The notes beneath the pieces were generated by a model, which made no database searches, was not told the DNA's origin, and saw only the letters and a list, made by a program, of their open reading frames with translations. The translations under genes and the position numbers were made by a program. Below, one piece after another: positions 1 through 58,190 of a stretch of 58,190 nucleotides of DNA; position 1 is the first letter of the stretch, and each line of letters begins with the position of its first letter. The DNA lies in NCBI RefSeq assembly GCF_003605575.1, contig NZ_QKNY01000011.1:1-58190 (forward strand), written 5' to 3'. This DNA is from Halonotius aquaticus (lineage in GTDB: Archaea; Halobacteriota; Halobacteria; Halobacteriales; Haloferacaceae).

Positions 1-102
1 CTCTAAGCGCATATCCGAGGGTTTGGAGCCGGCGGCTTAGCGTTTGTTATGCAGCGACCACCGAACCGGGAGCCATACCTGTCGGGCCACCCATGGGCCG
101 GT

Positions 103-1281
103 ATGGAGCCGGATCTCACCGCCCTCGACGACCACCTCGCAGACCACGATGTCGACGGCTATCTCATCGACGCCGACAGCACCGACCCGAACCAGCGATA
201 CCTCTCGGGGTTCGACGCCCCCGATCCATTTCTGACCTGTTATACGCCCGATGGGCTCGCGCTGCTCGTTTCCGGACTGGAGTACGGCCGCGCGGTCACC
301 GAGAGCCGCGCCGACACGGTGAAACGACCGGCCGACTACGACCGCCGCCAGCTTGTTGCGGAGTATGGCCCAACCGAAGCCAGCCACCGCATCAACAGCG
401 CGTTTCTGGCCGACTGCGGCGTCGACAGCGTCTTTGTGCCCGATCGGTTCCCGCTGTCGACCGCCGACGGGCTCCGCGAGCAGGGCCACACCGTCAGCGT
501 CGACACCGACGATGTGTTGATGGATATCCGAGCGGTGAAACAACCCGACGAGATCGATCACATCCGCGCAGCCCAAGCTGCCAACGAGGCGGCGATGGCA
601 GCCGCGGAGTCGCTGCTCGCGGCCGCGAGCGTCGACAGCGATGGGCGACTTATCCACGAGGGCGAACCTCTCACCAGCGAGCGCGTCAAACACGAGATCG
701 AGGCGACGCTGCTGGAGGACGGCTACGGGCTCGATTCGACGATCGTCGCCGGCGGCACCCAAGCCGCCGACCCACACGACCGCGGCAGCGGCCCGCTGCG
801 GGCCGGCAAGGCGATCATCATCGACATCTTCCCGCAGGATAAGACGACGGGCTACCACGCCGACATGACCCGCACCTTCTGTGTCGGTGAGCCCGGAGAA
901 ACGATCAGCGAGTGGTACGACCTGACCGAGCGCGCTCTCGATGCGGCCCTCGATGCGGTCGAAGCCGGCGCGAGCGGCGCAGACGTCCATGCCGCCGCCT
1001 GCGAGGTTTACGAGGATGCGGGGCTCCCAACCTTCCGGACCGATCCGTCGACCGAGACCGGCTTCATCCATACGACCGGCCACGGCGTCGGGTTGGCAGT
1101 TCACGAACAGCCACGACTCAGTACCGAAGGTGGCGAACTCAACGCCGGTCAGGTCATCACGGTCGAACCGGGGCTCTACGATCCCGATGTGGGCGGCGTT
1201 CGCATCGAGGACATCATCGTCGTCACCGAGGACGGCTACGAGAATCTAACCGACTACCCACGGACATTCGTCGTCGACTGA
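103..1281 (+). CDS. M24 family Xaa-Pro type aminopeptidase
   Basis: Predicted cytoplasmic metallopeptidase of family M24 that removes residues next to proline from peptides. All five metal ligands of the family can be read: Asp in IIIDIFPQ, Asp in HADMTRTF, His in TTGHGVGL, Glu in TVEPGLYD and Glu in RIEDIIVV. The N-terminal third is the creatinase-like non-catalytic domain. I start at the ATG at 103 (MEPDLTALDDHL) because it opens the acidic conserved domain; the in-frame ATG at 49 would add 18 basic, proline-rich residues unlike the family. It is 392 residues, the usual length. The next gene begins about 50 bases downstream on the same strand. Function as a general dipeptidase or aminopeptidase is inferred; the exact substrate cannot be told. 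Confidence 0.9.
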   Translation: MEPDLTALDDHLADHDVDGYLIDADSTDPNQRYLSGFDAPDPFLTCYTPDGLALLVSGLEYGRAVTESRADTVKRPADYDRRQLVAEYGPTEASHRINSAFLADCGVDSVFVPDRFPLSTADGLREQGHTVSVDTDDVLMDIRAVKQPDEIDHIRAAQAANEAAMAAAESLLAAASVDSDGRLIHEGEPLTSERVKHEIEATLLEDGYGLDSTIVAGGTQAADPHDRGSGPLRAGKAIIIDIFPQDKTTGYHADMTRTFCVGEPGETISEWYDLTERALDAALDAVEAGASGADVHAAACEVYEDAGLPTFRTDPSTETGFIHTTGHGVGLAVHEQPRLSTEGGELNAGQVITVEPGLYDPDVGGVRIEDIIVVTEDGYENLTDYPRTFVVD

Positions 1282-1332
1282 GACGATGTGGCGAACCGAA
1301 ACCCACAGGCCGCCCGCGGGCCACCATCCTGC

Positions 1333-1701
1333 ATGAGCAACGAGCACACCACAACCGCCGTCAGCGTCGTCGTCACCGACGCGCCGGCCGGCGTGCGGAA
1401 GTACACCGCCCGGGTCGCCTGCGACGCCGCCGGCGAGGCGGTCATCGAGGCTGTCGAGCCCGGCCTGTTGGAACGCTACTTCGAGGTCGTCGACGGCGGC
1501 ACAGGATCGGCGTTTGTCCGAGCCCGAGCGGTCGATATGACGGGCGAGGCCGGCTCGCTCACCGACCCCGCCTCGCTGTTTACGATCAGGTTCAGCGAGG
1601 CGGTGCCGGCGGAATCAATCACGCTCACCTTCGAGACGATTCAGGATCACACCGAGGAGACGATCCCTGATGAGGCGGTGCGCTTCGACGCCATCGAGTA
1701 A
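1333..1701 (+). CDS. Small acidic protein, cohesin-like beta fold possible
   Basis: A 122-residue acidic protein starting MSNEHTTTAVSVVV. I chose the ATG at 1333 over the GTG at 1288 because the upstream 15 residues are basic and not domain-like. The pattern of alternating strands (VSVVVTDAPAGVRKYTARV, then DPASLFTIRFSE and SITLTFETIQD) resembles the cohesin-like beta-sandwich units seen in haloarchaeal surface proteins, but there is no signal peptide here, so it would be cytoplasmic as read. It follows the M24 peptidase closely and may share its transcript. I do not recognise a defined function. Confidence 0.7.
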   Translation: MSNEHTTTAVSVVVTDAPAGVRKYTARVACDAAGEAVIEAVEPGLLERYFEVVDGGTGSAFVRARAVDMTGEAGSLTDPASLFTIRFSEAVPAESITLTFETIQDHTEETIPDEAVRFDAIE

Positions 1702-1722
1702 TCACACTCGTGGTCACGTCCG

Positions 1723-2301
1723 TCAGCCACCGAGTTCATACCCGTAGGCCGAACGGTAGCGGACAGTTGGATCAGCATCGAGAGTGGGTTTGATCACCTC
1801 CTGCCACCACGTCGTCGCCTCGTGGTCTGTCGCCGAAGGTGGCGCGTAGCCGAGTGGATGTTCCGGCATGACACTGTCAGCAATTTCACCGTCGGTCGCC
1901 GGCCCGGCGGCGACAAGAAACTCCACGACCGCATCGTACGCCGCTCGCGCGGCGGTCGCGTCAACGGCATCGGGAAGCGTGATGCGGTCGATCGGATGGG
2001 ACACGACGGCCGTTGAGGCGTCGGCGGCAGGTGAGCCACTGTAATCGGCTGCGTCGGCCCATTTTGTTGCTGTCGGCGTCGGCTCGGCTGTCGGCTCAGC
2101 GGGTGCTGTCGTTTCCAGCAACGCTTGGATAGTTTCGACCGCCGCCGCGAGATGCTCGGCGTCACCGTCATCGTAGGCCCCGTTGTCCGCGTTGTGGACG
2201 AACGCTTCGAGTGCTTCCCGATCTGTAGTCTCAATCCCGACAGCAGGATGTCCACCCGTGTGCGATTCATCGTGCCCGGAATGTATTAGTTGATTATTCA
2301 T
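1723..2301 (-). CDS. Hypothetical protein with C-terminal winged-helix-like region
   Basis: A 192-residue protein in the strand opposite to its neighbours. Residues 1-75 are Ala, Glu, Thr and Pro rich and low in complexity (ETTAPAEPTAEPTPTATK). The second half is better ordered: DAVDATAARAAYDAVVEFLVAAGPATDGEIADSV reads like the first helices of a winged-helix domain, followed by PTVRYRSAYGYEL as a possible wing. Such small proteins in haloarchaea are often DNA- or RNA-binding. Its 3' end faces the preceding gene. The start is the ATG at 2301, preceded by an AT-rich promoter-like stretch near 2370-2400. The function is unknown. Confidence 0.65.
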   Translation of the reverse strand: MNNQLIHSGHDESHTGGHPAVGIETTDREALEAFVHNADNGAYDDGDAEHLAAAVETIQALLETTAPAEPTAEPTPTATKWADAADYSGSPAADASTAVVSHPIDRITLPDAVDATAARAAYDAVVEFLVAAGPATDGEIADSVMPEHPLGYAPPSATDHEATTWWQEVIKPTLDADPTVRYRSAYGYELGG

Positions 2302-2548
2302 TTCTGAACAGTCTTCTCGTGCTTCTGTCTGATCTAATCGCGTATTCGATGACTATTCGTAAAAGAATTCGGATCAATATAGCTATATACCTAATATAGT
2401 CTTAGCCAGTTAGCCGATGAGAGCGAAGGGGGGCGCGATCAGCGACAACAGGACAACAGGCCAGCAGAACAGCGGCATTGCAAGCCGCTGGCAGACAGCC
2501 CGTCGCCCCCATCGAACCCCTTTTGGGACATCACCCGGAAAGGCGGGT

Positions 2549-3307
2549 ATGAAGCTACTCATCGTCGGCGCGGGCGAGATGGGGCGGTGGCTGGCCGACA
2601 CCGTCGACGCCGACGTTGCGTTTACCGATGCTGATCCCGCCGTCGCCGAGGCGGCAGCCGACCCTCGAGCGGCGCGAGCGGTGCCAAGCGACACCGCGGA
2701 ATCCTTTGATGCCGTCGGGGTTGCGGTGCCGATGTCGGTCGTCGACGAGGCGATCGCCACCTACGCGCCGCTGGCCGAGACGGCCGTCTTCGACATCTCA
2801 GGAGTCATGGATCGACCGCTGGCGGCGATGGCCGACCATGCCCCTGACTGCGAGCAGGCCAGTTTTCATCCCTTATTTGCACCGCCGCGAGTCCCCGGCA
2901 ACATCGCGGTTGTCACCGCGACCGCGGGCCCGACGCTGGCGACGATCCGTGAAGCCATGGTCGAGGCCGGCAACACCGTCTTCGAGACAACAGCCGCCGA
3001 CCACGACAGCGCGATGGAGACGATTCAGGCCGGCGCCCACACGGCCGTGCTGGCCTACGCGCTCGTCGCCGGCGACATCCGCGAGGAGTTCGCTACGCCG
3101 GTGTCCGAACGGCTCGAATCGCTGGCGACGACGGTCACCGAGGGGAGCCCCGAGGTGTACAGCGAGATCCAAGCGGCGTTTGATGGGGCCGACGACATCG
3201 CGGCAGCCGCCCAGCGGATCGCCGACGCCGACAGCGAGGCCTTTGCCGACCTCTATGCGGAAGCCAAGCGCAACGTCGACGCCGACAGCCGGGTGACAGA
3301 CGAGTGA
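2549..3307 (+). CDS. tyrA: Prephenate dehydrogenase
   Basis: NAD(P)-dependent oxidative decarboxylation of prephenate to 4-hydroxyphenylpyruvate in tyrosine synthesis. The N-terminus is a Rossmann fold with GAGEMG at residues 7-12. AVPMSVVDEAI and the FHPLFAPPRVPGN segment match the substrate-site region of the archaeal TyrA family, and the helical dimer domain fills residues 150-250. The start at 2549 (MKLLIVGAGEMG) places the nucleotide motif right at the N-terminus; longer in-frame extensions are basic and rejected. At 252 residues it is typical of haloarchaeal TyrA. Its stop overlaps the GTG start of the next gene by four bases. Confidence 0.88.
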   Translation: MKLLIVGAGEMGRWLADTVDADVAFTDADPAVAEAAADPRAARAVPSDTAESFDAVGVAVPMSVVDEAIATYAPLAETAVFDISGVMDRPLAAMADHAPDCEQASFHPLFAPPRVPGNIAVVTATAGPTLATIREAMVEAGNTVFETTAADHDSAMETIQAGAHTAVLAYALVAGDIREEFATPVSERLESLATTVTEGSPEVYSEIQAAFDGADDIAAAAQRIADADSEAFADLYAEAKRNVDADSRVTDE

Positions 3308-4758
3308 TCGACCGAGAGGCTGTCCGCTCGAACGCGAAGTATCTCCGGCAGGTGCGGCCGATCGATCCCGACGAGATCGCCGAATACATCGACGGCCAGC
3401 CACACCCCGCCGTTGTCGCCCAAACACTGCGGGAGGAGGCGTTCGACCTCGGCCTCGTCGAGCGTGCGGATGGAACCTTCGTCCCGCTTGAGGCCGAGGC
3501 AGTCCCCCACCGAGAGTGGTCGCCAGCGGCGTTGCCTGCGGCGTATAGCCGTGCTGTCGAGGATTTCCTCGTCAAGCAGTACGGAGCCAACTGGCATCGC
3601 GGGGAATCAGGGACAACGCTTCGGTCGACGATCAGAACGCTGAAAGCCGACTATCTCACCGGCGACGATATCGAATACGACGCGGCGACCGCCGCAGGGT
3701 ATGCGATCTATCACCTGCCGGCCTACTATGCGACCATCGGCTACGTGCTGGCGACGCTCACCGAGCGAGGGTTGCTGCCGGCGTCGCTGCGCGTCCTCGA
3801 TGTGGGCGCCGGCGTCGGTGGGCCGGCACTTGGGCTCCACGATTTTGTCTTCGGCGACGCGGATGACCGCGAGCCGACAGCCGGCCTCGTCGATTACCAC
3901 GCCGTCGAGCCAAGCGCGGCGGCTGACGTGTTGGATCGTGTGCTCAGCGAGACTAGCCGCAACTTCCGGTCGACGATTCATCGGTCGACGATCGAGACGT
4001 TCGACTATGATGCGGTCGACACAGACGACGACCCGTTTGATCTGCTCATCTTCGGCAACGTCTGCAACGAACTCGACGACCCGGTCGCCGTCGTCGAGGA
4101 CTCGCTGTCACATCTGGCCGACGACGGGACGATACTGCTGTTGGAGCCCGCCGACCGCAACACTGCAATCGAACTCCGGGAGATCGAGCGAGCGATCGCC
4201 GGCGGCGACACCGACGCAACCGTCTACGCGCCAACGCTGCGGCTCTGGGATGGCGCGGAACCCGACGACCGCGGCTGGTCGTTCGACGTGCGCCCGGAGA
4301 TCGCCGTGCCGGCGTTTCAGGATCGCCTCGCCGAGGCGGCCGCCGAGGCCGACGAGGACGACCCGGACGCATTCCGCAACGTCGATGTCCAGTTCGCCTA
4401 CAGCCTGCTGCGCCGAGACGACGAGCGACGCTACCCGTTCCGGGCGAGTCGGGATCGACACGCGAAGATGGCCGCGATGGACGACCATGTCACCGAGCGG
4501 ATCGACCTGCTGGCGGTCAAACTGAGCCATGATCTCAGCGACGGCGACAACGCGGTGTTCAAGATCGGCGACGGCAGCCAGACGACCGACCACTACGCCG
4601 TGGTGACAAAGGAGTCTGGGCTGAATCGGGCGTTGGCGAGCGCCGACTACGGCGCGGTACTGGCCTTCGAGAACGCCCTCGTCTTATGGAATGACGACGA
4701 AGAAGCTTACAATCTCGTTGTCGATGGCGAAACTGTGGTTGATCAGGTGTCCGGCTAA
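3304..4758 (+). CDS. Rsm22-like SAM-dependent methyltransferase
   Basis: A 484-residue protein of the Rsm22 type (small ribosomal subunit methyltransferase-like). The signature region YDAATAAGYAIYHLPAYYAT precedes the SAM-binding loop VLDVGAGVGG near residue 166, and LLIFGNVCNELDDP near 250 is the acceptor-side motif. The C-terminal 90 residues (from SRDRHAKMAAM) form a beta-rich appendage. The start is GTG at 3304, overlapping the tyrA stop (GTGA), so translation is probably coupled. Rsm22 proteins are linked to assembly of the small ribosomal subunit; whether this one methylates rRNA is inference. Four cysteines of the Fe-S type reported in some members are not seen. Confidence 0.75.
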   Translation: MIDREAVRSNAKYLRQVRPIDPDEIAEYIDGQPHPAVVAQTLREEAFDLGLVERADGTFVPLEAEAVPHREWSPAALPAAYSRAVEDFLVKQYGANWHRGESGTTLRSTIRTLKADYLTGDDIEYDAATAAGYAIYHLPAYYATIGYVLATLTERGLLPASLRVLDVGAGVGGPALGLHDFVFGDADDREPTAGLVDYHAVEPSAAADVLDRVLSETSRNFRSTIHRSTIETFDYDAVDTDDDPFDLLIFGNVCNELDDPVAVVEDSLSHLADDGTILLLEPADRNTAIELREIERAIAGGDTDATVYAPTLRLWDGAEPDDRGWSFDVRPEIAVPAFQDRLAEAAAEADEDDPDAFRNVDVQFAYSLLRRDDERRYPFRASRDRHAKMAAMDDHVTERIDLLAVKLSHDLSDGDNAVFKIGDGSQTTDHYAVVTKESGLNRALASADYGAVLAFENALVLWNDDEEAYNLVVDGETVVDQVSG

Positions 4759-4853
4759 CCCCGCGTTGACCTGTTTGCTGGCTGAATAAAGCCCGAAACG
4801 CGTGTGGCGTGCGGCCGACTCCTTTTTGCGGGTGGGGGTATACAGCGGTAGGT

Positions 4854-6023
4854 GTGAGCGACGACGAAGACCGGTTGGAGGCTAAGGGCGAATACTGGGA
4901 TTTCGAGGTTGACGCCGGCCTCCCGGATTCGATCACCGAAGACGACGAGGAAGACGACAGCTACCAGATCCGCCTCGAAGAGGCCGCCGGCAAGGTCAAA
5001 TGGTCATACAGCACGGGCGGCCTCGGCGGCTCCGCGCCGACGGTCGTCGGCGGCACGGTCGTCGCCGGCGGCGACGGCGACAGCATCTACGCTGTCAACG
5101 CGAAGACAGGCGAAGAGCAGTGGGTCTTCGAAACTGACGACTTCGTCGAATCCGCGCCCACCGTCGTCGACGGACGGGTCGTTGTCGGCAGCGACGACGG
5201 CCATGTCTACGCGATTGACGCCGACACCGGCAGCCAACAGTGGGCATTTCGAACCGCACGATTCATCGAGTCGTCGCCGACGATCGCCGGCAACGCGGTT
5301 TTCGTCGGTGGGGGCGACGGCTACGTCTACTCGCTACACGCCGGGATGGGCAAAGAGCGGTGGGCGGTCGGCACCGATGGCCCGATCTACGCCTCCCCAA
5401 CCGTGACCAACAGCACCGTCTACATCGGCAGCGACGACGGCCACGTGTACGCACTAAGTGCGGCCTCTGGCGAGCAACGCTGGGCCTTCGAAACCGGCGG
5501 CCCGGTGCGCTCCTCGCCGACGGTCGCCGGCGACACCGTCTTCATCGGGAGCGGCGACGGCACCCTGTACGCCCTGGACGCCAAATGGGGCGACAAGCAG
5601 TGGGAGTTTGCCACCGGCGACGCCATCAACTCCTCGCCGACAGTCGCCGAGGGGAGCGTCTTCGTCGGCAGCGACGATGGCGCGCTGTATGCCATCGACG
5701 CCGCATCCGGCGACCGGCAGTGGTCATTCGAAACTGATAGCCGAGTGTGGTCGTCGCCGACGGTCGCCAGCGGCACCGTCTATGTCGGCAGCAACGACGG
5801 CTACGTCTACGCGATCAGTACGACAACCGGACAGCGCGACTGGATGTTCGATGCCGAGGACTGGGTCGACACCGCGCCGGTCGTCGTCAACGAGACGGTG
5901 TATGTTACCAGCGACGACGGGACGATCTACGCGCTCGGGGCTGGCGTCCGTGGCTCCAGCACCGACTCGCGGGTGAACCTCGGGACGCTCAGCCACCACG
6001 GCGGCTGGGCTGGGGGCGGTTAA
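4854..6023 (+). CDS. PQQ-repeat (BamB-like) eight-bladed beta-propeller
   Basis: A 389-residue protein made almost wholly of eight tandem blades of about 39 residues. Each carries a version of SSPTVAxxTVFxGSxDGxLYAxDAxxGxxQW, giving the PQQ-binding-like propeller. I count blade starts at SAPTVVGG, SAPTVVDG, SSPTIAGN, ASPTVTNS, SSPTVAGD, SSPTVAEG, SSPTVASG and TAPVVVNE. No signal peptide or lipobox is present when started at GTG 4854 (VSDDEDRLEAK), so it should be cytoplasmic, unlike most BamB relatives. The GTG at 4809 would add a short non-hydrophobic leader and is less likely. It probably serves as a protein-interaction platform; enzyme residues of quinoprotein dehydrogenases are absent. 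Confidence 0.88.
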   Translation: MSDDEDRLEAKGEYWDFEVDAGLPDSITEDDEEDDSYQIRLEEAAGKVKWSYSTGGLGGSAPTVVGGTVVAGGDGDSIYAVNAKTGEEQWVFETDDFVESAPTVVDGRVVVGSDDGHVYAIDADTGSQQWAFRTARFIESSPTIAGNAVFVGGGDGYVYSLHAGMGKERWAVGTDGPIYASPTVTNSTVYIGSDDGHVYALSAASGEQRWAFETGGPVRSSPTVAGDTVFIGSGDGTLYALDAKWGDKQWEFATGDAINSSPTVAEGSVFVGSDDGALYAIDAASGDRQWSFETDSRVWSSPTVASGTVYVGSNDGYVYAISTTTGQRDWMFDAEDWVDTAPVVVNETVYVTSDDGTIYALGAGVRGSSTDSRVNLGTLSHHGGWAGGG

Positions 6024-6081
6024 CTGTCGTTGTGATACGTGCGAGCCGTGGCTTCTTGTTGCTCCCGACCCAAGACCTGTT

Positions 6082-6630
6082 ATGGCAAGCGCAGCAGCGA
6101 CATTCGGCGGCGGCTGTTTCTGGTGTATCGAAGCCCCGTTCAAGGAACTCGCAGGCGTCGAGTCGGCTGTCTCCGGCTACGCTGGCGGAGATGTGGTTGA
6201 CCCGAGCTACAAGGAAGTCTGTTCGGGGACGACCGGCCACGCCGAGGTCGTGCAAGTCGAATACGATCCCGACGTGATCAGCTACGGCGACCTGCTGGAA
6301 GTCTTTGTTACCGTGCACGATCCGACCCAACTCAACCGACAGGGGCCAGATGTCGGGACGCAGTACCGCTCGGCAATCTTCACCCACGACGACGACCAGC
6401 AGGACGCCGCCGAGGCGTTTCTCGCCGAACTCGACGCCAGCGACGCCTACGACGACGAGATCGTCACCGAGGTCGAACCGCTTGAGACGTTCTATCGGGC
6501 CGAAGAACACCATCAGGACTACTACGAAAAAAACCCCTCACAGGCTTACTGCTCAATGCACATCCCGCCGAAACTCGATAAGGTGCGCGAGAAGTTTGCC
6601 GACCGGCTCCGCGAGCAACCAGTTCACTGA
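6082..6630 (+). CDS. msrA: Peptide-methionine (S)-S-oxide reductase
   Basis: Repairs oxidised methionine in proteins, reducing the S-sulfoxide through a cysteine sulfenic acid. The catalytic GCFWC motif is at residues 11-15 with the nucleophile at Cys12; SGYAGG, GHAEVVQVEYDP and YRSAIF follow at the family positions, and AYCSMHIPPKL near the C-terminus includes a further cysteine likely to resolve the intermediate. It is 182 residues, the normal single-domain length, with no MsrB fusion. It stands between the propeller gene and a convergent lipoprotein gene. Confidence 0.95.
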   Translation: MASAAATFGGGCFWCIEAPFKELAGVESAVSGYAGGDVVDPSYKEVCSGTTGHAEVVQVEYDPDVISYGDLLEVFVTVHDPTQLNRQGPDVGTQYRSAIFTHDDDQQDAAEAFLAELDASDAYDDEIVTEVEPLETFYRAEEHHQDYYEKNPSQAYCSMHIPPKLDKVREKFADRLREQPVH

Positions 6631-6675
6631 CGCTGTGATCAGTGCGTTGCTGGCAGCGACACTACCGAGCCCCGC

Positions 6676-7758
6676 TTAGTCCAACTCGACGGTCGGCGTC
6701 TCGAAGAAGGCGGTCTCGTACCCCTCGTGACGGGCGACCTGTGGCGGCGTCGTCACATCAATTGTGGCTGTCTCTTCGCCGGTCGCACCGGGGACAACCG
6801 CGCCGTAGTGGAAGCCGAGTTCCGGATCCAGTGACGGTTCCAGGGAGGTGCTCTCAACAACTGTCTCGCCATTCGAGTCGGTGAGCGTCCCGGCCAGCCC
6901 CATACTCGGAACCACCAACTCGTTGTACCGCGTCGCCGCGGTGACCGCGAGATACGGCGCGTCGCCGAAGCGGTCGTCGGTCAGGACGGCAGCCGCATAC
7001 CGGATGTCGTCGGCGCGTCCCGTTCCCAGTTGGGTGCCACCAAGGTCGCGGACGCTACCGGTCGGCATCGCCATCCCGTTCATTTCCATGCGCATTGGCG
7101 ACAGCGCACCTGGGTCGCCCTGTCGATCCTCGTAGGTTTCGTAGGCGAGTTCGTTGCGGGCGGCTTCGCTGTAATCAAGATTGATCGTCACGGTCTGAGG
7201 CTTGTCAAAGCGACCCTCGAAGCCACCGAACCGGGTGGCGGTCGTCGCGCCAACAGTGACGTTGACCGTGTAGGTGTCGTCGCCGTCGAGATGGTAGTTA
7301 TCGCCGTAATGAAAGCCCATGCGCTGGGAGAGCATCGGGTACACCGTCTCACGTTCGTCGACGTTGTTGCCGCCGCGGGCCGCGATGTCGACGCTTGAGA
7401 CCGGCAACACGACACCGGTCTCGGCGTCCCAGATATTTGCCATGATATGTATCGCGTCGTCGCCGTCGACGCTGAACTGCTCGGCTTCGTAGCGCCCCTC
7501 GCGTTTGAACACCCGCCAGAACCGATGGGGGAAGGTGTAGGCCAGCGAGACCGCCAGCCCATCGTCGGTCTGTGCCATCCCGCCCATGGCCATCTCCTCG
7601 GTGTGGGTTGGATAGTAGATCGCCGCCGGGCGGTCGGCGACCAGCTCGGGTTCCCGCCCATAGCTCACGCCATCGAGAGAGGTAAACGAATCAACACAGC
7701 CGGCAGCACCAACTGCCAGCCCGGCCGTTGTACCGGCGAGAAACTGTCGTCGCTTCAT
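6676..7758 (-). CDS. Tat lipoprotein, Fe2+ transport (Tp34-like) family
   Basis: A 360-residue exported protein. The N-terminus has MKRRQFLAG followed by a short hydrophobic stretch and the lipobox AAGC at residues 17-20, so it should be a Tat-exported lipoprotein on the outer face of the membrane. The AMGGMAQTDDGLAVSLAYTFPHRFW segment and the repeated beta-rich layout resemble haloarchaeal proteins related to the Tp34 iron-transport-associated family (DUF7350 type). Met and His residues clustered near residues 52-60 could be metal ligands. It is divergent from the DyP-like gene at 7863, and the pair recalls iron-uptake systems that combine a Tp34-like protein with a DyP-type partner. No permease gene is next to it. 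The iron role is inferred. Confidence 0.7.
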   Translation of the reverse strand: MKRRQFLAGTTAGLAVGAAGCVDSFTSLDGVSYGREPELVADRPAAIYYPTHTEEMAMGGMAQTDDGLAVSLAYTFPHRFWRVFKREGRYEAEQFSVDGDDAIHIMANIWDAETGVVLPVSSVDIAARGGNNVDERETVYPMLSQRMGFHYGDNYHLDGDDTYTVNVTVGATTATRFGGFEGRFDKPQTVTINLDYSEAARNELAYETYEDRQGDPGALSPMRMEMNGMAMPTGSVRDLGGTQLGTGRADDIRYAAAVLTDDRFGDAPYLAVTAATRYNELVVPSMGLAGTLTDSNGETVVESTSLEPSLDPELGFHYGAVVPGATGEETATIDVTTPPQVARHEGYETAFFETPTVELD

Positions 7759-7862
7759 AACCCGCTTAGCTGCTCAGCGACCAAACGAGTTCTGGTGTAG
7801 GCGACGAAACACGTGGGGACGACTACCAGAACCCATATCTGACGCAGTCGACTACTCCGAGT

Positions 7863-9185
7863 ATGACACTGCCCGACACGTCTGCGTCCCGTCGGGACGT
7901 ACTGAAGGCAGCGTTGGCGACCGGTGGCGCGGCCGCGCTGTCGGCCTGTCTAGAGGCCGTCGACGACGAGCCGATCCCCCAAGGCGTCGACGATCCCGAG
8001 ACGCTCCCGGATCGCCAATTTGCGTGGAACGACAGCCTCGACCACGACGAGGCTGGCAACGTCGTCCTTCCAGAACACCACCTATTTTTGTATCTCACCT
8101 ACGACGGCGAGGCCGGCAACGATGGAACCCCCACCGACGCCGACCGCGAACGGCTAACTGCCGCCCTGCGAACGATCGAACGCGCCTACGAACGGAGCAA
8201 CCGCGGCGTCGTCTTCGATCTCGGCTACTCGCCGGCGTACTTCGATCGGTTCGAGGCGTCGCTGCCGGAGTCGGTCGATCTCCCCCCGCCGCGTCGGCTC
8301 ACGCCGGTTGATACGCCAACGCTGGACGAACAGGACGCCCTCCTGCAGCTGGCGTCGGATCGCAGCGACGCCCTGCTGGCGATCGAGGAAACGCTATTCC
8401 CGGACGGCGACGACACCCCAGAAACGCTCAACGGTGTTGCGGTGACGGGTCGACTGGGCGAGGTGTTCCGGATCGACGACCGCCGAACCGGATTCATCGG
8501 ACCGGGACTGCCCGCCGCCAACCAGGGCGTCGGCGGGATTCCCGAAGATGGGCCCGTTCCTGATGCTGCACCGCTGTTTATGGGCTTCAAAGCCGGCTTT
8601 GCGGCCAACCAGGCCAGCGAGGCATCGGTGGCCATCGAGGACGGCCCCTTCGCCGGCGGCACTACGAAACACGTCGCCCGGATCCGCCAGCAACTCGACA
8701 AGTGGTACGACGAAAACAGCCACGAGGAGATGGTCGCGAAACTGTTTAGCCCGCAGCTCGCTGAGTCGGGGGCTGTCGAGGGCGTCGGCGAGAATCTCGG
8801 CGACGACAGCGGGATCACCGCGGAGCTGTTTGCGGCGATCGACGAGACCGCCGACGTGTTCGGGCTTGTTGGGCACGCAGAAAAGGCCGCCCGCGGCAAC
8901 CGCGACAGCGAGGGCAACGTCCGCACGCTACGCCGCCACGTCGAATCGACCGACAACGACAACGCCAGTCTCCATTTTCCCTCTTACCAACAGCAAATCA
9001 GTGAGTTTGAGGCGGTACAGGAAGCGATGAACGGAACCGATATCGTTGCCGACAACCCGGAGATCGATCCGCGGGTCAGAAACGGGATCTTCCGCTATAT
9101 CTTCGTCGAAAACCGTGGCAACTTCTTCATCCCGCCGCGGTCGCGGCGAGCATTTCCGACGCCACAAGGCGGGGACGCGGCGTAA
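7863..9185 (+). CDS. Tat-exported DyP-peroxidase-like protein
   Basis: A 440-residue exported protein (DUF7405-like). SRRDVLKAAL with lipobox LSAC near residue 30 marks a Tat lipoprotein. Two ferredoxin-like halves follow, with landmarks of dye-decolourising peroxidases: LGEVFRIDDRRTGFIGPG, then MGFKAGF where canonical enzymes have GFxDG, then GHAEKAARG (the His is a candidate haem ligand), LRRH and SYQQQISEFEAVQ, and ENRGNFFIPP at the end. The distal Asp of GxxDG is replaced by Ala. So the fold is probably kept but peroxidase activity may be changed or lost. It sits between the Tp34-like and DsbA-like lipoprotein genes. Other possible roles are haem or iron handling outside the cell. Confidence 0.72.
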   Translation: MTLPDTSASRRDVLKAALATGGAAALSACLEAVDDEPIPQGVDDPETLPDRQFAWNDSLDHDEAGNVVLPEHHLFLYLTYDGEAGNDGTPTDADRERLTAALRTIERAYERSNRGVVFDLGYSPAYFDRFEASLPESVDLPPPRRLTPVDTPTLDEQDALLQLASDRSDALLAIEETLFPDGDDTPETLNGVAVTGRLGEVFRIDDRRTGFIGPGLPAANQGVGGIPEDGPVPDAAPLFMGFKAGFAANQASEASVAIEDGPFAGGTTKHVARIRQQLDKWYDENSHEEMVAKLFSPQLAESGAVEGVGENLGDDSGITAELFAAIDETADVFGLVGHAEKAARGNRDSEGNVRTLRRHVESTDNDNASLHFPSYQQQISEFEAVQEAMNGTDIVADNPEIDPRVRNGIFRYIFVENRGNFFIPPRSRRAFPTPQGGDAA

Positions 9186-9186
9186 G

Positions 9187-9843
9187 CTACAGGGCGTCGT
9201 CGATCGCGCTGCTGACCGGCTCGTACCAGCCACCGCTTTCGGGCGGCTCGATCAGCGTGTCGTTGACAAAGATACCAGGTGTTGATTCAACGCCCCTGTC
9301 GATCCCAGTTTGTCGGTTTGCGCTCAGCACCTGCTCGTAGGTAGCGTTGCTGGCATCACTTAGCACGCGACAGGGATCGGCACCGACTTCGTCAGCGAGG
9401 TCACCGATGAGCTGCCAGGAGTAGTCGGCCTGGTTCTCGTAGGCCGCAAGGCTAAACTCGAAAAACGCCGCATCGTCCTGTGTCTGTTGAACGCTCCGAG
9501 CGGCGTTGGCAACTCGGTTCGACCAATCAGAGACAGGGATAGGGAAATCGAAATGGCGGAACCGAACAGTCTCGCCCGCAAGATAGTCGGTTTTGAGTTG
9601 GCTGAGTCCGCCGGTGGCGAAGTCCGCACAGTGCGGACAGGCAAAATCCTCGAACACATCCACGGTGACCGTGGCCTCGCTCGGGCCCACGACAGGTTGA
9701 GAGAGGTCTGCGACGGGCTCGCGCTCCGTGAGCTCACAGCTGTGGCTCGTCGTTCCCGGCCCGGTGTCACCGGCACAGCCGGCGAGGCCGACAGCGGCGG
9801 CCGTCCCAACAGTCGTGAGATACGCGCGTCGCGTTGATGGCAT
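9187..9843 (-). CDS. DsbA-family thiol-disulfide oxidoreductase, Tat lipoprotein
   Basis: A 218-residue extracytoplasmic thioredoxin-fold protein. It opens with STRRAYLTTVG and a lipobox LAGC, then residues 54-76 carry the first strand and the active site FEDFACPHC, that is a CPHC redox centre typical of DsbA. The helical insert and the cis-proline loop (GVESTPGIFVND) are both present. It would form or rearrange disulfides in exported proteins. It converges on the DyP-like gene with its stop one base past that gene's stop, and the start at 9843 is 98 bases from the divergent ferredoxin gene. Confidence 0.88.
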   Translation of the reverse strand: MPSTRRAYLTTVGTAAAVGLAGCAGDTGPGTTSHSCELTEREPVADLSQPVVGPSEATVTVDVFEDFACPHCADFATGGLSQLKTDYLAGETVRFRHFDFPIPVSDWSNRVANAARSVQQTQDDAAFFEFSLAAYENQADYSWQLIGDLADEVGADPCRVLSDASNATYEQVLSANRQTGIDRGVESTPGIFVNDTLIEPPESGGWYEPVSSAIDDAL

Positions 9844-9941
9844 ACATCGGTGTTGTCGCGGCGATATTTAGCTTCGTTGAGACCGAAAGACAGCGACAGG
9901 CTGTCGGTAAGCCTTTGAGGAGCCACCCCGTTGAGTCGACC

Positions 9942-10367
9942 ATGCCGACTGTTCACTTCCGCGGTGAGGAAATCGAATGCCGAGAAGGCGCGACGCTCAG
10001 AGATGTGCTGTTGGATGCAGATCTGACCCCACACAATGGCAAATCGAAGGTACTCAACTGCCACGGGTTCGGTAACTGCGGCACCTGTGCGGTCAAGGTC
10101 GACGGCGAGGTCAGCGACAAGGGCATCCGCGAGAAAGGTCGCCTGTTAGTGCCACCACACCACCCGAACTATGACCTCCGCTTGGCCTGCCAGACGAAGG
10201 TCATGGGGGATGTAACCGTCGAGAAATACCCCGGGATGTGGGGCACGCAGATTGCGAAGGAGCCGCTGCCGCCGCTGACAGACGACGCCGACGCGGACGA
10301 CACCGTCGACGCTGACGACGAGCCAACCGCCGCCAGCGCGGATGAAACCCCCGCCGACGCCGACTAA
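9942..10367 (+). CDS. 2Fe-2S ferredoxin with acidic tail
   Basis: A 141-residue plant-type ferredoxin. The cluster ligands read as Cys40, Cys46, Cys49 (CHGFGNCGTC) and Cys83 (LACQ). The domain ends near residue 105; after that comes an acidic tail rich in Asp, Ala and Glu (DDADADDTVDADDEP), a common halophilic adaptation. I start at ATG 9942 (MPTVHFRGEEIEC), which gives the compact domain; upstream in-frame codons lie inside the promoter region shared with the DsbA-like gene. It donates or accepts electrons in the cytoplasm; its partner enzyme is not evident. A methyltransferase gene starts nine bases after the stop. Confidence 0.9.
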   Translation: MPTVHFRGEEIECREGATLRDVLLDADLTPHNGKSKVLNCHGFGNCGTCAVKVDGEVSDKGIREKGRLLVPPHHPNYDLRLACQTKVMGDVTVEKYPGMWGTQIAKEPLPPLTDDADADDTVDADDEPTAASADETPADAD

Positions 10368-10376
10368 CCACACGAC

Positions 10377-11315
10377 GTGCCCCGTTCGTTCGACGATTTT
10401 GTGCGGTATCTCGACGCCAAGAAATCGGTCGACGACCGTGCACTCCACCGACCGACCGTCGATCGCCTTGGTGCCGAACTCGACAGCCGAGCGACGGCCC
10501 GTGATGGAGAGCCGATTCGAATCCTCGAAGTCGGCTTCGGGATCGGCACGATGCTGGAGCGACTCTGCGCCTGGGACGCACTTCCCTCGCAGGTCGAGTA
10601 TGTCGGCGTCGACATCGAAGACACAAACATCGCGGCGGCAAGCGACCGTCTGACCGACGGCGACTTTGAGCAAACTGCCAGCCACCAGTTCTCACGCACC
10701 AACGACGACGAAACGGTGACCGTCGAGTTGCACGCCGCTGATGCCTTCGAGTTCGCGGCCAACCGCTATGATCCGACGGCGGCCGATCCGCAGTTCGATC
10801 TGCTGATCGGGATGGCCTTTCTTGATATCGTGCCGTTTGCGCAGGTTGCCCAACAGCTACTTCCGCTGATTTCTGGCGGCGGCCTTGGCTACTTCCCGAT
10901 CACCTTCGACGGCGTCACCGACGTGCGACCGGTTGACGATCCGGGGGTGACGGCGACCCTGCTGGATGGCTTTCACGCCGCGATGGATGCCCCCGCCCGG
11001 CCGGGCGGCAGCCAGACCGGCCGGCGGCTGTTTACCGAATTACCGGCCGCCGGTGCCGCCCAGCTCGCAGCCGGCGGCTCCGACTGGGTTGTGATACCGA
11101 GCGATGATGGCTATCCCGCCGATGAAGCGATGTTTCTCCGCCATATCGTCGATACGATCGAAACCGCGTTGCTGACGGAAACACCGAATGCCGCCATCGA
11201 CACCGTCAGCGACGACGCGATCCGGGCGTGGGCGCGGCAGCGACACGCCCAGATCGATCGCGGGGAGCTAACCTATCTGGCGCACAACATCGATCACCTA
11301 ATCCGGATGCCGTAA
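10377..11315 (+). CDS. SAM-dependent methyltransferase
   Basis: A 312-residue class I methyltransferase. The SAM motif ILEVGFGIGTMLERL lies near residues 50-63, the acidic strand-2 end is YVGVDIED near 80, and FDLLIGMAFLDIVPF near 145 is the motif IV region. The C-terminal half contains LFTELPAAGA and a final basic helix, and resembles methyltransferases of small molecules more than of nucleic acids. The start is GTG at 10377. It follows the ferredoxin gene by nine bases and is probably cotranscribed. The substrate is unknown. Confidence 0.75.
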   Translation: MPRSFDDFVRYLDAKKSVDDRALHRPTVDRLGAELDSRATARDGEPIRILEVGFGIGTMLERLCAWDALPSQVEYVGVDIEDTNIAAASDRLTDGDFEQTASHQFSRTNDDETVTVELHAADAFEFAANRYDPTAADPQFDLLIGMAFLDIVPFAQVAQQLLPLISGGGLGYFPITFDGVTDVRPVDDPGVTATLLDGFHAAMDAPARPGGSQTGRRLFTELPAAGAAQLAAGGSDWVVIPSDDGYPADEAMFLRHIVDTIETALLTETPNAAIDTVSDDAIRAWARQRHAQIDRGELTYLAHNIDHLIRMP

Positions 11316-11392
11316 GCTGTCGGTGCCGACAGCTACTGGTGTGACACAGTCGAGACGGAGCAACAGCGTCAAAAACAGTCCCAGACGAGTCG

Positions 11393-12238
11393 CTACGCTT
11401 GGCCCGCGCCGACGTAGAGGACGACGACGAGGAAGATCCAGACGGCGTCGACAAAGTGCCAGTACATCGAAGCCGTCGACACCGAGAGGTGTCGTTCAGC
11501 GGAATACTGGCCATACAGCGCGCGCACGAAGACGATCCCGAGGATGGCTGCTCCCAGCCCAACGTGGAGGCCGTGGAGGCCGGTCAGCCCGAAGAACGCC
11601 GAGGAGTAGACCCCCTGTGTCCACGTGAAGCCGTATTCGCCGATGAACTCGAAGTATTCCAGCGCTTGCCCGCCGAGGAAGACAACCGCAAACAGGATCG
11701 TCAGTCCCATCCCACGCAGGAAATTCGTTCGGTCACCGTCGCGCAGGGCGACGTGGGCCCAGTGGAGCGTAAACGAGGAGGCGATCAGGATCGCCGTGTT
11801 AGCGAGGATCAGCGAACTGATCAGATCCGGCGTTGTCGACGGCAACGTCCACTCCGCGCCAGCACGGAAGTAGAAGTAGTAGCTGAAGATCGCCCCGAAC
11901 GTAGCCAACTCGGAGCCGAGGAACGCGATCATCCCCCATCGCAAGGAGGCATGGCCGTGTTCAGTTGTATCGCGGCTCCAGAATTTGGTGATGAAAGCGT
12001 GATACAGCCAGCCGTAAATGCCGACCAAGAACAGCCCAACGCTGCCGGCGACCGCCGCCGGCCCGAGAAGCGGGCTGATCGCATCCCCGATGATCCAGAG
12101 TGCCACGCCGATGTAGATGCCGGCCGCCCCGAGTGCGGTCACAAACGGCCACCAACTCGCCTCGCCGAAGCCGCGCGGCCAGTCTTCGACCGCCGGGAGG
12201 TGGTGGTCGTCGTGTCCGTCCTCCGTTTCGGTGCTCAT
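11393..12238 (-). CDS. Cytochrome c oxidase subunit III
   Basis: Membrane subunit of an aa3-type terminal oxidase in the respiratory chain. The 281-residue sequence has an acidic, His-rich N-terminus (MSTETEDGHDDHH) and about seven membrane segments. The family motifs WPFVTALGAAGIYIGV, MIAFLGSELATFGAIFSYYFYFR and FGLTGLHGLHVGLGA are clear, and the last segment is YWHFVDAVWIFLVVVLYV. I start at ATG 12238; the longer in-frame form adds 54 residues without similarity. The gene is divergent from the membrane protein gene at 12373. Genes for subunits I and II are not in this window, so the complex is split or encoded outside. Confidence 0.93.
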   Translation of the reverse strand: MSTETEDGHDDHHLPAVEDWPRGFGEASWWPFVTALGAAGIYIGVALWIIGDAISPLLGPAAVAGSVGLFLVGIYGWLYHAFITKFWSRDTTEHGHASLRWGMIAFLGSELATFGAIFSYYFYFRAGAEWTLPSTTPDLISSLILANTAILIASSFTLHWAHVALRDGDRTNFLRGMGLTILFAVVFLGGQALEYFEFIGEYGFTWTQGVYSSAFFGLTGLHGLHVGLGAAILGIVFVRALYGQYSAERHLSVSTASMYWHFVDAVWIFLVVVLYVGAGQA

Positions 12239-12372
12239 ACTACCCCGTTGCAAGTGTGTGATTAAAAATCCTCTTAACCACGTGGGTGACACGAGATCGG
12301 CTGGCGTCGCCACCAAGGCGTTGATTCCGAAGATCCGCAAGCTACTCCTGTCGGCTGGCGCAACCCACGATA

Positions 12373-13815
12373 ATGACTGAACGCGGTGCTGGACGACCAA
12401 CCACGGACGCTGGCGGTCGCTGGCAACGAATGGCCCTGCGGGTGGTACTTATCGCCGCGGTTGCGGCCCCACTGGTGGCACTCCTCTCGGAGCCAGCGAT
12501 CGCCCATGCGGCCGCGCTCCGGGGGTCGACAAGCTCTGTGGAAGTGCCAACCTGGCTCTTCCTGACGACCGGCGGCGGCACGGTCGGCGCGTCGTTTCTG
12601 CTGGCGTCGTTTGTCACCGATCGAGCGTTCATGCGGTCGATCCACGACTGGGGATTCACACTTCCCGCTCCGGGTCGGCTGCTCAGACTCGGCGGCCAAC
12701 TCGTCGGGCTCGCGGTGCTGGCGGCAACCGTTGGGATCGGCTATCTCGGCCCAGAGACGGGGTATCGCAATCTGGCGATCCTCGTCGTCTGGGTCGGCTG
12801 GTGGGGCGGCTACGTCGCCTCGACGTATCTCATCGGCAACACGTGGCCGACGTTGAACCCCTTCCGTACGGTGGCATCGCTGCTGCCATCACTGGATCGG
12901 CCGTATCCTGCTCGGCTCGGCGCGTGGCCAAGTGTCGCCGGGTTACTCGCGCTCATCTGGATCGAGGTGGTCAGTCCGCTGGCCGACGATCCACGGCTGT
13001 TGGCGACGACGATTGGAGCCTACACGGCTGTCAGTGCTGCCGGCAGCGTCGTCTACGGCACCGACACGTGGTTCGGCCGTGTCGATCCGATCTCGCGGGT
13101 GTTTGCGTTGTTTGGTCAGTTCGCACCACTCAAACGAACCGACGACGGGCTCTCACTCCGGCTGCCCGGGGGCGCGCTCACCGATCGCGGTGCTGTGTCG
13201 GGGCATGCAGAGACCGTCTTCGTCGTCGCGGTACTCTATGTGACGACCTTCGATGGCTTCGTTGGCACCGGGCTCTGGGCCCGCCTTATCACCGCGGTCG
13301 TCGAGATCGGTGTGCCGCCGCTGGCCGGCTATCTGGGCGCGTATCTCGTCGGATTCGGACTGTTTGTCGCCGCGTTCTGGTGGGCGATCAGTCTCGCCCG
13401 GCGGTTTGGCCGTACCTACATCACCCAAACGGCGTTGGCCGAGCGGTTCGCGCCGTCGCTGGTGGCGATCGCCGCCGGCTACCACATCGCCCATAATCTC
13501 GGCTTCATCCTCGGAGTGGCCCCATCACTCGCTGTCGTCGCCGCGAGCCCGCTGTCGCCACCCCAGCAGCCGCCGGTGCTGACGACCCTGCCCGGCTGGA
13601 TTGCAGGGCTTGAACTCGCCTTCGTGTTGGTTGGGCACTTCATCGCGGTGTGGATCGCCCACGCCGCGGCCTACGAACTCCTGCCCGGGCGACTGGAGGC
13701 GATCAAAAGCCAATACGGGATCACGCTGGTGATGATCGCCTACACGATTATCAGCCTCTGGATCGTGACAACGCCAACGGTCACACCACCGTTCCTCGGT
13801 GGAGGTGGTGTGTGA
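12373..13815 (+). CDS. Polytopic membrane protein next to oxidase subunit III
   Basis: A 480-residue protein with about eleven or twelve hydrophobic segments and few charged loops. WLFLTTGGGTVGASFLLASFV, YVASTYLIGNTWPTLNPFRT and FAPLVAI-type segments occur, and His residues in FAPSLVAIAAGYHIAHNLGF and VLVGHFIAVWIAHAAAYEL could bind a metal or haem. I know the type as a haloarchaeal hypothetical protein near oxidase or halocyanin genes. Its stop overlaps the start of the zinc-finger membrane gene by one base, so the two are coupled. A role in oxidase assembly or electron transfer is a guess from position only. Confidence 0.75.
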   Translation: MTERGAGRPTTDAGGRWQRMALRVVLIAAVAAPLVALLSEPAIAHAAALRGSTSSVEVPTWLFLTTGGGTVGASFLLASFVTDRAFMRSIHDWGFTLPAPGRLLRLGGQLVGLAVLAATVGIGYLGPETGYRNLAILVVWVGWWGGYVASTYLIGNTWPTLNPFRTVASLLPSLDRPYPARLGAWPSVAGLLALIWIEVVSPLADDPRLLATTIGAYTAVSAAGSVVYGTDTWFGRVDPISRVFALFGQFAPLKRTDDGLSLRLPGGALTDRGAVSGHAETVFVVAVLYVTTFDGFVGTGLWARLITAVVEIGVPPLAGYLGAYLVGFGLFVAAFWWAISLARRFGRTYITQTALAERFAPSLVAIAAGYHIAHNLGFILGVAPSLAVVAASPLSPPQQPPVLTTLPGWIAGLELAFVLVGHFIAVWIAHAAAYELLPGRLEAIKSQYGITLVMIAYTIISLWIVTTPTVTPPFLGGGGV

Positions 13816-14156
13816 TGTCGACCGGGCGGGCTGGCGACGACAGCGAGGCTCAAAATAGCAGCGACACCAGTCACACACAGGCCACCGCTGAGCTACGGCC
13901 GGAGACACACGTCCCCGACGGCGAGAACCCACGACAGTGTCCACACTGCGGGTTTGAACTCCCGGCCGACGACCAATTTCGGCTGCATCTCGGGCTCAAC
14001 CACTATGACAAACTAGATGATGCCGACCAGCAGGCGTTTCGTGACGCCTACCAGCAGGAGGAAGCAGCACTCACCCGGTTTCGGATCATCGCCCTCGGCG
14101 GACTCGTGGTACTCTACTTTGGATTTTTGCTGATCTATGCGCTGTTAGCGACATGA
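13815..14156 (+). CDS. C2H2 zinc-finger protein with C-terminal membrane anchor
   Basis: A 113-residue protein with a disordered, polar first 35 residues, a C2H2-type finger (Cys42, Cys45, His58, His63, reading CPHCGFELPADDQF then RLHLGLNH), a short acidic helix and a single membrane segment at the C-terminus (IIALGGLVVLYFGFLLIYALL). The start ATG at 13815 overlaps the upstream stop, giving TGATG. The tail-anchored form would hold the finger on the cytoplasmic side. It belongs with the upstream polytopic membrane protein; its role is unknown. Confidence 0.78.
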   Translation: MSTGRAGDDSEAQNSSDTSHTQATAELRPETHVPDGENPRQCPHCGFELPADDQFRLHLGLNHYDKLDDADQQAFRDAYQQEEAALTRFRIIALGGLVVLYFGFLLIYALLAT

Positions 14157-14231
14157 CACGCACCCCATACTGTAGCGGAAGTATAAAGTTCACAGCACTC
14201 GATTTATTGGACGACCGGGCACCCGATATTC

Positions 14232-14822
14232 ATGACTACTATCTCGACAGATGACGCGACGATTCTTGTCGTCGACGACGAACGAGATGTCGCCGACCTC
14301 TATGCCTTCCGGCTTGAAGAACACTACACTGTTCGCACCGCCTACGGCGGGCAGGAGGCACTTGACGCGTTCGACAGCGATATCGATGTGATCCTCTTAG
14401 ACCGCCGGATGCCGGGGCTTACCGGCGATGAGGTGCTCCAGCGCGTCCGCGAGGCCGATGCAGACGTCCGTGTCGTGATGGTCACCGCGATCGATCCGGA
14501 TGTCGATATCGTCGATATGGACTTCGACGACTATCTCTGTAAGCCGATCGGCAAGGAGACGCTGCTGGAGGCTGTCGAACACCAGCTGACCGCCCGCGAG
14601 TACGGCGAAACCGTCCAAGAACTGTTTCGAGCGACCTCAAAGGTGGGCGTGCTCGAAGCAGAGAAATCAGCCGAAGAACTCGAGGAGTCCGCGGAGTATC
14701 AGGAGCTGACCCAGCGCATCGAGGAGCTCCGGGCCGAACAAAGCGAACTCATCGAGGAGTTAGACGACTTCGAGGCCGCGTTCAACGCGATCGACCGCGC
14801 GCCGAAGGAACCGATGCAGTAA
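14232..14822 (+). CDS. HalX-type response regulator
   Basis: A 196-residue two-component receiver with the haloarchaeal HalX output. The acidic pair Asp15-Asp16, phosphoacceptor Asp57 in ILLDRRMPG, the Thr of MVTAID and Lys of CKPIG are all in place. From residue 130 the protein is a helical, strongly charged HalX segment with a coiled-coil character (ESAEYQELTQRIEELRAEQ). No DNA-binding domain is visible, so it works through a partner. The DICT protein gene follows after 46 bases on the same strand and may be that partner; no histidine kinase is adjacent. Confidence 0.92.
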   Translation: MTTISTDDATILVVDDERDVADLYAFRLEEHYTVRTAYGGQEALDAFDSDIDVILLDRRMPGLTGDEVLQRVREADADVRVVMVTAIDPDVDIVDMDFDDYLCKPIGKETLLEAVEHQLTAREYGETVQELFRATSKVGVLEAEKSAEELEESAEYQELTQRIEELRAEQSELIEELDDFEAAFNAIDRAPKEPMQ

Positions 14823-14868
14823 CGGGCGCGCCGCGCCGTTTTATCTGTCTACAGTCCCTACAACAAAT

Positions 14869-15687
14869 ATGAACGACGAGCTGCCGGACTCGCTGTCGGG
14901 ATTTATCGACGAAACCACCGGCAGCCAGGAGAAGACGCTGCTCCTGATAAACCGAACCGAGCCCCAGCCGCTCGTAAACCTCTTAGATCGCGCCTTTGAG
15001 AATCAATCCATTCAGATCCAAGAGCGACACATCCCTGAAGGCGACAGCGACGTGGTGTGTCTGATCGAAAACGGACAGGTGAGTGCCGTCTCGTCGTTTG
15101 CGGATCTCAGCGAAACGTTTCTGCTTGTCAACGCCGACCGCTATCGAACCAGCACCGGTCGCTCCGCGACGGGCTCCTTCCCGGACGTGTTGACGGGGCT
15201 CGATGATATCGAGTTTACCGTCCGTGGGTTTCCGGAGTCCAACAAGGAGAAGCTGCTGTTGGTTGTCATCTCGCGGTTCATCGAGGATCGCGCACTGGCC
15301 TGTGGCAACGGCGAGTTCCACAGCACGTTTCAGCGGCTCTCCCGGCTTGACGACGAGTACGGGACTCGCAAGATGTATGAGTGGCTCGGCGACAGCAACG
15401 TTGAGACCCACGTCTACGGCATCCGTGACGATCCCGGTGTCGTCGACGATCTTGATGTGATTGTGCACGCTGGGACAACCCACGAGTATCGTCGATCGTG
15501 GGTGGTACTGTTTACTCCCGAAACAGACACAGGTGACGCCAGTGGTAGCGATATCGCCGCGGCCGACGCCTGCAACCCCGTCGCGCTCGTTGCCATCGAG
15601 ACTGGCCCGAACGTCTGGCGGAGCATGTGGACCTACGACCGCGACCGCGTCGAGCGGATCAAGGCCTACGTCAACGATCGATTTTGA
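14869..15687 (+). CDS. DICT sensory domain protein
   Basis: A 272-residue soluble protein. LSGFIDETTGSQEKTLLLINRTEPQPL opens the molecule, and the later KLLLVVISRFIEDRALACGNGEFHSTFQRLSRLDDEYGT segment with KMYEWLGDSNVETHVYG matches the DICT domain, which in archaea and bacteria is found in light- or stress-sensing regulators. The C-terminal part has HEYRRSWVVLF and PNVWRSMWTYD. It follows the HalX gene and precedes the coiled-coil gene. It probably senses a signal and passes it on by protein contact; the ligand is not known. Confidence 0.8.
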   Translation: MNDELPDSLSGFIDETTGSQEKTLLLINRTEPQPLVNLLDRAFENQSIQIQERHIPEGDSDVVCLIENGQVSAVSSFADLSETFLLVNADRYRTSTGRSATGSFPDVLTGLDDIEFTVRGFPESNKEKLLLVVISRFIEDRALACGNGEFHSTFQRLSRLDDEYGTRKMYEWLGDSNVETHVYGIRDDPGVVDDLDVIVHAGTTHEYRRSWVVLFTPETDTGDASGSDIAAADACNPVALVAIETGPNVWRSMWTYDRDRVERIKAYVNDRF

Positions 15688-15792
15688 CGCACGGTCACAC
15701 TCGAAGGCGGGTATTTTCCACACGGAAAACGCTGAATCCAACGTCCGACGCTCTGGAAAGTATTTTATGCGTCTCGGGCGTCGGTATACCAA

Positions 15793-18024
15793 ATGGATAG
15801 CGACATAGTTACCGCAGTGACCGACTGGGAGACCGTTCCGGTCGACGCGGGGTATGCGGGCCTCCATGCCCTCGCCGACGCGGAGTTCTCCGGGGCGGTC
15901 AACGCCGATGACGCCTGGGGGTTCATGCTTAACGGCCGGCTGGTCGGGATCCGCGATGGCTCACTCGGGGCCTTCGACGGGGCAGCCCAGACCGCCTACG
16001 AGGCGCCAACGCCTGCGCTTCCGTTGCTGTATACGATGCAGACACAGGACAACGAGAAGCAGGCGGAGTATTACACCAACGAGACGGCGATCGCCGAGGC
16101 CGATTCAACCCTCTCAGGTGGCAACTTCACCGGCTATATTGAGCTCTCCGAGAACGTCCTGTCAGGGGATTATTACATTGTCTACTACGGTGGCCGCTCG
16201 ATGAGCGTCGCCTTCGTCGGCAACAGTCGCCGCCTCCTAACCGACGAGGAAGCCTTCGACCGCGCCAACGACGAGGTCGGGATCTACGATGTGTACGCCG
16301 CCGACATCGACGTGATCGATCTGCCAGAGCGTGACACACCGGCAACGACAACCGAAGACGAACAGACTGATGTCGGAGCCACCAGCGACGGCTCCGCACC
16401 CGCGACCGACACGTCAGCACCGACGACCGACGAGGCCGACGCCGATGCCGAACCCTCGACGAGTGATCGTCGCCGGGAAGCGATCGACATCCCGCAGGCA
16501 GGGTCGGCTGACGACAGTCCAGCAAGCGACGACACCGCGGTAGACGATGCTGGCGCGGAGCCGACGACCGCGGCCGATACCAGCGAGGATGGGGCGGAAC
16601 CGACCGTCGCGGCTGACACCGACGACGAGGAGACAGCCACCACAGAAGCGTCCGAACCACCCGAAGGCATCGATCCGACCGGCGCGACAGCGGCCAGCGA
16701 CGACACCCACGACACGGATCACTCAAGCGTCGACGGTAGTGGATCGGGGGTTGACAGCGGGACATCGACCGAACCCACGTCGACAGCCGACACCGGATCG
16801 ACTACTGATGCCAGATCGACAGCCGACACCACCACACCAGCTGATACCGGATCAGCAGGCACCACCACGACAGATCCCGAACCCTTCGAAGAGGAAGCTG
16901 CCTGGCGGAACACGACAACGATCCCGTCGCTTGATCCCAGCGACGACGACACAGCCGACAACGGGAGTGGAGGCCGCGCCGACAGTGCTAGGCGGAGCGG
17001 CGGCGGTGGCCAACAGACAGTCACCCGGTCGGACGACCGCGTCTCACGCAAGCAGCTCCAACAGCGACTCCAGAAAGCCGAGGAGGTAATGGAGAAGGCC
17101 GAAGAAAAACACAGGCAGTTGGCCGCCGAACGCGACGACGCCCGCGAAGAACTCGCTGTCGCCGAAGAGCGAATCGACGAACTCGAAGCTGATCTGGCGG
17201 CCGCCAAAGAGCGCATCGAAGAGCTCGAAGCGCAACTCGAGGCTGCTGAGTCAGCCGGCGGAACCGACGCGGCCGGTGGCACATCCACGACAGCACCGAG
17301 CCACACGATGGATACCGCCAGCGCGCTTGCGGGAACCAACCTGTTTGTCCGCTATGATTCGAAGGGTGAAGCGACGCTTGCCGACGCCCACGACGGCGAG
17401 GCATCGAAAGAGGATGTGGCAGCGAATATCCGACTCGACACCCACACGACGTTCGACACCGAGGGGCTGGAAGTTGATGGCACCCCCTTCGAAGCGTTCC
17501 TCGCCGAGCGGATCGAGGTCGCCTTCGCGGAGTGGTTGGTGACCGATCTGCTGTTCGAACTGCGGGCGACAGGGGGAACAACCGCGCTCAGCGCGGTCGC
17601 TGATACGATCCCGGAGATCGATCGGGTCGAGCTGCACGGGACGATTGAGCTTGGCACCGACGAAGACGACGAGCCGATCGAACGCGAATTTGACTGTGTC
17701 GTTCGCGATAAGCGCGGCAAGCCGCTGTGTGTCGCCAACTTTGATAGCTCAAAGGAACCGGTCGGGGCGGAGTTGATTGAGGGACTAATCCGTGATGGCA
17801 ACGCCCTCCGCGAGCGCAACGACAGCTTCGCCGCCAGCTTTGCGGTGACGAGCAGCTACTTCACCGAAGACGCCTACGAGATGGCCGACGACGCGACCGG
17901 CAGCGGCCTGTTCAGCCGCAGCGGCGGCAAAAGCTTCGTCAACATCTCCCGCAAACAGGGTTTCCACCTCTGTCTTGTCGACCGAATCAAAGGCGGGTTC
18001 GAACTCCAGAAACCTGAACTGTAG
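15793..18024 (+). CDS. Large coiled-coil protein (DUF7527-like), signalling or regulatory
   Basis: A 743-residue protein in three parts. Residues 1-175 form a globular domain (DAWGFMLNGRLVGIRDGSLGAFDG, then YYIVYYGGRSMSVAFVG) like a sensor or effector-binding module. Residues 180-410 are a very low-complexity Thr, Asp, Ala, Ser linker. Residues 415-490 form a long heptad coiled coil (KQLQQRLQKAEEVMEKAEEK onward). The C-terminal 230 residues are a second conserved domain ending VDRIKGGFELQKPEL. It is cytoplasmic. I recognise the arrangement from haloarchaeal genomes but not a function. The stop codon lies inside a perfect 29-bp tandem duplication. Confidence 0.75.
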   Translation: MDSDIVTAVTDWETVPVDAGYAGLHALADAEFSGAVNADDAWGFMLNGRLVGIRDGSLGAFDGAAQTAYEAPTPALPLLYTMQTQDNEKQAEYYTNETAIAEADSTLSGGNFTGYIELSENVLSGDYYIVYYGGRSMSVAFVGNSRRLLTDEEAFDRANDEVGIYDVYAADIDVIDLPERDTPATTTEDEQTDVGATSDGSAPATDTSAPTTDEADADAEPSTSDRRREAIDIPQAGSADDSPASDDTAVDDAGAEPTTAADTSEDGAEPTVAADTDDEETATTEASEPPEGIDPTGATAASDDTHDTDHSSVDGSGSGVDSGTSTEPTSTADTGSTTDARSTADTTTPADTGSAGTTTTDPEPFEEEAAWRNTTTIPSLDPSDDDTADNGSGGRADSARRSGGGGQQTVTRSDDRVSRKQLQQRLQKAEEVMEKAEEKHRQLAAERDDAREELAVAEERIDELEADLAAAKERIEELEAQLEAAESAGGTDAAGGTSTTAPSHTMDTASALAGTNLFVRYDSKGEATLADAHDGEASKEDVAANIRLDTHTTFDTEGLEVDGTPFEAFLAERIEVAFAEWLVTDLLFELRATGGTTALSAVADTIPEIDRVELHGTIELGTDEDDEPIEREFDCVVRDKRGKPLCVANFDSSKEPVGAELIEGLIRDGNALRERNDSFAASFAVTSSYFTEDAYEMADDATGSGLFSRSGGKSFVNISRKQGFHLCLVDRIKGGFELQKPEL

Positions 18025-18076
18025 TTGACCCGGCAGTGGCTCACAGACTGTAGTTGACCCGGCAGTGGCTCACAGA
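18019..18076. repeat. Perfect 29-bp tandem duplication across a stop codon
   Basis: Bases 18019-18047 are repeated exactly at 18048-18076, directly joined. The unit begins CTGTAGTTGACCC and ends GCTCACAGA. The TAG stop of the coiled-coil protein gene is inside the first copy, so the duplication adds a second in-phase-like tail outside the gene. It looks like a recent replication slip or the footprint of a small insertion. Confidence 0.95.
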
Positions 18077-18128
18077 CGGCGCAAAACAGAACGGAACAAG
18101 ACAGCGCGCAACAACCAATCGAAGCGCG

Positions 18129-18434
18129 TTAGTTTTCGATCTCGGCGGTGTCGTCGATGCGCATCGTCCGCAGCTTGTCGACGATGGAGTCGATCTTGTT
18201 GTCGAGGTCGTCGACGAACTCCTCGGTGTGGTCGGTCTGAATCGCGCCCTGGCTGGATGGCTCGATGAGGTTTTCCTCTTCGAGGACGCGCAGGGAGTAC
18301 CGAACCTTGTGGTGGGGGTAGCCGGTTTCGTTGGACATCTTGACGATGCCGATGGGCTCGTTTTCGATGACCATCCGGAGCACTTGGAGGTGCCGTTCAA
18401 GCATGTCGACTTCTTTTTCGAGTCGGTCAATCAT
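18129..18434 (-). CDS. Small winged-helix transcriptional regulator
   Basis: A 101-residue protein. An N-terminal heptad helix (MIDRLEKEVDMLERHLQVL) leads to a winged helix whose recognition part reads GIVKMSNETGYPHHKVRYSLRVLEEENLIEPS, then a C-terminal helix DNKIDSIVDKLRTM. The layout with helices on both sides suggests a dimer. I start at ATG 18434, since the 54 residues possible upstream are unlike the fold. It is divergent from purA with a 227-base gap, so it may control purA or itself. Confidence 0.82.
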   Translation of the reverse strand: MIDRLEKEVDMLERHLQVLRMVIENEPIGIVKMSNETGYPHHKVRYSLRVLEEENLIEPSSQGAIQTDHTEEFVDDLDNKIDSIVDKLRTMRIDDTAEIEN

Positions 18435-18661
18435 GACATGTGCTAACTTGTCTTGGCGTGATTTAAGTGTTGCTGTCGGCTGGGAAAAAGGCTCGTGCTG
18501 ATGGCTGGTTGTGCGAGTAGTTAACACTTCGGGTCGGTACGCTGACAGCAATCGGTCGACACCACAGCCACGGGCTTCGACCGGTGGTTGCGTCATGGTC
18601 TGTCCGCGCGAGGCGCTGTACCGTAATCTGTTTACCCGGTGGTTGGAAACCCACAGTCGTT

Positions 18662-20008
18662 ATGACCGTAACTATCGTCGGCTCCCAGCTGGGCGATGAG
18701 GGCAAGGGCGCGCTCGTCGACATCTGGGGAGGCGACGCCGATGTCGTCGTCCGGTATCAGGGCGGCGACAACGCCGGCCACACTGTTGTCCAAGATGGGA
18801 CGGAGTACAAACTCTCCTTGGTTCCCAGCGGGGCGATCCGCGGGAAAGTCGGCGTGTTGGGCAACGGCTGTGTCGTCAATCCCGAGACGCTGTTTGACGA
18901 ACTTGATACCCTCCGCGACCAAGGGCTTGAACCGGATGTGCGACTCGCCCGCCGGGCGCACGTCATCCTCCCGTATCACCGCGTCCTCGACGGCATCGAG
19001 GAAGAGGCGAAAAGCGACGATGATCTCGCAGCCGGCACCACCGGTCGCGGGATCGGCCCAACCTACGAGGATAAGGCGGGTCGCCGCGGGATCCGCGTCG
19101 GCGACCTCCTCGATCCCGACGTGCTGCGCGACCGCCTCGAATACGCGGTGCCCCAGAAACGCGCGCTCGCCGAGGAGATCTACGGGCTCGACGTCGAGAA
19201 CTCCGAGCATGCCGACGCCTTCGATATCGACCATCTCTTTGCAACCTATCGGGAGTACGGCGAGCGGCTCAAATCGGAATCGATGACCGTCAACGCCGGC
19301 GAGTTCCTCAGCGACAAACACACCAGCGACGACGAACTGCTCTTCGAGGGTGCCCAGGGCACCTCCATCGACATCGACCACGGGATCTACCCCTACGTCA
19401 CCTCCTCAAATCCAACCGCCGGCGGTGCGGCCGTCGGCACCGGTGTCGCCCCGACAGTCATCGGCCAAGGCGAGGTCGTCGGCATCGTGAAGGCCTACCT
19501 CTCTCGGGTCGGCACCGGCCCGCTGCCGACGGAACTCGATGGCACCGACAGCGAGGAGGAACTGGCGGACTTCATCCGCGAGAAAGGCGGCGAGTTCGGC
19601 ACCGTAACGGGCCGACCACGACGGATCGGCTGGCTCGATATGCCGATGTTGCGGCACGCTGCCCGCGCCAACGGCTTCACCGGCATCGCCGTCAACCACA
19701 TCGACGTGCTGGCCGGACTTGATGAAATTAATGTCGGCCACGCCTACGAGCGTGAGGGCGAGGAACTGCTGACGATGCCGGCGACGACCGAACGGTGGGG
19801 CGAGTGTGAACCCGTGCTCAAATCCTTCGAGCCGTGGGACGAGGTTGACTGGGCCGCCGTCGCCGAGGAGGGCTACGACGCGATACCCGCGAATGCCCGC
19901 GAGTACCTCGACTACATCAGCGACGAGATGTCGACGCCGATCTACGCGGTCGGCATCGGCCCCGGGCGCGACGAGACAGTCGTCCTCGACAACCCCTTCG
20001 AGCAGTAA
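18662..20008 (+). CDS. purA: Adenylosuccinate synthetase
   Basis: Joins IMP and aspartate with GTP to give adenylosuccinate, the first step to AMP. The P-loop-like GDEGKG motif is at residues 11-16, the base-binding YQGGDNAGHT follows, and GTTGRGIGPTYEDKAGR and the LFEGAQGTSIDIDHGIYPYVTSSN segment match the family. It is 448 residues, near the usual 430-450. The start ATG 18662 (MTVTIVGSQLGDEGKG) places the motif correctly. It is followed by purD after 80 bases, making a purine pair. Confidence 0.97.
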   Translation: MTVTIVGSQLGDEGKGALVDIWGGDADVVVRYQGGDNAGHTVVQDGTEYKLSLVPSGAIRGKVGVLGNGCVVNPETLFDELDTLRDQGLEPDVRLARRAHVILPYHRVLDGIEEEAKSDDDLAAGTTGRGIGPTYEDKAGRRGIRVGDLLDPDVLRDRLEYAVPQKRALAEEIYGLDVENSEHADAFDIDHLFATYREYGERLKSESMTVNAGEFLSDKHTSDDELLFEGAQGTSIDIDHGIYPYVTSSNPTAGGAAVGTGVAPTVIGQGEVVGIVKAYLSRVGTGPLPTELDGTDSEEELADFIREKGGEFGTVTGRPRRIGWLDMPMLRHAARANGFTGIAVNHIDVLAGLDEINVGHAYEREGEELLTMPATTERWGECEPVLKSFEPWDEVDWAAVAEEGYDAIPANAREYLDYISDEMSTPIYAVGIGPGRDETVVLDNPFEQ

Positions 20009-20088
20009 GCCGGCGGAACTCGCCGGTGGCTGTTGTCTGCTGAGCGGACAAAGTAACACTTACACGCGGCCCGCGGTCTTTCTCGGAT

Positions 20089-21375
20089 ATGAGTGAAACC
20101 GTGCTGTTAGTTGGCGGTGGCGGCCGCGAACACGCGATCGCCCGCGCGTTGGCTCCTGACTGTTCGTTGTACGCTGTTGCCGGCAACCGCAACCCTGGCA
20201 TCACCGAACTCGCCGATGGGTTCGAACAGATCGACGGCACCGACGCCGAGGCGATCCGCGAGTACGCCGAAGAGATCGATGCGACACTCGCCATCGTCGG
20301 CCCGGAAGCCGGCTTGCAGGCCGGTGCCGCCGACGAACTCGACGCGGCGGGGATCTACACCTTTGGCCCACAGGCTGAGGAAGCCAGAATTGAAACCGAC
20401 AAAGCGTTCCAGCGGCGGTTCATGCAGGACAACAACATCCCGGGCTGTCCGGTCTTCGAGACGTTCGACGACATGGACGCCGCCTGCGAGTTCATCGACG
20501 ACTACGACGGCGATCTGGCCGTCAAACCGGTTGGCCTGACCGGCGGCAAGGGCGTCAAGGTCATCGGCGATCAGGTGACCAGCGAGGAGGCCAAAGCCTA
20601 TCTGCAGGAGTCAGACTACGAGGGGGTCGTCCTCGAAGAGCGGTTGATCGGCGAGGAGTTCACGATCCAAGCCTTCGTCGCTGACGGCGATCTGCGAACA
20701 GCGCCCGCCGTGCAGGATCACAAACGCGCCTACGAGGGCGACGAAGGCCCCAATACGGGCGGCATGGGCAGTTACAGCGACACCGGCTTCCAACTTCCAT
20801 TCATGCAGGACGGCGACTATGAGGCCGCCGTCGACATCATGGAGCAGACGGTCGCGGCGATGCCCGACTACAAGGGCGTGCTGTACGGCCAGTTCATGTT
20901 GACCACGGAGGGCCCGAAAGTCGTCGAGTTCAACGCCCGCTTCGGCGACCCCGAGGCGATGAACACGCTGCCGATCCTCGACACGCCGTTCCTCGACGTA
21001 CTGACCGCTGCCCGCGACGGCGACGACCTCCCAGAACTCGACTTCTCGGGCGAAGCGACGGTCTGTAAGTACGCGGTCCCTGACGGCTACCCAACTGATC
21101 CTGACGCCGGCGCAAAGATCGAGGTCAACGAGGAGACGGTCGGCGACGGACTCCTGTTCTACGCCAGCGTCGACGCCCGCGAGGACGGACTGTACACGAC
21201 GACCTCCCGTTCCTTTGCGGTCGTCGGCCGCGCTGACTCCATCGCCGCCGCCGAGGAAATCGCCGAGGACGCACTGGCGGCCGCCGGTGAGGGATTTCAC
21301 ATCCGCCACGATATCGGCAAGGCCGACCTCGTCCAACAGCGGATTGACCACATGAGCGAGTTGCGCGGCGAGTAA
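20089..21375 (+). CDS. purD: Phosphoribosylamine-glycine ligase
   Basis: ATP-grasp ligase of early purine synthesis, joining phosphoribosylamine and glycine. The N-terminal LLVGGGGREHAIARAL is the family N-domain motif. FMQDNNIPGCPVFETF, LAVKPVGLTGGKGVKVI and EFNARFGDPEAMNTLP are the ATP-grasp motifs. The length of 428 residues is standard. It starts at ATG 20089 and follows purA on the same strand with a short gap holding a likely TATA-poor leader. Confidence 0.97.
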   Translation: MSETVLLVGGGGREHAIARALAPDCSLYAVAGNRNPGITELADGFEQIDGTDAEAIREYAEEIDATLAIVGPEAGLQAGAADELDAAGIYTFGPQAEEARIETDKAFQRRFMQDNNIPGCPVFETFDDMDAACEFIDDYDGDLAVKPVGLTGGKGVKVIGDQVTSEEAKAYLQESDYEGVVLEERLIGEEFTIQAFVADGDLRTAPAVQDHKRAYEGDEGPNTGGMGSYSDTGFQLPFMQDGDYEAAVDIMEQTVAAMPDYKGVLYGQFMLTTEGPKVVEFNARFGDPEAMNTLPILDTPFLDVLTAARDGDDLPELDFSGEATVCKYAVPDGYPTDPDAGAKIEVNEETVGDGLLFYASVDAREDGLYTTTSRSFAVVGRADSIAAAEEIAEDALAAAGEGFHIRHDIGKADLVQQRIDHMSELRGE

Positions 21376-21425
21376 TCGCAGGGGCACACTCGATGTTTTT
21401 GTAGCCACCGCCCGAAGGGCAAGCC

Positions 21426-21992
21426 GTGCCGACAGCCGACACCGACGACAGCGACGACGTGCGCCGCCATGATCGCCTCCAGCGACGGCCGACCGCCGGC
21501 CCGCACAACTCGCTGTGGGGGTGGGCGTCGATCCGATCGCCGTGGCGGGTTGTCCGCAACTACCTCGTCGTCTGGCTGATCCGCATCTCACCGAGCCTGC
21601 GGCTGAAAAACTGGCTGCTGCGGCGGTTGGGCGCGAGCGTTGGCACCGGCGTTTCGTGGGGGCTTGAGGCGACCCCAGATGTGTTCTGGCCGGAGCGCAT
21701 ATCCGTTGGCGACCACGCGATCATCGGCTACGACGCGACGCTGCTCTGTCACGAGTTTTTACAGGACGAATATCGGCTTGGTGAGATCGTGATCGGCGAA
21801 GAGGCGATGATCGGCGCGGGCGCGACAGTGCTGCCGGGCGTCAAGATCGGCGACGGCGCGCAGGTCGCGGCCAACTCGCTGGTGACACGTGATGTCCCGG
21901 CCGGCGCGACCGTCGCCGGCGTGCCGGCGGAGCCGATTGATCACGGCGAAGCTACCCACACCGGTGACGATGCGGGTGACGCTGAGTCCTGA
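21426..21992 (+). CDS. Left-handed beta-helix acyltransferase
   Basis: A 188-residue hexapeptide-repeat transferase. After a basic and hydrophobic N-terminal helix (VVWLIRISPSLRLKNWLLRRLGA), the repeats ISVGDHAIIGYDATLL, IVIGEEAMIGAGATVLPGVKIGDGAQVAANSLVTRDVPAGATVAGVPAEPI form the coil, and CHEF supplies the likely active-site His. The start is GTG at 21426. It probably acetylates a sugar or similar acceptor at the membrane. An Asp/Glu tail follows. Confidence 0.83.
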   Translation: MPTADTDDSDDVRRHDRLQRRPTAGPHNSLWGWASIRSPWRVVRNYLVVWLIRISPSLRLKNWLLRRLGASVGTGVSWGLEATPDVFWPERISVGDHAIIGYDATLLCHEFLQDEYRLGEIVIGEEAMIGAGATVLPGVKIGDGAQVAANSLVTRDVPAGATVAGVPAEPIDHGEATHTGDDAGDAES

Positions 21993-22000
21993 TCAGCGTG

Positions 22001-23224
22001 CTACGATGTCGCTGCGTCGTCTGTTTCGGTTGCTGACTCCGCAGCGGCAACCGCTTTCGCTCGGTCTTCCAGCCCTCGCAGGACGTCCGGGCGGCCGAGG
22101 ACATAGATCGTTTCCGCAACCGCAAAGCCACGATCCCGATCCGGGAGGGCTGTTAGCTTCCCGCCGTCGGGGCGGATCGCCACGACCGTCGCTGTCAACG
22201 CGCGTGGCGTCAACCCAACAAGTTCGCTGTCAGCCTCGATGGTAACCGTTCCCATCGTCTCGTCGACACCGCGCAGCAGGGTCGCAAACTCGCGGTCGGC
22301 CTGCGGTTCGGCGGGCATCGTCACCAGCCGATAGCCGGCGGTCGGTGACAACAGCGTCTCGTCGCCGTCATCGACGACCAGGGTTACCGTGTCGCCGGCG
22401 ACGCCGCGGAGTTCGCCGGTTGTTAGTCGTTCCGGCGTCTCGCCGGTCGTCCAGACCTGTACGGTATCGCCCGGCGAAGCGTTGTTCGGCGGGTCGGCAC
22501 GGATCGCCACGGCGACGCTGCCGGGCGCGATCGTCGCGCCGATGCCCGCCGCCCGCGAACCGACGGCGAGATACTCAACGGTTCCCTCGGCCGTGAGATC
22601 GATATCAACGTAGCCGACCGCGTAATCTTCCTTCAGTCGCTCGATCAGCCGACTCCGGAGTTCCTCGACAGTGAGCCGCCGCGGGAACAGCAGCGTCTTG
22701 TCGGCGAGTTCGGCTTTGGTCTCATCCGTGACGGGATCGTAGCTCTCCATGTCGTCGATCTCATCCGGGAGGGTGATCGTGGTCACCCGGCCGGCCGAGC
22801 GGACGACCGTCCCGACCTCGCCTTCGAACTCTCGGAGTCCGGCCAGCGAGAACAGATTGCTACTGACCGCATCGCCGAGTCGGCGGCCGACCGGCGCGGC
22901 CACCGCCGCGATGCTGAGCGCGACGACATTGAAGAAGACGACGCCAGGCTCAAAGAGGTCAACGGAGATGTCGCTGACGGCGACACCCAACGAGGTCGTG
23001 TTGATGTACAAAGCGACAACCGAGACGCCGACAAAGGCGACAACCCCCTCCGGGACGGTCTGTTTGAAATACCAGCGGTAGGCGACCGCAAGGCCACCAG
23101 CGGCGAGCAACGACAGCAGCGCGTAGATGATGAGGTTGATCAGGGCCGCGGTTGGTGACTCGAAGGTAACTGGCGATGGCGGGCCAGTCGTGAACGCATC
23201 GACCAGCGAATCGGTGGCGGTCAT
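22001..23224 (-). CDS. Membrane protein with RCK_C/TrkA-C-like domain
   Basis: A 407-residue protein with three N-terminal membrane segments (residues 20-110, including LIIYALLSLLAAGGLAVAYRWYF), a middle cytoplasmic domain, and a C-terminal TrkA-C-like domain (DETMGTVTIEADSELVGLTPRALTATVVAIRPDG ... AETIYVLGRP). It starts at ATG 23224, overlapping the stop of the upstream gene by four bases (ATGA). It is a clear paralogue of that gene: both share the TM plus two-domain layout. RCK_C domains bind ligands such as c-di-AMP and the dacZ gene is nearby, so a regulator of K+ channels is a reasonable inference. Confidence 0.78.
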   Translation of the reverse strand: MTATDSLVDAFTTGPPSPVTFESPTAALINLIIYALLSLLAAGGLAVAYRWYFKQTVPEGVVAFVGVSVVALYINTTSLGVAVSDISVDLFEPGVVFFNVVALSIAAVAAPVGRRLGDAVSSNLFSLAGLREFEGEVGTVVRSAGRVTTITLPDEIDDMESYDPVTDETKAELADKTLLFPRRLTVEELRSRLIERLKEDYAVGYVDIDLTAEGTVEYLAVGSRAAGIGATIAPGSVAVAIRADPPNNASPGDTVQVWTTGETPERLTTGELRGVAGDTVTLVVDDGDETLLSPTAGYRLVTMPAEPQADREFATLLRGVDETMGTVTIEADSELVGLTPRALTATVVAIRPDGGKLTALPDRDRGFAVAETIYVLGRPDVLRGLEDRAKAVAAAESATETDDAATS

Positions 23225-24453
23225 GTTGCGGCCTCCGCAAACCGCGTCAGCGACTCGCTCGTCCCGATGACATACAGTGTATCTCCCGCCGACAACGGCT
23301 GGTCGCCTCGGGGGGCAACTTGCCATTTCTCGTGGTTGGCCGCGAGAACCAACACATCGTAGCTGTCCCGGACACCCACCTCGCCGATGGTATGCTCATC
23401 AAGTGGGCCGCCGCCGGCGACAGTCACTTTCTTGAACTGGATGCCGGAGCGACGCAGCAGCGACACCAACTCGAACTCCCGGCGCGTCCCCCGCGAACGG
23501 ACGACGACCTGTGGATCGGTCGCCGACAACAACGTCGTCGCGTCTGACCGGGAGACAGCGACGGTAATGCGGCCCTCGCCGCCGGTCGTCGTCGCGGCCG
23601 CGGGCAGCGGTACCGGCGGCTCCTCGCCACCATCAGTCGCGAGCGTGTCGTCGGCTGGCGGTGGCGAGGAATCAGTCGTCGTCGGTGCTCCCGATCGGGC
23701 GGCGATCACCGTTCCGGTCACCGTCGTCTCGGAGGTGACGATCCGTACCGACTCGCCGCGAGCGATGCCGGACGGCACCAACGCCGAAAGCGAGACGGCC
23801 CGCTTGCCAGCGGGGACGCGCCGTGAGGTGCTGCCCATCGGCGGCGCGGCAGCAACGCGGGCGCGGGCGGCTTCGTCCAAGGAGACAGTCACGTCGGCGA
23901 GATCGAACTCCGACTGCAGGCGATCGGCAAACCGACTTTCCAACTCGGCGATCGGCAGGTCGGCCGGAAACGTCCATTCGCCGTCGCCGATCTCCTGGCG
24001 AAGCGCCGCGGGCAGCGGTGGGTAGCCCTCGATGTCGCTGACCTCGCCCAACACGGTGAGTCGCACCTGATTTCGCCCGCCGACGAGTTCGATCACGTCC
24101 GTGTTCAGCGTTCGGTCGCGGAGCGATTTGATCGTGAGCCGTTTCGGGGCTGACGCGCCGAGTTTGTCGCCCTGGGCGTGGGCGTACAACGCGAGCATCA
24201 ACACGACCACGATGGCGGTGAGGATCGAGGCGGCGTTCTCCGAGGAACGGATCGTCGGATCGTTGAGTGCGAGCAGCCCGCCGTTGATGCCGGCGATCGC
24301 CAAAGCGAGGACGACGACACCGAGTCCGGGGATCGACACATCGGTGACGTACTTAAACAGGAAGCCGAGCACCCCGGAGACTAACGCGGGGATGATCCCG
24401 GTTAGCACGCCGAGATAGACGCCCAGGAGGATATCAAACGGAAGCGCGGTCAT
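23221..24453 (-). CDS. Membrane protein with RCK_C/TrkA-C domain
   Basis: A 410-residue protein with three N-terminal membrane segments (FDILLGVYLGVLTGIIPALVSGVLGF, VVVLALAIAGINGGLLAL, ILTAIVVVLMLALYAHA), a cytoplasmic middle region with an SPPP-rich linker near 270, and a C-terminal RCK_C domain: EHTIGEVGVRDSYDVLVLAANHEKW then LSAGDTLYVIGTSESL. The next gene downstream is its paralogue, overlapping by ATGA, so the pair is probably made together as a hetero-oligomer. It is divergent from the K+ channel gene at 24584. There is no pore loop of its own. Confidence 0.8.
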   Translation of the reverse strand: MTALPFDILLGVYLGVLTGIIPALVSGVLGFLFKYVTDVSIPGLGVVVLALAIAGINGGLLALNDPTIRSSENAASILTAIVVVLMLALYAHAQGDKLGASAPKRLTIKSLRDRTLNTDVIELVGGRNQVRLTVLGEVSDIEGYPPLPAALRQEIGDGEWTFPADLPIAELESRFADRLQSEFDLADVTVSLDEAARARVAAAPPMGSTSRRVPAGKRAVSLSALVPSGIARGESVRIVTSETTVTGTVIAARSGAPTTTDSSPPPADDTLATDGGEEPPVPLPAAATTTGGEGRITVAVSRSDATTLLSATDPQVVVRSRGTRREFELVSLLRRSGIQFKKVTVAGGGPLDEHTIGEVGVRDSYDVLVLAANHEKWQVAPRGDQPLSAGDTLYVIGTSESLTRFAEAAT

Positions 24454-24583
24454 TGGCGTGGTATGCAGGCGGATTCGGTTAAATCGTTCTCTTCAGCGGG
24501 TTTCGGCGCAGGCGGCGACCCCTGTCTTCGGGGGCGGTGACGATCCGGGGTGTATTAGTAGTCAGCCACCAGAGGCCACTCCG

Positions 24584-25738
24584 ATGACGTGGACACGGGA
24601 GTGGGTGAGCGTCAGAGCGTCGATCCTGCTGACGTTCGCCGTCGCCATCCTGTCGATCATCGTTGGCCTCGTGCATATCACGACCGGCGGCGTCGACAGC
24701 GAACTCGCCGCGGTCGTGCCGACAGCGGTGCGACGAACGGTCGGCTTCACCGGGACGCTGACCGGGTTTACGATGCTCGGCAGCGCGTATGCCCTGAAAA
24801 GCCGCTTTCGGATCGGCTGGTATGCGACAGTGGTGTTGCTCCCGATCACGGCGATCCAAGGGCTGTTGCAGGTATCGACATTTTCGCTGCCGTTGGTCGG
24901 ACTATCACTCATCTCTGTGCCGGCATTACTCCTCAATCGCTCGCGGTTCGATCGCTCGTTTTCGCCGTCGCCAACGCAGTTGGCCGCCGGTGTGGCCCTC
25001 GTCACAGCGATCTCCTATGGAACGTTTGGTTCCTACGCGCTCCGCGATGAGTTCAGCGGGTTGACGACGCTGACCGACGCGTTCTACTATACGATTGTCA
25101 CCGCCAGTACCGTCGGCTACGGCGACGTGACCGCTGCCTCCGAGCTCGGCAAGCTGTTTTCGATCTCGGTGCTGCTGATCAACGTCGCCGCCTTCGCGGT
25201 CGCCCTCGGTGTCCTGTTGACGCCCGCGATCGAAGCCCAACTCTCGAAAGCACTCGGACGCATGACAGACAGCCAGTTCAACCTCCTCGACGATCACGTG
25301 ATCCTCCTCGGCTATGGGGATCTGACCGAACCGATTATCGAAAATCTCGGCGACGAGACCCAGTTTGCTGTCGTCACGACAGACGAAGCCGCGGCCCGGC
25401 GGCTCGCAGAGCGCGATATCGCCGTGTTGACCGCCGAACCGAGCGATGAGGCCCCGCTACAGCAGGTCAGAATCAGCGACGCCCGGGCGGCGATCGCCGC
25501 CACCGAAAACGACGCCCAAGACGCCTTAGCGATCCTCACCGCCAAACAGCTCAGCGACGACCTGACTGTCCTCGCGGCCGCGATGCAGCGAGAAAACGTC
25601 GCCAAACTCCGCCACGCCGGGGCCGACCGCGTCATCAGCCCCGCCGAGATCGGTGGCCGACTGCTGGCGAACTCCGCGATCGGGAAACGCGACGCTGAGG
25701 AAGCCTCCAACCAGCTGCTCGGCGAGGACAGCGACTAG
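24584..25738 (+). CDS. Potassium channel with TrkA-N (RCK) domain
   Basis: A 384-residue channel. About six membrane segments lead to the pore with the selectivity filter TVGYGD in ASTVGYGDVTAAS, followed by the last pore helix. After residue 230 comes a cytoplasmic Rossmann-like RCK domain: DDHVILLGYGDLTEPIIENL. The usual GxGxxG turn is changed to GYGDLT, which may alter nucleotide binding. I begin at ATG 24584 (MTWTREWVSVRASILL), which opens at the first membrane segment. It lies opposite the two RCK_C genes. Confidence 0.9.
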   Translation: MTWTREWVSVRASILLTFAVAILSIIVGLVHITTGGVDSELAAVVPTAVRRTVGFTGTLTGFTMLGSAYALKSRFRIGWYATVVLLPITAIQGLLQVSTFSLPLVGLSLISVPALLLNRSRFDRSFSPSPTQLAAGVALVTAISYGTFGSYALRDEFSGLTTLTDAFYYTIVTASTVGYGDVTAASELGKLFSISVLLINVAAFAVALGVLLTPAIEAQLSKALGRMTDSQFNLLDDHVILLGYGDLTEPIIENLGDETQFAVVTTDEAAARRLAERDIAVLTAEPSDEAPLQQVRISDARAAIAATENDAQDALAILTAKQLSDDLTVLAAAMQRENVAKLRHAGADRVISPAEIGGRLLANSAIGKRDAEEASNQLLGEDSD

Positions 25739-25814
25739 TCACCGTGGTGGTGTGCTGACACGGATAGGGAAACCGACGACGATAGCGACACCGCTGACAC
25801 AGCGAGCGACGGGA

Positions 25815-26600
25815 TTACTGGATCCGAACGATCCCGTCTCGAAGCACCGTTCGATTCGGAACGATATGTTCCTCGCCGTCCGTGTCGATGCGGGTGACAA
25901 AGAGGTCGATCTCTTGGACGATCCCCTGTTGGCCGGCGACAGCAACCTCGTCGCCGATGCTGTAGGGTTCCGTGAGGAGGAGATAGACGCCGACCGCACC
26001 GGAGGCCAGCAGTTCTTGGGTCGCAATCGCGGTGAAGACGATGAGGGCTAACGCATAGGCACCCAACAGCACGATCAACGCATTCGTGGCGACGCCGATC
26101 TGCCCGAGGGCGATCAGGGTCGCGACGAACAAGACGCTGTAGCGGGCAGTCGCCGGAATGACGCCGATCTCGGGGAGTTTGATCCCCCGAAGCCGTTCGG
26201 AGACCAACACCTCGATCTTATCGCCGATGATGATCCCGACGACGAGGATGAGCAGCGCGGTCGCAAGCTGCGGGAGGAAAACCGCCGCCGCCCGCAAAAA
26301 GAGGTCAGCAAACTGAATATTGGTAAAGGTACCGGCGATAAACACCGAGAGGACGATCACGAAGTAGCCCGCCAGCTTGGTGATGAGGCCGACTGTCGAG
26401 GTGCCGTATTCGCCGGCCGCGCGCTCGACGGCTGTGCCCTCGACAGCGTCGTCGATGCCGAGGCGATGGAGCAGTCGCCGACCCATGAGCATCGTCAGAT
26501 ACCCAAGGATGATGCCCAGCAGGACGATCCCGGCGGCAACCCACAGGCGTGTGGAGATGGCCGCGAGCCAGTCGGGAAGCGCAACTTGGAGTACCGACAC
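25815..26600 (-). CDS. MscS-family mechanosensitive channel
   Basis: A 261-residue channel with an N-terminal TM helix, four more TM segments and the MscS pore helix ALIVFTAIATQELLASGAVGVYLLL, then the beta-domain start EPYSIGDEVAVAGQQGIVQEIDLFVTRIDTDGEEHIVPNRTVLRDGI. It ends soon after the beta domain, so the C-terminal alpha/beta cage of typical MscS is missing. The start is GTG at 26600. The dacZ gene ends five bases upstream, and the two are very probably one operon; c-di-AMP signalling is tied to osmotic control in haloarchaea. Confidence 0.88.
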   Translation of the reverse strand: MSVLQVALPDWLAAISTRLWVAAGIVLLGIILGYLTMLMGRRLLHRLGIDDAVEGTAVERAAGEYGTSTVGLITKLAGYFVIVLSVFIAGTFTNIQFADLFLRAAAVFLPQLATALLILVVGIIIGDKIEVLVSERLRGIKLPEIGVIPATARYSVLFVATLIALGQIGVATNALIVLLGAYALALIVFTAIATQELLASGAVGVYLLLTEPYSIGDEVAVAGQQGIVQEIDLFVTRIDTDGEEHIVPNRTVLRDGIVRIQ

Positions 26601-26605
26601 GTCGA

Positions 26606-27412
26606 TCAGTGCTCCTCTGGATCAAGTTCGAGTATGAGTTCGCCGCCTTTGAACGCTCTGACCAGCCCATCGGATTCCGACAGCACGATCGCCGTCGCGT
26701 TGGTGTCGCGGGTGATCGCACCGCCGGCCATGTGGCGCGCGCCGAGGCCTTTCGGGATGTCGATGCCCTCCGCGCTCGGTTCGAGATAGCGGTAAGCGGA
26801 GACGATCTTGCCGGAATCGGAGATGACGAACGCGCCGTCGAGTCGGGAAAACTCCTTGAGCATCACGTTGACGATGGGATCGCCGACGTGGACGTGGGAT
26901 TTCTCAAAGGGGTTGTAGCTCAGCGGGCGGGATTTGTTCATTACCTTGCCCGCGTCGCCGACGACGAAGAGCGCGCCGACCGGGCTGCCCTTCTGGCCTT
27001 TCCGGCCGAGTTCGAGGGCAACATCGAACACGTCGCGGATGACGTTCGGGTCGGCCCGTGAGTTCGTAAAGAGGTCGTAGAGTCCCGAGCGCAGGTCTTC
27101 GCTGACCCGCACCCGGACAGCCGAATCGGCGTCGTCGGCGAAGATCGAGCCGAAGCAGGCGATCGTGTTGCCTTCCTCAACGAGATCGTTGTCCATCGCG
27201 CCCTCGATGCCGAATCGGATCCGATCTTTGATGTTGGTGAACTCGATCGGGAGTTCGACGAAGGTCTCGGCCTCGACGGTGTTTTCGCCGGCGACGACAA
27301 CGACGTTGTCGGTGTCCGCAAACCGCTCGTAGAACGCCCCGTTGGGCGAAAAGAGGAACACACTGTCGATATCTGCCATGATGTCCGCAAGAACGTCATC
27401 AAAGGAGCCCAT
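26606..27412 (-). CDS. dacZ: Diadenylate cyclase DacZ (c-di-AMP synthase)
   Basis: Converts two ATP to cyclic di-AMP, a second messenger for osmotic and K+ balance. The DAC domain sits in the C-terminal half: SRLDGAFVISDSGKIVSA has the DGA motif, and GLGARHMAGGAITRDTNA is the RHR-like motif. The N-terminal half (MADIDSVFLFSPNGAFYERF) is the archaeal regulatory domain. It is 268 residues, the expected length for the haloarchaeal enzyme. It heads the dacZ-mscS unit. A TTTAAGAA-like box at about 27437-27444 on the minus strand fits its promoter. Confidence 0.95.
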   Translation of the reverse strand: MGSFDDVLADIMADIDSVFLFSPNGAFYERFADTDNVVVVAGENTVEAETFVELPIEFTNIKDRIRFGIEGAMDNDLVEEGNTIACFGSIFADDADSAVRVRVSEDLRSGLYDLFTNSRADPNVIRDVFDVALELGRKGQKGSPVGALFVVGDAGKVMNKSRPLSYNPFEKSHVHVGDPIVNVMLKEFSRLDGAFVISDSGKIVSAYRYLEPSAEGIDIPKGLGARHMAGGAITRDTNATAIVLSESDGLVRAFKGGELILELDPEEH

Positions 27413-27454
27413 TGGCGTATATATGTTGGCTGGATTCTTAAAGCTGTACTGGAA

Positions 27455-27476
27455 GTGTCAGACGCGCGGCTGACAC
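27455..27476. promoter_or_regulatory. Inverted repeat in the dacZ/MFS divergent promoter
   Basis: GTGTCAG at 27455-27461 and CTGACAC at 27470-27476 are perfect 7-bp arms around an 8-base GC-rich loop. The repeat lies about 43 bases upstream of the dacZ start and about 110 upstream of the MFS start. It could be an operator between the divergent genes or a structured element. Binding by a regulator is inferred. Confidence 0.45.
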
Positions 27477-27572
27477 ACGCGGGCCCGGAGCGAAGCCCAG
27501 AGGCGAATGAAAAGCGCATTCAACGACCGCCGCCAACTAGGAAGTGTCGTGACCACTCAGCGGTTTGCCATC

Positions 27573-27580
27573 GGAGGTGA
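27573..27580 (+). promoter_or_regulatory. Strong Shine-Dalgarno site before the MFS gene
   Basis: GGAGGTGA lies 3 bases before the ATG at 27584 and fully matches the archaeal 16S rRNA tail. Such full-length sites are rare in haloarchaea, where many messages lack leaders, so it supports the start choice. Confidence 0.75.
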
Positions 27581-27583
27581 CCG

Positions 27584-28906
27584 ATGAACGCCAACGATCG
27601 GGCGATCACCGGCTTTGCGATGGCCGGCCACGCGATGGTACACACCTACGAGTTGGCGGTGCCGATTTTGCTGACCGTCTGGCTCGTGGAGTTTTCGGTT
27701 ACGTCGGCGACGCTGGGGACTGTCGTCGCCGTCGGCTACGGGCTGTTCGGCGTCGGCGCGCTGCCCGGTGGTGTGTTGGTCGATCTGTTTGGCTCCCGGC
27801 GGCTCATCGTCGCCTGTCTGTTCGGGATGGGCTCGGCGTTCGTCCTGCTGGGGCTGCTGCCCGGCGTCGCCGGCATCGCGGTCGCGCTGGCCGTGTGGGG
27901 CCTCGCTGCCAGCGTCTACCATCCAGCGGGATTGACGCTGATTAGCAAGGGAGCCGACGAGCGCGGGGCGGCCTTCGCCTACCACGGGATGGCCGCCAAC
28001 GTCGGCATCGCCGGCGGACCGTTTCTCACCGCGCTGCTGTTAGTCGTCGTCGAGTGGCGGCTTGCGGTTGTGCTGTTGGCCATCCCGGCGTTCATCGCCG
28101 GAGCCGTCGGCCTGACCGTCGAGTTCGACGAAACCGCCGCCATCAACGGCGACACAACGGCAAGCGACGATGATAGCGGCAAGCGCGCTGGCGACGAACG
28201 CGCTGGCGAGAAGGCCAGAGACGACGCGAGCGACACCGCCACCGCGCCCGAGGTCGACTCGCTGGCAGCGTTTGTGACCGCCTCCCGGGGGTTGTTCACC
28301 GCGGGCTTTCTGACCGTCTTCGTGCTCGTGTTGTTCAACGGGCTGTATTATCGGGGGATGGTAACGTTCCTGCCGGAGGTGTTGAGCGACGTGCTTGATC
28401 CGTTGCTGGCGGTCGATCCGGCGGCCGCCATCGGCCCGGTTGCCGACAGCCCGGCGGCCAGCGAGTTCGATCTCTCCCAATACCTGTATGCCGGCCTGCT
28501 GGCGGTCGGCGTCGCCGGGCAGTACGTCGGCGGACGGCTGACCGACGCCATCGAGCCCGAGCGCGGGCTGGCGGTAATGTTGACACTGCTCGTCGTCATC
28601 GCGCTACTCTTCGTTCCCGCCTCGGGGTCGTTGCCGACGTTGATGGCGATCAGCACCGCGCTTGGCTTTGCGCTGTTCGGGCTTCAGCCGCTGAGTCAGG
28701 CGACGATTGCGAAGTATTCGCCGCCGGCCTATCGCGGACTGTCGTTCGGCTTTACGTATCTCGCCATTTTCGGGATCGGCGCGCTTGGGGCGTCGCTGGC
28801 GGGGGCCGCGCTCACCTACGGCTCGCAGACGACGCTGTTCGTGATGTTGGCTGGCTTTGAGGCGATTGCGCTGGGATTGGCGGTGTGGTTGATCGTTCGG
28901 GCGTAG
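27584..28906 (+). CDS. MFS transporter
   Basis: A 440-residue major facilitator with 12 membrane segments. The first half has GYGLFGVGALPGGVLVDLFGSRRL, carrying the family loop 2-3 signature in the form GxLxDxxGxRR. The central loop (residues 185-230) is long and acidic, and a second insert occurs near residues 262-300. FLISKGADERGAAFAYHGM is a further conserved-looking stretch. The substrate cannot be told. The gene starts at the strong ribosome site and is divergent from dacZ. Confidence 0.87.
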   Translation: MNANDRAITGFAMAGHAMVHTYELAVPILLTVWLVEFSVTSATLGTVVAVGYGLFGVGALPGGVLVDLFGSRRLIVACLFGMGSAFVLLGLLPGVAGIAVALAVWGLAASVYHPAGLTLISKGADERGAAFAYHGMAANVGIAGGPFLTALLLVVVEWRLAVVLLAIPAFIAGAVGLTVEFDETAAINGDTTASDDDSGKRAGDERAGEKARDDASDTATAPEVDSLAAFVTASRGLFTAGFLTVFVLVLFNGLYYRGMVTFLPEVLSDVLDPLLAVDPAAAIGPVADSPAASEFDLSQYLYAGLLAVGVAGQYVGGRLTDAIEPERGLAVMLTLLVVIALLFVPASGSLPTLMAISTALGFALFGLQPLSQATIAKYSPPAYRGLSFGFTYLAIFGIGALGASLAGAALTYGSQTTLFVMLAGFEAIALGLAVWLIVRA

Positions 28907-28960
28907 CGGCATACCGTGAGCGAGGAGTATAACACAACACTCCCGTAACGTACGGCCATC

Positions 28961-29701
28961 ATGACACCCGAACTCGGCTGCGATGTGTTGATCATCGGTG
29001 GCGGCCCCGCAGGCCTGGCAGCCGGGCTGTTCACCGCCCGCGCCGACCTGGACACGCTGCTTCTCAACGACGGCGATCCGATCCTCCGGCGAAACGCCCA
29101 CCTTGAGAACTACCCCGGCTTCCCGGCGGGCGTCAACAGCCACCGCCTGCTGGAACTCATGGGCGAGCAGGCCGACCGCGCCGGCTGTGACCGCCGGGAG
29201 GGCCGCGTCGTCGACCTTCGGGAGTCAGCCGACGGCTTCATCGCCGAAACCGCCGAGGGCCGCACGCTCGCCGCGCGGTTCGTCGTCGCCGCGACGAAGA
29301 ACACGGTCGATTTTCTCACTGGGATCGACGGCGTTGAGATCCTCGACCGCGGGAAGGCGTTCGTCGACACCGACGACCGCGGCCGGACGGGCGTGGCGGG
29401 CCTCTACGCCGCCGGGCGGCTGGCCGCCCAGCCGCATCAGGCGATCATCGTCGCCGGCCACGGCGCAACCGTCGGCGTGACGCTGATCGAGGATTCGGAT
29501 GTCGATTTCTATCACGACTGGGTGACGCCCGAGGGCTACTTCACCGACCGTGGGCGTGAACTCCCGCCTGGGTGTGAGGAGATCGATAAAGCGGAACGGG
29601 AATCGCGAGAGGCGGAATCGGTGGCTACGATGCAGGAGCGGTTCGCCGAGCCCCATCCTGAGGAGCCGCAGCAGCATCCGAGTGTGCGCGACGACGAGTA
29701 A
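28961..29701 (+). CDS. Single-domain FAD-dependent oxidoreductase (TrxR-like)
   Basis: A 246-residue protein with the FAD motif VLIIGGGPAGLAAGLFTARADL near residue 10 and a second FAD contact GLYAAGRLAAQPHQAIIVAGHGATVG near 150, as in thioredoxin reductases. The usual NADPH-binding middle domain and CxxC redox pair are absent. It is only three-quarters of the normal length, with an acidic, helix-rich tail. It may need another protein for reduction, or it may be a remodelled enzyme. It follows the MFS gene by about 55 bases and ends where the GC content drops. Confidence 0.77.
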   Translation: MTPELGCDVLIIGGGPAGLAAGLFTARADLDTLLLNDGDPILRRNAHLENYPGFPAGVNSHRLLELMGEQADRAGCDRREGRVVDLRESADGFIAETAEGRTLAARFVVAATKNTVDFLTGIDGVEILDRGKAFVDTDDRGRTGVAGLYAAGRLAAQPHQAIIVAGHGATVGVTLIEDSDVDFYHDWVTPEGYFTDRGRELPPGCEEIDKAERESREAESVATMQERFAEPHPEEPQQHPSVRDDE

Positions 29702-29869
29702 CCTTGTCTGTATCCGCTACGTGGCCACCGGCCAGCACATAATACAAATTATTTGAGAGGAATGGACTGCTGCATACAGAGCGTTTATACAGCACCAATT
29801 GTACCATGTGAACGCATACCAAAGATTTTAATATTATAATCACGAAAGATAATGAAGGAAGTGATATGT

Positions 29870-30142
29870 ATGCACAAACCAACTTCGCTAGACCGGCGGG
29901 AAAGGGCAAGTGAGAATCAACAATACGCACCATCAGCAGTTAGACACTCAATATGTGCGCTTGCTAGCTTAGGAGGCGTCACAATGTTAATTCTTGTTTT
30001 TATCACCCTACTATTTAGGCTCACACAGCAGTTCGGGATGTTCTCAACCACCGTTCTTGTGTTTGGTTTGACTACACTGTGGGTGCTGGTCTGGATTTCA
30101 CTCGAATCGCTGTGGGAGTGGCGTGCTGGTCGTCTCTTCTGA
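29870..30142 (+). CDS. Small two-segment membrane protein
   Basis: A 90-residue protein: a polar, basic N-terminal 35 residues, then two hydrophobic helices (GGVTMLILVFITLLFRL and VLVFGLTTLWVLVWISLESLW). I chose ATG 29870 because GGAAGTGAT precedes it at ribosome-site distance; ATG 29852 is a possible alternative in frame. A TTTTAATATT box lies about 45 bases upstream. It is the first gene of the AT-richer segment. The function is unknown. Confidence 0.55.
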   Translation: MHKPTSLDRRERASENQQYAPSAVRHSICALASLGGVTMLILVFITLLFRLTQQFGMFSTTVLVFGLTTLWVLVWISLESLWEWRAGRLF

Positions 30143-30299
30143 TTGGTGTGTTATGTTTTGTTTGTGATAGGGGCTGGGTGAGAGATCGCCTAAACGCAGT
30201 GGACAACACCTGTTGCCGTGTCTTGGTATATTTTTATCAGCGTAATTCACAGATTCCCTCCAACAAGTGTATAGAGATAGAGATGTGTTGGCGGAACAG

Positions 30300-30542
30300 T
30301 CAGGTATACGTTTGATACGTGATAAAGAGCGCAATAGCGAGACATACGACACCGAGTCCACGAATGAGCCACGTCCACTGGTCGGGGAGCGAGTCGTGCT
30401 TGTCTGTGCCGTAGTCACCACGACGTCGACGGGTCGGGCTAACGAATACGGACAGTCGGAGTGCTGTTTGTGGGGCGACAATCAACACAACGCCGAGTAA
30501 GGCGCCGAGAACGACTGCGAGGAGTTCACGGACCCCAGACAT
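30300..30542 (-). CDS. Small two-segment membrane protein, htpX operon
   Basis: An 80-residue protein with two membrane segments: LLAVVLGALLGVVLIVAPQTALRL at the N-terminus and WLIRGLGVVCLAIALFITYQTYT at the end, joined by a basic loop (PTRRRRGDYGTDKHD). Its start codon is the base right after the htpX stop, so translation is coupled. It may help membrane proteostasis with HtpX, but that is inference by position. Confidence 0.72.
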   Translation of the reverse strand: MSGVRELLAVVLGALLGVVLIVAPQTALRLSVFVSPTRRRRGDYGTDKHDSLPDQWTWLIRGLGVVCLAIALFITYQTYT

Positions 30543-31427
30543 CTACGAACGGAGTCGCTGGATGCGCTTTTCCATCGGGGGGTGGGTGGAGACGATTTGT
30601 TGGAGGAAGCCACGGTCAGAGCTGGAGATACAGAGTGCGCTCACCTGCTGATCAACGTTCGCGTCGCGGGAGCGCTGACTCCCCCGCCCGCGGCCGCGCT
30701 GGGCACGTCCAGTCGACTGTTGGGCCTGCTGGTTACCCTGATGAATTTTCTCAAGCGCGCGAGCGAGTGGTTCGCCCTGCCCGATGACATCTCTGGCGTC
30801 GGCGTCGGCGACGTATTCGCGGTACCGGGAAATCGCGAGCACGAAGATCATCACGACGAACTGGACGATGTTCCCGACGACGACCGCGAGGAAGAAATCC
30901 GCGAGGTCGTTCTCGCCAGTGAACAAAACGATGTACTGCGCAACGATAGCGACGATTGATGCGATGCCTTGACCGAGTTGCATCGTGATGACGTCGCGAT
31001 TGTCGATATGGGCGAGTTCGTGGGCAATGACGCCTTCGAGCTCGCTTCGGTCAAGCAGTTGAATGAGTTCCTGAGAGATGACCACGGTTCCGTTTCCACG
31101 GCGACCGACCGCGAACGCATTCGGAACGCCCATACTGGCGATTTTCAACGACGGTGTCTTCATGCCCTTCTCTCGACAGACGCGTTCAACGAACTGATGA
31201 ATCTCTGCGTATTGGGTCTCAGGCAGGTCTTCGGCCCCGACGCTCCGTAACGCGGCCCACTTGCCGACTTTATACTGGATTCCGATCAAGAGGATGCTGC
31301 CGACGATAGCAATCGGGAGGATGCCCTCGCCGAACGCGACCATCGCTGCGGCGACGGCCACGAGGTAGAATCCCGCGAGAAGTGCACCGACGACGGCCAT
31401 CCGTATTTTAAGTCCAAAATGTCGCAT
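30543..31427 (-). CDS. htpX: Zinc metalloprotease HtpX homologue (M48)
   Basis: Membrane-bound M48 protease that degrades damaged membrane proteins. The zinc motif HELAH lies in GVIAHELAHIDNRDV near residue 130, with two membrane segments before and two after it, and the third ligand lies in YREYVADADA. I start at ATG 31427 (MRHFGLKIRM); an upstream in-frame ATG at 31463 adds residues of no family likeness. The C-terminal 60 residues contain an Arg, Gly, Gln, Ser insert (GRAQRGRGRGSQRSRD), which is unusual, before the conserved THPPMEKRIQRL end. It is the first gene of a two-gene unit. Confidence 0.93.
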   Translation of the reverse strand: MRHFGLKIRMAVVGALLAGFYLVAVAAAMVAFGEGILPIAIVGSILLIGIQYKVGKWAALRSVGAEDLPETQYAEIHQFVERVCREKGMKTPSLKIASMGVPNAFAVGRRGNGTVVISQELIQLLDRSELEGVIAHELAHIDNRDVITMQLGQGIASIVAIVAQYIVLFTGENDLADFFLAVVVGNIVQFVVMIFVLAISRYREYVADADARDVIGQGEPLARALEKIHQGNQQAQQSTGRAQRGRGRGSQRSRDANVDQQVSALCISSSDRGFLQQIVSTHPPMEKRIQRLRS

Positions 31428-31589
31428 GTGTGTTATGTTGTAGAGGTGGTCTCGAGAGTACACTCAGTTTCGACGCTGGCTGGTTTATCAACCCGATTTA
31501 GTCTCCGGGTGACGATTGTTCGATCGAGTCCGGCCGTCAATTCTGGATGAGTTCCGCTGTTCGCGGTGAGTCGTTGCATATGTATGTGA

Positions 31590-31916
31590 TTAGTCAATTG
31601 CGTTACGTTCACGGTCAGCGAGGCTGACCGAGAGCTGCCCGTCACTGTGAACAGAGACGACACACTCGGAGAGAACGAACTTGACCACTCCAGTCGATGG
31701 CGTCGACGATCCGTCAGCTCCGCCGAACAGTTGACTGAGCGCGAACGCATGCGTCCGATCGTAGCGGGAGGCGACTGCCGAACGGGCATCGCCGGTAACG
31801 GTCGACACGGCGTCGGTGACGGCTTCGTAGAGGGGTGTTTCATTGCCCCAGCGAGCCAGGTAGCGGCCGTGCCACGATGCTGTCAATTCGTCAGCGGGCC
31901 GGGATTCATAGGTCAT
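31590..31916 (-). CDS. HalOD1-type output domain protein
   Basis: A 108-residue protein matching the haloarchaeal HalOD1 domain: PLYEAVTDAVSTVTGD, then ALSQLFGG, then VVKFVLSECVVSVHSDGQLSVSL. It has no receiver or kinase part. I start at ATG 31916 because the longer form would begin with TTG inside a palindrome. The TetR-like operator lies 34 bases upstream of this start, so the gene should belong to the circuit of the TetR gene at 32627. Confidence 0.78.
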   Translation of the reverse strand: MTYESRPADELTASWHGRYLARWGNETPLYEAVTDAVSTVTGDARSAVASRYDRTHAFALSQLFGGADGSSTPSTGVVKFVLSECVVSVHSDGQLSVSLADRERNAID

Positions 31917-31949
31917 TGTGTATTCGGGCGCTTCGGGTTGCGCCACAAC

Positions 31950-31971
31950 ACTTACTGAACGTTCGGTAAGT
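31950..31971. promoter_or_regulatory. TetR-type operator upstream of the HalOD1 gene
   Basis: A 22-bp near-perfect palindrome with arms ACTTACTGAAC and GTTCGGTAAGT, one mismatch between arms. It stands 34 bases before the HalOD1 start, where a repressor could block transcription. A similar site at 32147-32168 stands before the divergent gene. Confidence 0.72.
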
Positions 31972-32139
31972 ATCAATCTTTCCCTTCATCTCACGTGAAA
32001 GTAGGTCGCCTCAAACCTGACAATATTCTCAGCCACAATTCTCTATCTGCTGGATTTACGGCTTAAAACTAGTTTACTCGGATATATAGTGTGCATCTCA
32101 TCGTGCCTCTGTCAATAGCCTTTTCCAGTTAGACGAAGG

Positions 32140-32168
32140 TTTTAACACCTACCGAACGTTTAGTCAAT
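32140..32168 (+). promoter_or_regulatory. TATA-like box plus second TetR-type operator
   Basis: TTTTAACA at 32140-32147 is a likely TATA box. Right after it, arms ACCTACCGAAC (32147-32157) and GTTTAGTCAAT (32158-32168) form a degenerate copy of the palindrome at 31950-31971, matching it at about 15 of 22 positions. It ends 3 bases before the ATG at 32172, so bound repressor would cover the transcription start of a leaderless or short-leader message. Confidence 0.65.
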
Positions 32169-32171
32169 AGT

Positions 32172-32624
32172 ATGGGACGAGTCTCGCTCAGCAACAATCC
32201 ACTACTCGCTGCGCTTCTGGGAACAGTGGTCACCGGACTTGGCCACTTCTACCTCCGGCGCTGGCAGAGAGCGCTTGGATGGCTAGGACTCACCGTTGCT
32301 GCTTCAGTTCTGTTTGTCCCCGAGTCAACGATATCCGCCCTTAGTTCGGGTACGCTAACCGATCCATTCTCGATTCTCCCGATGATCCTGATTAGTGCCG
32401 CTAGTGTCCTTGACGCGTATCTCATCGCGAAAGTTAGAAGACAACCCGATAGATTCCAAGCAAACAATACTGTCGGGTCAACAGGGGCTGATGAATCTCC
32501 CGCCTGTCCTGCCTGCGGAAAGCCGGTCGATCCCGATCTCGGATTCTGCCACTGGTGTACAACCGAATTCAACGTTGTCGACGTCTCCAAACTGGAACGA
32601 ATCGACGAGAACCAATCGGACTGA
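32172..32624 (+). CDS. Membrane protein with zinc ribbon (DUF7575-like)
   Basis: A 150-residue protein. Residues 8-90 hold two or three membrane segments (LLAALLGTVVTGLGHFYLRRW, ALGWLGLTVAASVLF, ILPMILISAASVLDAYLIA). The C-terminal soluble part has a four-Cys zinc ribbon: CPACGKPVDPDLGFCHWC, that is CxxC and CxxC 11 residues apart. The TetR gene starts three bases after its stop and is surely cotranscribed. The TetR regulator probably represses this operon through the operator before it. Confidence 0.82.
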   Translation: MGRVSLSNNPLLAALLGTVVTGLGHFYLRRWQRALGWLGLTVAASVLFVPESTISALSSGTLTDPFSILPMILISAASVLDAYLIAKVRRQPDRFQANNTVGSTGADESPACPACGKPVDPDLGFCHWCTTEFNVVDVSKLERIDENQSD

Positions 32625-32626
32625 CT

Positions 32627-33235
32627 ATGGCTTCTGATTCACCCAAACAGCACTGGAGCACCGCCGAAGAAGAGATTATGGAAGCCACCTATCGAGCACT
32701 ACTCAAGCACGGTTACGCCGACCTGTCGATCTCACGAATCGCCGACGAACTCGATAAATCGAAGGCTGCTATCTACTACCACTACGACACGAAAGACGAC
32801 CTTCTGGTCGCGTTTCTCGAGTTCGCCGTCGATAGATTCGAAGAGACGATCGAGACAGAGACAGGCGACGAACCGCCAGAGGATCTCGAGCACGTCATTG
32901 AGAAGCTCCTCCCGCTTCAGCCCGACGAGGAGCAACGACAGCTCCAAGCGGTGCTAGTCGGTCTCCGTTCCCAAGCCGTGACGAACGAAGTATTTCGCGA
33001 GCAATTCACGCAGATCGATGAACGACTGGCAGCCACCGTCCGGAGCATCGTCGAATGCGGCATCGACGACGACACTTTCCGTGATGTCGACCCGTCGCGG
33101 GTCGCGGAGCATATCCTAGCGACGGTCAACGGCGCGATGTACGGTCGCGTGACGACAGACCGCAAAAGCGCCGCGGCGGCAGCACGCGTCTCGCTGGCCT
33201 CGTACATCGACTCGGAACTGAGGTGCCGGTCGTGA
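32627..33235 (+). CDS. TetR/AcrR family transcriptional regulator
   Basis: A 202-residue regulator. The N-terminal helix-turn-helix reads EEIMEATYRALLKHGYADLSISRIADELDKSKAAIYYHYDTKDDLL, and the C-terminal helical domain is the ligand and dimer part. The start ATG 32627 follows the zinc-ribbon gene by two bases. Its likely targets are the two palindromes at 31950-31971 and 32147-32168, so it would govern its own operon and the HalOD1 gene. Confidence 0.93.
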   Translation: MASDSPKQHWSTAEEEIMEATYRALLKHGYADLSISRIADELDKSKAAIYYHYDTKDDLLVAFLEFAVDRFEETIETETGDEPPEDLEHVIEKLLPLQPDEEQRQLQAVLVGLRSQAVTNEVFREQFTQIDERLAATVRSIVECGIDDDTFRDVDPSRVAEHILATVNGAMYGRVTTDRKSAAAAARVSLASYIDSELRCRS

Positions 33236-33343
33236 CTCAAGCGGGGAGATAGGGTGATAAATATCAGTCGTGCGGACGCGATCGCCGAGGCACAAACTCC
33301 ACTCGAAGGAAATCGGTGATTGAGGAAGGGACACTGCTCCCGC

Positions 33344-34480
33344 TCACTCGGATCGATCTGTCGATGAGGTCGGCGGGTGTGAATCCGGCTCAGGTTGGCC
33401 GCTCAACTCGTCGTCAACGACTCGAAAGCCACCAGTCTCTTTCCTCCCCATAAGTTCACGTTGCGGGAACGGAATCTTGATTCCCTCGCGTCGGAACGCG
33501 GCCTTGACATTGTGGATGACTACTTGGGTAGCTCGCCATTTCCGTTGTGGGGTCGGTTTGTCGATCCAGAATCGCAGTTCGAGTATCACGGCCGAATCGT
33601 CGAACCGAACCGGGAGTACCTGCGGGGCGGGCTGACTCATGATCTCCTCAAGTTCCGTGAGTGCCTCCAGAGCGACAGCTTCGGCATGGTCGGGATCAAC
33701 GTCGTAATCGATCCCGACTTCCACCCGGAGCCGAAGTTTCCCTTCGATGCTGCGATTGATGATGGTTCGATTGTTCACGGCTTCGTTCGGGAGCACGACG
33801 TGTTCACCGTCGAGATTACGGAGGCGGACGTTGTTGATGGTGATCTCGGTGATGAATCCTTCGTGATCGCCGATTCGGACCCAGTCTCCGATGGCGAAGG
33901 GCCGCGAAAGCATGAGAATAAACCCTGCAAGAATTGAGCCCAGAGTCTCTTGGGCCGCGAATCCTAAGACGATGCCTAAGACTCCGGCTCCTAGTAACAA
34001 ATCACCAAGTTGAACACCCCATAGAGACAGCAAAGCAAAAACGGCGACAATGTAGATGGCTACCTGACTGATATAGAAGCTGACTCGACGCTGGTGTTCT
34101 GAAGTGATACGGTTTGTTGAACTGTTGGCACCTAGGAGTAGGCGTTTTAGAATACGAGTGAGAGTGTAGGCTGCGACGGCCATTATTATAGTCAGCAAGA
34201 TTCTGATACCCACACCGATTCCAAATTCAAAGACTCCAACAATGGACAGAGCCGTTTCAGTGGCACCCCATTGGGTCAGGAGTACACCTGCAACCACCGC
34301 TGTCAATAGCAATATGAGTGCTGAACGGATTACCTCGGCATTAGCAGTTTGAACACGTGTTTTTAGACGGTTCCCAAGAACCCAAATCACGATACCGGTG
34401 GCTGCAGCACCACCAATGAGAATGAACGTATCAATAGTATCTGTGGTAAGCTGAAGAAGTGTGAGTAATAAAGAACCCAT
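33344..34480 (-). CDS. MscS-family mechanosensitive channel
   Basis: A 378-residue channel, larger than the one at 25815. Four to five membrane segments precede the pore helix GAGVLGIVLGFAAQETLGSILAGFILMLSRPF, then the beta domain IGDWVRIGDHEGFITEITINNVRLRNLDGEHVVLPNEAVNNRTIINRS and the alpha/beta domain (LRLRVEVGIDYDVDPDHAEAVALEAL). It ends in a polar tail. The start is ATG 34480. It is divergent from the AI-2E family gene. It probably acts as a pressure valve during osmotic downshock. Confidence 0.92.
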   Translation of the reverse strand: MGSLLLTLLQLTTDTIDTFILIGGAAATGIVIWVLGNRLKTRVQTANAEVIRSALILLLTAVVAGVLLTQWGATETALSIVGVFEFGIGVGIRILLTIIMAVAAYTLTRILKRLLLGANSSTNRITSEHQRRVSFYISQVAIYIVAVFALLSLWGVQLGDLLLGAGVLGIVLGFAAQETLGSILAGFILMLSRPFAIGDWVRIGDHEGFITEITINNVRLRNLDGEHVVLPNEAVNNRTIINRSIEGKLRLRVEVGIDYDVDPDHAEAVALEALTELEEIMSQPAPQVLPVRFDDSAVILELRFWIDKPTPQRKWRATQVVIHNVKAAFRREGIKIPFPQRELMGRKETGGFRVVDDELSGQPEPDSHPPTSSTDRSE

Positions 34481-34630
34481 CAATTAGTGAAGCAATATCT
34501 GCGTGTTTATATATGTACTACAAGCACCCTATTAATGAAATTTGTTTGACTATTCTAGCTATTGCTTTATTACAAAGAGTCTCAACAACCTCAAGTTGGT
34601 AATTTGTTATCAATATACCTTTGCCATAGG

Positions 34631-35854
34631 ATGGCAGTAATTAGACGAATGAAGTACGACGCAGAACTACGACGACGAACACTCTTTGCACTCGGAGGGT
34701 TGGGATTGCTAATCGCCGTCGGCTTTATTTTGGTTCAATTTCAGGCGACGCTTGTATTCACAGTGTTTCTCTATTACGCAAGCCGTCCGATCTATCATAA
34801 ATTAGAGAAGCTCTCGCTTCCTCCACAACTCCAGGGTCGTCATCTCCCGTATCGCCGCCAGGTGCTTGCTGTCACTACAATTGCTGTTTTTCTACTGCCA
34901 TTTCTCTTTTTGCTCAGCTATACGCTTGTATTGCTGGTACCAGAGATCCAGCGTCTTCTTGGTGGGAGCGGTCCCGGTGCAGCCTATCTCTCTGCATTTC
35001 AGTCAGCACAGGGCAGTGGGCTCCCAGCACCGCTTGTAGGATTAGATCTCAGTGATATATTGACGATGGATCCGGATGAGGTCACCGCAATCCTCAACGA
35101 TTCTGCAGTGCAAGTATGGGCAGAACGAACCGCTGACACTCTCATTGACTCAATAGGACTCATTGCAAATGCTGCGCTCCACGGGTTTATTATCCTCGCC
35201 GGAACGTATTATCTTCTCACCGATGGGGCGCGTTTGACAACGTGGTTTCTCGAAAACTTTGATGAATCAGGCATAGTTGAGCCATACGCTGTGTCCGTTG
35301 ACCGTGAACTGTCTTCTATTCTCTTTGGCAATATCCTGAATGCGTTTCTGACAGGAATTATCGGGATTATCGTGTTCTCAGGCTATAACCTCCTCGCGCC
35401 AGGAGCCGTTGACGTGCCGTTTGCGCCCCTTGTCGGCGCACTCACAGGAGCAGGGAGTTTGATTCCTGTTGTCGGGATGAAGATTGTCTATATCCCTGTG
35501 GGAGCGTTCCTCGCGGTCACGGCTGCCGCTAGTGGCCAAGGAAGTGCTTTCGGCTTTGTGATCCTGTTCGTTGTTTTGGCCTTCGTGGTCGTCGACACAA
35601 TACCGGACTTCCTGATTCGTCCGTATGTGAGCGGCAATCGGACGCATGTTGGGCTGCTAATGTTTGCATATATTCTCGGCCCAATCGCGTTTGGCTTCTA
35701 TGGTATTTTTCTTGGCCCAATACTGCTCGTCCTCTTCGCACAGTTTTTCAGAAGTATTGCCCCATATGTTCTTTCTGGAGAGACAAGCGAACAACAGACT
35801 ACACTCAAAACGTACGAAGGGACAACAGGAGGCGAGTCGACGACAAACAAATAG
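34631..35854 (+). CDS. AI-2E family (PerM-like) permease
   Basis: A 407-residue membrane protein with about eight membrane segments, of the AI-2E/PerM family. The N-terminal pair TLFALGGLGLLIAVGFILVQ and TLVFTVFLYYASRPIYHKL is typical, and the later NAFLTGIIGIIVFSGYNLLAPGAVDVPFAPLVGALTGAGSLIPVVG and FGFYGIFLGPILLVLFAQFFRS are family-conserved. ATG 34631 or 34649 could be the start; 34631 adds a basic leader (MAVIRR). The substrate is not known. Codon use is more AT-rich than in the core. Confidence 0.9.
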   Translation: MAVIRRMKYDAELRRRTLFALGGLGLLIAVGFILVQFQATLVFTVFLYYASRPIYHKLEKLSLPPQLQGRHLPYRRQVLAVTTIAVFLLPFLFLLSYTLVLLVPEIQRLLGGSGPGAAYLSAFQSAQGSGLPAPLVGLDLSDILTMDPDEVTAILNDSAVQVWAERTADTLIDSIGLIANAALHGFIILAGTYYLLTDGARLTTWFLENFDESGIVEPYAVSVDRELSSILFGNILNAFLTGIIGIIVFSGYNLLAPGAVDVPFAPLVGALTGAGSLIPVVGMKIVYIPVGAFLAVTAAASGQGSAFGFVILFVVLAFVVVDTIPDFLIRPYVSGNRTHVGLLMFAYILGPIAFGFYGIFLGPILLVLFAQFFRSIAPYVLSGETSEQQTTLKTYEGTTGGESTTNK

Positions 35855-36012
35855 TGTCAGGATTTGCGACGATGTGAAAACAGGTTCCATTCTGTCGGCC
35901 AATCTGTCACCGCCATTTCGATTCAAAATAGGCTGATTTCGGATATCGTCTGCAGGCGGGCCGTGGTGTAAGGAAACACATAGTTGCCTGCATACTAACC
36001 CTACGACCATTG

Positions 36013-36747
36013 ATGTATACGATTGCAGACTTGCCAGTCGACAACAAGCTTCAGACCGTCGAATATGATCTTGAGCTTGAATCAGCACTCCGCATGATGT
36101 TTGAGAACGGCTACACACAGGTTGGCGTTGAACGTGATGGTGAACTGGCTGGGATTGTCACTTACAGATCGGTTGTCCGAACATTACTGTCGTTCAATCA
36201 ACTGGATGTTGGTCACAAGACGCTTGATAACATTTCAGTTGGAGCAGCAGTTGAAGATGCGCACACGATCAGCGAGGATGAGAACGTACTCGCTGTATTT
36301 GATTCACTTGCGGAGTATACCTATATTGTAATCAATCGCGAGGAAGAGTGGCGTATTCTGACTGACTATGACCTCCTGACTCGATTGAAACAGATGCTCG
36401 AACCGTTTTTATTGATTGAATCGATTGAGATGCAGTTGCGTGAAATATTTAGACAGGTGTTTGGCGATTCACTGTCTGAACAACTGGCTGAAACGTTTAA
36501 TGAGGAACATCCACTACCAACACCAGCATCTGTCGAACATTGTAGCTACGCGCACTATGCCCAGTTCATCTCCATTCATTGGGCTGAATTTGAACCCCTA
36601 TTTGATGATCAACAGGACGTAATCCGTGAGTTAGTGCTTGAAATTGGTGATATGCGAAATCAGCTCTTTCATTTTCGAATTGAGGGCTCAGATGAATTTG
36701 ATCGGGATTTACTCCGCTTTGGCCAGTCGTACTTCTCCTCAGTGTAG
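36013..36747 (+). CDS. CBS-domain protein with HEPN-like C-terminal region
   Basis: A 244-residue protein. Residues 5-125 are a pair of CBS modules (ALRMMFENGYTQVGVERDGELAGIVTYRSVVRTLL, and a second one around ENVLAVFDSLAEYTYIVINREEEWRILTDYDLL), which usually bind adenosine nucleotides. The C-terminal half is helical and contains GDMRNQLFHFR, which has the Rx4H arrangement of HEPN ribonucleases. This suggests an RNase or Swt1-like domain gated by a nucleotide. I start at ATG 36013; the TTG at 36010 is in frame just before it. No antitoxin gene is visible beside it. RNase activity is inferred from one motif. Confidence 0.75.
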   Translation: MYTIADLPVDNKLQTVEYDLELESALRMMFENGYTQVGVERDGELAGIVTYRSVVRTLLSFNQLDVGHKTLDNISVGAAVEDAHTISEDENVLAVFDSLAEYTYIVINREEEWRILTDYDLLTRLKQMLEPFLLIESIEMQLREIFRQVFGDSLSEQLAETFNEEHPLPTPASVEHCSYAHYAQFISIHWAEFEPLFDDQQDVIRELVLEIGDMRNQLFHFRIEGSDEFDRDLLRFGQSYFSSV

Positions 36748-36864
36748 GCTCAAACGAAGTCATAGCCAGCGTCAATACTCACAAACACAAATCAATTGTT
36801 GCTATCTGGTAGAATAAATAGACAGTGTATAGTAGCTGGGGAGCAATAAACAAGTTGGGTAAAT

Positions 36865-37476
36865 ATGGCTAATGGCACTAATTTCTTCAGCAATACATCT
36901 GGCACGCGCGAAGAAATACTAGAATCCACATTTCATGCATTATGTGAGCATGGATATGCTGGGCTTACGATTTCCAAGATTGGAGACCATTTCGATAAAA
37001 GTCAGTCTCTCATCTATCACCACTATGACAATAAAGATGACTTACTTCTAGATCTGCTTGAATATATACTGGAAGAACTCGAATCACAGGTTCCTCTATC
37101 AACACAATCACCAAAAGAATATATCAATGAAATCGTTGAGCAAATATTTGGAGACACAGATAGCTCAAATGCGCAATTTTCAAAGGCAGTGTTGGAGTTA
37201 CGAGCACAAACAGCCCACAATGAGGAATATCGAGAGTTGTTTAAACGAAGTGATGAGTTTGTTCGCAAGCAAATAGCACTGGTCATCCAAGAAGGCAGTG
37301 AGCAAGGAGTATTTGATGTGAACCAGCCGAAGCAGGCCGCTGCACTTTTTCAGACAGTTATTGTAGGGATCCAAGGTCAACGAACGACAGATGATCAAAA
37401 TATGATTGGAAGCACAAAAGCTGAATTTCAGCGATATGTTGATCAATGTCTTCTATCTTCAGCAGAAAGAAAATAG
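36865..37476 (+). CDS. TetR/AcrR family transcriptional regulator
   Basis: A 203-residue regulator with the helix-turn-helix REEILESTFHALCEHGYAGLTISKIGDHFDKSQSLIYHHYDNKDDLLLDLL, closely matching the one at 32627. The C-terminal domain is helical and ends at a basic tail. It lies upstream of an RND exporter gene and a divergent small zinc-protein gene, whose promoters share a palindrome (37791-37808 and 38006-38023). It probably represses both. Confidence 0.92.
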   Translation: MANGTNFFSNTSGTREEILESTFHALCEHGYAGLTISKIGDHFDKSQSLIYHHYDNKDDLLLDLLEYILEELESQVPLSTQSPKEYINEIVEQIFGDTDSSNAQFSKAVLELRAQTAHNEEYRELFKRSDEFVRKQIALVIQEGSEQGVFDVNQPKQAAALFQTVIVGIQGQRTTDDQNMIGSTKAEFQRYVDQCLLSSAERK

Positions 37477-37511
37477 TACAGTTAGCACGATCTGTGTGTC
37501 TGTAATCACTT

Positions 37512-37757
37512 CTAAGGCAGATATCCACATTGTCTGATTATAGATTTCTTTGATTCGTTCCAGAGTGATAGACAATTTTTGCACCACGAACGGTGATTTG
37601 CTGGATACACATCGAGAGACTTCTTCTTTGATGCTGATGGTTCTCCGCATAAGGGGCCAGTATCAAATGGGATATGGAGTCTGATTCCACCTTTTGGTGA
37701 TACATAAACCGTGTTAATGTATTTCTCTACCCCTACGACCGCTTCTTGAGCCACCAT
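37512..37757 (-). CDS. Small Cys-rich protein, likely zinc-binding
   Basis: An 81-residue protein with LHIPFDTGPLCGEPSASKKK then DVYPANHRSWCKNCLSLWNESKK. The LCG, His and CKNC residues resemble small haloarchaeal zinc-binding proteins. I start at ATG 37757 because the in-frame ATG at 37802 overlaps an operator-like palindrome. The gene is divergent from the RND exporter and shares its regulator site, so it may be controlled by the TetR protein at 36865. Confidence 0.5.
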   Translation of the reverse strand: MVAQEAVVGVEKYINTVYVSPKGGIRLHIPFDTGPLCGEPSASKKKSLDVYPANHRSWCKNCLSLWNESKKSIIRQCGYLP

Positions 37758-37790
37758 ACCCGATGAACGGTCTTGGTAGATATACAGTTG

Positions 37791-37808
37791 TTGATTGAAC
37801 ATTCAATC
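37791..37808. promoter_or_regulatory. TetR-type operator, first copy
   Basis: Palindrome GATTGAAC/ATTCAATC within 37793-37808, one mismatch between arms. Read as TGATTGAACATTCAATCT it agrees with the site at 38006-38023 at 14 of 18 positions. It is about 34 bases upstream of the small zinc-protein start at 37757. Confidence 0.62.
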
Positions 37809-38005
37809 TATTTATTAACTATGTTTATTCACTAACACAGTCAGACTTGGTTTGGCTGGCACGAGCTGATTATGATAGTTGAGAAGTCAATACGTGTCTT
37901 AAAATAGCCTGAATCGACCATATCTGCCGTCCAGTGATTGAATGCGAGTTGAAGAAGCCACTACCAAGACAAGCCTTTGCTACTGAGCAATTCGGAACCC
38001 ATATA

Positions 38006-38023
38006 TGACTGAATATTCATTCA
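38006..38023. promoter_or_regulatory. TetR-type operator, second copy
   Basis: Arms TGACTGAAT and ATTCATTCA make an 18-bp palindrome with one mismatch. It stands 55 bases before the RND exporter start. The match with 37791-37808 suggests that one TetR protein controls both divergent genes. Confidence 0.65.
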
Positions 38024-38077
38024 ACTATAACGCGAACAAGCTGATCTGAAAAATCAACTTCAATTTGAATTTGAAAG

Positions 38078-40561
38078 ATGAATGTCGAATATCAAAAATA
38101 CATAGATGTAATCGATAGATGGATTGTGAATAGAAGCAAGACAGTCATACTTGCTTTTCTTGTTCTCACACTCATCCTCTCTGCTGGTTTGGGAATGACT
38201 GCAACTGATTCAGGAACATCGCAATTTACCGAGGGGGTTCCTGCTCAGGAAGCTTTTGACGATGTCAACGATAACTTTGAACAGCAACCATTCACTGAGG
38301 GGACTGGAACTACGACACTCATACAGCAAGAACAGAATGTGCTTGCAAAACAGTCGCTTGTGTCAATGCTGAAAGCACAACACCGGCTTGAACAGCGTCC
38401 ATCTCAACATGTCGCTGGTACTAACAGTTTTGCTCAAATTGTTGCCCAGACCTTAGATTCGGAAGCGACTACCACAGAAGCTCAAATACGAACTCTCGAA
38501 GGAGCGGGCCGCTCTGAGGTCAAGCAGACTACACGGGAAATACTTGAGCAACAACCGTCGACGGCAGGCCTTTTGAGCAATGATCTGAACAGAAAAGATC
38601 CCTCAGCATCTGCAACGTTAGCCACGGTCACTCACCAAGTCGAAGGGTTGTCTAGTGGTAGTAGTGCTGGCACACAGGGGACATCGCCACTGACACCGAT
38701 ACAACAAGAAGCAGAGTTTGTCGTCGGTTCAGTTGGAAGCGATATCACTGTATTCGGTAGTGGACTCATCTCAGCAGAACTGAGTAGCGTTATTTCAGAT
38801 TCGCTCATATTGGTTATACCTGCCGCAACACTTCTCATATTCATTTTCCTCGTCATTGCGTACCGAGACCCATTTGACCTGCTAGTCGGGCTGATCTGTA
38901 TCGGGATGACCATGGTATGGACGTTTGGGTTCATGGGGTGGGCTAATATCCCATTCACACAGATGCTAATTACGGTACCACCGCTCTTGCTTGCGATTGG
39001 TATTGACTTCGGTATCCACGCGGTCAATCGATATCGTGAGGAACGTGTTGAGGGAATTAATCCAACCGAGTCAATGGAAACTGCGACTGATCAGCTGCTA
39101 CCTGCATTCTTCATCGTAACAGGAACAACTGTACTTGGGTTCGCTGCAAATTTGGTCAGCGATCTTGGGCCGATTCGGGATCTTGGGCTCGTTGCTGGTA
39201 TTGGTATAATTTTCACCTTCTTGATTTTCGGTATTTTTCTACCCGCTCTGAAGCTATTTGTTGATACGAAGAGAGAGAAATACAATCTCCCATCATTCAG
39301 CATCGCACCGCTTGGATCAGAAGATTCCTCGACGGGCAAGGTGCTATCGGTCGGGGTTACAATCGCACGCCGTGGGCCATATGTCTTCTTTGCTTTGATC
39401 TTGATTTCGACAGCAGTTATGGGTGCATATGGAACTGGTATCGATACACGGTTTACCACCGAGGATTTCCTGCCACCTGAGGAGAGTCCAGACTACGTAG
39501 ATAATCTCCCCGACGCTATCGCACCAAGTGAGTACACAGTCACGAAAAACATCAATTTCTTAGAAGATAAATTCGAAAGCAGTGACAGTGATACCGTTAC
39601 AGTGTTTATAAAGGGAGAATTACAACGAGATTCTCGGTTGGAAGAGTTATATCGGATAAATAGTGATCCACCGGATTCGTTTGTGGAAAGTGGTAGTAGA
39701 GCTGATGCAACAAGCATACTCAGTGTTATCAACCAGTACAAACGTACTTCTCCTGAGTTTGCAGCTCTAGTCAATAGAAACGATATTAATGACAATGGAG
39801 TTCCGGATAAAAATCTCGGGAGGATCTACAAGGAACTGTTCAGTTCCTCCTATGCAGATCGCGCCGGATCATATATCACAGAGGACTATTCAAGCACTCG
39901 AATTGTCTACTCCGTAAAATCGGACGCAAGCCAAGAAGAAGTGACTGCAGACACGCAAATGGTTGCAGATCGGATGAGAATGTCAGCTACAGCAACTGGA
40001 AGTGTCGTAGTGACAAAAGCTGTCTCGGATGTTATTGCTGAGTCGGCATACATTAGCTTAGCTCTTGCAATCCTTGCGTCAGCTGTATTCCTCTTGATTG
40101 CGTATTGGATTCTTGAACAACGGCCAGGACTTGGTATTGCAAATCTGGTTCCGATTCTGCTAACAATAGCGGCTCTTGCGGCGACAATGCGGTACCTCGA
40201 TATCCCGTTCAATGTGCTTACTGGAACGACACTGTCCATTGGGATTGGTTTAGGAATCGATTATTCTGCTCACCTTGTCCACCGCTTTTCGGAGGAGTAT
40301 CGTGGATCTGTTGAGTTGTATGATGCACTTGCTGTAAGCGTTAGAGGAACTGGTGGTGCGTTAGCCGGAAGTATGCTCACAACGACATCTGGAACGGGCG
40401 TATTAGTACTAGCAATTGTTCCAATTCTCGGGCAATTTGGGCTGCTTATTGCACTCAGCGTCCTGTATTCGTTCGTTGCCTCTGTCTTGACGCTTCCTAC
40501 CACACTCGTGATGTGGAAGCGCGGCGGAGACCACCTGAAAAAATACCGTATAATTTCCTAA
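38078..40561 (+). CDS. RND-superfamily (MMPL-type) exporter
   Basis: An 827-residue exporter with 12 membrane segments in two halves and two large extracellular loops (about residues 50-225 and 425-650). Motifs include LAIGIDFGIHAVNRYREER in the first half and LSIGIGLGIDYSAHLVHRFSEEY in the second, the RND core segments with the conserved Asp. TM4-like TTTSGTGVLVLAIVPILGQFGLLIAL is at the end. It is downstream of a TetR gene and shares its operator, a common layout for drug or lipid efflux. Substrate unknown. Confidence 0.92.
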   Translation: MNVEYQKYIDVIDRWIVNRSKTVILAFLVLTLILSAGLGMTATDSGTSQFTEGVPAQEAFDDVNDNFEQQPFTEGTGTTTLIQQEQNVLAKQSLVSMLKAQHRLEQRPSQHVAGTNSFAQIVAQTLDSEATTTEAQIRTLEGAGRSEVKQTTREILEQQPSTAGLLSNDLNRKDPSASATLATVTHQVEGLSSGSSAGTQGTSPLTPIQQEAEFVVGSVGSDITVFGSGLISAELSSVISDSLILVIPAATLLIFIFLVIAYRDPFDLLVGLICIGMTMVWTFGFMGWANIPFTQMLITVPPLLLAIGIDFGIHAVNRYREERVEGINPTESMETATDQLLPAFFIVTGTTVLGFAANLVSDLGPIRDLGLVAGIGIIFTFLIFGIFLPALKLFVDTKREKYNLPSFSIAPLGSEDSSTGKVLSVGVTIARRGPYVFFALILISTAVMGAYGTGIDTRFTTEDFLPPEESPDYVDNLPDAIAPSEYTVTKNINFLEDKFESSDSDTVTVFIKGELQRDSRLEELYRINSDPPDSFVESGSRADATSILSVINQYKRTSPEFAALVNRNDINDNGVPDKNLGRIYKELFSSSYADRAGSYITEDYSSTRIVYSVKSDASQEEVTADTQMVADRMRMSATATGSVVVTKAVSDVIAESAYISLALAILASAVFLLIAYWILEQRPGLGIANLVPILLTIAALAATMRYLDIPFNVLTGTTLSIGIGLGIDYSAHLVHRFSEEYRGSVELYDALAVSVRGTGGALAGSMLTTTSGTGVLVLAIVPILGQFGLLIALSVLYSFVASVLTLPTTLVMWKRGGDHLKKYRIIS

Positions 40562-40938
40562 TTATTGTTTTGTTGATATTATTCTCATTGGGCGCACTTC
40601 TCAATACCAGATACGCGCGTTCTATTCAGCAGTTGGCGAAGCAACCCATACAGTAGTTGATAGACAGCCGACTGACCGATACAGAGGTTGTACCTTGCAT
40701 GGTTCTAGAGAGGTACAGTATATTTAACAGATAGAACTGACATAGAAATTATAATTTTACGGTTGATTCCCATAGAAATCATAAGATAAAAAATATGAGC
40801 TTGAATGGCATTGTTTAGCTCTGTTGTTGATCTTCGCTGATGTACTGGAACTGAACGTAAAGCACTTCTATAGCTAAACTGGTATTTTAATTGTATATGA
40901 GCTTTTGAATGAAACAGCGTGCATCTAATTTGGTGGGA
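40562..40938. other. Intergenic segment holding a degenerate repeat copy
   Basis: No gene is visible in 377 bases. Bases 40611-40690 (ATACGCG then TCTATTCAGCAG, then CAGTAGTTGATAGA, then CGACTGACCGATACAGA) align with 57181-57259 at roughly 70%. The rest is AT-rich and shows no other structure I can support. Confidence 0.6.
40611..40690. repeat. Dispersed intergenic repeat, copy A
   Basis: About 80 bases matching copy B at 57181-57259. Shared blocks are ATACGCG, TCTATTCAGCAG, a CAGTA-TTGA block, CGACTGA and ATACAGA. It could be the end of a mobile element or a conserved non-coding element. Confidence 0.62.
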
Positions 40939-41142
40939 TCAAAACGAAAATATAGAGATATGGGCAAGCCATTTATAACTACGGACGGCATCAACGCAGT
41001 CGTCACAGAGTTCCTGCTCCATGGTCGTGTGTGTTCCGTCCCGATTGTGAACGCGCAGAGTTCGTCTAATCCCACTTCTCCGGGAGCACGCTTCACAGCC
41101 TGCAGGAGAATCGTCAGTTAATAACAGCTGTACCATGTCCAT
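40939..41142 (-). CDS. Small Cys-rich protein, possible zinc finger
   Basis: A 67-residue protein with SPAGCEACSRRSGI and QELCDDCVDAVRSYKW, giving two Cys-x2-Cys pairs 34 residues apart, a plausible zinc site of a small haloarchaeal finger protein. The start is ATG 41142 or 41136 (MVQLLLTDDSP). No signal or membrane segment is present. Moderate confidence, as the region is AT-rich and intergenic. Confidence 0.5.
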   Translation of the reverse strand: MDMVQLLLTDDSPAGCEACSRRSGIRRTLRVHNRDGTHTTMEQELCDDCVDAVRSYKWLAHISIFSF

Positions 41143-41310
41143 ATTTATATTTCTTAGCGTAACTGTATGAGGATTCTGGCGGGCCCATCATGGCATTTAT
41201 ATCCGCTTCTCTGTCAGTGTTTGTTGATTTCTCATGATAATATCGCCCGAATTAGGGAATGGATTCAATTGTTGCGCCCGATCAGTCCCTTGGATTTCGA
41301 CGACTGTGTG

Positions 41311-41967
41311 TCAAGTATCCGATGCAGTGAGTAGCAACGTATTCGCAACCAGCATATCGATGGCTCGTCTCAGCCGTTCGGATGCTGCTTGATCAGAAAT
41401 ATCGAACTCGTTAGCAATTTCTTGTGTTGAGATCTGCCGTGGGAGCGCGTAATAACCCATTTCGACGGCATACATAAGCGTCTCACGCTGCGGTGCTGTC
41501 AGTCCATACCACGGCCCGGCATCGGGTTTTGTTGGATTGTAGATGCGCCTGATATCGACTGGGATATCACTCTCGAAACAGTCCTTCTGAAATTCTGAGA
41601 GGGCGTCGTGGGTGCGGAATCGAATTTGAAAGACCCAGGTATCTTGTCCACCAGTCGCCTCCAGAATGTGCCCATCCACAGTCAGTACACTATTAAAAAA
41701 CCCTTCAGTATCCATTTTCCAATCTAACCCATACAGTGTTTCCGCATTGTGAGAGCTGACAACATAGAGATTAGAGACCGTTGGATGGTCTCGAACACGC
41801 GCCTCAAATTTTTCGCGGACATGATCGGTGGCATGAAAAAATGGGACTGACCGGCCACCAAGTGGTACCATCGTTTTGAGAGTTATTTTCCCCTCTCCCT
41901 CGGTGGCTAAAATTTGGCCAAGCTGAAACTCTGTTGCTGGGAGGGCCAGTTCAATGATAACAGGCAC
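41311..41967 (-). CDS. Bat-like helix-turn-helix regulator
   Basis: A 218-residue regulator of the bacterio-opsin-activator family. It begins MPVIIELALPATEFQLGQILA, a typical start of the N-terminal ligand domain, and the C-terminal HTH_10 reads GLTAPQRETLMYAVEMGYYALPRQISTQEIANEFDISDQAASERLRRAID. No PAS or GAF domain is attached. It probably acts by itself on nearby genes. Its target is not evident. Confidence 0.92.
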   Translation of the reverse strand: MPVIIELALPATEFQLGQILATEGEGKITLKTMVPLGGRSVPFFHATDHVREKFEARVRDHPTVSNLYVVSSHNAETLYGLDWKMDTEGFFNSVLTVDGHILEATGGQDTWVFQIRFRTHDALSEFQKDCFESDIPVDIRRIYNPTKPDAGPWYGLTAPQRETLMYAVEMGYYALPRQISTQEIANEFDISDQAASERLRRAIDMLVANTLLLTASDT

Positions 41968-42088
41968 AGATATTCACAAACAGACAGGCGAATTAAAGCC
42001 TCGCTCTGTTGTTAGCCGGATCCGTGCACAAAGCATGGTTGACCATGCTTTTCGGTATACATATGCCCGTGGCCGATAATAATTATCT

Positions 42089-42193
42089 ATGTTGTTAGCC
42101 AACAGAACTCCAGATGGGCGTTTTGATGTCCGCATTAGCTCTACCGAGTTCGGCCAGCTTGGCATCAAACAACGGTTTGAGGCGGCCGTATGA
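42089..42193 (+). CDS. Very small protein, first of a two-gene unit
   Basis: A 34-residue open frame, MLLANRTPDGRFDVRIS then STEFGQLGIKQRFEAAV, ending by overlapping the next start as ATGA. The overlap and the well-formed second gene support it. No domain is recognised. Confidence 0.45.
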   Translation: MLLANRTPDGRFDVRISSTEFGQLGIKQRFEAAV

Positions 42194-42366
42194 GTGATCC
42201 ATTGCGGACAGATTCTTTCACCAGCAAAGCCGATTTTGAAACCGCGCTGGGAACATTACTTGATGCAGCCGAAAAGAATGATATTGATCCCAAGGGGAGT
42301 TGGGTTTTCAGTACCGACAGCAAGATTGGTCATAACTATGAGGTCATTGTGTATGAACTAGAGTAA
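42190..42366 (+). CDS. Small haloarchaeal conserved-type protein
   Basis: A 58-residue acidic protein, MSDPLRTDSFTSKADFETAL then TLLDAAEKNDIDPKGSW and a final YEVIVYELE. The pattern of a short helix plus a GSWVF strand is familiar from small haloarchaeal proteins of unknown role. It overlaps the previous 34-residue frame by ATGA. It is too short for easy automatic calling. Confidence 0.6.
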   Translation: MSDPLRTDSFTSKADFETALGTLLDAAEKNDIDPKGSWVFSTDSKIGHNYEVIVYELE

Positions 42367-42755
42367 GCACAGAGCAAAATCGGAGAACAACCGGTCAACA
42401 ATCACTGTGAATCAATCTGTGAGTGTGATCATATCTAACAGATTTCGGTTACTGGCGGTGTGACGCTGGGGGGCACAGTTCAACAGTACTGCTGTTACAG
42501 TGGCACTGAGCGGCTGATTAACGCCACAACTTGTTTAATTATTTAGCTATGTGAAATCGAACTACGATCATTTCTCGTCTGTATAAGCGGCATTATGTAT
42601 TAGGGTGAGAAGCTATACGCCAGTGAAAGAATCTTATTATTATGCAGGTTCTAAAGACGAAAATATCCTTTTCAGATGCCCGTCAGTCGATGAACCGATA
42701 TGGTGAACTGCTGGCTTTTGTTCTCATGCCTATGATTGACTACGGGGTGAGGTAG
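42367..42755. other. Intergenic segment, nothing recognised
   Basis: 389 bases of AT-rich DNA between the small protein pair and the TrmB gene. I see no open frame, palindrome or repeat that I can support. It probably holds the TrmB promoter near its right end. Confidence 0.5.
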
Positions 42756-43559
42756 ATGGATGCAGACCCAAATAGTGAGGAGGCGGTCGAAGTCCTCCAA
42801 CAACTTGGCCTCAAAGAGTACGAGGCCAAGTGTTTCGTTGGGTTGACGCGGCTTAATATGAGCACAGCAAAAAAACTCAGCAGTCTTACCGATGTCCCCC
42901 GTACCCGAATATACGACGCGATACGCATTCTTGAGGCACAGGGGTTAGTTGAGATCCAACACACGAGCCCACAACGCTTTCGCGCAGTTTCCTTAGAGGA
43001 GGCAACTGCCACACTTCGTGATCAGTATGAGGGTCGTGTTGATCGGCTTCACAACGCGCTCAACAGAGTCGAGACCGTCGAGGATGACGACAGCTCGTCG
43101 GTACAGGAAGTCTGGACGATGCGCGGCCGCGACCCGATCGAAAACCGGACGGAGCAACTCATCAACACAGCGACCGAAGAGATTGTCTTGGTTATCGGGG
43201 ATCAAACGCTGTTGACTGCAGACTTGGTCGAGACGCTAACCGGGGTGGAAGACGACATCGAACTAACCGTGGGCGCACTAACACCGTCGCTGCAAGCAGA
43301 GATCCAAACAGCCGTGCCGGCCGCCACGACGTTCGTCTCGGAGCTTGGATGGTTGCACGGTGAGCATGCAACGGTGGATGATACTGCGATTGGTCGCCTG
43401 CTAATGGTTGATGGTGCCTCAATTCTAGTAAGTTCGATCATCCCGGATTCAAAAGCCGAACAAGCCGTTTTCGGTGAGGGATTCGGAAACGGGCTTGTAG
43501 TGGTTGCTCGCCGGCTGATGTCTCAGGGGCTTGTCACCGAGAACACGTCGGGAGCGTAG
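42756..43559 (+). CDS. TrmB-family transcriptional regulator
   Basis: A 267-residue regulator. The N-terminal TrmB-type winged helix reads VLQQLGLKEYEAKCFVGLTRLNMSTAKKLSSLTDVPRTRIYDAIRILEAQGLVEI, followed by a dimer helix (TLRDQYEGRVDRLHNALNRVET) and a C-terminal sensor-like domain without a clear sugar-binding fold. It belongs to the group that senses metabolic signals. The start is ATG 42756. It converges on the DUF7344 gene. Confidence 0.9.
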   Translation: MDADPNSEEAVEVLQQLGLKEYEAKCFVGLTRLNMSTAKKLSSLTDVPRTRIYDAIRILEAQGLVEIQHTSPQRFRAVSLEEATATLRDQYEGRVDRLHNALNRVETVEDDDSSSVQEVWTMRGRDPIENRTEQLINTATEEIVLVIGDQTLLTADLVETLTGVEDDIELTVGALTPSLQAEIQTAVPAATTFVSELGWLHGEHATVDDTAIGRLLMVDGASILVSSIIPDSKAEQAVFGEGFGNGLVVVARRLMSQGLVTENTSGA

Positions 43560-43582
43560 CTGTTGGGACGCTGACGGCACTG

Positions 43583-44182
43583 TTATTCGGTAATTTCCCG
43601 TGGTGGCTCCACCTCAGGAGGCGTCGTTGCGGATCCGATCAGCGTCCGTCGATCACGGAGGTAATGGAGGCTGCTGGTGACAACGAAGACGCCACTGGCA
43701 AGCAGTGCGTAACCGAATCCGCCAACGGAGGAAAACGGTGTCACCCCTTGGACGGCGATGACTACCAACACAGAGATAACCGCACTCAGCAGCAAATAAA
43801 ATTGGCTCCACGGGAGGTCGTCAGGTGGAACAATATCGAGGTAGAGATCAAACTCCTGAATCTGATCGGTGATACTGATGGTTTTGCGATCTTTCGCATA
43901 CACAATCACATCTAGTCGATCCATCGTCGGAAGATGCGTTTGGTGGAGAGCGGTATACACTCGCTTTCGTTGCTTCGGTGTCACTGCGTGCAGTTCAACG
44001 CCATTTTCCCATGCGGCGATCTGTGTAGAAAGTTCTCGGATGGTAACCGACTCACCGACCTGTGACAAGTAATGAAGTGTGAACCGACGCCGGCGACTGC
44101 TTAGTGTTTCGAAGACAGCTTCGGTTGATAGTCCTTGCTCGTCGGCTGGGAGTGATTTGGCAACCGCCCGCAGTTTGCTCAT
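43583..44182 (-). CDS. Membrane-anchored winged-helix regulator (DUF7344-like)
   Basis: A 199-residue protein. Residues 20-105 are a winged-helix domain: TEAVFETLSSRRRRFTLHYLSQVGESVTIRELSTQIAAWENG and RVYTALHQTHLPTMDRLDVIVY, the DUF7344 pattern. Residues 125-180 hold two membrane segments (FYLLLSAVISVLVVIAVQGV, GFGYALLASGVFVVTSSL). It keeps a DNA-binding domain at the membrane. A second such gene lies at 45557-46099; the two are paralogues flanking the 44,300-45,518 stretch. Confidence 0.85.
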   Translation of the reverse strand: MSKLRAVAKSLPADEQGLSTEAVFETLSSRRRRFTLHYLSQVGESVTIRELSTQIAAWENGVELHAVTPKQRKRVYTALHQTHLPTMDRLDVIVYAKDRKTISITDQIQEFDLYLDIVPPDDLPWSQFYLLLSAVISVLVVIAVQGVTPFSSVGGFGYALLASGVFVVTSSLHYLRDRRTLIGSATTPPEVEPPREITE

Positions 44183-44300
44183 ATGACCAGTCGAGAACTC
44201 TGTGAAGCATTAATACCACACAATTTCCATATCATTTGATTATTAATTAATTGAGTGACAAAAATCGATTCCGCTCTCACTATCCTGATTCAACGAGAGA

Positions 44301-44620
44301 ATCCCGCCCTTCCCATGAGTGACGGGTGTTCCGACGCTCGGTCGGAACCGAGGAGCAAACAGGGCATTAACGAGAGCATTGACCGCCATGACCCGTAGGG
44401 TGAGAGTCTGCCGCTGAAACCGGCGGGCGATGATACCTCACGGGATGGTAGCGCCCGTGACAGCGCCACGACCCACCGAGTGACGAGCGAGGAACCCTCG
44501 CAGATGACTCTCTCGACTTTCCACGGGTCGGAACCCTCTGCCAGCAACAGCGAAACGTAGCTGGTATTCCCCATGCGTAGGAAGCCGCGCCGTGCACGGC
44601 GCGGAGGATATCACTTTTAC
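44301..44620 (+). ncRNA. Structured non-coding segment, candidate RNA or element tail
   Basis: About 320 GC-richer bases with no supported gene and many stems: GTTCCGAC/GTCGGAAC (44328-44348), CACGGG/CCCGTG (44439-44459), GCGAGG/CCTCGC with a three-base loop (44487-44501), long-range GAGAGTC (44402-44408) with GACTCTC (44506-44512), CGACCC with GGGTCG (44469-44474, 44525-44530), and a perfect 20-bp palindrome at 44585-44604 followed by AGGATATCA. That end is like the right end of IS200/IS605 TnpB elements (compare 56556-56590). So it may be a solo element tail with omega-RNA-like parts, or an independent RNA. Strand and identity are inferred. Confidence 0.45.
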
Positions 44621-44693
44621 TCGAATGACTTCTTCAAGACGTTCAGGGCAACCATACCTATTTGTTCTAATCACTATCGTTTAGCGGAACTAC

Positions 44694-45518
44694 ATGACAC
44701 AAAAACCGACTCCTAACTTTTTGCGGGCGATTCACCGCCCCGAGTATACCGGTGACAATCGGTGTCGCCCTTGTACCGTCATCAACCTCATGCTTGCGGG
44801 GGCGATAACTGCTGGGGCCGCGGCTGTCTGGCAGCCAGCTATCATTCCGGTTGCGTTGGTTTCGCTTGCGAGTATTTATTTTCGTGGGTACCTGGTACCT
44901 GGCACGCCTGCGTTAACCAAACGGTATCTTCCTGACCGGGTACTCGATCTGTTTGGAAAGTCGGCGACCGACACCTCGATGCCACCGGAGGAACCGACGG
45001 ATACATTCGACATTGTCTCCTTCCTCACCCGAACATCGGTTGTGGTCGACGACGGTGACGATATTGGTCTCGCCCCGGAATTTGAAGTAGATCTCAAAGT
45101 GGCCGCACTTGAGCTTGATTCCGATGCAGCACTCCTTGCTGGTTCGGCTGATCTGCTAGATGTTGCCCCGGAGCAGCTATCGTTTGTCGATGGCGGCCTG
45201 TCGTGGCGTGTCTCTGTTGACGACTCGATCCGTGGCAAGTGGGAGTCACGTGCGGCATTTATTTCTGATCTCGCGGCTCACCGTACACTTGCCGACTGGA
45301 CTAATGAATGGGATGTGGTACCGGGTTCGGCTCGGGGACGGATCCTCTCAGCAATCCGCGCCTGCTGTGACACCTGCCCCGTCTGCTGGGGCGAGATCAG
45401 GCTTGGAACCGAATCAGTGAGCTCCTGCTGTCGAGAGTACGAGGTGGTAGCTGCCGTCTGTCACGACTGTGATGCTCGCCTCTTCGAGACTGATGCAGCT
45501 GCTGTTAGTGACGATTAA
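44694..45518 (+). CDS. Membrane protein with possible C-terminal zinc site
   Basis: A 274-residue protein. Residues 20-70 hold a conserved-looking DNRCRPCTVINLMLAGAIT and two membrane segments (AVWQPAIIPVALVSLASIYF). The soluble middle is acidic. The C-terminus is Cys-rich: RACCDTCPVCWGEIRLGTESVSSCCREYEVVAAVCHDCDARLF, suggesting a zinc ribbon or two. It lies between the two DUF7344 regulator genes and may belong to the surface-structure locus. The function is unknown. Confidence 0.75.
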   Translation: MTQKPTPNFLRAIHRPEYTGDNRCRPCTVINLMLAGAITAGAAAVWQPAIIPVALVSLASIYFRGYLVPGTPALTKRYLPDRVLDLFGKSATDTSMPPEEPTDTFDIVSFLTRTSVVVDDGDDIGLAPEFEVDLKVAALELDSDAALLAGSADLLDVAPEQLSFVDGGLSWRVSVDDSIRGKWESRAAFISDLAAHRTLADWTNEWDVVPGSARGRILSAIRACCDTCPVCWGEIRLGTESVSSCCREYEVVAAVCHDCDARLFETDAAAVSDD

Positions 45519-45556
45519 ACGAACCCACATCGCGGGCTCTCATTTTATCGACAATA

Positions 45557-46099
45557 TCAAAAGAAACGTGCGAGGAGCCGTGTCACCTGGCCGCCGGTGC
45601 CCAGCCGCCCAGCGTATAGTTGATAAATGGTTGAACCGGAAAACAGCAGGAGACAGGCTGTTGCGGGGATGAGCGGATCGACTGCAGAGAGTAGCGGAAC
45701 TGTTGCTAACGAGCCGACTGTCACAACCAGTCCGACAACGCCGAGTGCCCGATAATACTCCCCCCATGTGACGCCGATACGTGTTGTCACATCCATATAG
45801 CGATTAAGTTGCCCCGCCTGCGAGCAGACACGCACCGTCTTCCGGTTTGGATCATACACCACCAGTCCGAGGCTGTCCAATTTCGGAAGGTGTGTCTGAT
45901 GGAGCGCGTTGTAGACGCTTCCGCGGAGCGCGCGTGGCGCGGGGCGTTCTCCGGACTCTGTGGTTGCGATTCGTTCCGAAAGGTCGCGCAACGACATACT
46001 CTCAGGCTGTTTCCACAGCTCTGTGAGCACCTCGCGCCGGCGCGCGTTACTGAGCACGCTGTACACTTCTACCTCGGGCAGCATGGCCTGATTGAACAT
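45557..46099 (-). CDS. DUF7344-like membrane-anchored regulator of the surface locus
   Basis: A 180-residue protein with VYSVLSNARRREVLTELWKQPESMSLRDLSERIATTESGERPAP, then SVYNALHQTHLPKLDSLGLVVYDPNRKTVRV (winged helix), then two membrane segments at the end (GVVGLVVTVGSLATVPLL, PLIPATACLLLFSG). I prefer ATG 46099 (MFNQAMLPEVEVYS): the alternative ATG at 46141 lies on a TATATC box that fits a promoter for the shorter form. It is divergent from the first SipW-type gene, with the seven-copy motif array between them, so it is the prime candidate to bind that array. Confidence 0.83.
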   Translation of the reverse strand: MFNQAMLPEVEVYSVLSNARRREVLTELWKQPESMSLRDLSERIATTESGERPAPRALRGSVYNALHQTHLPKLDSLGLVVYDPNRKTVRVCSQAGQLNRYMDVTTRIGVTWGEYYRALGVVGLVVTVGSLATVPLLSAVDPLIPATACLLLFSGSTIYQLYAGRLGTGGQVTRLLARFF

Positions 46100-46180
46100 T
46101 GCTCGTCGCAACGCCCGTGAGTGATATAGATATGAATTCACTGCTGTTTGGGTACAGATAGAAGGGTACGGGTACCAAAC

Positions 46181-46316
46181 CGGTATGTCAACTGGATACT
46201 ACTGGTACGGGATCTGTACAAATCGGTATGACCAGTCAACCCAGTCGGTATGGTGGCTGGAGACGACCGGTATGTCCGCCCAACGAGGCGGTATGCGTTC
46301 CGTGCAAACTGGTATG
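46181..46316. promoter_or_regulatory. Seven-copy YGGTAYG array phased at two helical turns
   Basis: Copies start at 46181, 46203, 46224, 46246, 46268, 46289 and 46310, so spacing is 22, 21, 22, 22, 21, 21 bases, close to two turns of DNA. Six units begin CGGTATG or TGGTATG; the unit at 46203 is TGGTACG. The pattern lies on one strand in the same direction and between divergent promoters. It reads as an array for a regulator that binds one DNA face cooperatively. Confidence 0.88.
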
Positions 46317-46490
46317 GTCAGTCTGTTTGAATCCGAAATGGCGTAATCATCCGTTCAAAACACCTCCGAGAGGGCCTCAAACCGTTGAATCAGCACATAG
46401 GTAATACCCCCTGTGATGTGGGGATAGTTGTCCCGAGCCGACCGGACGATCCTGTGATTGTTCAACGTGGTCTACCCGGGAAACAGACCC

Positions 46491-47360
46491 ATGACAGAAG
46501 ACAACAACCCCCAACTGTACAGCCTCTCACGCCGCAAAATGGTAGCCGGTCTCGGTGTTGTCGGCCTCGCGTCTGCGGGTGCCGGCGTCGGTACCTCGGC
46601 GTTTTTCAGCGATGAAGAGAGCTTCGAAAACAACACGCTCACCGCTGGGACGCTCGATATGAGTGTCACCGCCAACGTCGTCGCGGCCGACGACTACTGG
46701 ACCGGGCAAGGCGCCCTTGACCTGAGCGAAACAGCTGACGGCGACGTGGTTTCCGGCATTCAGGTCGACGATGTCAAGCCCGGCGACTGGGCGCTTATCT
46801 GCTTCGATATTGAGGTCGGCGACAACCCCGGCTACGTGCAGGTGCGCACAGAAGAGTTCGTAGAGAACGGTGGTGCCAACCCCGAGCCCGAGCAGGACGT
46901 CGAGGGTGACACCGACAACGATGCCGATCTCGGTGAATTCCTGCTGACGACCGTGTGGCAAAACTATGACGAGACCAGTGGCGACAAGACTGGACTCTCC
47001 ACACTCGATCCCGTATTCAACAATGCCTCTGATGATCTTAACATCAGTTACGGGTCGCCAGATGTTGATGGTGTCGTCGACGGTGTCACTCACTACACAA
47101 ACGCCCGCGAGGCAAACGGAGTGCTTGAGAATGGATACCTAATCAAAGACGACAACGGCGACCTGCTGCCGATTAACGACCAGGCCAACGAGGGCGTCTA
47201 CTCGTTTTGTCTCCTCCTTGAGATCCCGTTCCAGGTCGGCAACGTGATTCAGGGCGACTCGATCTCATTTGATCTCGTCTTCGAGACCGAACAGGTTCGA
47301 CACAACGAGGATCCGTTCAACAACACAGTCCCGGTGAACAACTCAACCGGTGGCCAATAA
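46491..47360 (+). CDS. SipW/TasA-type secreted fibre protein candidate
   Basis: A 289-residue secreted protein. The N-terminus reads LSRRKMVAGLGVVGLASAG then GVGTSAFFSDEESFENNTLTAG, the SipW-dependent signal with a twin-Arg pair, and the cleavage region near TSAFFSDEE fits the family. The mature part is acidic with VKPGDWALICFDIEVGDNPGYVQV, and ends EIPFQVGNVIQGDSISFDLVFETEQ, both repeated in the two vWA genes. These are typical of TasA/camelysin-like fibre subunits, so it is the likely major pilin of the locus. Start at ATG 46491. It is followed by a 193-base structured spacer. Confidence 0.83.
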   Translation: MTEDNNPQLYSLSRRKMVAGLGVVGLASAGAGVGTSAFFSDEESFENNTLTAGTLDMSVTANVVAADDYWTGQGALDLSETADGDVVSGIQVDDVKPGDWALICFDIEVGDNPGYVQVRTEEFVENGGANPEPEQDVEGDTDNDADLGEFLLTTVWQNYDETSGDKTGLSTLDPVFNNASDDLNISYGSPDVDGVVDGVTHYTNAREANGVLENGYLIKDDNGDLLPINDQANEGVYSFCLLLEIPFQVGNVIQGDSISFDLVFETEQVRHNEDPFNNTVPVNNSTGGQ

Positions 47361-47553
47361 GATCGCAGTACAATCACCGAATGGCGGAACTCCCCGGAGC
47401 CTTCCCCGCTGACGCTGACTGGCTCCCCCGCTGTTCAGGCTCTGTTGTCCGGTGGAAATTGCACCGGACAGCCAACCGACTCCCATCCCGCATTGGTATA
47501 CCACGACGGTTCGATTCCGTCGGCGGGATTTCCCCCTATGGGGATGACATATA
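47361..47553 (+). promoter_or_regulatory. Structured spacer between the first two fibre genes
   Basis: 193 bases without a gene. A 9-bp stem TGTCCGGTG/CACCGGACA spans 47446-47470. It is followed by the tRNA-like element at 47485-47529 and by CCCC/GGGG (47533-47543) just before the next start. A stem of GGAGCC with GGCTCC is likely further upstream. The spacer may attenuate or process the message so that the first gene is expressed more. Confidence 0.6.
47485..47529 (+). promoter_or_regulatory. tRNA-like mini-element 1
   Basis: Outer stem ATCCCGC (47485-47491) with GCGGGAT (47523-47529); a D-arm-like TTGGTATACCA (47493-47503); and a T-arm-like stem CGACGG (47504-47509) with CCGTCG (47517-47522) around loop TTCGATT. 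There is no anticodon arm. A tRNA-like motif can be cut by tRNase Z or RNase P, so it could process the message. The second copy at 49283-49325 keeps the layout with different bases in the stems. Confidence 0.6.
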
Positions 47554-49254
47554 ATGAATGAAAAACTCAGACTTTCCCGCCGCAAGGTGCTCGCGGGGAT
47601 CGGTGTCGTTGGACTCGCGTCTGCGGGTGCTGGTGCCGGCACGAGCGCGTTCTTCAGCGATGAAGAGGAGTTCGTCGACAACTCTCTCGTCGCAGGTGAG
47701 CTCGACCTGCTGGTCGACTGGCAACAGACCTATGATTTCGGCGACGGCCAAACCTTCGTCAGTGCCCATCCCGATCACGACAACGACGGCGAACAGTCAA
47801 TCATTGACCCAGAAACTCAGACCGTTCAAAACTACAGTGATTTCCCGGACGACGACGATGCTGACAGCAATGGTGCGAACATCCCCGGGTTGACCTGTGA
47901 GAACATTCCGCCGCTATCGGAGGCTGACTTCGGCGTTGACCCTGTTACCGATGAAAACATGGAAACGCTGGTGCAGTTCTCCGATGTAAAGCCCGGAGAC
48001 AGCGGCGAAATTACGTTTTCGCTTCACCTGTGTGATAATCCTGGCTACCTATGGATGCAGGCTGACAATGTTTCCGAAGACGGCGGTATCCTCACTGAGC
48101 CTGAGACGGCAGTTGATCCCGACAACCTCGGTACGCTTGGGGATGAGATCCAAGCGACGCTGTGGTACGATGAGGACTGCGACAATGTCTACGATATCGA
48201 CGAACCGGTCGATATCATGCTGACATTAGACTTCTCTGGCTCGATGCTGTACGATCAATACGGCGGGCTTGTCAGTACTGACGACATTCAGCTCAATGGG
48301 ACTACATTGTCAGAAACGACAAAGATTGATCTCGTTGAATTGGGGACTCGTCAGTTCGTTGACTACCTCCAATCCCAGAACGCGGATGTGCAAGTTGGGG
48401 TCGCTTACTTTGACGGCGAAGGAACCGACGATAATGTTCCTCGAACTGGGATCCTCCAGCCACTGACGACTGACCTCTCGGTTGTCGACGGGGCGCTCTC
48501 AGGGCTTCGCCAGAAACTTGCAAATGTTGTGACTGGTAGTGCTCCATCGACGCCGTTCGATGGTGACGGTAATCCGAGTCCATTCTTTACGAATGGGATT
48601 GCGACGGGCACCTACATCGGTGAAGGCGTCGACGATGCGCAAGCTGAAATCGATGCTAATGGCCGCAACGGGGTGGATTACACGAATATAATTCTCTCGG
48701 ATGGCGAATCGTTCAACGGAACCGGAAGCACGCAGTTTTCCGATCCAGTCACCGCAGCCGACAACGCCCGTGCTGGATCACTGTCGCCGCCTACAGACGT
48801 CTTCACCATTTCGGTTGGAAGTGCAAACGATAGTATCCTTCAGTCGATGGCTGGTTCGGCCGGTGGAACCGGTGGAGATACATCCTTCTTCAACGATGTT
48901 GACAACCCATTAGACATCCCGAATGTGTTCGGAAATCTCGCGGCTCAAACGGTCGCTGAGAAAGTTATCTTGCAAGATAGTCTTGCCACCGTACTCACCG
49001 AATTGGCGGATGGTAACGGGATCCCGCTTGACGGCAATCGAGCCACGATATACGACGAACTGACTGATCCTGCTGACGACTCCGATCGAGAGGCGTTCCG
49101 CGGCGATGGCGTGATGCACTGTGTTGCGCTCTCGTGGGAGCTCCCCTTCGAGGTCGGCAACGAGATCCAGGGCGACACCCTCGGCTTCGACCTGGGGTTC
49201 TACACCGAGCAGGAGCGGCACAACGACGGCTCCGGGCCGTCGGTGCCGGCCTGA
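47554..49254 (+). CDS. SipW-type secreted protein with von Willebrand A domain
   Basis: A 566-residue secreted protein. It opens LSRRKVLAGIGVVGLASAG then GAGTSAFFSDEEEFVDNSLVAG, the SipW-type signal. A fibre-subunit module follows, then a vWA domain from about residue 220 with MIDAS start DFSGSM at 226-231 and LSDGESFNG later, suited to metal-dependent adhesion. The fibre core resumes after it, ending ELPFEVGNEIQGDTLGFDLGFYTEQ, like the first gene. The vWA appears inserted into the fibre subunit near DEDCDNVYDIDEP. Adhesin or tip function is inferred. It is the second gene of the locus. Confidence 0.85.
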   Translation: MNEKLRLSRRKVLAGIGVVGLASAGAGAGTSAFFSDEEEFVDNSLVAGELDLLVDWQQTYDFGDGQTFVSAHPDHDNDGEQSIIDPETQTVQNYSDFPDDDDADSNGANIPGLTCENIPPLSEADFGVDPVTDENMETLVQFSDVKPGDSGEITFSLHLCDNPGYLWMQADNVSEDGGILTEPETAVDPDNLGTLGDEIQATLWYDEDCDNVYDIDEPVDIMLTLDFSGSMLYDQYGGLVSTDDIQLNGTTLSETTKIDLVELGTRQFVDYLQSQNADVQVGVAYFDGEGTDDNVPRTGILQPLTTDLSVVDGALSGLRQKLANVVTGSAPSTPFDGDGNPSPFFTNGIATGTYIGEGVDDAQAEIDANGRNGVDYTNIILSDGESFNGTGSTQFSDPVTAADNARAGSLSPPTDVFTISVGSANDSILQSMAGSAGGTGGDTSFFNDVDNPLDIPNVFGNLAAQTVAEKVILQDSLATVLTELADGNGIPLDGNRATIYDELTDPADDSDREAFRGDGVMHCVALSWELPFEVGNEIQGDTLGFDLGFYTEQERHNDGSGPSVPA

Positions 49255-49263
49255 TCGGCCGGC
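49245..49263 (+). promoter_or_regulatory. Hairpin covering a stop codon
   Basis: GCCGGCC (49245-49251) and GGCCGGC (49257-49263) form a perfect 7-bp stem; the loop TGATC holds the TGA stop of the vWA gene. It is the first element of the spacer before the third gene and may affect message stability. Confidence 0.55.
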
Positions 49264-49282
49264 GGCTGAGATACCGCAACCC

Positions 49283-49325
49283 GACCCACACTGGTCTCAC
49301 GGGGGTTCGACTCCTCCGGTGGGTT
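49283..49325 (+). promoter_or_regulatory. tRNA-like mini-element 2
   Basis: GACCCAC (49283-49289) pairs with GTGGGTT (49319-49325), with one G-U. CGGGGG (49300-49305) and CCTCCG (49313-49318) form a T-arm-like stem with loop TTCGACT and one G-U pair. A TGGT-containing D-like piece lies between. It has the same order as element 1 but other stem bases, so it shows covariation. Confidence 0.6.
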
Positions 49326-49419
49326 CTCTCCCGTCACCGAGGCAGGGAGCACGAAACAGGCAACGGCAACGGTCACACAAGACCACAGATAACCCAACGA
49401 ATACCGAAATAAACAGCAA

Positions 49420-50895
49420 ATGACAGAACATAACGACCCCAAACTGAACAGCCTCTCTCGACGCAGCATCCTCGGGGGTATCGGCGCAGTCGGTATCGCT
49501 TCCGCTGGTGCTGGGCTTGGCACGAGCGCGTTTTTCTCCGACGAGGAGGAATTCATGAACAATAGTCTCCAAGCTGGCACCCTTGACCTGAAGCTTGACT
49601 ACAAAGCAACGTACCTCGGCGGCCAAGGCCGACTTGCTTCTGTTGAGGCTATGGGCTACCCGAACGTCGAAGAGATCACCGACGACGGCGAGCCGACCGG
49701 CCGGTACCTCCTTGCACAAGCACCATCGCCAGCGGATATGCAGGAATGGGAAGATCTTGTCCAGGGCGAAGCATTCGATTTCTGCAGCCCTGCAGCCGAC
49801 GAGTTCCTCGTCAACGGCGACGGGATCCCGATGTTCACACTTGATGACGTTAAGCCAGGTGACTCCGGCGAGGTGACTGTGAGCATCCATATCTGCGATA
49901 ATCCTGGCTACCTTCGGATGATGGGCGACATCACCGGCAACGCCGAGAACGGCCAGACCGAACCCGAGATCAACGCCGAAGGTGAGGACACCGACGGCAT
50001 CGGCGAACTCGCCGACGCGATCGAGGTCTGCGTCTGGTACGACGAGGACTGTGACAACGTCTTCGAGCCGACCGGCACCGGACAACAACAAGAACTAGAA
50101 GTCGCTCTCGTCTCCGACGTTTCCGGATCGATGAGTGGCTCTGCACTCACATCGCTACAATCCGCTGCGACCAGCTTTGTTGACAACCTCGCCTCGCCTG
50201 ACGAGGCCGCGGCGATCTCGTTCAGTACGAGTGCCACCACCGATCAAGAGCTGACGACAGTCTACCAAGATGTCAAAGATGCGATCAACGGCTACACCGC
50301 GGGCGGCGGCACCTCGATCGCCTCCGGTATCGATGAAGGAGCTGACGAACTTCTTAATGGTACCAACGCCACAGTGGGCGCATCAAAAGTGATGCTTTTA
50401 TTGAGTGATGGTAATTCCAGTGCCTCGGCGGCAACGACCGCTGCCAACGCCGCGAAGAACGCCGGCATTCGGCTGTTCACTATCGCCCTCGGTAGTGCCA
50501 ACACAGCACTGTTGGAATCACTTGCGAGTTCACCAGACGACGCGTTCGTCGCCCCAGATCCAGCTGATCTTGACACCGTTTACGCGGAGATCGCTCAAAT
50601 CGTTCTTGGTGGCGAACAGAAGATCGCGGAGGGGACGATGGCCGAAGTGTTTGCCCAACTTTCGGAGGGCGTGATCCTCGATGGGGATCGGCAGGAAGAA
50701 GGCCTTCAGCCATACCCTGGCGCAACTACCCAGTGTATCGGCTTCGAATGGACGTTACCGTTCGATGTTGGTAATGAAGTCCAGACTGATTCAGTCGGCT
50801 TCGACTTTGGGTTCGAGGTTGAGCAGTCACGGCACAACGAGACGCCGTTCGCCGCTAACAACACGGCCCCGAACGGCACAACGTCCGGAAACTAA
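49420..50895 (+). CDS. SipW-type secreted protein with von Willebrand A domain, second copy
   Basis: A 491-residue secreted protein. LSRRSILGGIGAVGIASAG then GLGTSAFFSDEEEFMNNSLQAG is the signal. The first half is a fibre-like module (GDSGEVTVSIHICDNPGYLRMMGD). The vWA domain starts near residue 230 at VSDVSGSMSGS (MIDAS) and has LLSDGNSSAS. The C-terminal FEWTLPFDVGNEVQTDSVGFDFGFEVEQ repeats the family end. It is a paralogue of the previous gene with a shorter vWA. The two probably form adhesive units on the same fibre. Confidence 0.85.
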   Translation: MTEHNDPKLNSLSRRSILGGIGAVGIASAGAGLGTSAFFSDEEEFMNNSLQAGTLDLKLDYKATYLGGQGRLASVEAMGYPNVEEITDDGEPTGRYLLAQAPSPADMQEWEDLVQGEAFDFCSPAADEFLVNGDGIPMFTLDDVKPGDSGEVTVSIHICDNPGYLRMMGDITGNAENGQTEPEINAEGEDTDGIGELADAIEVCVWYDEDCDNVFEPTGTGQQQELEVALVSDVSGSMSGSALTSLQSAATSFVDNLASPDEAAAISFSTSATTDQELTTVYQDVKDAINGYTAGGGTSIASGIDEGADELLNGTNATVGASKVMLLLSDGNSSASAATTAANAAKNAGIRLFTIALGSANTALLESLASSPDDAFVAPDPADLDTVYAEIAQIVLGGEQKIAEGTMAEVFAQLSEGVILDGDRQEEGLQPYPGATTQCIGFEWTLPFDVGNEVQTDSVGFDFGFEVEQSRHNETPFAANNTAPNGTTSGN

Positions 50896-51087
50896 CAGCA
50901 CAGCACATCGCCCCGATGGGGTAGCATGATTTAGTGAGCGTGGTAGTGGCCGCCTGCCGTCCGGTACGAACGCCGTACCTGGATGACATCGGCTCATACC
51001 TATCTCCGCTATTGATCTACACTCATCCGACCAACGGATCGGTACGTCCGATCCACCAACGACCCGGCGTATCCGGGACAACTGACA
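50896..51087 (+). promoter_or_regulatory. Structured spacer before the fourth gene
   Basis: 192 bases without a gene. Two perfect stems are visible: GGTACG/CGTACC with a five-base loop near 50961-50977 and GGATCGG/CCGATCC with a five-base loop near 51037-51055. No T-arm-like loop occurs, so this spacer differs from the two before it. Confidence 0.5.
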
Positions 51088-51906
51088 ATGATATTAACAC
51101 GCCGGAAACTGTTGACGGGTATCGGTGGCGGGACGCTCACAGTCGGTGGGATCGTCGCCGTCGGGAAAGCGCCCTGGAACCCGCCGCAGTTCTCACAGTA
51201 CACGTACGCTGCACCCGATGATGATACCGATGACCAACGCCTCAGTATCGCGTGGTATGAGCGATACAACGGCACGTTTGTCGAAAACCATGCCGACACC
51301 GACGACGATCTCGAAACAACCTTGGATCCCGATGGGGGCCCTGGGTACACTGCGGAAGCGACGTTCGTGACTGACGCCTCTGGCCCGGTCATTGCCGTAC
51401 GAAACGTCCTTCCGGGAGACACTGGGGTTGTCGTTGTCGGTCTCGAAGTGGTTGCAGATCCTGACGAGCCACTTGACGTGTGGCTCCGTGCACAGGTGAC
51501 AGACGATTCTGAGAATGGCATCAACGGCCCCGAACAGGTTGACGGTGATACGACGCCGAACGATGGTGAACTTGACGAGCTTGCGACCGTTGAGATATGG
51601 CGCGACGGCTCCCCGTTTGGCAGCTGCAACGGTCAAAAGGAGTTCGATGAGAGTCTTGAATCGCCGCTTGTCGCGCCCGCCCCCGTCGCTGAAGCCTTCT
51701 CGCCGACGACTGATGTTGGTGATGATGCAGGGCTTCTCGCATTCGATTGTCTTGATCCGGGAACCTTGCGGTGTGTCGCGCTTCGCTGGGAGGTACCAGC
51801 CAACACCGGCAACGAAGCGCAAGGGGACTCACTGGGATTCGATTTCTCCTTCGGTGGCGGTCCGTGTGGGGAAGACAGCCCGTTCACCGGTGGAGGGTCA
51901 CAATGA
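51088..51906 (+). CDS. Secreted fibre accessory protein, Tat-like signal
   Basis: A 272-residue protein with the start ILTRRKLLTGIGGGTLTVGGIVAVG, that is a Tat-like signal lacking the usual SipW AFFSD motif. The mature part has a fibre-like beta pattern: RNVLPGDTGVVVVGLEVVADPDEPLDVWLRAQVTDDSENG, and RCVALRWEVPANTGNEAQGDSLGFDFSFGG at the end, matching the fibre subunits. Cys residues occur in SCNGQ, DCLDPGTLRC and GGPCG. The stop overlaps the next start as ATGA. It may cap or anchor the fibre. Confidence 0.78.
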   Translation: MILTRRKLLTGIGGGTLTVGGIVAVGKAPWNPPQFSQYTYAAPDDDTDDQRLSIAWYERYNGTFVENHADTDDDLETTLDPDGGPGYTAEATFVTDASGPVIAVRNVLPGDTGVVVVGLEVVADPDEPLDVWLRAQVTDDSENGINGPEQVDGDTTPNDGELDELATVEIWRDGSPFGSCNGQKEFDESLESPLVAPAPVAEAFSPTTDVGDDAGLLAFDCLDPGTLRCVALRWEVPANTGNEAQGDSLGFDFSFGGGPCGEDSPFTGGGSQ

Positions 51907-53081
51907 CCTTGACTCGACGCCGGATCCTGGCGGCGGTAGCCGCCACGGGTGGGGCCGGCGCGCTGATGGGAACTGGTACCGCTGCAATGCTCCGAGATAC
52001 AGAGCGGTATGACGCCTCAATCACGGCCGGCACAGTCGACCTGCGTGCGGAGTATGAACTGCTGACCGGCCCGGGTGCTGGCGAGCCTGACGGACAGGGG
52101 ATAATCGATGGCCCACGTGTGAGGCTGCCAATCGGGTCGCTCAGCCCAACTGCTGCCTCCGGGAGCATGCGTCTCACGTTCGCGTTGCCGCAACGCGGCG
52201 ATGCGGTCAACAACCCGGCGGCGTTGTGGCTTGCGACAGACTGCCCGGTTCCACAATCGACTGCAGTAGCGGAGTCGATTCACGTTGTGGTGTCGTACGC
52301 TGACTGTCACTCCGGAAGCCGCCTCCAGCGAGTCACTGCTGGATCACTGCGTGAGGTTGCTGAGGATCTCCGCGGGGGATTCCGGGTCGACGGTGATCCG
52401 TCGACGGCAGGCGACGACTGCTTGGTCGACACTGTCTGTCTACTCATCGAGTACGAACTCGACGGCTATATCGGAACTGAGACGGTTGCATTACCGCTGT
52501 GGTTTGCAGCCCTCCAGTGCCGAAACGCATCCCCGCAGAATCCCTTCGCAGGGGTGGATTCAGATCCATGTCCTACCGCTGACCCATGCCCATGCTGCAA
52601 CACGCTTGGGAAACTTGAGTTTGAAGACGATACGCAGTCGGGACTAAGCGAGAGTTTCGCCACCCCCGGAGTATACGCTTTCAATAACGGCGATCCAGAC
52701 TACGGGTTGGAGATCTACGACACCACAGACAAGGATGGCGGTAGCGAAACGGTCGGGATTGCGTTCCGGCTTGTGAGCTTTACCGGTGGAAACGCCCCGC
52801 CGATTTGCACGGTCGCGGTCAAAGGTGGTCGCGGATACGAGCAGTATGACCGCACCGATGGCCTCTCGGCGGACACACTGTCTCTCCCCGGCAGCGACAC
52901 CAACGGTATCGTGTACGCACCAGAGGGAACCGCGATTAGCCACGTCACAGTCTGTGTCTGTACGGCCGATTCGAAGGCAGACTGCGAGGGGTGTACTGAT
53001 CCCTCACATTCGAATACTGTCGTCAGCGGTTGGAACGGGAACGGCAATGGTGCGCCCGGAGCCGCCCGAGGTGACCGATGA
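51903..53081 (+). CDS. SipW-like secreted protein with Cys-rich C-terminal domain
   Basis: A 392-residue protein. The start MTLTRRRILAAVAATGGAGAL then TGTAAMLRDTERYDASITAGTVDLR is SipW-like with an RRR pair and a weak form of the motif (MLRDTE). A fibre-like domain follows to about residue 215. Then PCPTADPCPCCNTLG opens a second domain with a beta-rich core and a further CVCTADSKADCEGC near the end, so it may hold disulfides. The start ATG 51903 overlaps the previous stop and its own stop overlaps the signal peptidase start, so it is translationally coupled on both sides. Confidence 0.78.
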   Translation: MTLTRRRILAAVAATGGAGALMGTGTAAMLRDTERYDASITAGTVDLRAEYELLTGPGAGEPDGQGIIDGPRVRLPIGSLSPTAASGSMRLTFALPQRGDAVNNPAALWLATDCPVPQSTAVAESIHVVVSYADCHSGSRLQRVTAGSLREVAEDLRGGFRVDGDPSTAGDDCLVDTVCLLIEYELDGYIGTETVALPLWFAALQCRNASPQNPFAGVDSDPCPTADPCPCCNTLGKLEFEDDTQSGLSESFATPGVYAFNNGDPDYGLEIYDTTDKDGGSETVGIAFRLVSFTGGNAPPICTVAVKGGRGYEQYDRTDGLSADTLSLPGSDTNGIVYAPEGTAISHVTVCVCTADSKADCEGCTDPSHSNTVVSGWNGNGNGAPGAARGDR

Positions 53082-54040
53082 TCCCGCTCTCGCGGTCATC
53101 GTTGCCGAGAGCGCGGAGCCTTGTAGTGACGCTCGTGCTGATCGCGGCTGTCTCGCCGTTTGTAGTGTTTGCCCTCCCCGAGGTGGTCGGGGCCGACGAG
53201 AGCTACGTCGTCCTGTCAGGGAGTATGGAGCCAACACTTTCGCCCGGTGATGTGGTGATCGTCGATGCAACTGCCACCGTGGGTATCGGTGACATCATCA
53301 CGTATGATACCGGCGACCAAGTGCCGACAACACACCGTGTGATCGACGAACGGGACGGTGGCTACCAGACCAAAGGTGATGCCAATGAGAATGTTGATTC
53401 GGGGCTCGTCGCCTTTGAATCCGTTATCGGACGCACCATCATTACGATCCCGTTTGTCGGATATGTGATCCTGTGGGCGAATTCGCCTGTCGGCTACGTC
53501 CTGCTTGTGGTGATTCCGCTGGTGCTACTCGGGGTGAGTGAACTACACAAGTGGGCTCGCCAGGATCCCACCACCGCATCAGACACAGCCCACCAGTCAG
53601 TATCGGCCGGCAATCCAACAGAGAGCGATGGGGATCGTGAGTGGCAGACCACAGATGAAGTGGAGAATGCGGTTGATATCGATCCTGAAACACAGTCTAC
53701 TCCCACCAGTAGCCAAGCCACTGAGAGCTCGGACTTCGATAACCCGTCCTCATCCGACACCGGGCAACTCGCAATCGTGGATCTGAAACTCACACTACTT
53801 GCGATGACAGTCTTGCTCGTATATGCGGGCTGGAACATCTACCGTGAGGTCACTACCGCCGCCGCACCGACCCCACTCTCGGTCGGTGTCTTCACTGCGG
53901 GGCTTCTTGGGCTCCTGTTTACGGGGGCGATGACCATCTCGGCATGGCAAGCGAATAACCCCGACGAGCCACGTTTGCCACCGGCCCTCCCGCTGCCTGA
54001 CGGTGGCGAGGGTGAGATGTCGGAGGGAAGCGATGAGTAA
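53078..54040 (+). CDS. Signal peptidase I (SipW/archaeal type)
   Basis: A 320-residue membrane peptidase. The N-terminal membrane segment VVTLVLIAAVSPFVVFAL is followed by the catalytic SGSMEPTL (Ser49), THRVID (His86) and TKGDANENVD (Asp101 and Asp107). This Ser-His-Asp pattern is that of archaeal and SipW-type peptidases rather than the bacterial Ser-Lys type. Beyond the core it has a second membrane segment, a long Ser/Thr-rich acidic linker (residues 160-230) and further membrane segments near the C-terminus, which is unusual. It is embedded in the fibre operon, so it very likely cleaves the SipW-type signals of its neighbours. Confidence 0.9.
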   Translation: MIPLSRSSLPRARSLVVTLVLIAAVSPFVVFALPEVVGADESYVVLSGSMEPTLSPGDVVIVDATATVGIGDIITYDTGDQVPTTHRVIDERDGGYQTKGDANENVDSGLVAFESVIGRTIITIPFVGYVILWANSPVGYVLLVVIPLVLLGVSELHKWARQDPTTASDTAHQSVSAGNPTESDGDREWQTTDEVENAVDIDPETQSTPTSSQATESSDFDNPSSSDTGQLAIVDLKLTLLAMTVLLVYAGWNIYREVTTAAAPTPLSVGVFTAGLLGLLFTGAMTISAWQANNPDEPRLPPALPLPDGGEGEMSEGSDE

Positions 54041-55223
54041 ACTACCCGTCGTTCTCAGTGCCCTCTTTGTCTTCGTCGCGGCGACGACTGGAAGCGGGTC
54101 AGTCGCATTCCTATCAGATGGAGAATCTGTTTCCATCGGTTTTAATGCCGATGTACCAGCCATTGAGATGGTTTCACAGGATCACACCCTGCATACCATA
54201 GAGACAAATGTTACTAGCAACGAGACAGCACGAAACGCCACCAACAACGAGACAGGCCAAAACCAAACGGAAAACGGTTCATTGGTGCCGGATGCTGATG
54301 AGAACCTATCACCGGTACCGGACGGTCTCCCGGAAAATAACGCATCTGAACTGCCTTCAAATGGAAGTTTGGCTCCTGATGTGGAGGTTCCACAGTCGGA
54401 AGAACCAGAGGACTCTCCACCGAGCGAATCAGAAGATTCGTCTCCTGATGAAGACTCAAAGTCGAGATCAGACAATCCGCCTCCAAGAGACGACACATCT
54501 GATACAGCGTTAGATGAGCAACCTGCTCCCGGTGGGAAGGCACCGCAGTCTGAAGAATCAGAGGAGTCGTCTACAAAGGAAGAATCAGGATCCCAATCAG
54601 ATCATCCACCCGCTGAAGACGATACGGATGGGCCAGATCCAAATGAGGACTCACATTCACCTTCGGACAGCACGACTCCACAGTCCGAAGAGCCGAGCGA
54701 CTCAGAAGCCGACAGTTCAGAAGGATCGCCCACTGAGAGCGATTCAGACTCCCAACCGAACGAATCACCTGAGGAAGATGATACATCCGAATCGCCCTCA
54801 GGTACGAATCCGACTTCCGACGGTGGAGCACCACACTCTGGAACGTCGGAGGAATCAGCACCTCCCAAATCGGATGACACATCGACGGGAGGAGATTCAC
54901 AATCCTCCACAACAGAGACCCCAGAGCAGGCGACGACACCAAGTAAGTCCCCACCCGCCTCCTCCGAATCTGATACACAACAGTCTGCTGGCTCACGAAA
55001 TAGCGGTACGGCAGATTCACACACCCAAACCTCCGGACAGCCAAAAGATTCCGACGGTGGATCAAACGGCGACTCCACTGGGAGTGGTGTGAAGTCCGCC
55101 GGGTCGCCTTCAGGGGTAGACTCTGGTAGCAACAAACCTGATTCGACTCCGAACTCAAATACCCGATCAAACCGGGGCGGTGGATCTAGCGACTCGTCAG
55201 ACGAATCCACCGGTTCCGAATAA
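54033..55223 (+). CDS. Secreted Ser/Asp/Glu/Pro-rich stalk protein
   Basis: A 396-residue protein. The N-terminal segment MSKLPVVLSALFVFVAATTG then SGSVAFLSDGESVSIGFNADVP is a signal with a SipW-like end. Residues 55-110 carry several N-glycosylation sequons (NVTS, NETA, NATN, NETG, NQTE, NGS). The rest is a low-complexity tail of Ser, Asp, Glu, Pro and Thr with repeated PQSEE-type units and no fold. It is probably an extended cell-wall stalk. The start overlaps the peptidase stop by eight bases and its stop overlaps the next start as TAATG. Confidence 0.82.
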   Translation: MSKLPVVLSALFVFVAATTGSGSVAFLSDGESVSIGFNADVPAIEMVSQDHTLHTIETNVTSNETARNATNNETGQNQTENGSLVPDADENLSPVPDGLPENNASELPSNGSLAPDVEVPQSEEPEDSPPSESEDSSPDEDSKSRSDNPPPRDDTSDTALDEQPAPGGKAPQSEESEESSTKEESGSQSDHPPAEDDTDGPDPNEDSHSPSDSTTPQSEEPSDSEADSSEGSPTESDSDSQPNESPEEDDTSESPSGTNPTSDGGAPHSGTSEESAPPKSDDTSTGGDSQSSTTETPEQATTPSKSPPASSESDTQQSAGSRNSGTADSHTQTSGQPKDSDGGSNGDSTGSGVKSAGSPSGVDSGSNKPDSTPNSNTRSNRGGGSSDSSDESTGSE

Positions 55224-55369
55224 TGTCTCCCTCAATATGGCCACCAAATCTCCTACTCCCTGGCATGAGACCACATGCGATTCGCCGGAACGTGCTTGTG
55301 ATCCTTGTTTACGTAGTTCTGTTTATATTCTTTAGTGGTTTGATCAGTCGCATTATCGAAATGGGTTGA
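55223..55369 (+). CDS. 48-residue membrane microprotein at the end of the operon
   Basis: MSPSIWPPNLLLPGMRPHAI then RRNVLVILVYVVLFIFFSGL then ISRIIEMG. It has one membrane helix with basic residues before it. It starts inside the stop of the stalk gene (TAATG) and so is clearly coupled to it. It may help assemble or anchor the fibre proteins or the peptidase. No relative is recognised. Confidence 0.65.
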   Translation: MSPSIWPPNLLLPGMRPHAIRRNVLVILVYVVLFIFFSGLISRIIEMG

Positions 55370-55583
55370 TATATAGTATAAAGTGCAAATTAGGCATGCT
55401 CCAATACCAGCCACCACCTAACAATCACATTATGAGAATATATATCGGAATTTGGCTGTTGTTACTATTATGAAAAAAGTATCCAACTATATCAATGGCA
55501 CAACAACTATGACACAATGAGCCAAGCGAACCACAACCACCCAGATTTGTCAAGCACGATCATAGCTACATGGGAGAGCACCG

Positions 55584-55844
55584 ATGAGTAGCTCATCTAC
55601 CGTGAGTACCACTCTCACAGACAAGCAACAATGTATTCTCTCGTACTTTCGCCGTGAAGTGGATGCTCAAATGTATTTCAAATCACGCGTCATCGGCCAA
55701 GATATTGGGCTATCAGCGAAGGAAGTTGGTACAAATATTGGGGCGATCCGTGATGGGGAGTTCGGACTCACTATAGAACGGTGGGGAAAATCTGGCAGTA
55801 TCACATGGAAAGTCACCGAGGATCCTGTTTCTATCGCTGATTGA
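55584..55844 (+). CDS. Small winged-helix protein (DUF7123-like)
   Basis: An 86-residue protein with LTDKQQCILSYFRREVDAQMYFKSRVIGQDIGLSAKEVGTNIGAI, then LTIERWGKSGSITWKV, the winged-helix pattern of a haloarchaeal small regulator. It stands after the fibre operon with a 214-base gap. It may regulate it, but that is inference. The AT-rich gap 55370-55583 shows no other gene. Confidence 0.8.
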   Translation: MSSSSTVSTTLTDKQQCILSYFRREVDAQMYFKSRVIGQDIGLSAKEVGTNIGAIRDGEFGLTIERWGKSGSITWKVTEDPVSIAD

Positions 55845-55849
55845 CATCT

Positions 55850-56290
55850 ACAGGCGGACAGGCCGAGTGCCTCGGGGCTTCGCCGAGGACGCAACGCTCA
55901 GTTGTGACGGTTGGTCGGCATATCCAGCGTATCACCCGAAGCTCCAGCGATGCTGGGCGCATCTGTTGCGAGAGACTGAGTTCGTTGCTGACCGGTATAA
56001 TGAGGCACAGCAGTTGTGTGAAGAGTTACATGAGCTTCACGATGATCTGACTACGTTTACCGAGGTCGATCCATCTGCCTCCGCCCGCCAAGAGAAGCGG
56101 GCGGAGGCTATGTTGACCTTAGAGGGGCTTAATCGACAGGAATACGCCAACGAAGAGGTAGCAGATCTGATCGAGAAGATCAGAAACGGGCTTGGCCACT
56201 GGCTGACGTTCGTGACAGAGTCAGAGGTGAATTCAACGAACAATCGCGCAGAGCGCGCTCTGCGCGAACAGGTTGTTCTGCGGAAGAGAA
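55850..56290 (+). pseudogene. IS66-type transposase remnant
   Basis: The frame reads CDGWSAYPAYHPKLQRCWAHLLRE and later VNSTNNRAERALREQVVLRK, the C-terminal DDE segment of IS66 family transposases (ISH10-like). The N-terminal two thirds are missing, and after RALREQVVLRK the frame changes into a TnpB remnant. It is a degraded element and should not be active. Confidence 0.8.
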
Positions 56291-56533
56291 GACGACAGTC
56301 AGCGTGTCGAACGCGGGCTGTATGTGTGTGAGGAGTGTGATGCGGCGTTCAACGCGGACGTGAACGGGGCGGAGAACATCCGTCTCAACATCAACGATGA
56401 AAGTAACTCCGAGTCTGCATCCAATTCGGGTAGGGATAGGAGTACCGGCTGGTTGGCACAGCCAGCAGTCCACCTGTATGACCTCTCTTGCGGATTCCAA
56501 CCGCAGATAGAGGTGGTGGACTGCAGACCCTAA
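56282..56533 (+). pseudogene. TnpB C-terminal remnant
   Basis: The frame begins near 56282 and reads DSQRVERGLYVCEECDAAFN then ADVNGAENIRL, then STGWLAQPAVHLYD and a final VVDCRP. That is the zinc-finger end and C-terminal tail of an IS605/IS1341 TnpB. The catalytic part is absent. It is joined to the IS66 remnant, so one element inserted into the other or recombination joined them. Confidence 0.85.
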
Positions 56534-56555
56534 TATCCCAACTGCGGTCGGGATT

Positions 56556-56575
56556 CCTCCGCGTTCACGCGGAGG
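56556..56575 (+). mobile_element. Right-end hairpin of an IS200/IS605-type element
   Basis: CCTCCGCG (56556-56563) and CGCGGAGG (56568-56575) form a stem with loop TTCA, followed by TGGATGTCAA. It lies just after the TnpB remnant, as expected for the right end. Compare the palindrome at 44585-44604. Confidence 0.75.
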
Positions 56576-56636
56576 TGGATGTCAATATGGGACGAGCGAA
56601 CCACCACTTTATACACACTCTAAGCATAGTTTCTGT

Positions 56637-57056
56637 ATGCTCTCTCGAATTCTCGTTCCGATGGATAACTCCGAAATGGCAGAAGAAGCACTTGGGTACG
56701 CCCTTGAGAATCATAATAATGCGGAAATCACCGTCTTGAACGTCGTGGGCAGGCCGTCACCGTGGGGGACAGAAGCCACGTCACTTGCTCTTGAGGATGA
56801 CATTGAAGAGGCCGCCGAGGAGCGCGCCAAGAACGTGTTCAATGACGCCCAGGAACTCGCCAGCAAGTATGATGTCGAAATCACCACCGAGGTTCAGCTA
56901 GGACATCCGGCTCGGGCGATTGTGAATAGAGCCGACGACTTCGATGCGGTCGTAATCGGAACCCACGGCGGCTCGTTGGTCGATCGACTGGTCATCGGAA
57001 ACGTCGCCCAGAAAGTATTCCGTAACTCGCCCGTTCCTGTCATCGTCGCTCGGTGA
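56637..57056 (+). CDS. Universal stress protein (UspA family)
   Basis: A 139-residue UspA-fold protein. It begins MLSRILVPMDNSEMAEEAL and ends with the nucleotide site GTHGGSLVDRLVIGNVAQKVFRNSPVPVIVAR, the G-x2-G-x9-G-like pattern. It likely binds ATP. A TATA-like TTTATACA at 56608-56615 lies about 22 bases before the start, so the message is probably leaderless. It stands alone between mobile remnants and the receiver-PAS gene. Confidence 0.93.
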   Translation: MLSRILVPMDNSEMAEEALGYALENHNNAEITVLNVVGRPSPWGTEATSLALEDDIEEAAEERAKNVFNDAQELASKYDVEITTEVQLGHPARAIVNRADDFDAVVIGTHGGSLVDRLVIGNVAQKVFRNSPVPVIVAR

Positions 57057-57373
57057 GTGGTGGCGACTGAGGCCGACGGATGGACGTGCCTCGGGAACCT
57101 CGGTTAACGGGATAATGGCCAGTCCTACCACTATCTGTCCCACTCTGTTCAGTTTCTGCCTAAATCGGGTTCAGTGGTAAATACGCGTTGTCTATTCAGC
57201 AGCTGCCGACCACCATTATTCAGTAATTGACAGAGTCCGACTGATCAATACAGATGATATCTATCACCACCATGTGGAATGTACTCATACTTTTCGAAAA
57301 CACTGCTGTTTCGATTGGAGATAGTATCAATATCTGCTACTACTGTGGCCTGTCAGTGGCAAATTACCACAGT
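57057..57373. other. Intergenic segment with repeat copy B
   Basis: 317 bases between the UspA gene and the 3' end of the receiver-PAS gene. 57181-57259 is the copy of the repeat at 40611-40690. A short frame at 57254 onward is Cys/Ser-rich and runs antisense to the receiver gene, so I do not take it as a gene. Confidence 0.6.
57181..57259. repeat. Dispersed intergenic repeat, copy B
   Basis: About 79 bases, copy of 40611-40690. It begins ATACGCGTTG then TCTATTCAGCAG, and ends near CGACTGATCAATACAGA. Confidence 0.62.
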
Positions 57374-58088
57374 TTAATCAGTTGGTTTTTGAGCAGTTTT
57401 AATATGCTCCTCACTCTTTTTGAGTTCTGTAATATCTCGAATAGCCCCTCTGATAGCCACGATATCTCCATTTTCTCGAATCGCCTCACCGTTCGTACGT
57501 ACCCAACGGAGTTGGTCGTCGGTATCAATCAGTCGGAGTGTGGCCTCGTAAGACTCGCCCGTTTCGATACATCGTTGCACAAGCCGTCTGATTTCACTGC
57601 GGTCATCGGGATGATAGAACTCAATTGCTTCCTGCTTAGTTAGCTCAGCGTCGGGCTCAAGTCCGTATATTGCGTACGTACCGTCTGTCCAGCGTGTTTC
57701 ACCGGTCTCAATGTCGAAATTCCAACCTCCTGTTTTGGCGAGCTGTTCGGTGAATGCAAGTAAATCCTCATTTCGAGCAAGCTCTTTTTGCGCCCGATAC
57801 TGACTGACGAAGTTTTGAATTCGCTTTGCCAGTAGTGTATGATGACTGGGATCGGCTTCTTTCTGTAAGTAGTCAGTTACACCAGCAGAGATAGCTTCAC
57901 TGGCAACTTCTTCTGTGCCCTTCAACGTGTATAGGATGAAGGGCAAATTAGGATACTCTTCTCGAACGTTTCGGAGAAATTCAATCCCATTTTGCGTTGG
58001 CATATCATAATCCGAGACGATGCAGTCTACAGCATCGGTGGCTAGTATCGATAATCCTTCTTCGGGGGCTGCTGCAGTCTCAGTCGAT
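57374..58088 (-). pseudogene. Receiver-PAS protein truncated at its 5' end
   Basis: The frame reads DYDMPTQNGIEFLRNVREEY and FILYTLKGTEEVASEAISAGVTDYLQK, a receiver domain with its phosphoacceptor Asp and the later Thr/Lys sites, then a PAS domain (TGGWNFDIETGETRWTDG and YHPDDRSEIRRLV). The first 30 or so residues with the acidic pair are absent. Upstream in the same frame is an extension to about 58088 (TETAAAPEEGLSILATDAVDCIVSD), then a stop. The break coincides with the ISH3-like frame at 58126. The start at 58003 (MPTQNG) would give an incomplete receiver. Confidence 0.72.
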
Positions 58089-58125
58089 CACATCGGGTTA
58101 GTAGAAGTGTCCGCTCGGAGAAGGT

Positions 58126-58190
58126 GTGCAAACACCCCGAGCTGACAACGAGCTAAAGGAGGAACATTTGCTTAATTTTGTCGTCAACAA
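58126..58190 (+). CDS. Start of an ISH3-type transposase, cut by the window edge
   Basis: The frame from GTG 58126 reads VQTPRADNELKEEHLLNFVV, and resembles the beginning of ISH3-family transposases (DQLLNFLVN-like). Only about 21 residues are seen. If right, an ISH3 element inserted near 58090 explains the 5' truncation of the receiver-PAS gene. Confidence 0.55.
   Translation, partial: MQTPRADNELKEEHLLNFVVN

Follow-up and report, generated by a model that had tools for sequence, protein, structure and literature searches.

The fibre operon of Halonotius aquaticus raises the question of what an element shaped like part of a tRNA is doing between two protein-coding genes, and whether the enzymes that trim the ends of tRNAs could act on the operon message at this site. 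The window, which here means the whole stretch of DNA that was analysed, is 58,190 nt long and comprises positions 1 to 58,190 (forward strand) of contig NZ_QKNY01000011.1, from a genome of 2.47 Mb. The genes of the operon follow each other on the + strand in the order fibre genes 1, 2 and 3, two further ORFs and a gene for signal peptidase I.

Two tRNA-like elements within a fibre operon

The features of the operon are listed below, where R1 denotes a covariance model built from the fibre elements and R2 a covariance model built from 13 elements of 5S rRNA loci only.

46491–47360, +: fibre gene 1, camelysin/TasA-like, SipW-type signal (PF12389, E 1.1e-6); no element upstream
47444–47472, +: 11-bp hairpin in the 3' spacer of gene 1, upstream of t-element 1 (fold, z -2.95)
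47485–47529, +: t-element 1 (sequence and fold; R1 41.3 bits; R2 E 1.2e-5 genome-wide)
47485–47491 and 47523–47529, +: acceptor-like strands of t-element 1
47492–47503, +: insert of t-element 1, containing TTGGT
47504–47509 and 47517–47522, +: T-stem of t-element 1, with the T-loop TTCGATT at 47510–47516
47529/47530, +: predicted tRNase Z cut (by analogy with the start of 5S rRNA in relatives)
47531–47544, +: companion hairpin TCCCC-CTAT-GGGGA, immediately 3' of t-element 1 (fold)
47554–49254, +: fibre gene 2, 566 aa, SipW-type signal (PF12389, E 2.3e-4, slightly under the curated cut-off)
49283–49325, +: t-element 2, between genes 2 and 3, 94 nt upstream of the ATG (R1 56.7 bits; R2 E 7.9e-7)
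49420–50895, +: fibre gene 3, 491 aa, SipW-type signal and VWA domain (PF00092, E 2e-23)
53078–54040, +: signal peptidase I of the operon (PF10502, E 5.1e-4, under the curated cut-off)

The N-termini of the fibre proteins carry Tat-like SRR motifs together with the SipW-type sequence ...TSAFFSDEE. Natronorubrum bangense has an operon with this layout, the annotation of which gives three proteins as 'SipW-dependent-type signal peptide-containing', followed by two hypothetical proteins and then a signal peptidase I; the last of these occupies the position equivalent to that of the H. aquaticus gene. In this operon of N. bangense, a t-element is found upstream of the third fibre gene.

The sequence of t-element 1 is ATCCCGC-ATTGGTATACCA-CGACGG-TTCGATT-CCGTCG-GCGGGAT and that of t-element 2 is GACCCAC-ACTGGTCTCA-CGGGGG-TTCGACT-CCTCCG-GTGGGTT. 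In the preliminary description, the first of these was depicted as a 7-bp outer stem and a T-arm with the loop TTCGATT, with a D-arm-like piece containing TGGT and no anticodon arm, and this structure is confirmed by both the sequence and its fold. When folded alone, t-element 1 has an MFE of -21.2 kcal/mol (z -3.35), and none of 200 dinucleotide shuffles was equally stable. Its outer stem (7 bp) and T-stem (6 bp) together provide 13 bp; in relatives the core consists of 12 bp, the 13th pair being optional, and this conserved 12-bp core matches the length of the acceptor/T stack of tRNAs. For t-element 2 folded alone, the MFE favours a different structure, although its R1 score exceeds that of t-element 1. 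The T-loops of both elements (TTCGATT and TTCGACT) are 7 nt long and contain TTCRA, as expected of a haloarchaeal t-element.

A strict descriptor of an acceptor stem plus T-arm identifies 2 sites in the window, whereas 100 dinucleotide-shuffled versions contain 0.07 on average (max 2), and the two window sites are also the only matches of R1 in the entire genome. The pattern GGTTCGANTCC occurs at 20 genomic sites, two of which are the window elements, with no site for the reversed-pattern control. No family in Rfam matched the window at gathering score and no tRNA gene was found in it by ARAGORN; the two elements, with inserts of 10–12 nt, do not form a full cloverleaf with an anticodon arm. 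Their interpretation as a tRNA gene or its remnant was rejected, as there is no tRNA in the window and the genomic matches of R1 and R2 with low E values are the two fibre sites and not tRNAs.

A family of elements with covarying stems

Homologues of gene 2 are present in 27 of the 60 related genomes; the fibre ORFs at these loci are preceded by the same module of acceptor stem and T-arm, with stem sequences that differ. The consensus of 47 such elements is nACCCAC-n7-68 (with GG)-CGGCGG TTCGACT CCGCCG-GTGGGTn. Covariation in related species, which the preliminary description had named as a check, is seen in these stems: 93.3% of the cells are paired and two-sided compensatory changes occur in 9 of the 13 base pairs. 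The compensatory cells number 58 versus 13.6 in shuffles (0 of 500 reaching this value) and at most 12 with the partners slid, although the outer-stem counts are inflated by the choice of the outer 5' strand for best pairing within 80 nt. When this choice is controlled for, the outer stems are marginal singly but far beyond chance in aggregate (Fisher p 1e-14). The positions of the T-stem were not searched over, with at most 1 mismatch permitted, and the invariance of the T-loop in alignment A1 is partly by construction, because the loop belonged to the search descriptor. Where a tRNA would have its D and anticodon arms, a D-loop-like GG lies among the initial 7 nt of the insert in 43 of 47 elements (23.5 in shuffles), and it is found in the same place in the 5S elements. 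For hairpins inside the long inserts, the count above threshold says little (18 versus 14.5), and the mean score is 16.8 versus 12.9 in shuffles (sd 0.9). The sequence CCA, an antideterminant of tRNase Z, directly follows the acceptor strand in none of 154 elements. A chance hairpin is ruled out by the shuffles and the covariation.

The expectation that the spacers of relatives would keep these stems holds only in part. The sister species (G001) retains both elements, whereas the gene 1–gene 2 spacers of three more distant relatives (viz. G017, G005 and G032, with 73–75% protein identity) lack an element. Two of these three species do have elements elsewhere, both at different junctions and in different fibre operons, and some of these are weaker. 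Due to the empty orthologous spacers in these three species, the element cannot be a fixed property of the gene 1–gene 2 pair in all relatives, and it follows that the module has been gained and lost.

In larger samples of genomes, R1 matched 81 of 170 genomes of the family at E<=0.01, some of these matches being 5S elements, and 77 of 392 genomes of the order, from seven families, at E<=0.001. Among the 295 genomes of a phylum sample 9 have a match, all within the order of the host, with none at E<=0.001 in the sampled genomes from outside this order. In loci fetched by model matches without any protein query, most elements were again located directly upstream of ORFs for secreted proteins. 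A search of 257 Gb of genomes for the exact 24-base core gave 94 matching stretches, of which 93 are haloarchaeal and represent about 20 genera. The ORF downstream of 120 core elements was clearly of the SipW-type fibre kind in 69 cases and of the GAFTSV/DUF1102 type in 12; for the remainder, it was another Tat-signal ORF in 15 cases (several also fibre-like) and some other ORF in 17, with none in 7. When 103 downstream proteins were scanned, 57 contained PF12389, 11 contained DUF1102 and one was a signal peptidase. This order-wide family and the companion hairpin described below go beyond the preliminary description. The idea that the element is part of a virus or mobile element was rejected, since the exact core is not found in viral contigs and most matches belong to operons for surface proteins, carried by chromosomes or large plasmids.

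Some further occurrences deserve mention. A second family of exported proteins, DUF1102/GAFTSV, likewise has the module upstream of its genes in loci L093, L106, L108, L127, L163, L191, L246 and others. Model matches also precede short non-fibre ORFs, possibly genes of mobile elements, in L144 (1507–1549 and 2712–2752), L141 (1518–1560) and L130 (4032–4073). One exact match to the core, without an ORF behind it, lies in a contig of a Spirochaetes MAG (L255, 3128–3151), and it is perhaps a real tRNA or contamination.

The 5S rRNA signal and the proposed splitting of the message

The core matches of any one fibre locus all share a strand, which is that of the operon, and an element is found upstream of 42 of 55 internal fibre genes, compared to 7 of 63 first genes (Fisher p 2e-13). 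The distance from the end of the element to the ATG is 16–34 nt in 40 of 47 cases, typically about 20–24 nt, with some elements being 47–94 nt away; the distance from the upstream stop is variable. The element is commonly followed by a companion hairpin, typically of the form TCCCC-nnnn-GGGGA, with other stem pairs being CCTGC/GCAGG, TTCCC/GGGAA and CTCCGG/CCGGAG. It was found after 112 of 151 elements, compared to 36 (max 48) in shuffles, and in 101 of these 112 it starts 0–1 nt past the element. Of the genes that have an element nearby, 37 of 43 also have the hairpin, compared to 0 of 9 internal genes that lack an element; it is also seen at 19 of 45 first genes without an element, not all of which are genuine fibre genes.

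As the H. aquaticus assembly yielded no 5S gene, the 5S loci of relatives were used for comparison. The sequence preceding 5S rRNA in these species has the same architecture (12–13 bp, an NNTGGT insert and a TTCGATT loop), and the 5S rRNA begins immediately 3' of nucleotide 13 of the element preceding it. The two models recognise each other's elements: R1, derived from fibre elements, detects many 5S elements, while R2, derived from 5S elements, detects most of the fibre elements of relatives, and in the whole genome of H. aquaticus its best matches are the two window elements, the next match having an E of 9.4. The fibre-operon element closely matches the haloarchaeal t-element of the 5S rRNA type. 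In Haloferax volcanii, the 5S t-element is a substrate of tRNase Z (PMC4326828), and in vivo both RNase P and tRNase Z cleaved t-elements that flanked a crRNA (PMC4326828; PMC4946936). The statement in the preliminary description that tRNase Z cuts tRNA-like motifs before 5S rRNA in haloarchaea is thus borne out for Haloferax (PMC4326828). The genome of H. aquaticus contains a gene for tRNase Z (TIGR02651, above the cut-off).

The likeness to the trimming signal of 5S rRNA, together with the recurrence at internal fibre genes, suggests that the tRNA-trimming enzymes probably split the long message. According to this interpretation, to which we assign a probability of about 0.7, the t-element within the polycistronic camelysin/TasA-like mRNA would fold as the top half of a tRNA, tRNase Z would cut directly 3' of the acceptor strand (after 47529), and RNase P would probably cut 5' of the first acceptor strand (before 47485). 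If both cuts occurred, then every internal fibre gene would be released as a separate mRNA, starting with a short hairpin 20–24 nt upstream of its ATG, with the end of the upstream mRNA lying close to a 3' hairpin of that mRNA. The companion hairpin lies at what would be the new 5' end left by tRNase Z and may guard it, although a hairpin starting 1–2 nt past the cut might hinder this enzyme. The 11-bp hairpin upstream of t-element 1 is predicted in the sister species also, and from its modelled fold it is possible that it protects the 3' end of the gene 1 mRNA. Due to the hairpins at the new 5' and 3' ends, the mRNA pieces could differ in stability and translation, and one operon could in this way yield unequal amounts of fibre subunits. 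Against the splitting of the message stand the alternative fold of t-element 2 and its distance of 94 nt from the ATG, as well as the empty gene 1–gene 2 spacers of the three relatives. For the broader proposal that haloarchaea possess dedicated operon-splitting, in which tRNA-end enzymes acting at t-element plus hairpin modules produce single-gene fibre mRNAs whose 5' ends are protected by the hairpin, and in this way set the subunit ratios, we regard the chances as evenly balanced.

The tight spacing between element and ATG can also be read differently. If the structure were left uncut, it could bind a tRNA-handling protein or the ribosome, with the companion hairpin controlling the translation start of the next gene; the G-rich 3' strand of this hairpin is only a few nucleotides from the ATG and its GGGGA resembles a weak Shine-Dalgarno site. 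However, the close twin of the element before 5S rRNA is a cutting signal without a nearby start codon, so that translation alone leaves the likeness unexplained, and in some cases the element lies 47–94 nt from the ATG; we consider this alternative unlikely. Slightly less probable still is the possibility that the chief function of the element is to create or protect a 3' end for the upstream message, either by an RNase P cut or as a MALAT1-like, tRNA-like 3' cap, with the downstream gene being little affected. The finding that Haloferax t-elements are RNase P substrates (PMC4326828) and the 11-bp hairpin located 5' of t-element 1 are in accordance with such a role, but conservation is seen in the spacing to the downstream ATG and in the hairpin on that side, whereas the distance from the upstream stop varies. 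A feature at the DNA level may also be considered, since the elements occur with paralogous genes, their presence differs between species through gain and loss, and archaeal integrases frequently act at tRNA ends. The elements could then mark junctions left by recombination or duplication, or be remnants of tRNA genes or of integrated elements, and in either case they would have spread along with the duplicated fibre genes; however, the compensatory changes in both stems indicate selection on RNA and disfavour this very improbable reading, as do the preserved ATG spacing and hairpin, the absence of an ARAGORN tRNA from the window and that of the exact core from viral contigs.

Known systems and other features of the fibre loci

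In animals, a tRNA-like fold in the long MALAT1 transcript, which gives rise to mascRNA, recruits RNase P and tRNase Z. However, MALAT1 is a eukaryotic non-coding RNA, whereas the fibre element belongs to an archaeal polycistronic mRNA, is repeated between genes, and its cutting is predicted. In mitochondrial transcripts, tRNAs serve as separators that mark the cuts between genes; the fibre elements are likewise tRNA-shaped separators, but those of mitochondria are functional tRNAs and the fibre elements lack an anticodon arm. A close counterpart is the haloarchaeal 5S t-element (Hoelzle et al. 2008, 2012, as cited in PMC4326828), with which the fibre element shares an acceptor-like stem and T-arm, a GG-bearing insert, a TTCRANT loop, the lack of an anticodon arm, recognition by the same covariance models and the start of the next RNA right after the 3' strand (for the fibre element, a predicted start). 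It differs from the 5S t-element in that it separates protein-coding genes, mostly has a companion hairpin and is followed by an ATG about 20–24 nt downstream; in addition, its stems are mostly ACCCAC/GTGGGT and its inserts reach up to 68 nt. The t-element was already known before 5S rRNA. No report of t-elements between protein-coding genes was found in the literature searched; this should be understood as 'not found' and not as 'absent', because Hoelzle et al. 2012 may list genome-wide predictions. Among the studies of haloarchaeal transcript processing and 3' ends that were examined, tRNase Z and tRNA-like motifs are not mentioned, and in one study of processing sites the searches for a motif unifying the internal sites were unfruitful (PMC8303175).

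The cutting of mRNAs in archaea is poorly known, and the fibre element offers a well-defined signal with covarying stems, a candidate enzyme that can be named, a cut predicted at the nucleotide level and dozens of carrier species, among which Halorubrum saccharovorum DSM 1137, Halobaculum gomorrense and N. bangense can be cultured. If the proposed splitting is correct, then it would explain how unequal amounts of the subunits of a multi-subunit surface fibre could be obtained from a single operon, and it would represent a conserved use of tRNase Z and RNase P for protein-coding messages in archaea.

Operons for TasA/camelysin fibres with a SipW signal peptidase are known from Bacillus, and archaeal bundling pili have also been described (cited in PMC9715654). 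The haloarchaeal operons likewise have a linked signal peptidase I along with secreted subunits whose signals are of the SipW type (PF12389), but their subunits carry Tat-like SRR signals and in some cases VWA domains, and t-elements are present between the genes.

The fibre operon of H. aquaticus is adjoined by a divergent DUF7344 gene (45557–46141). Between the two, at 46182–46316, there are seven copies of GGTAYG at distances of 21–22 bp (two helical turns), an array which is conserved in the sister species; these copies look like an operator array of the fibre operon, bound perhaps by the DUF7344 protein. ORFs with wing motifs similar in appearance to that of DUF7344 (e.g. ...VAAWEND) are also seen in the fibre-locus regions of several relatives (L037, L058 and L067).
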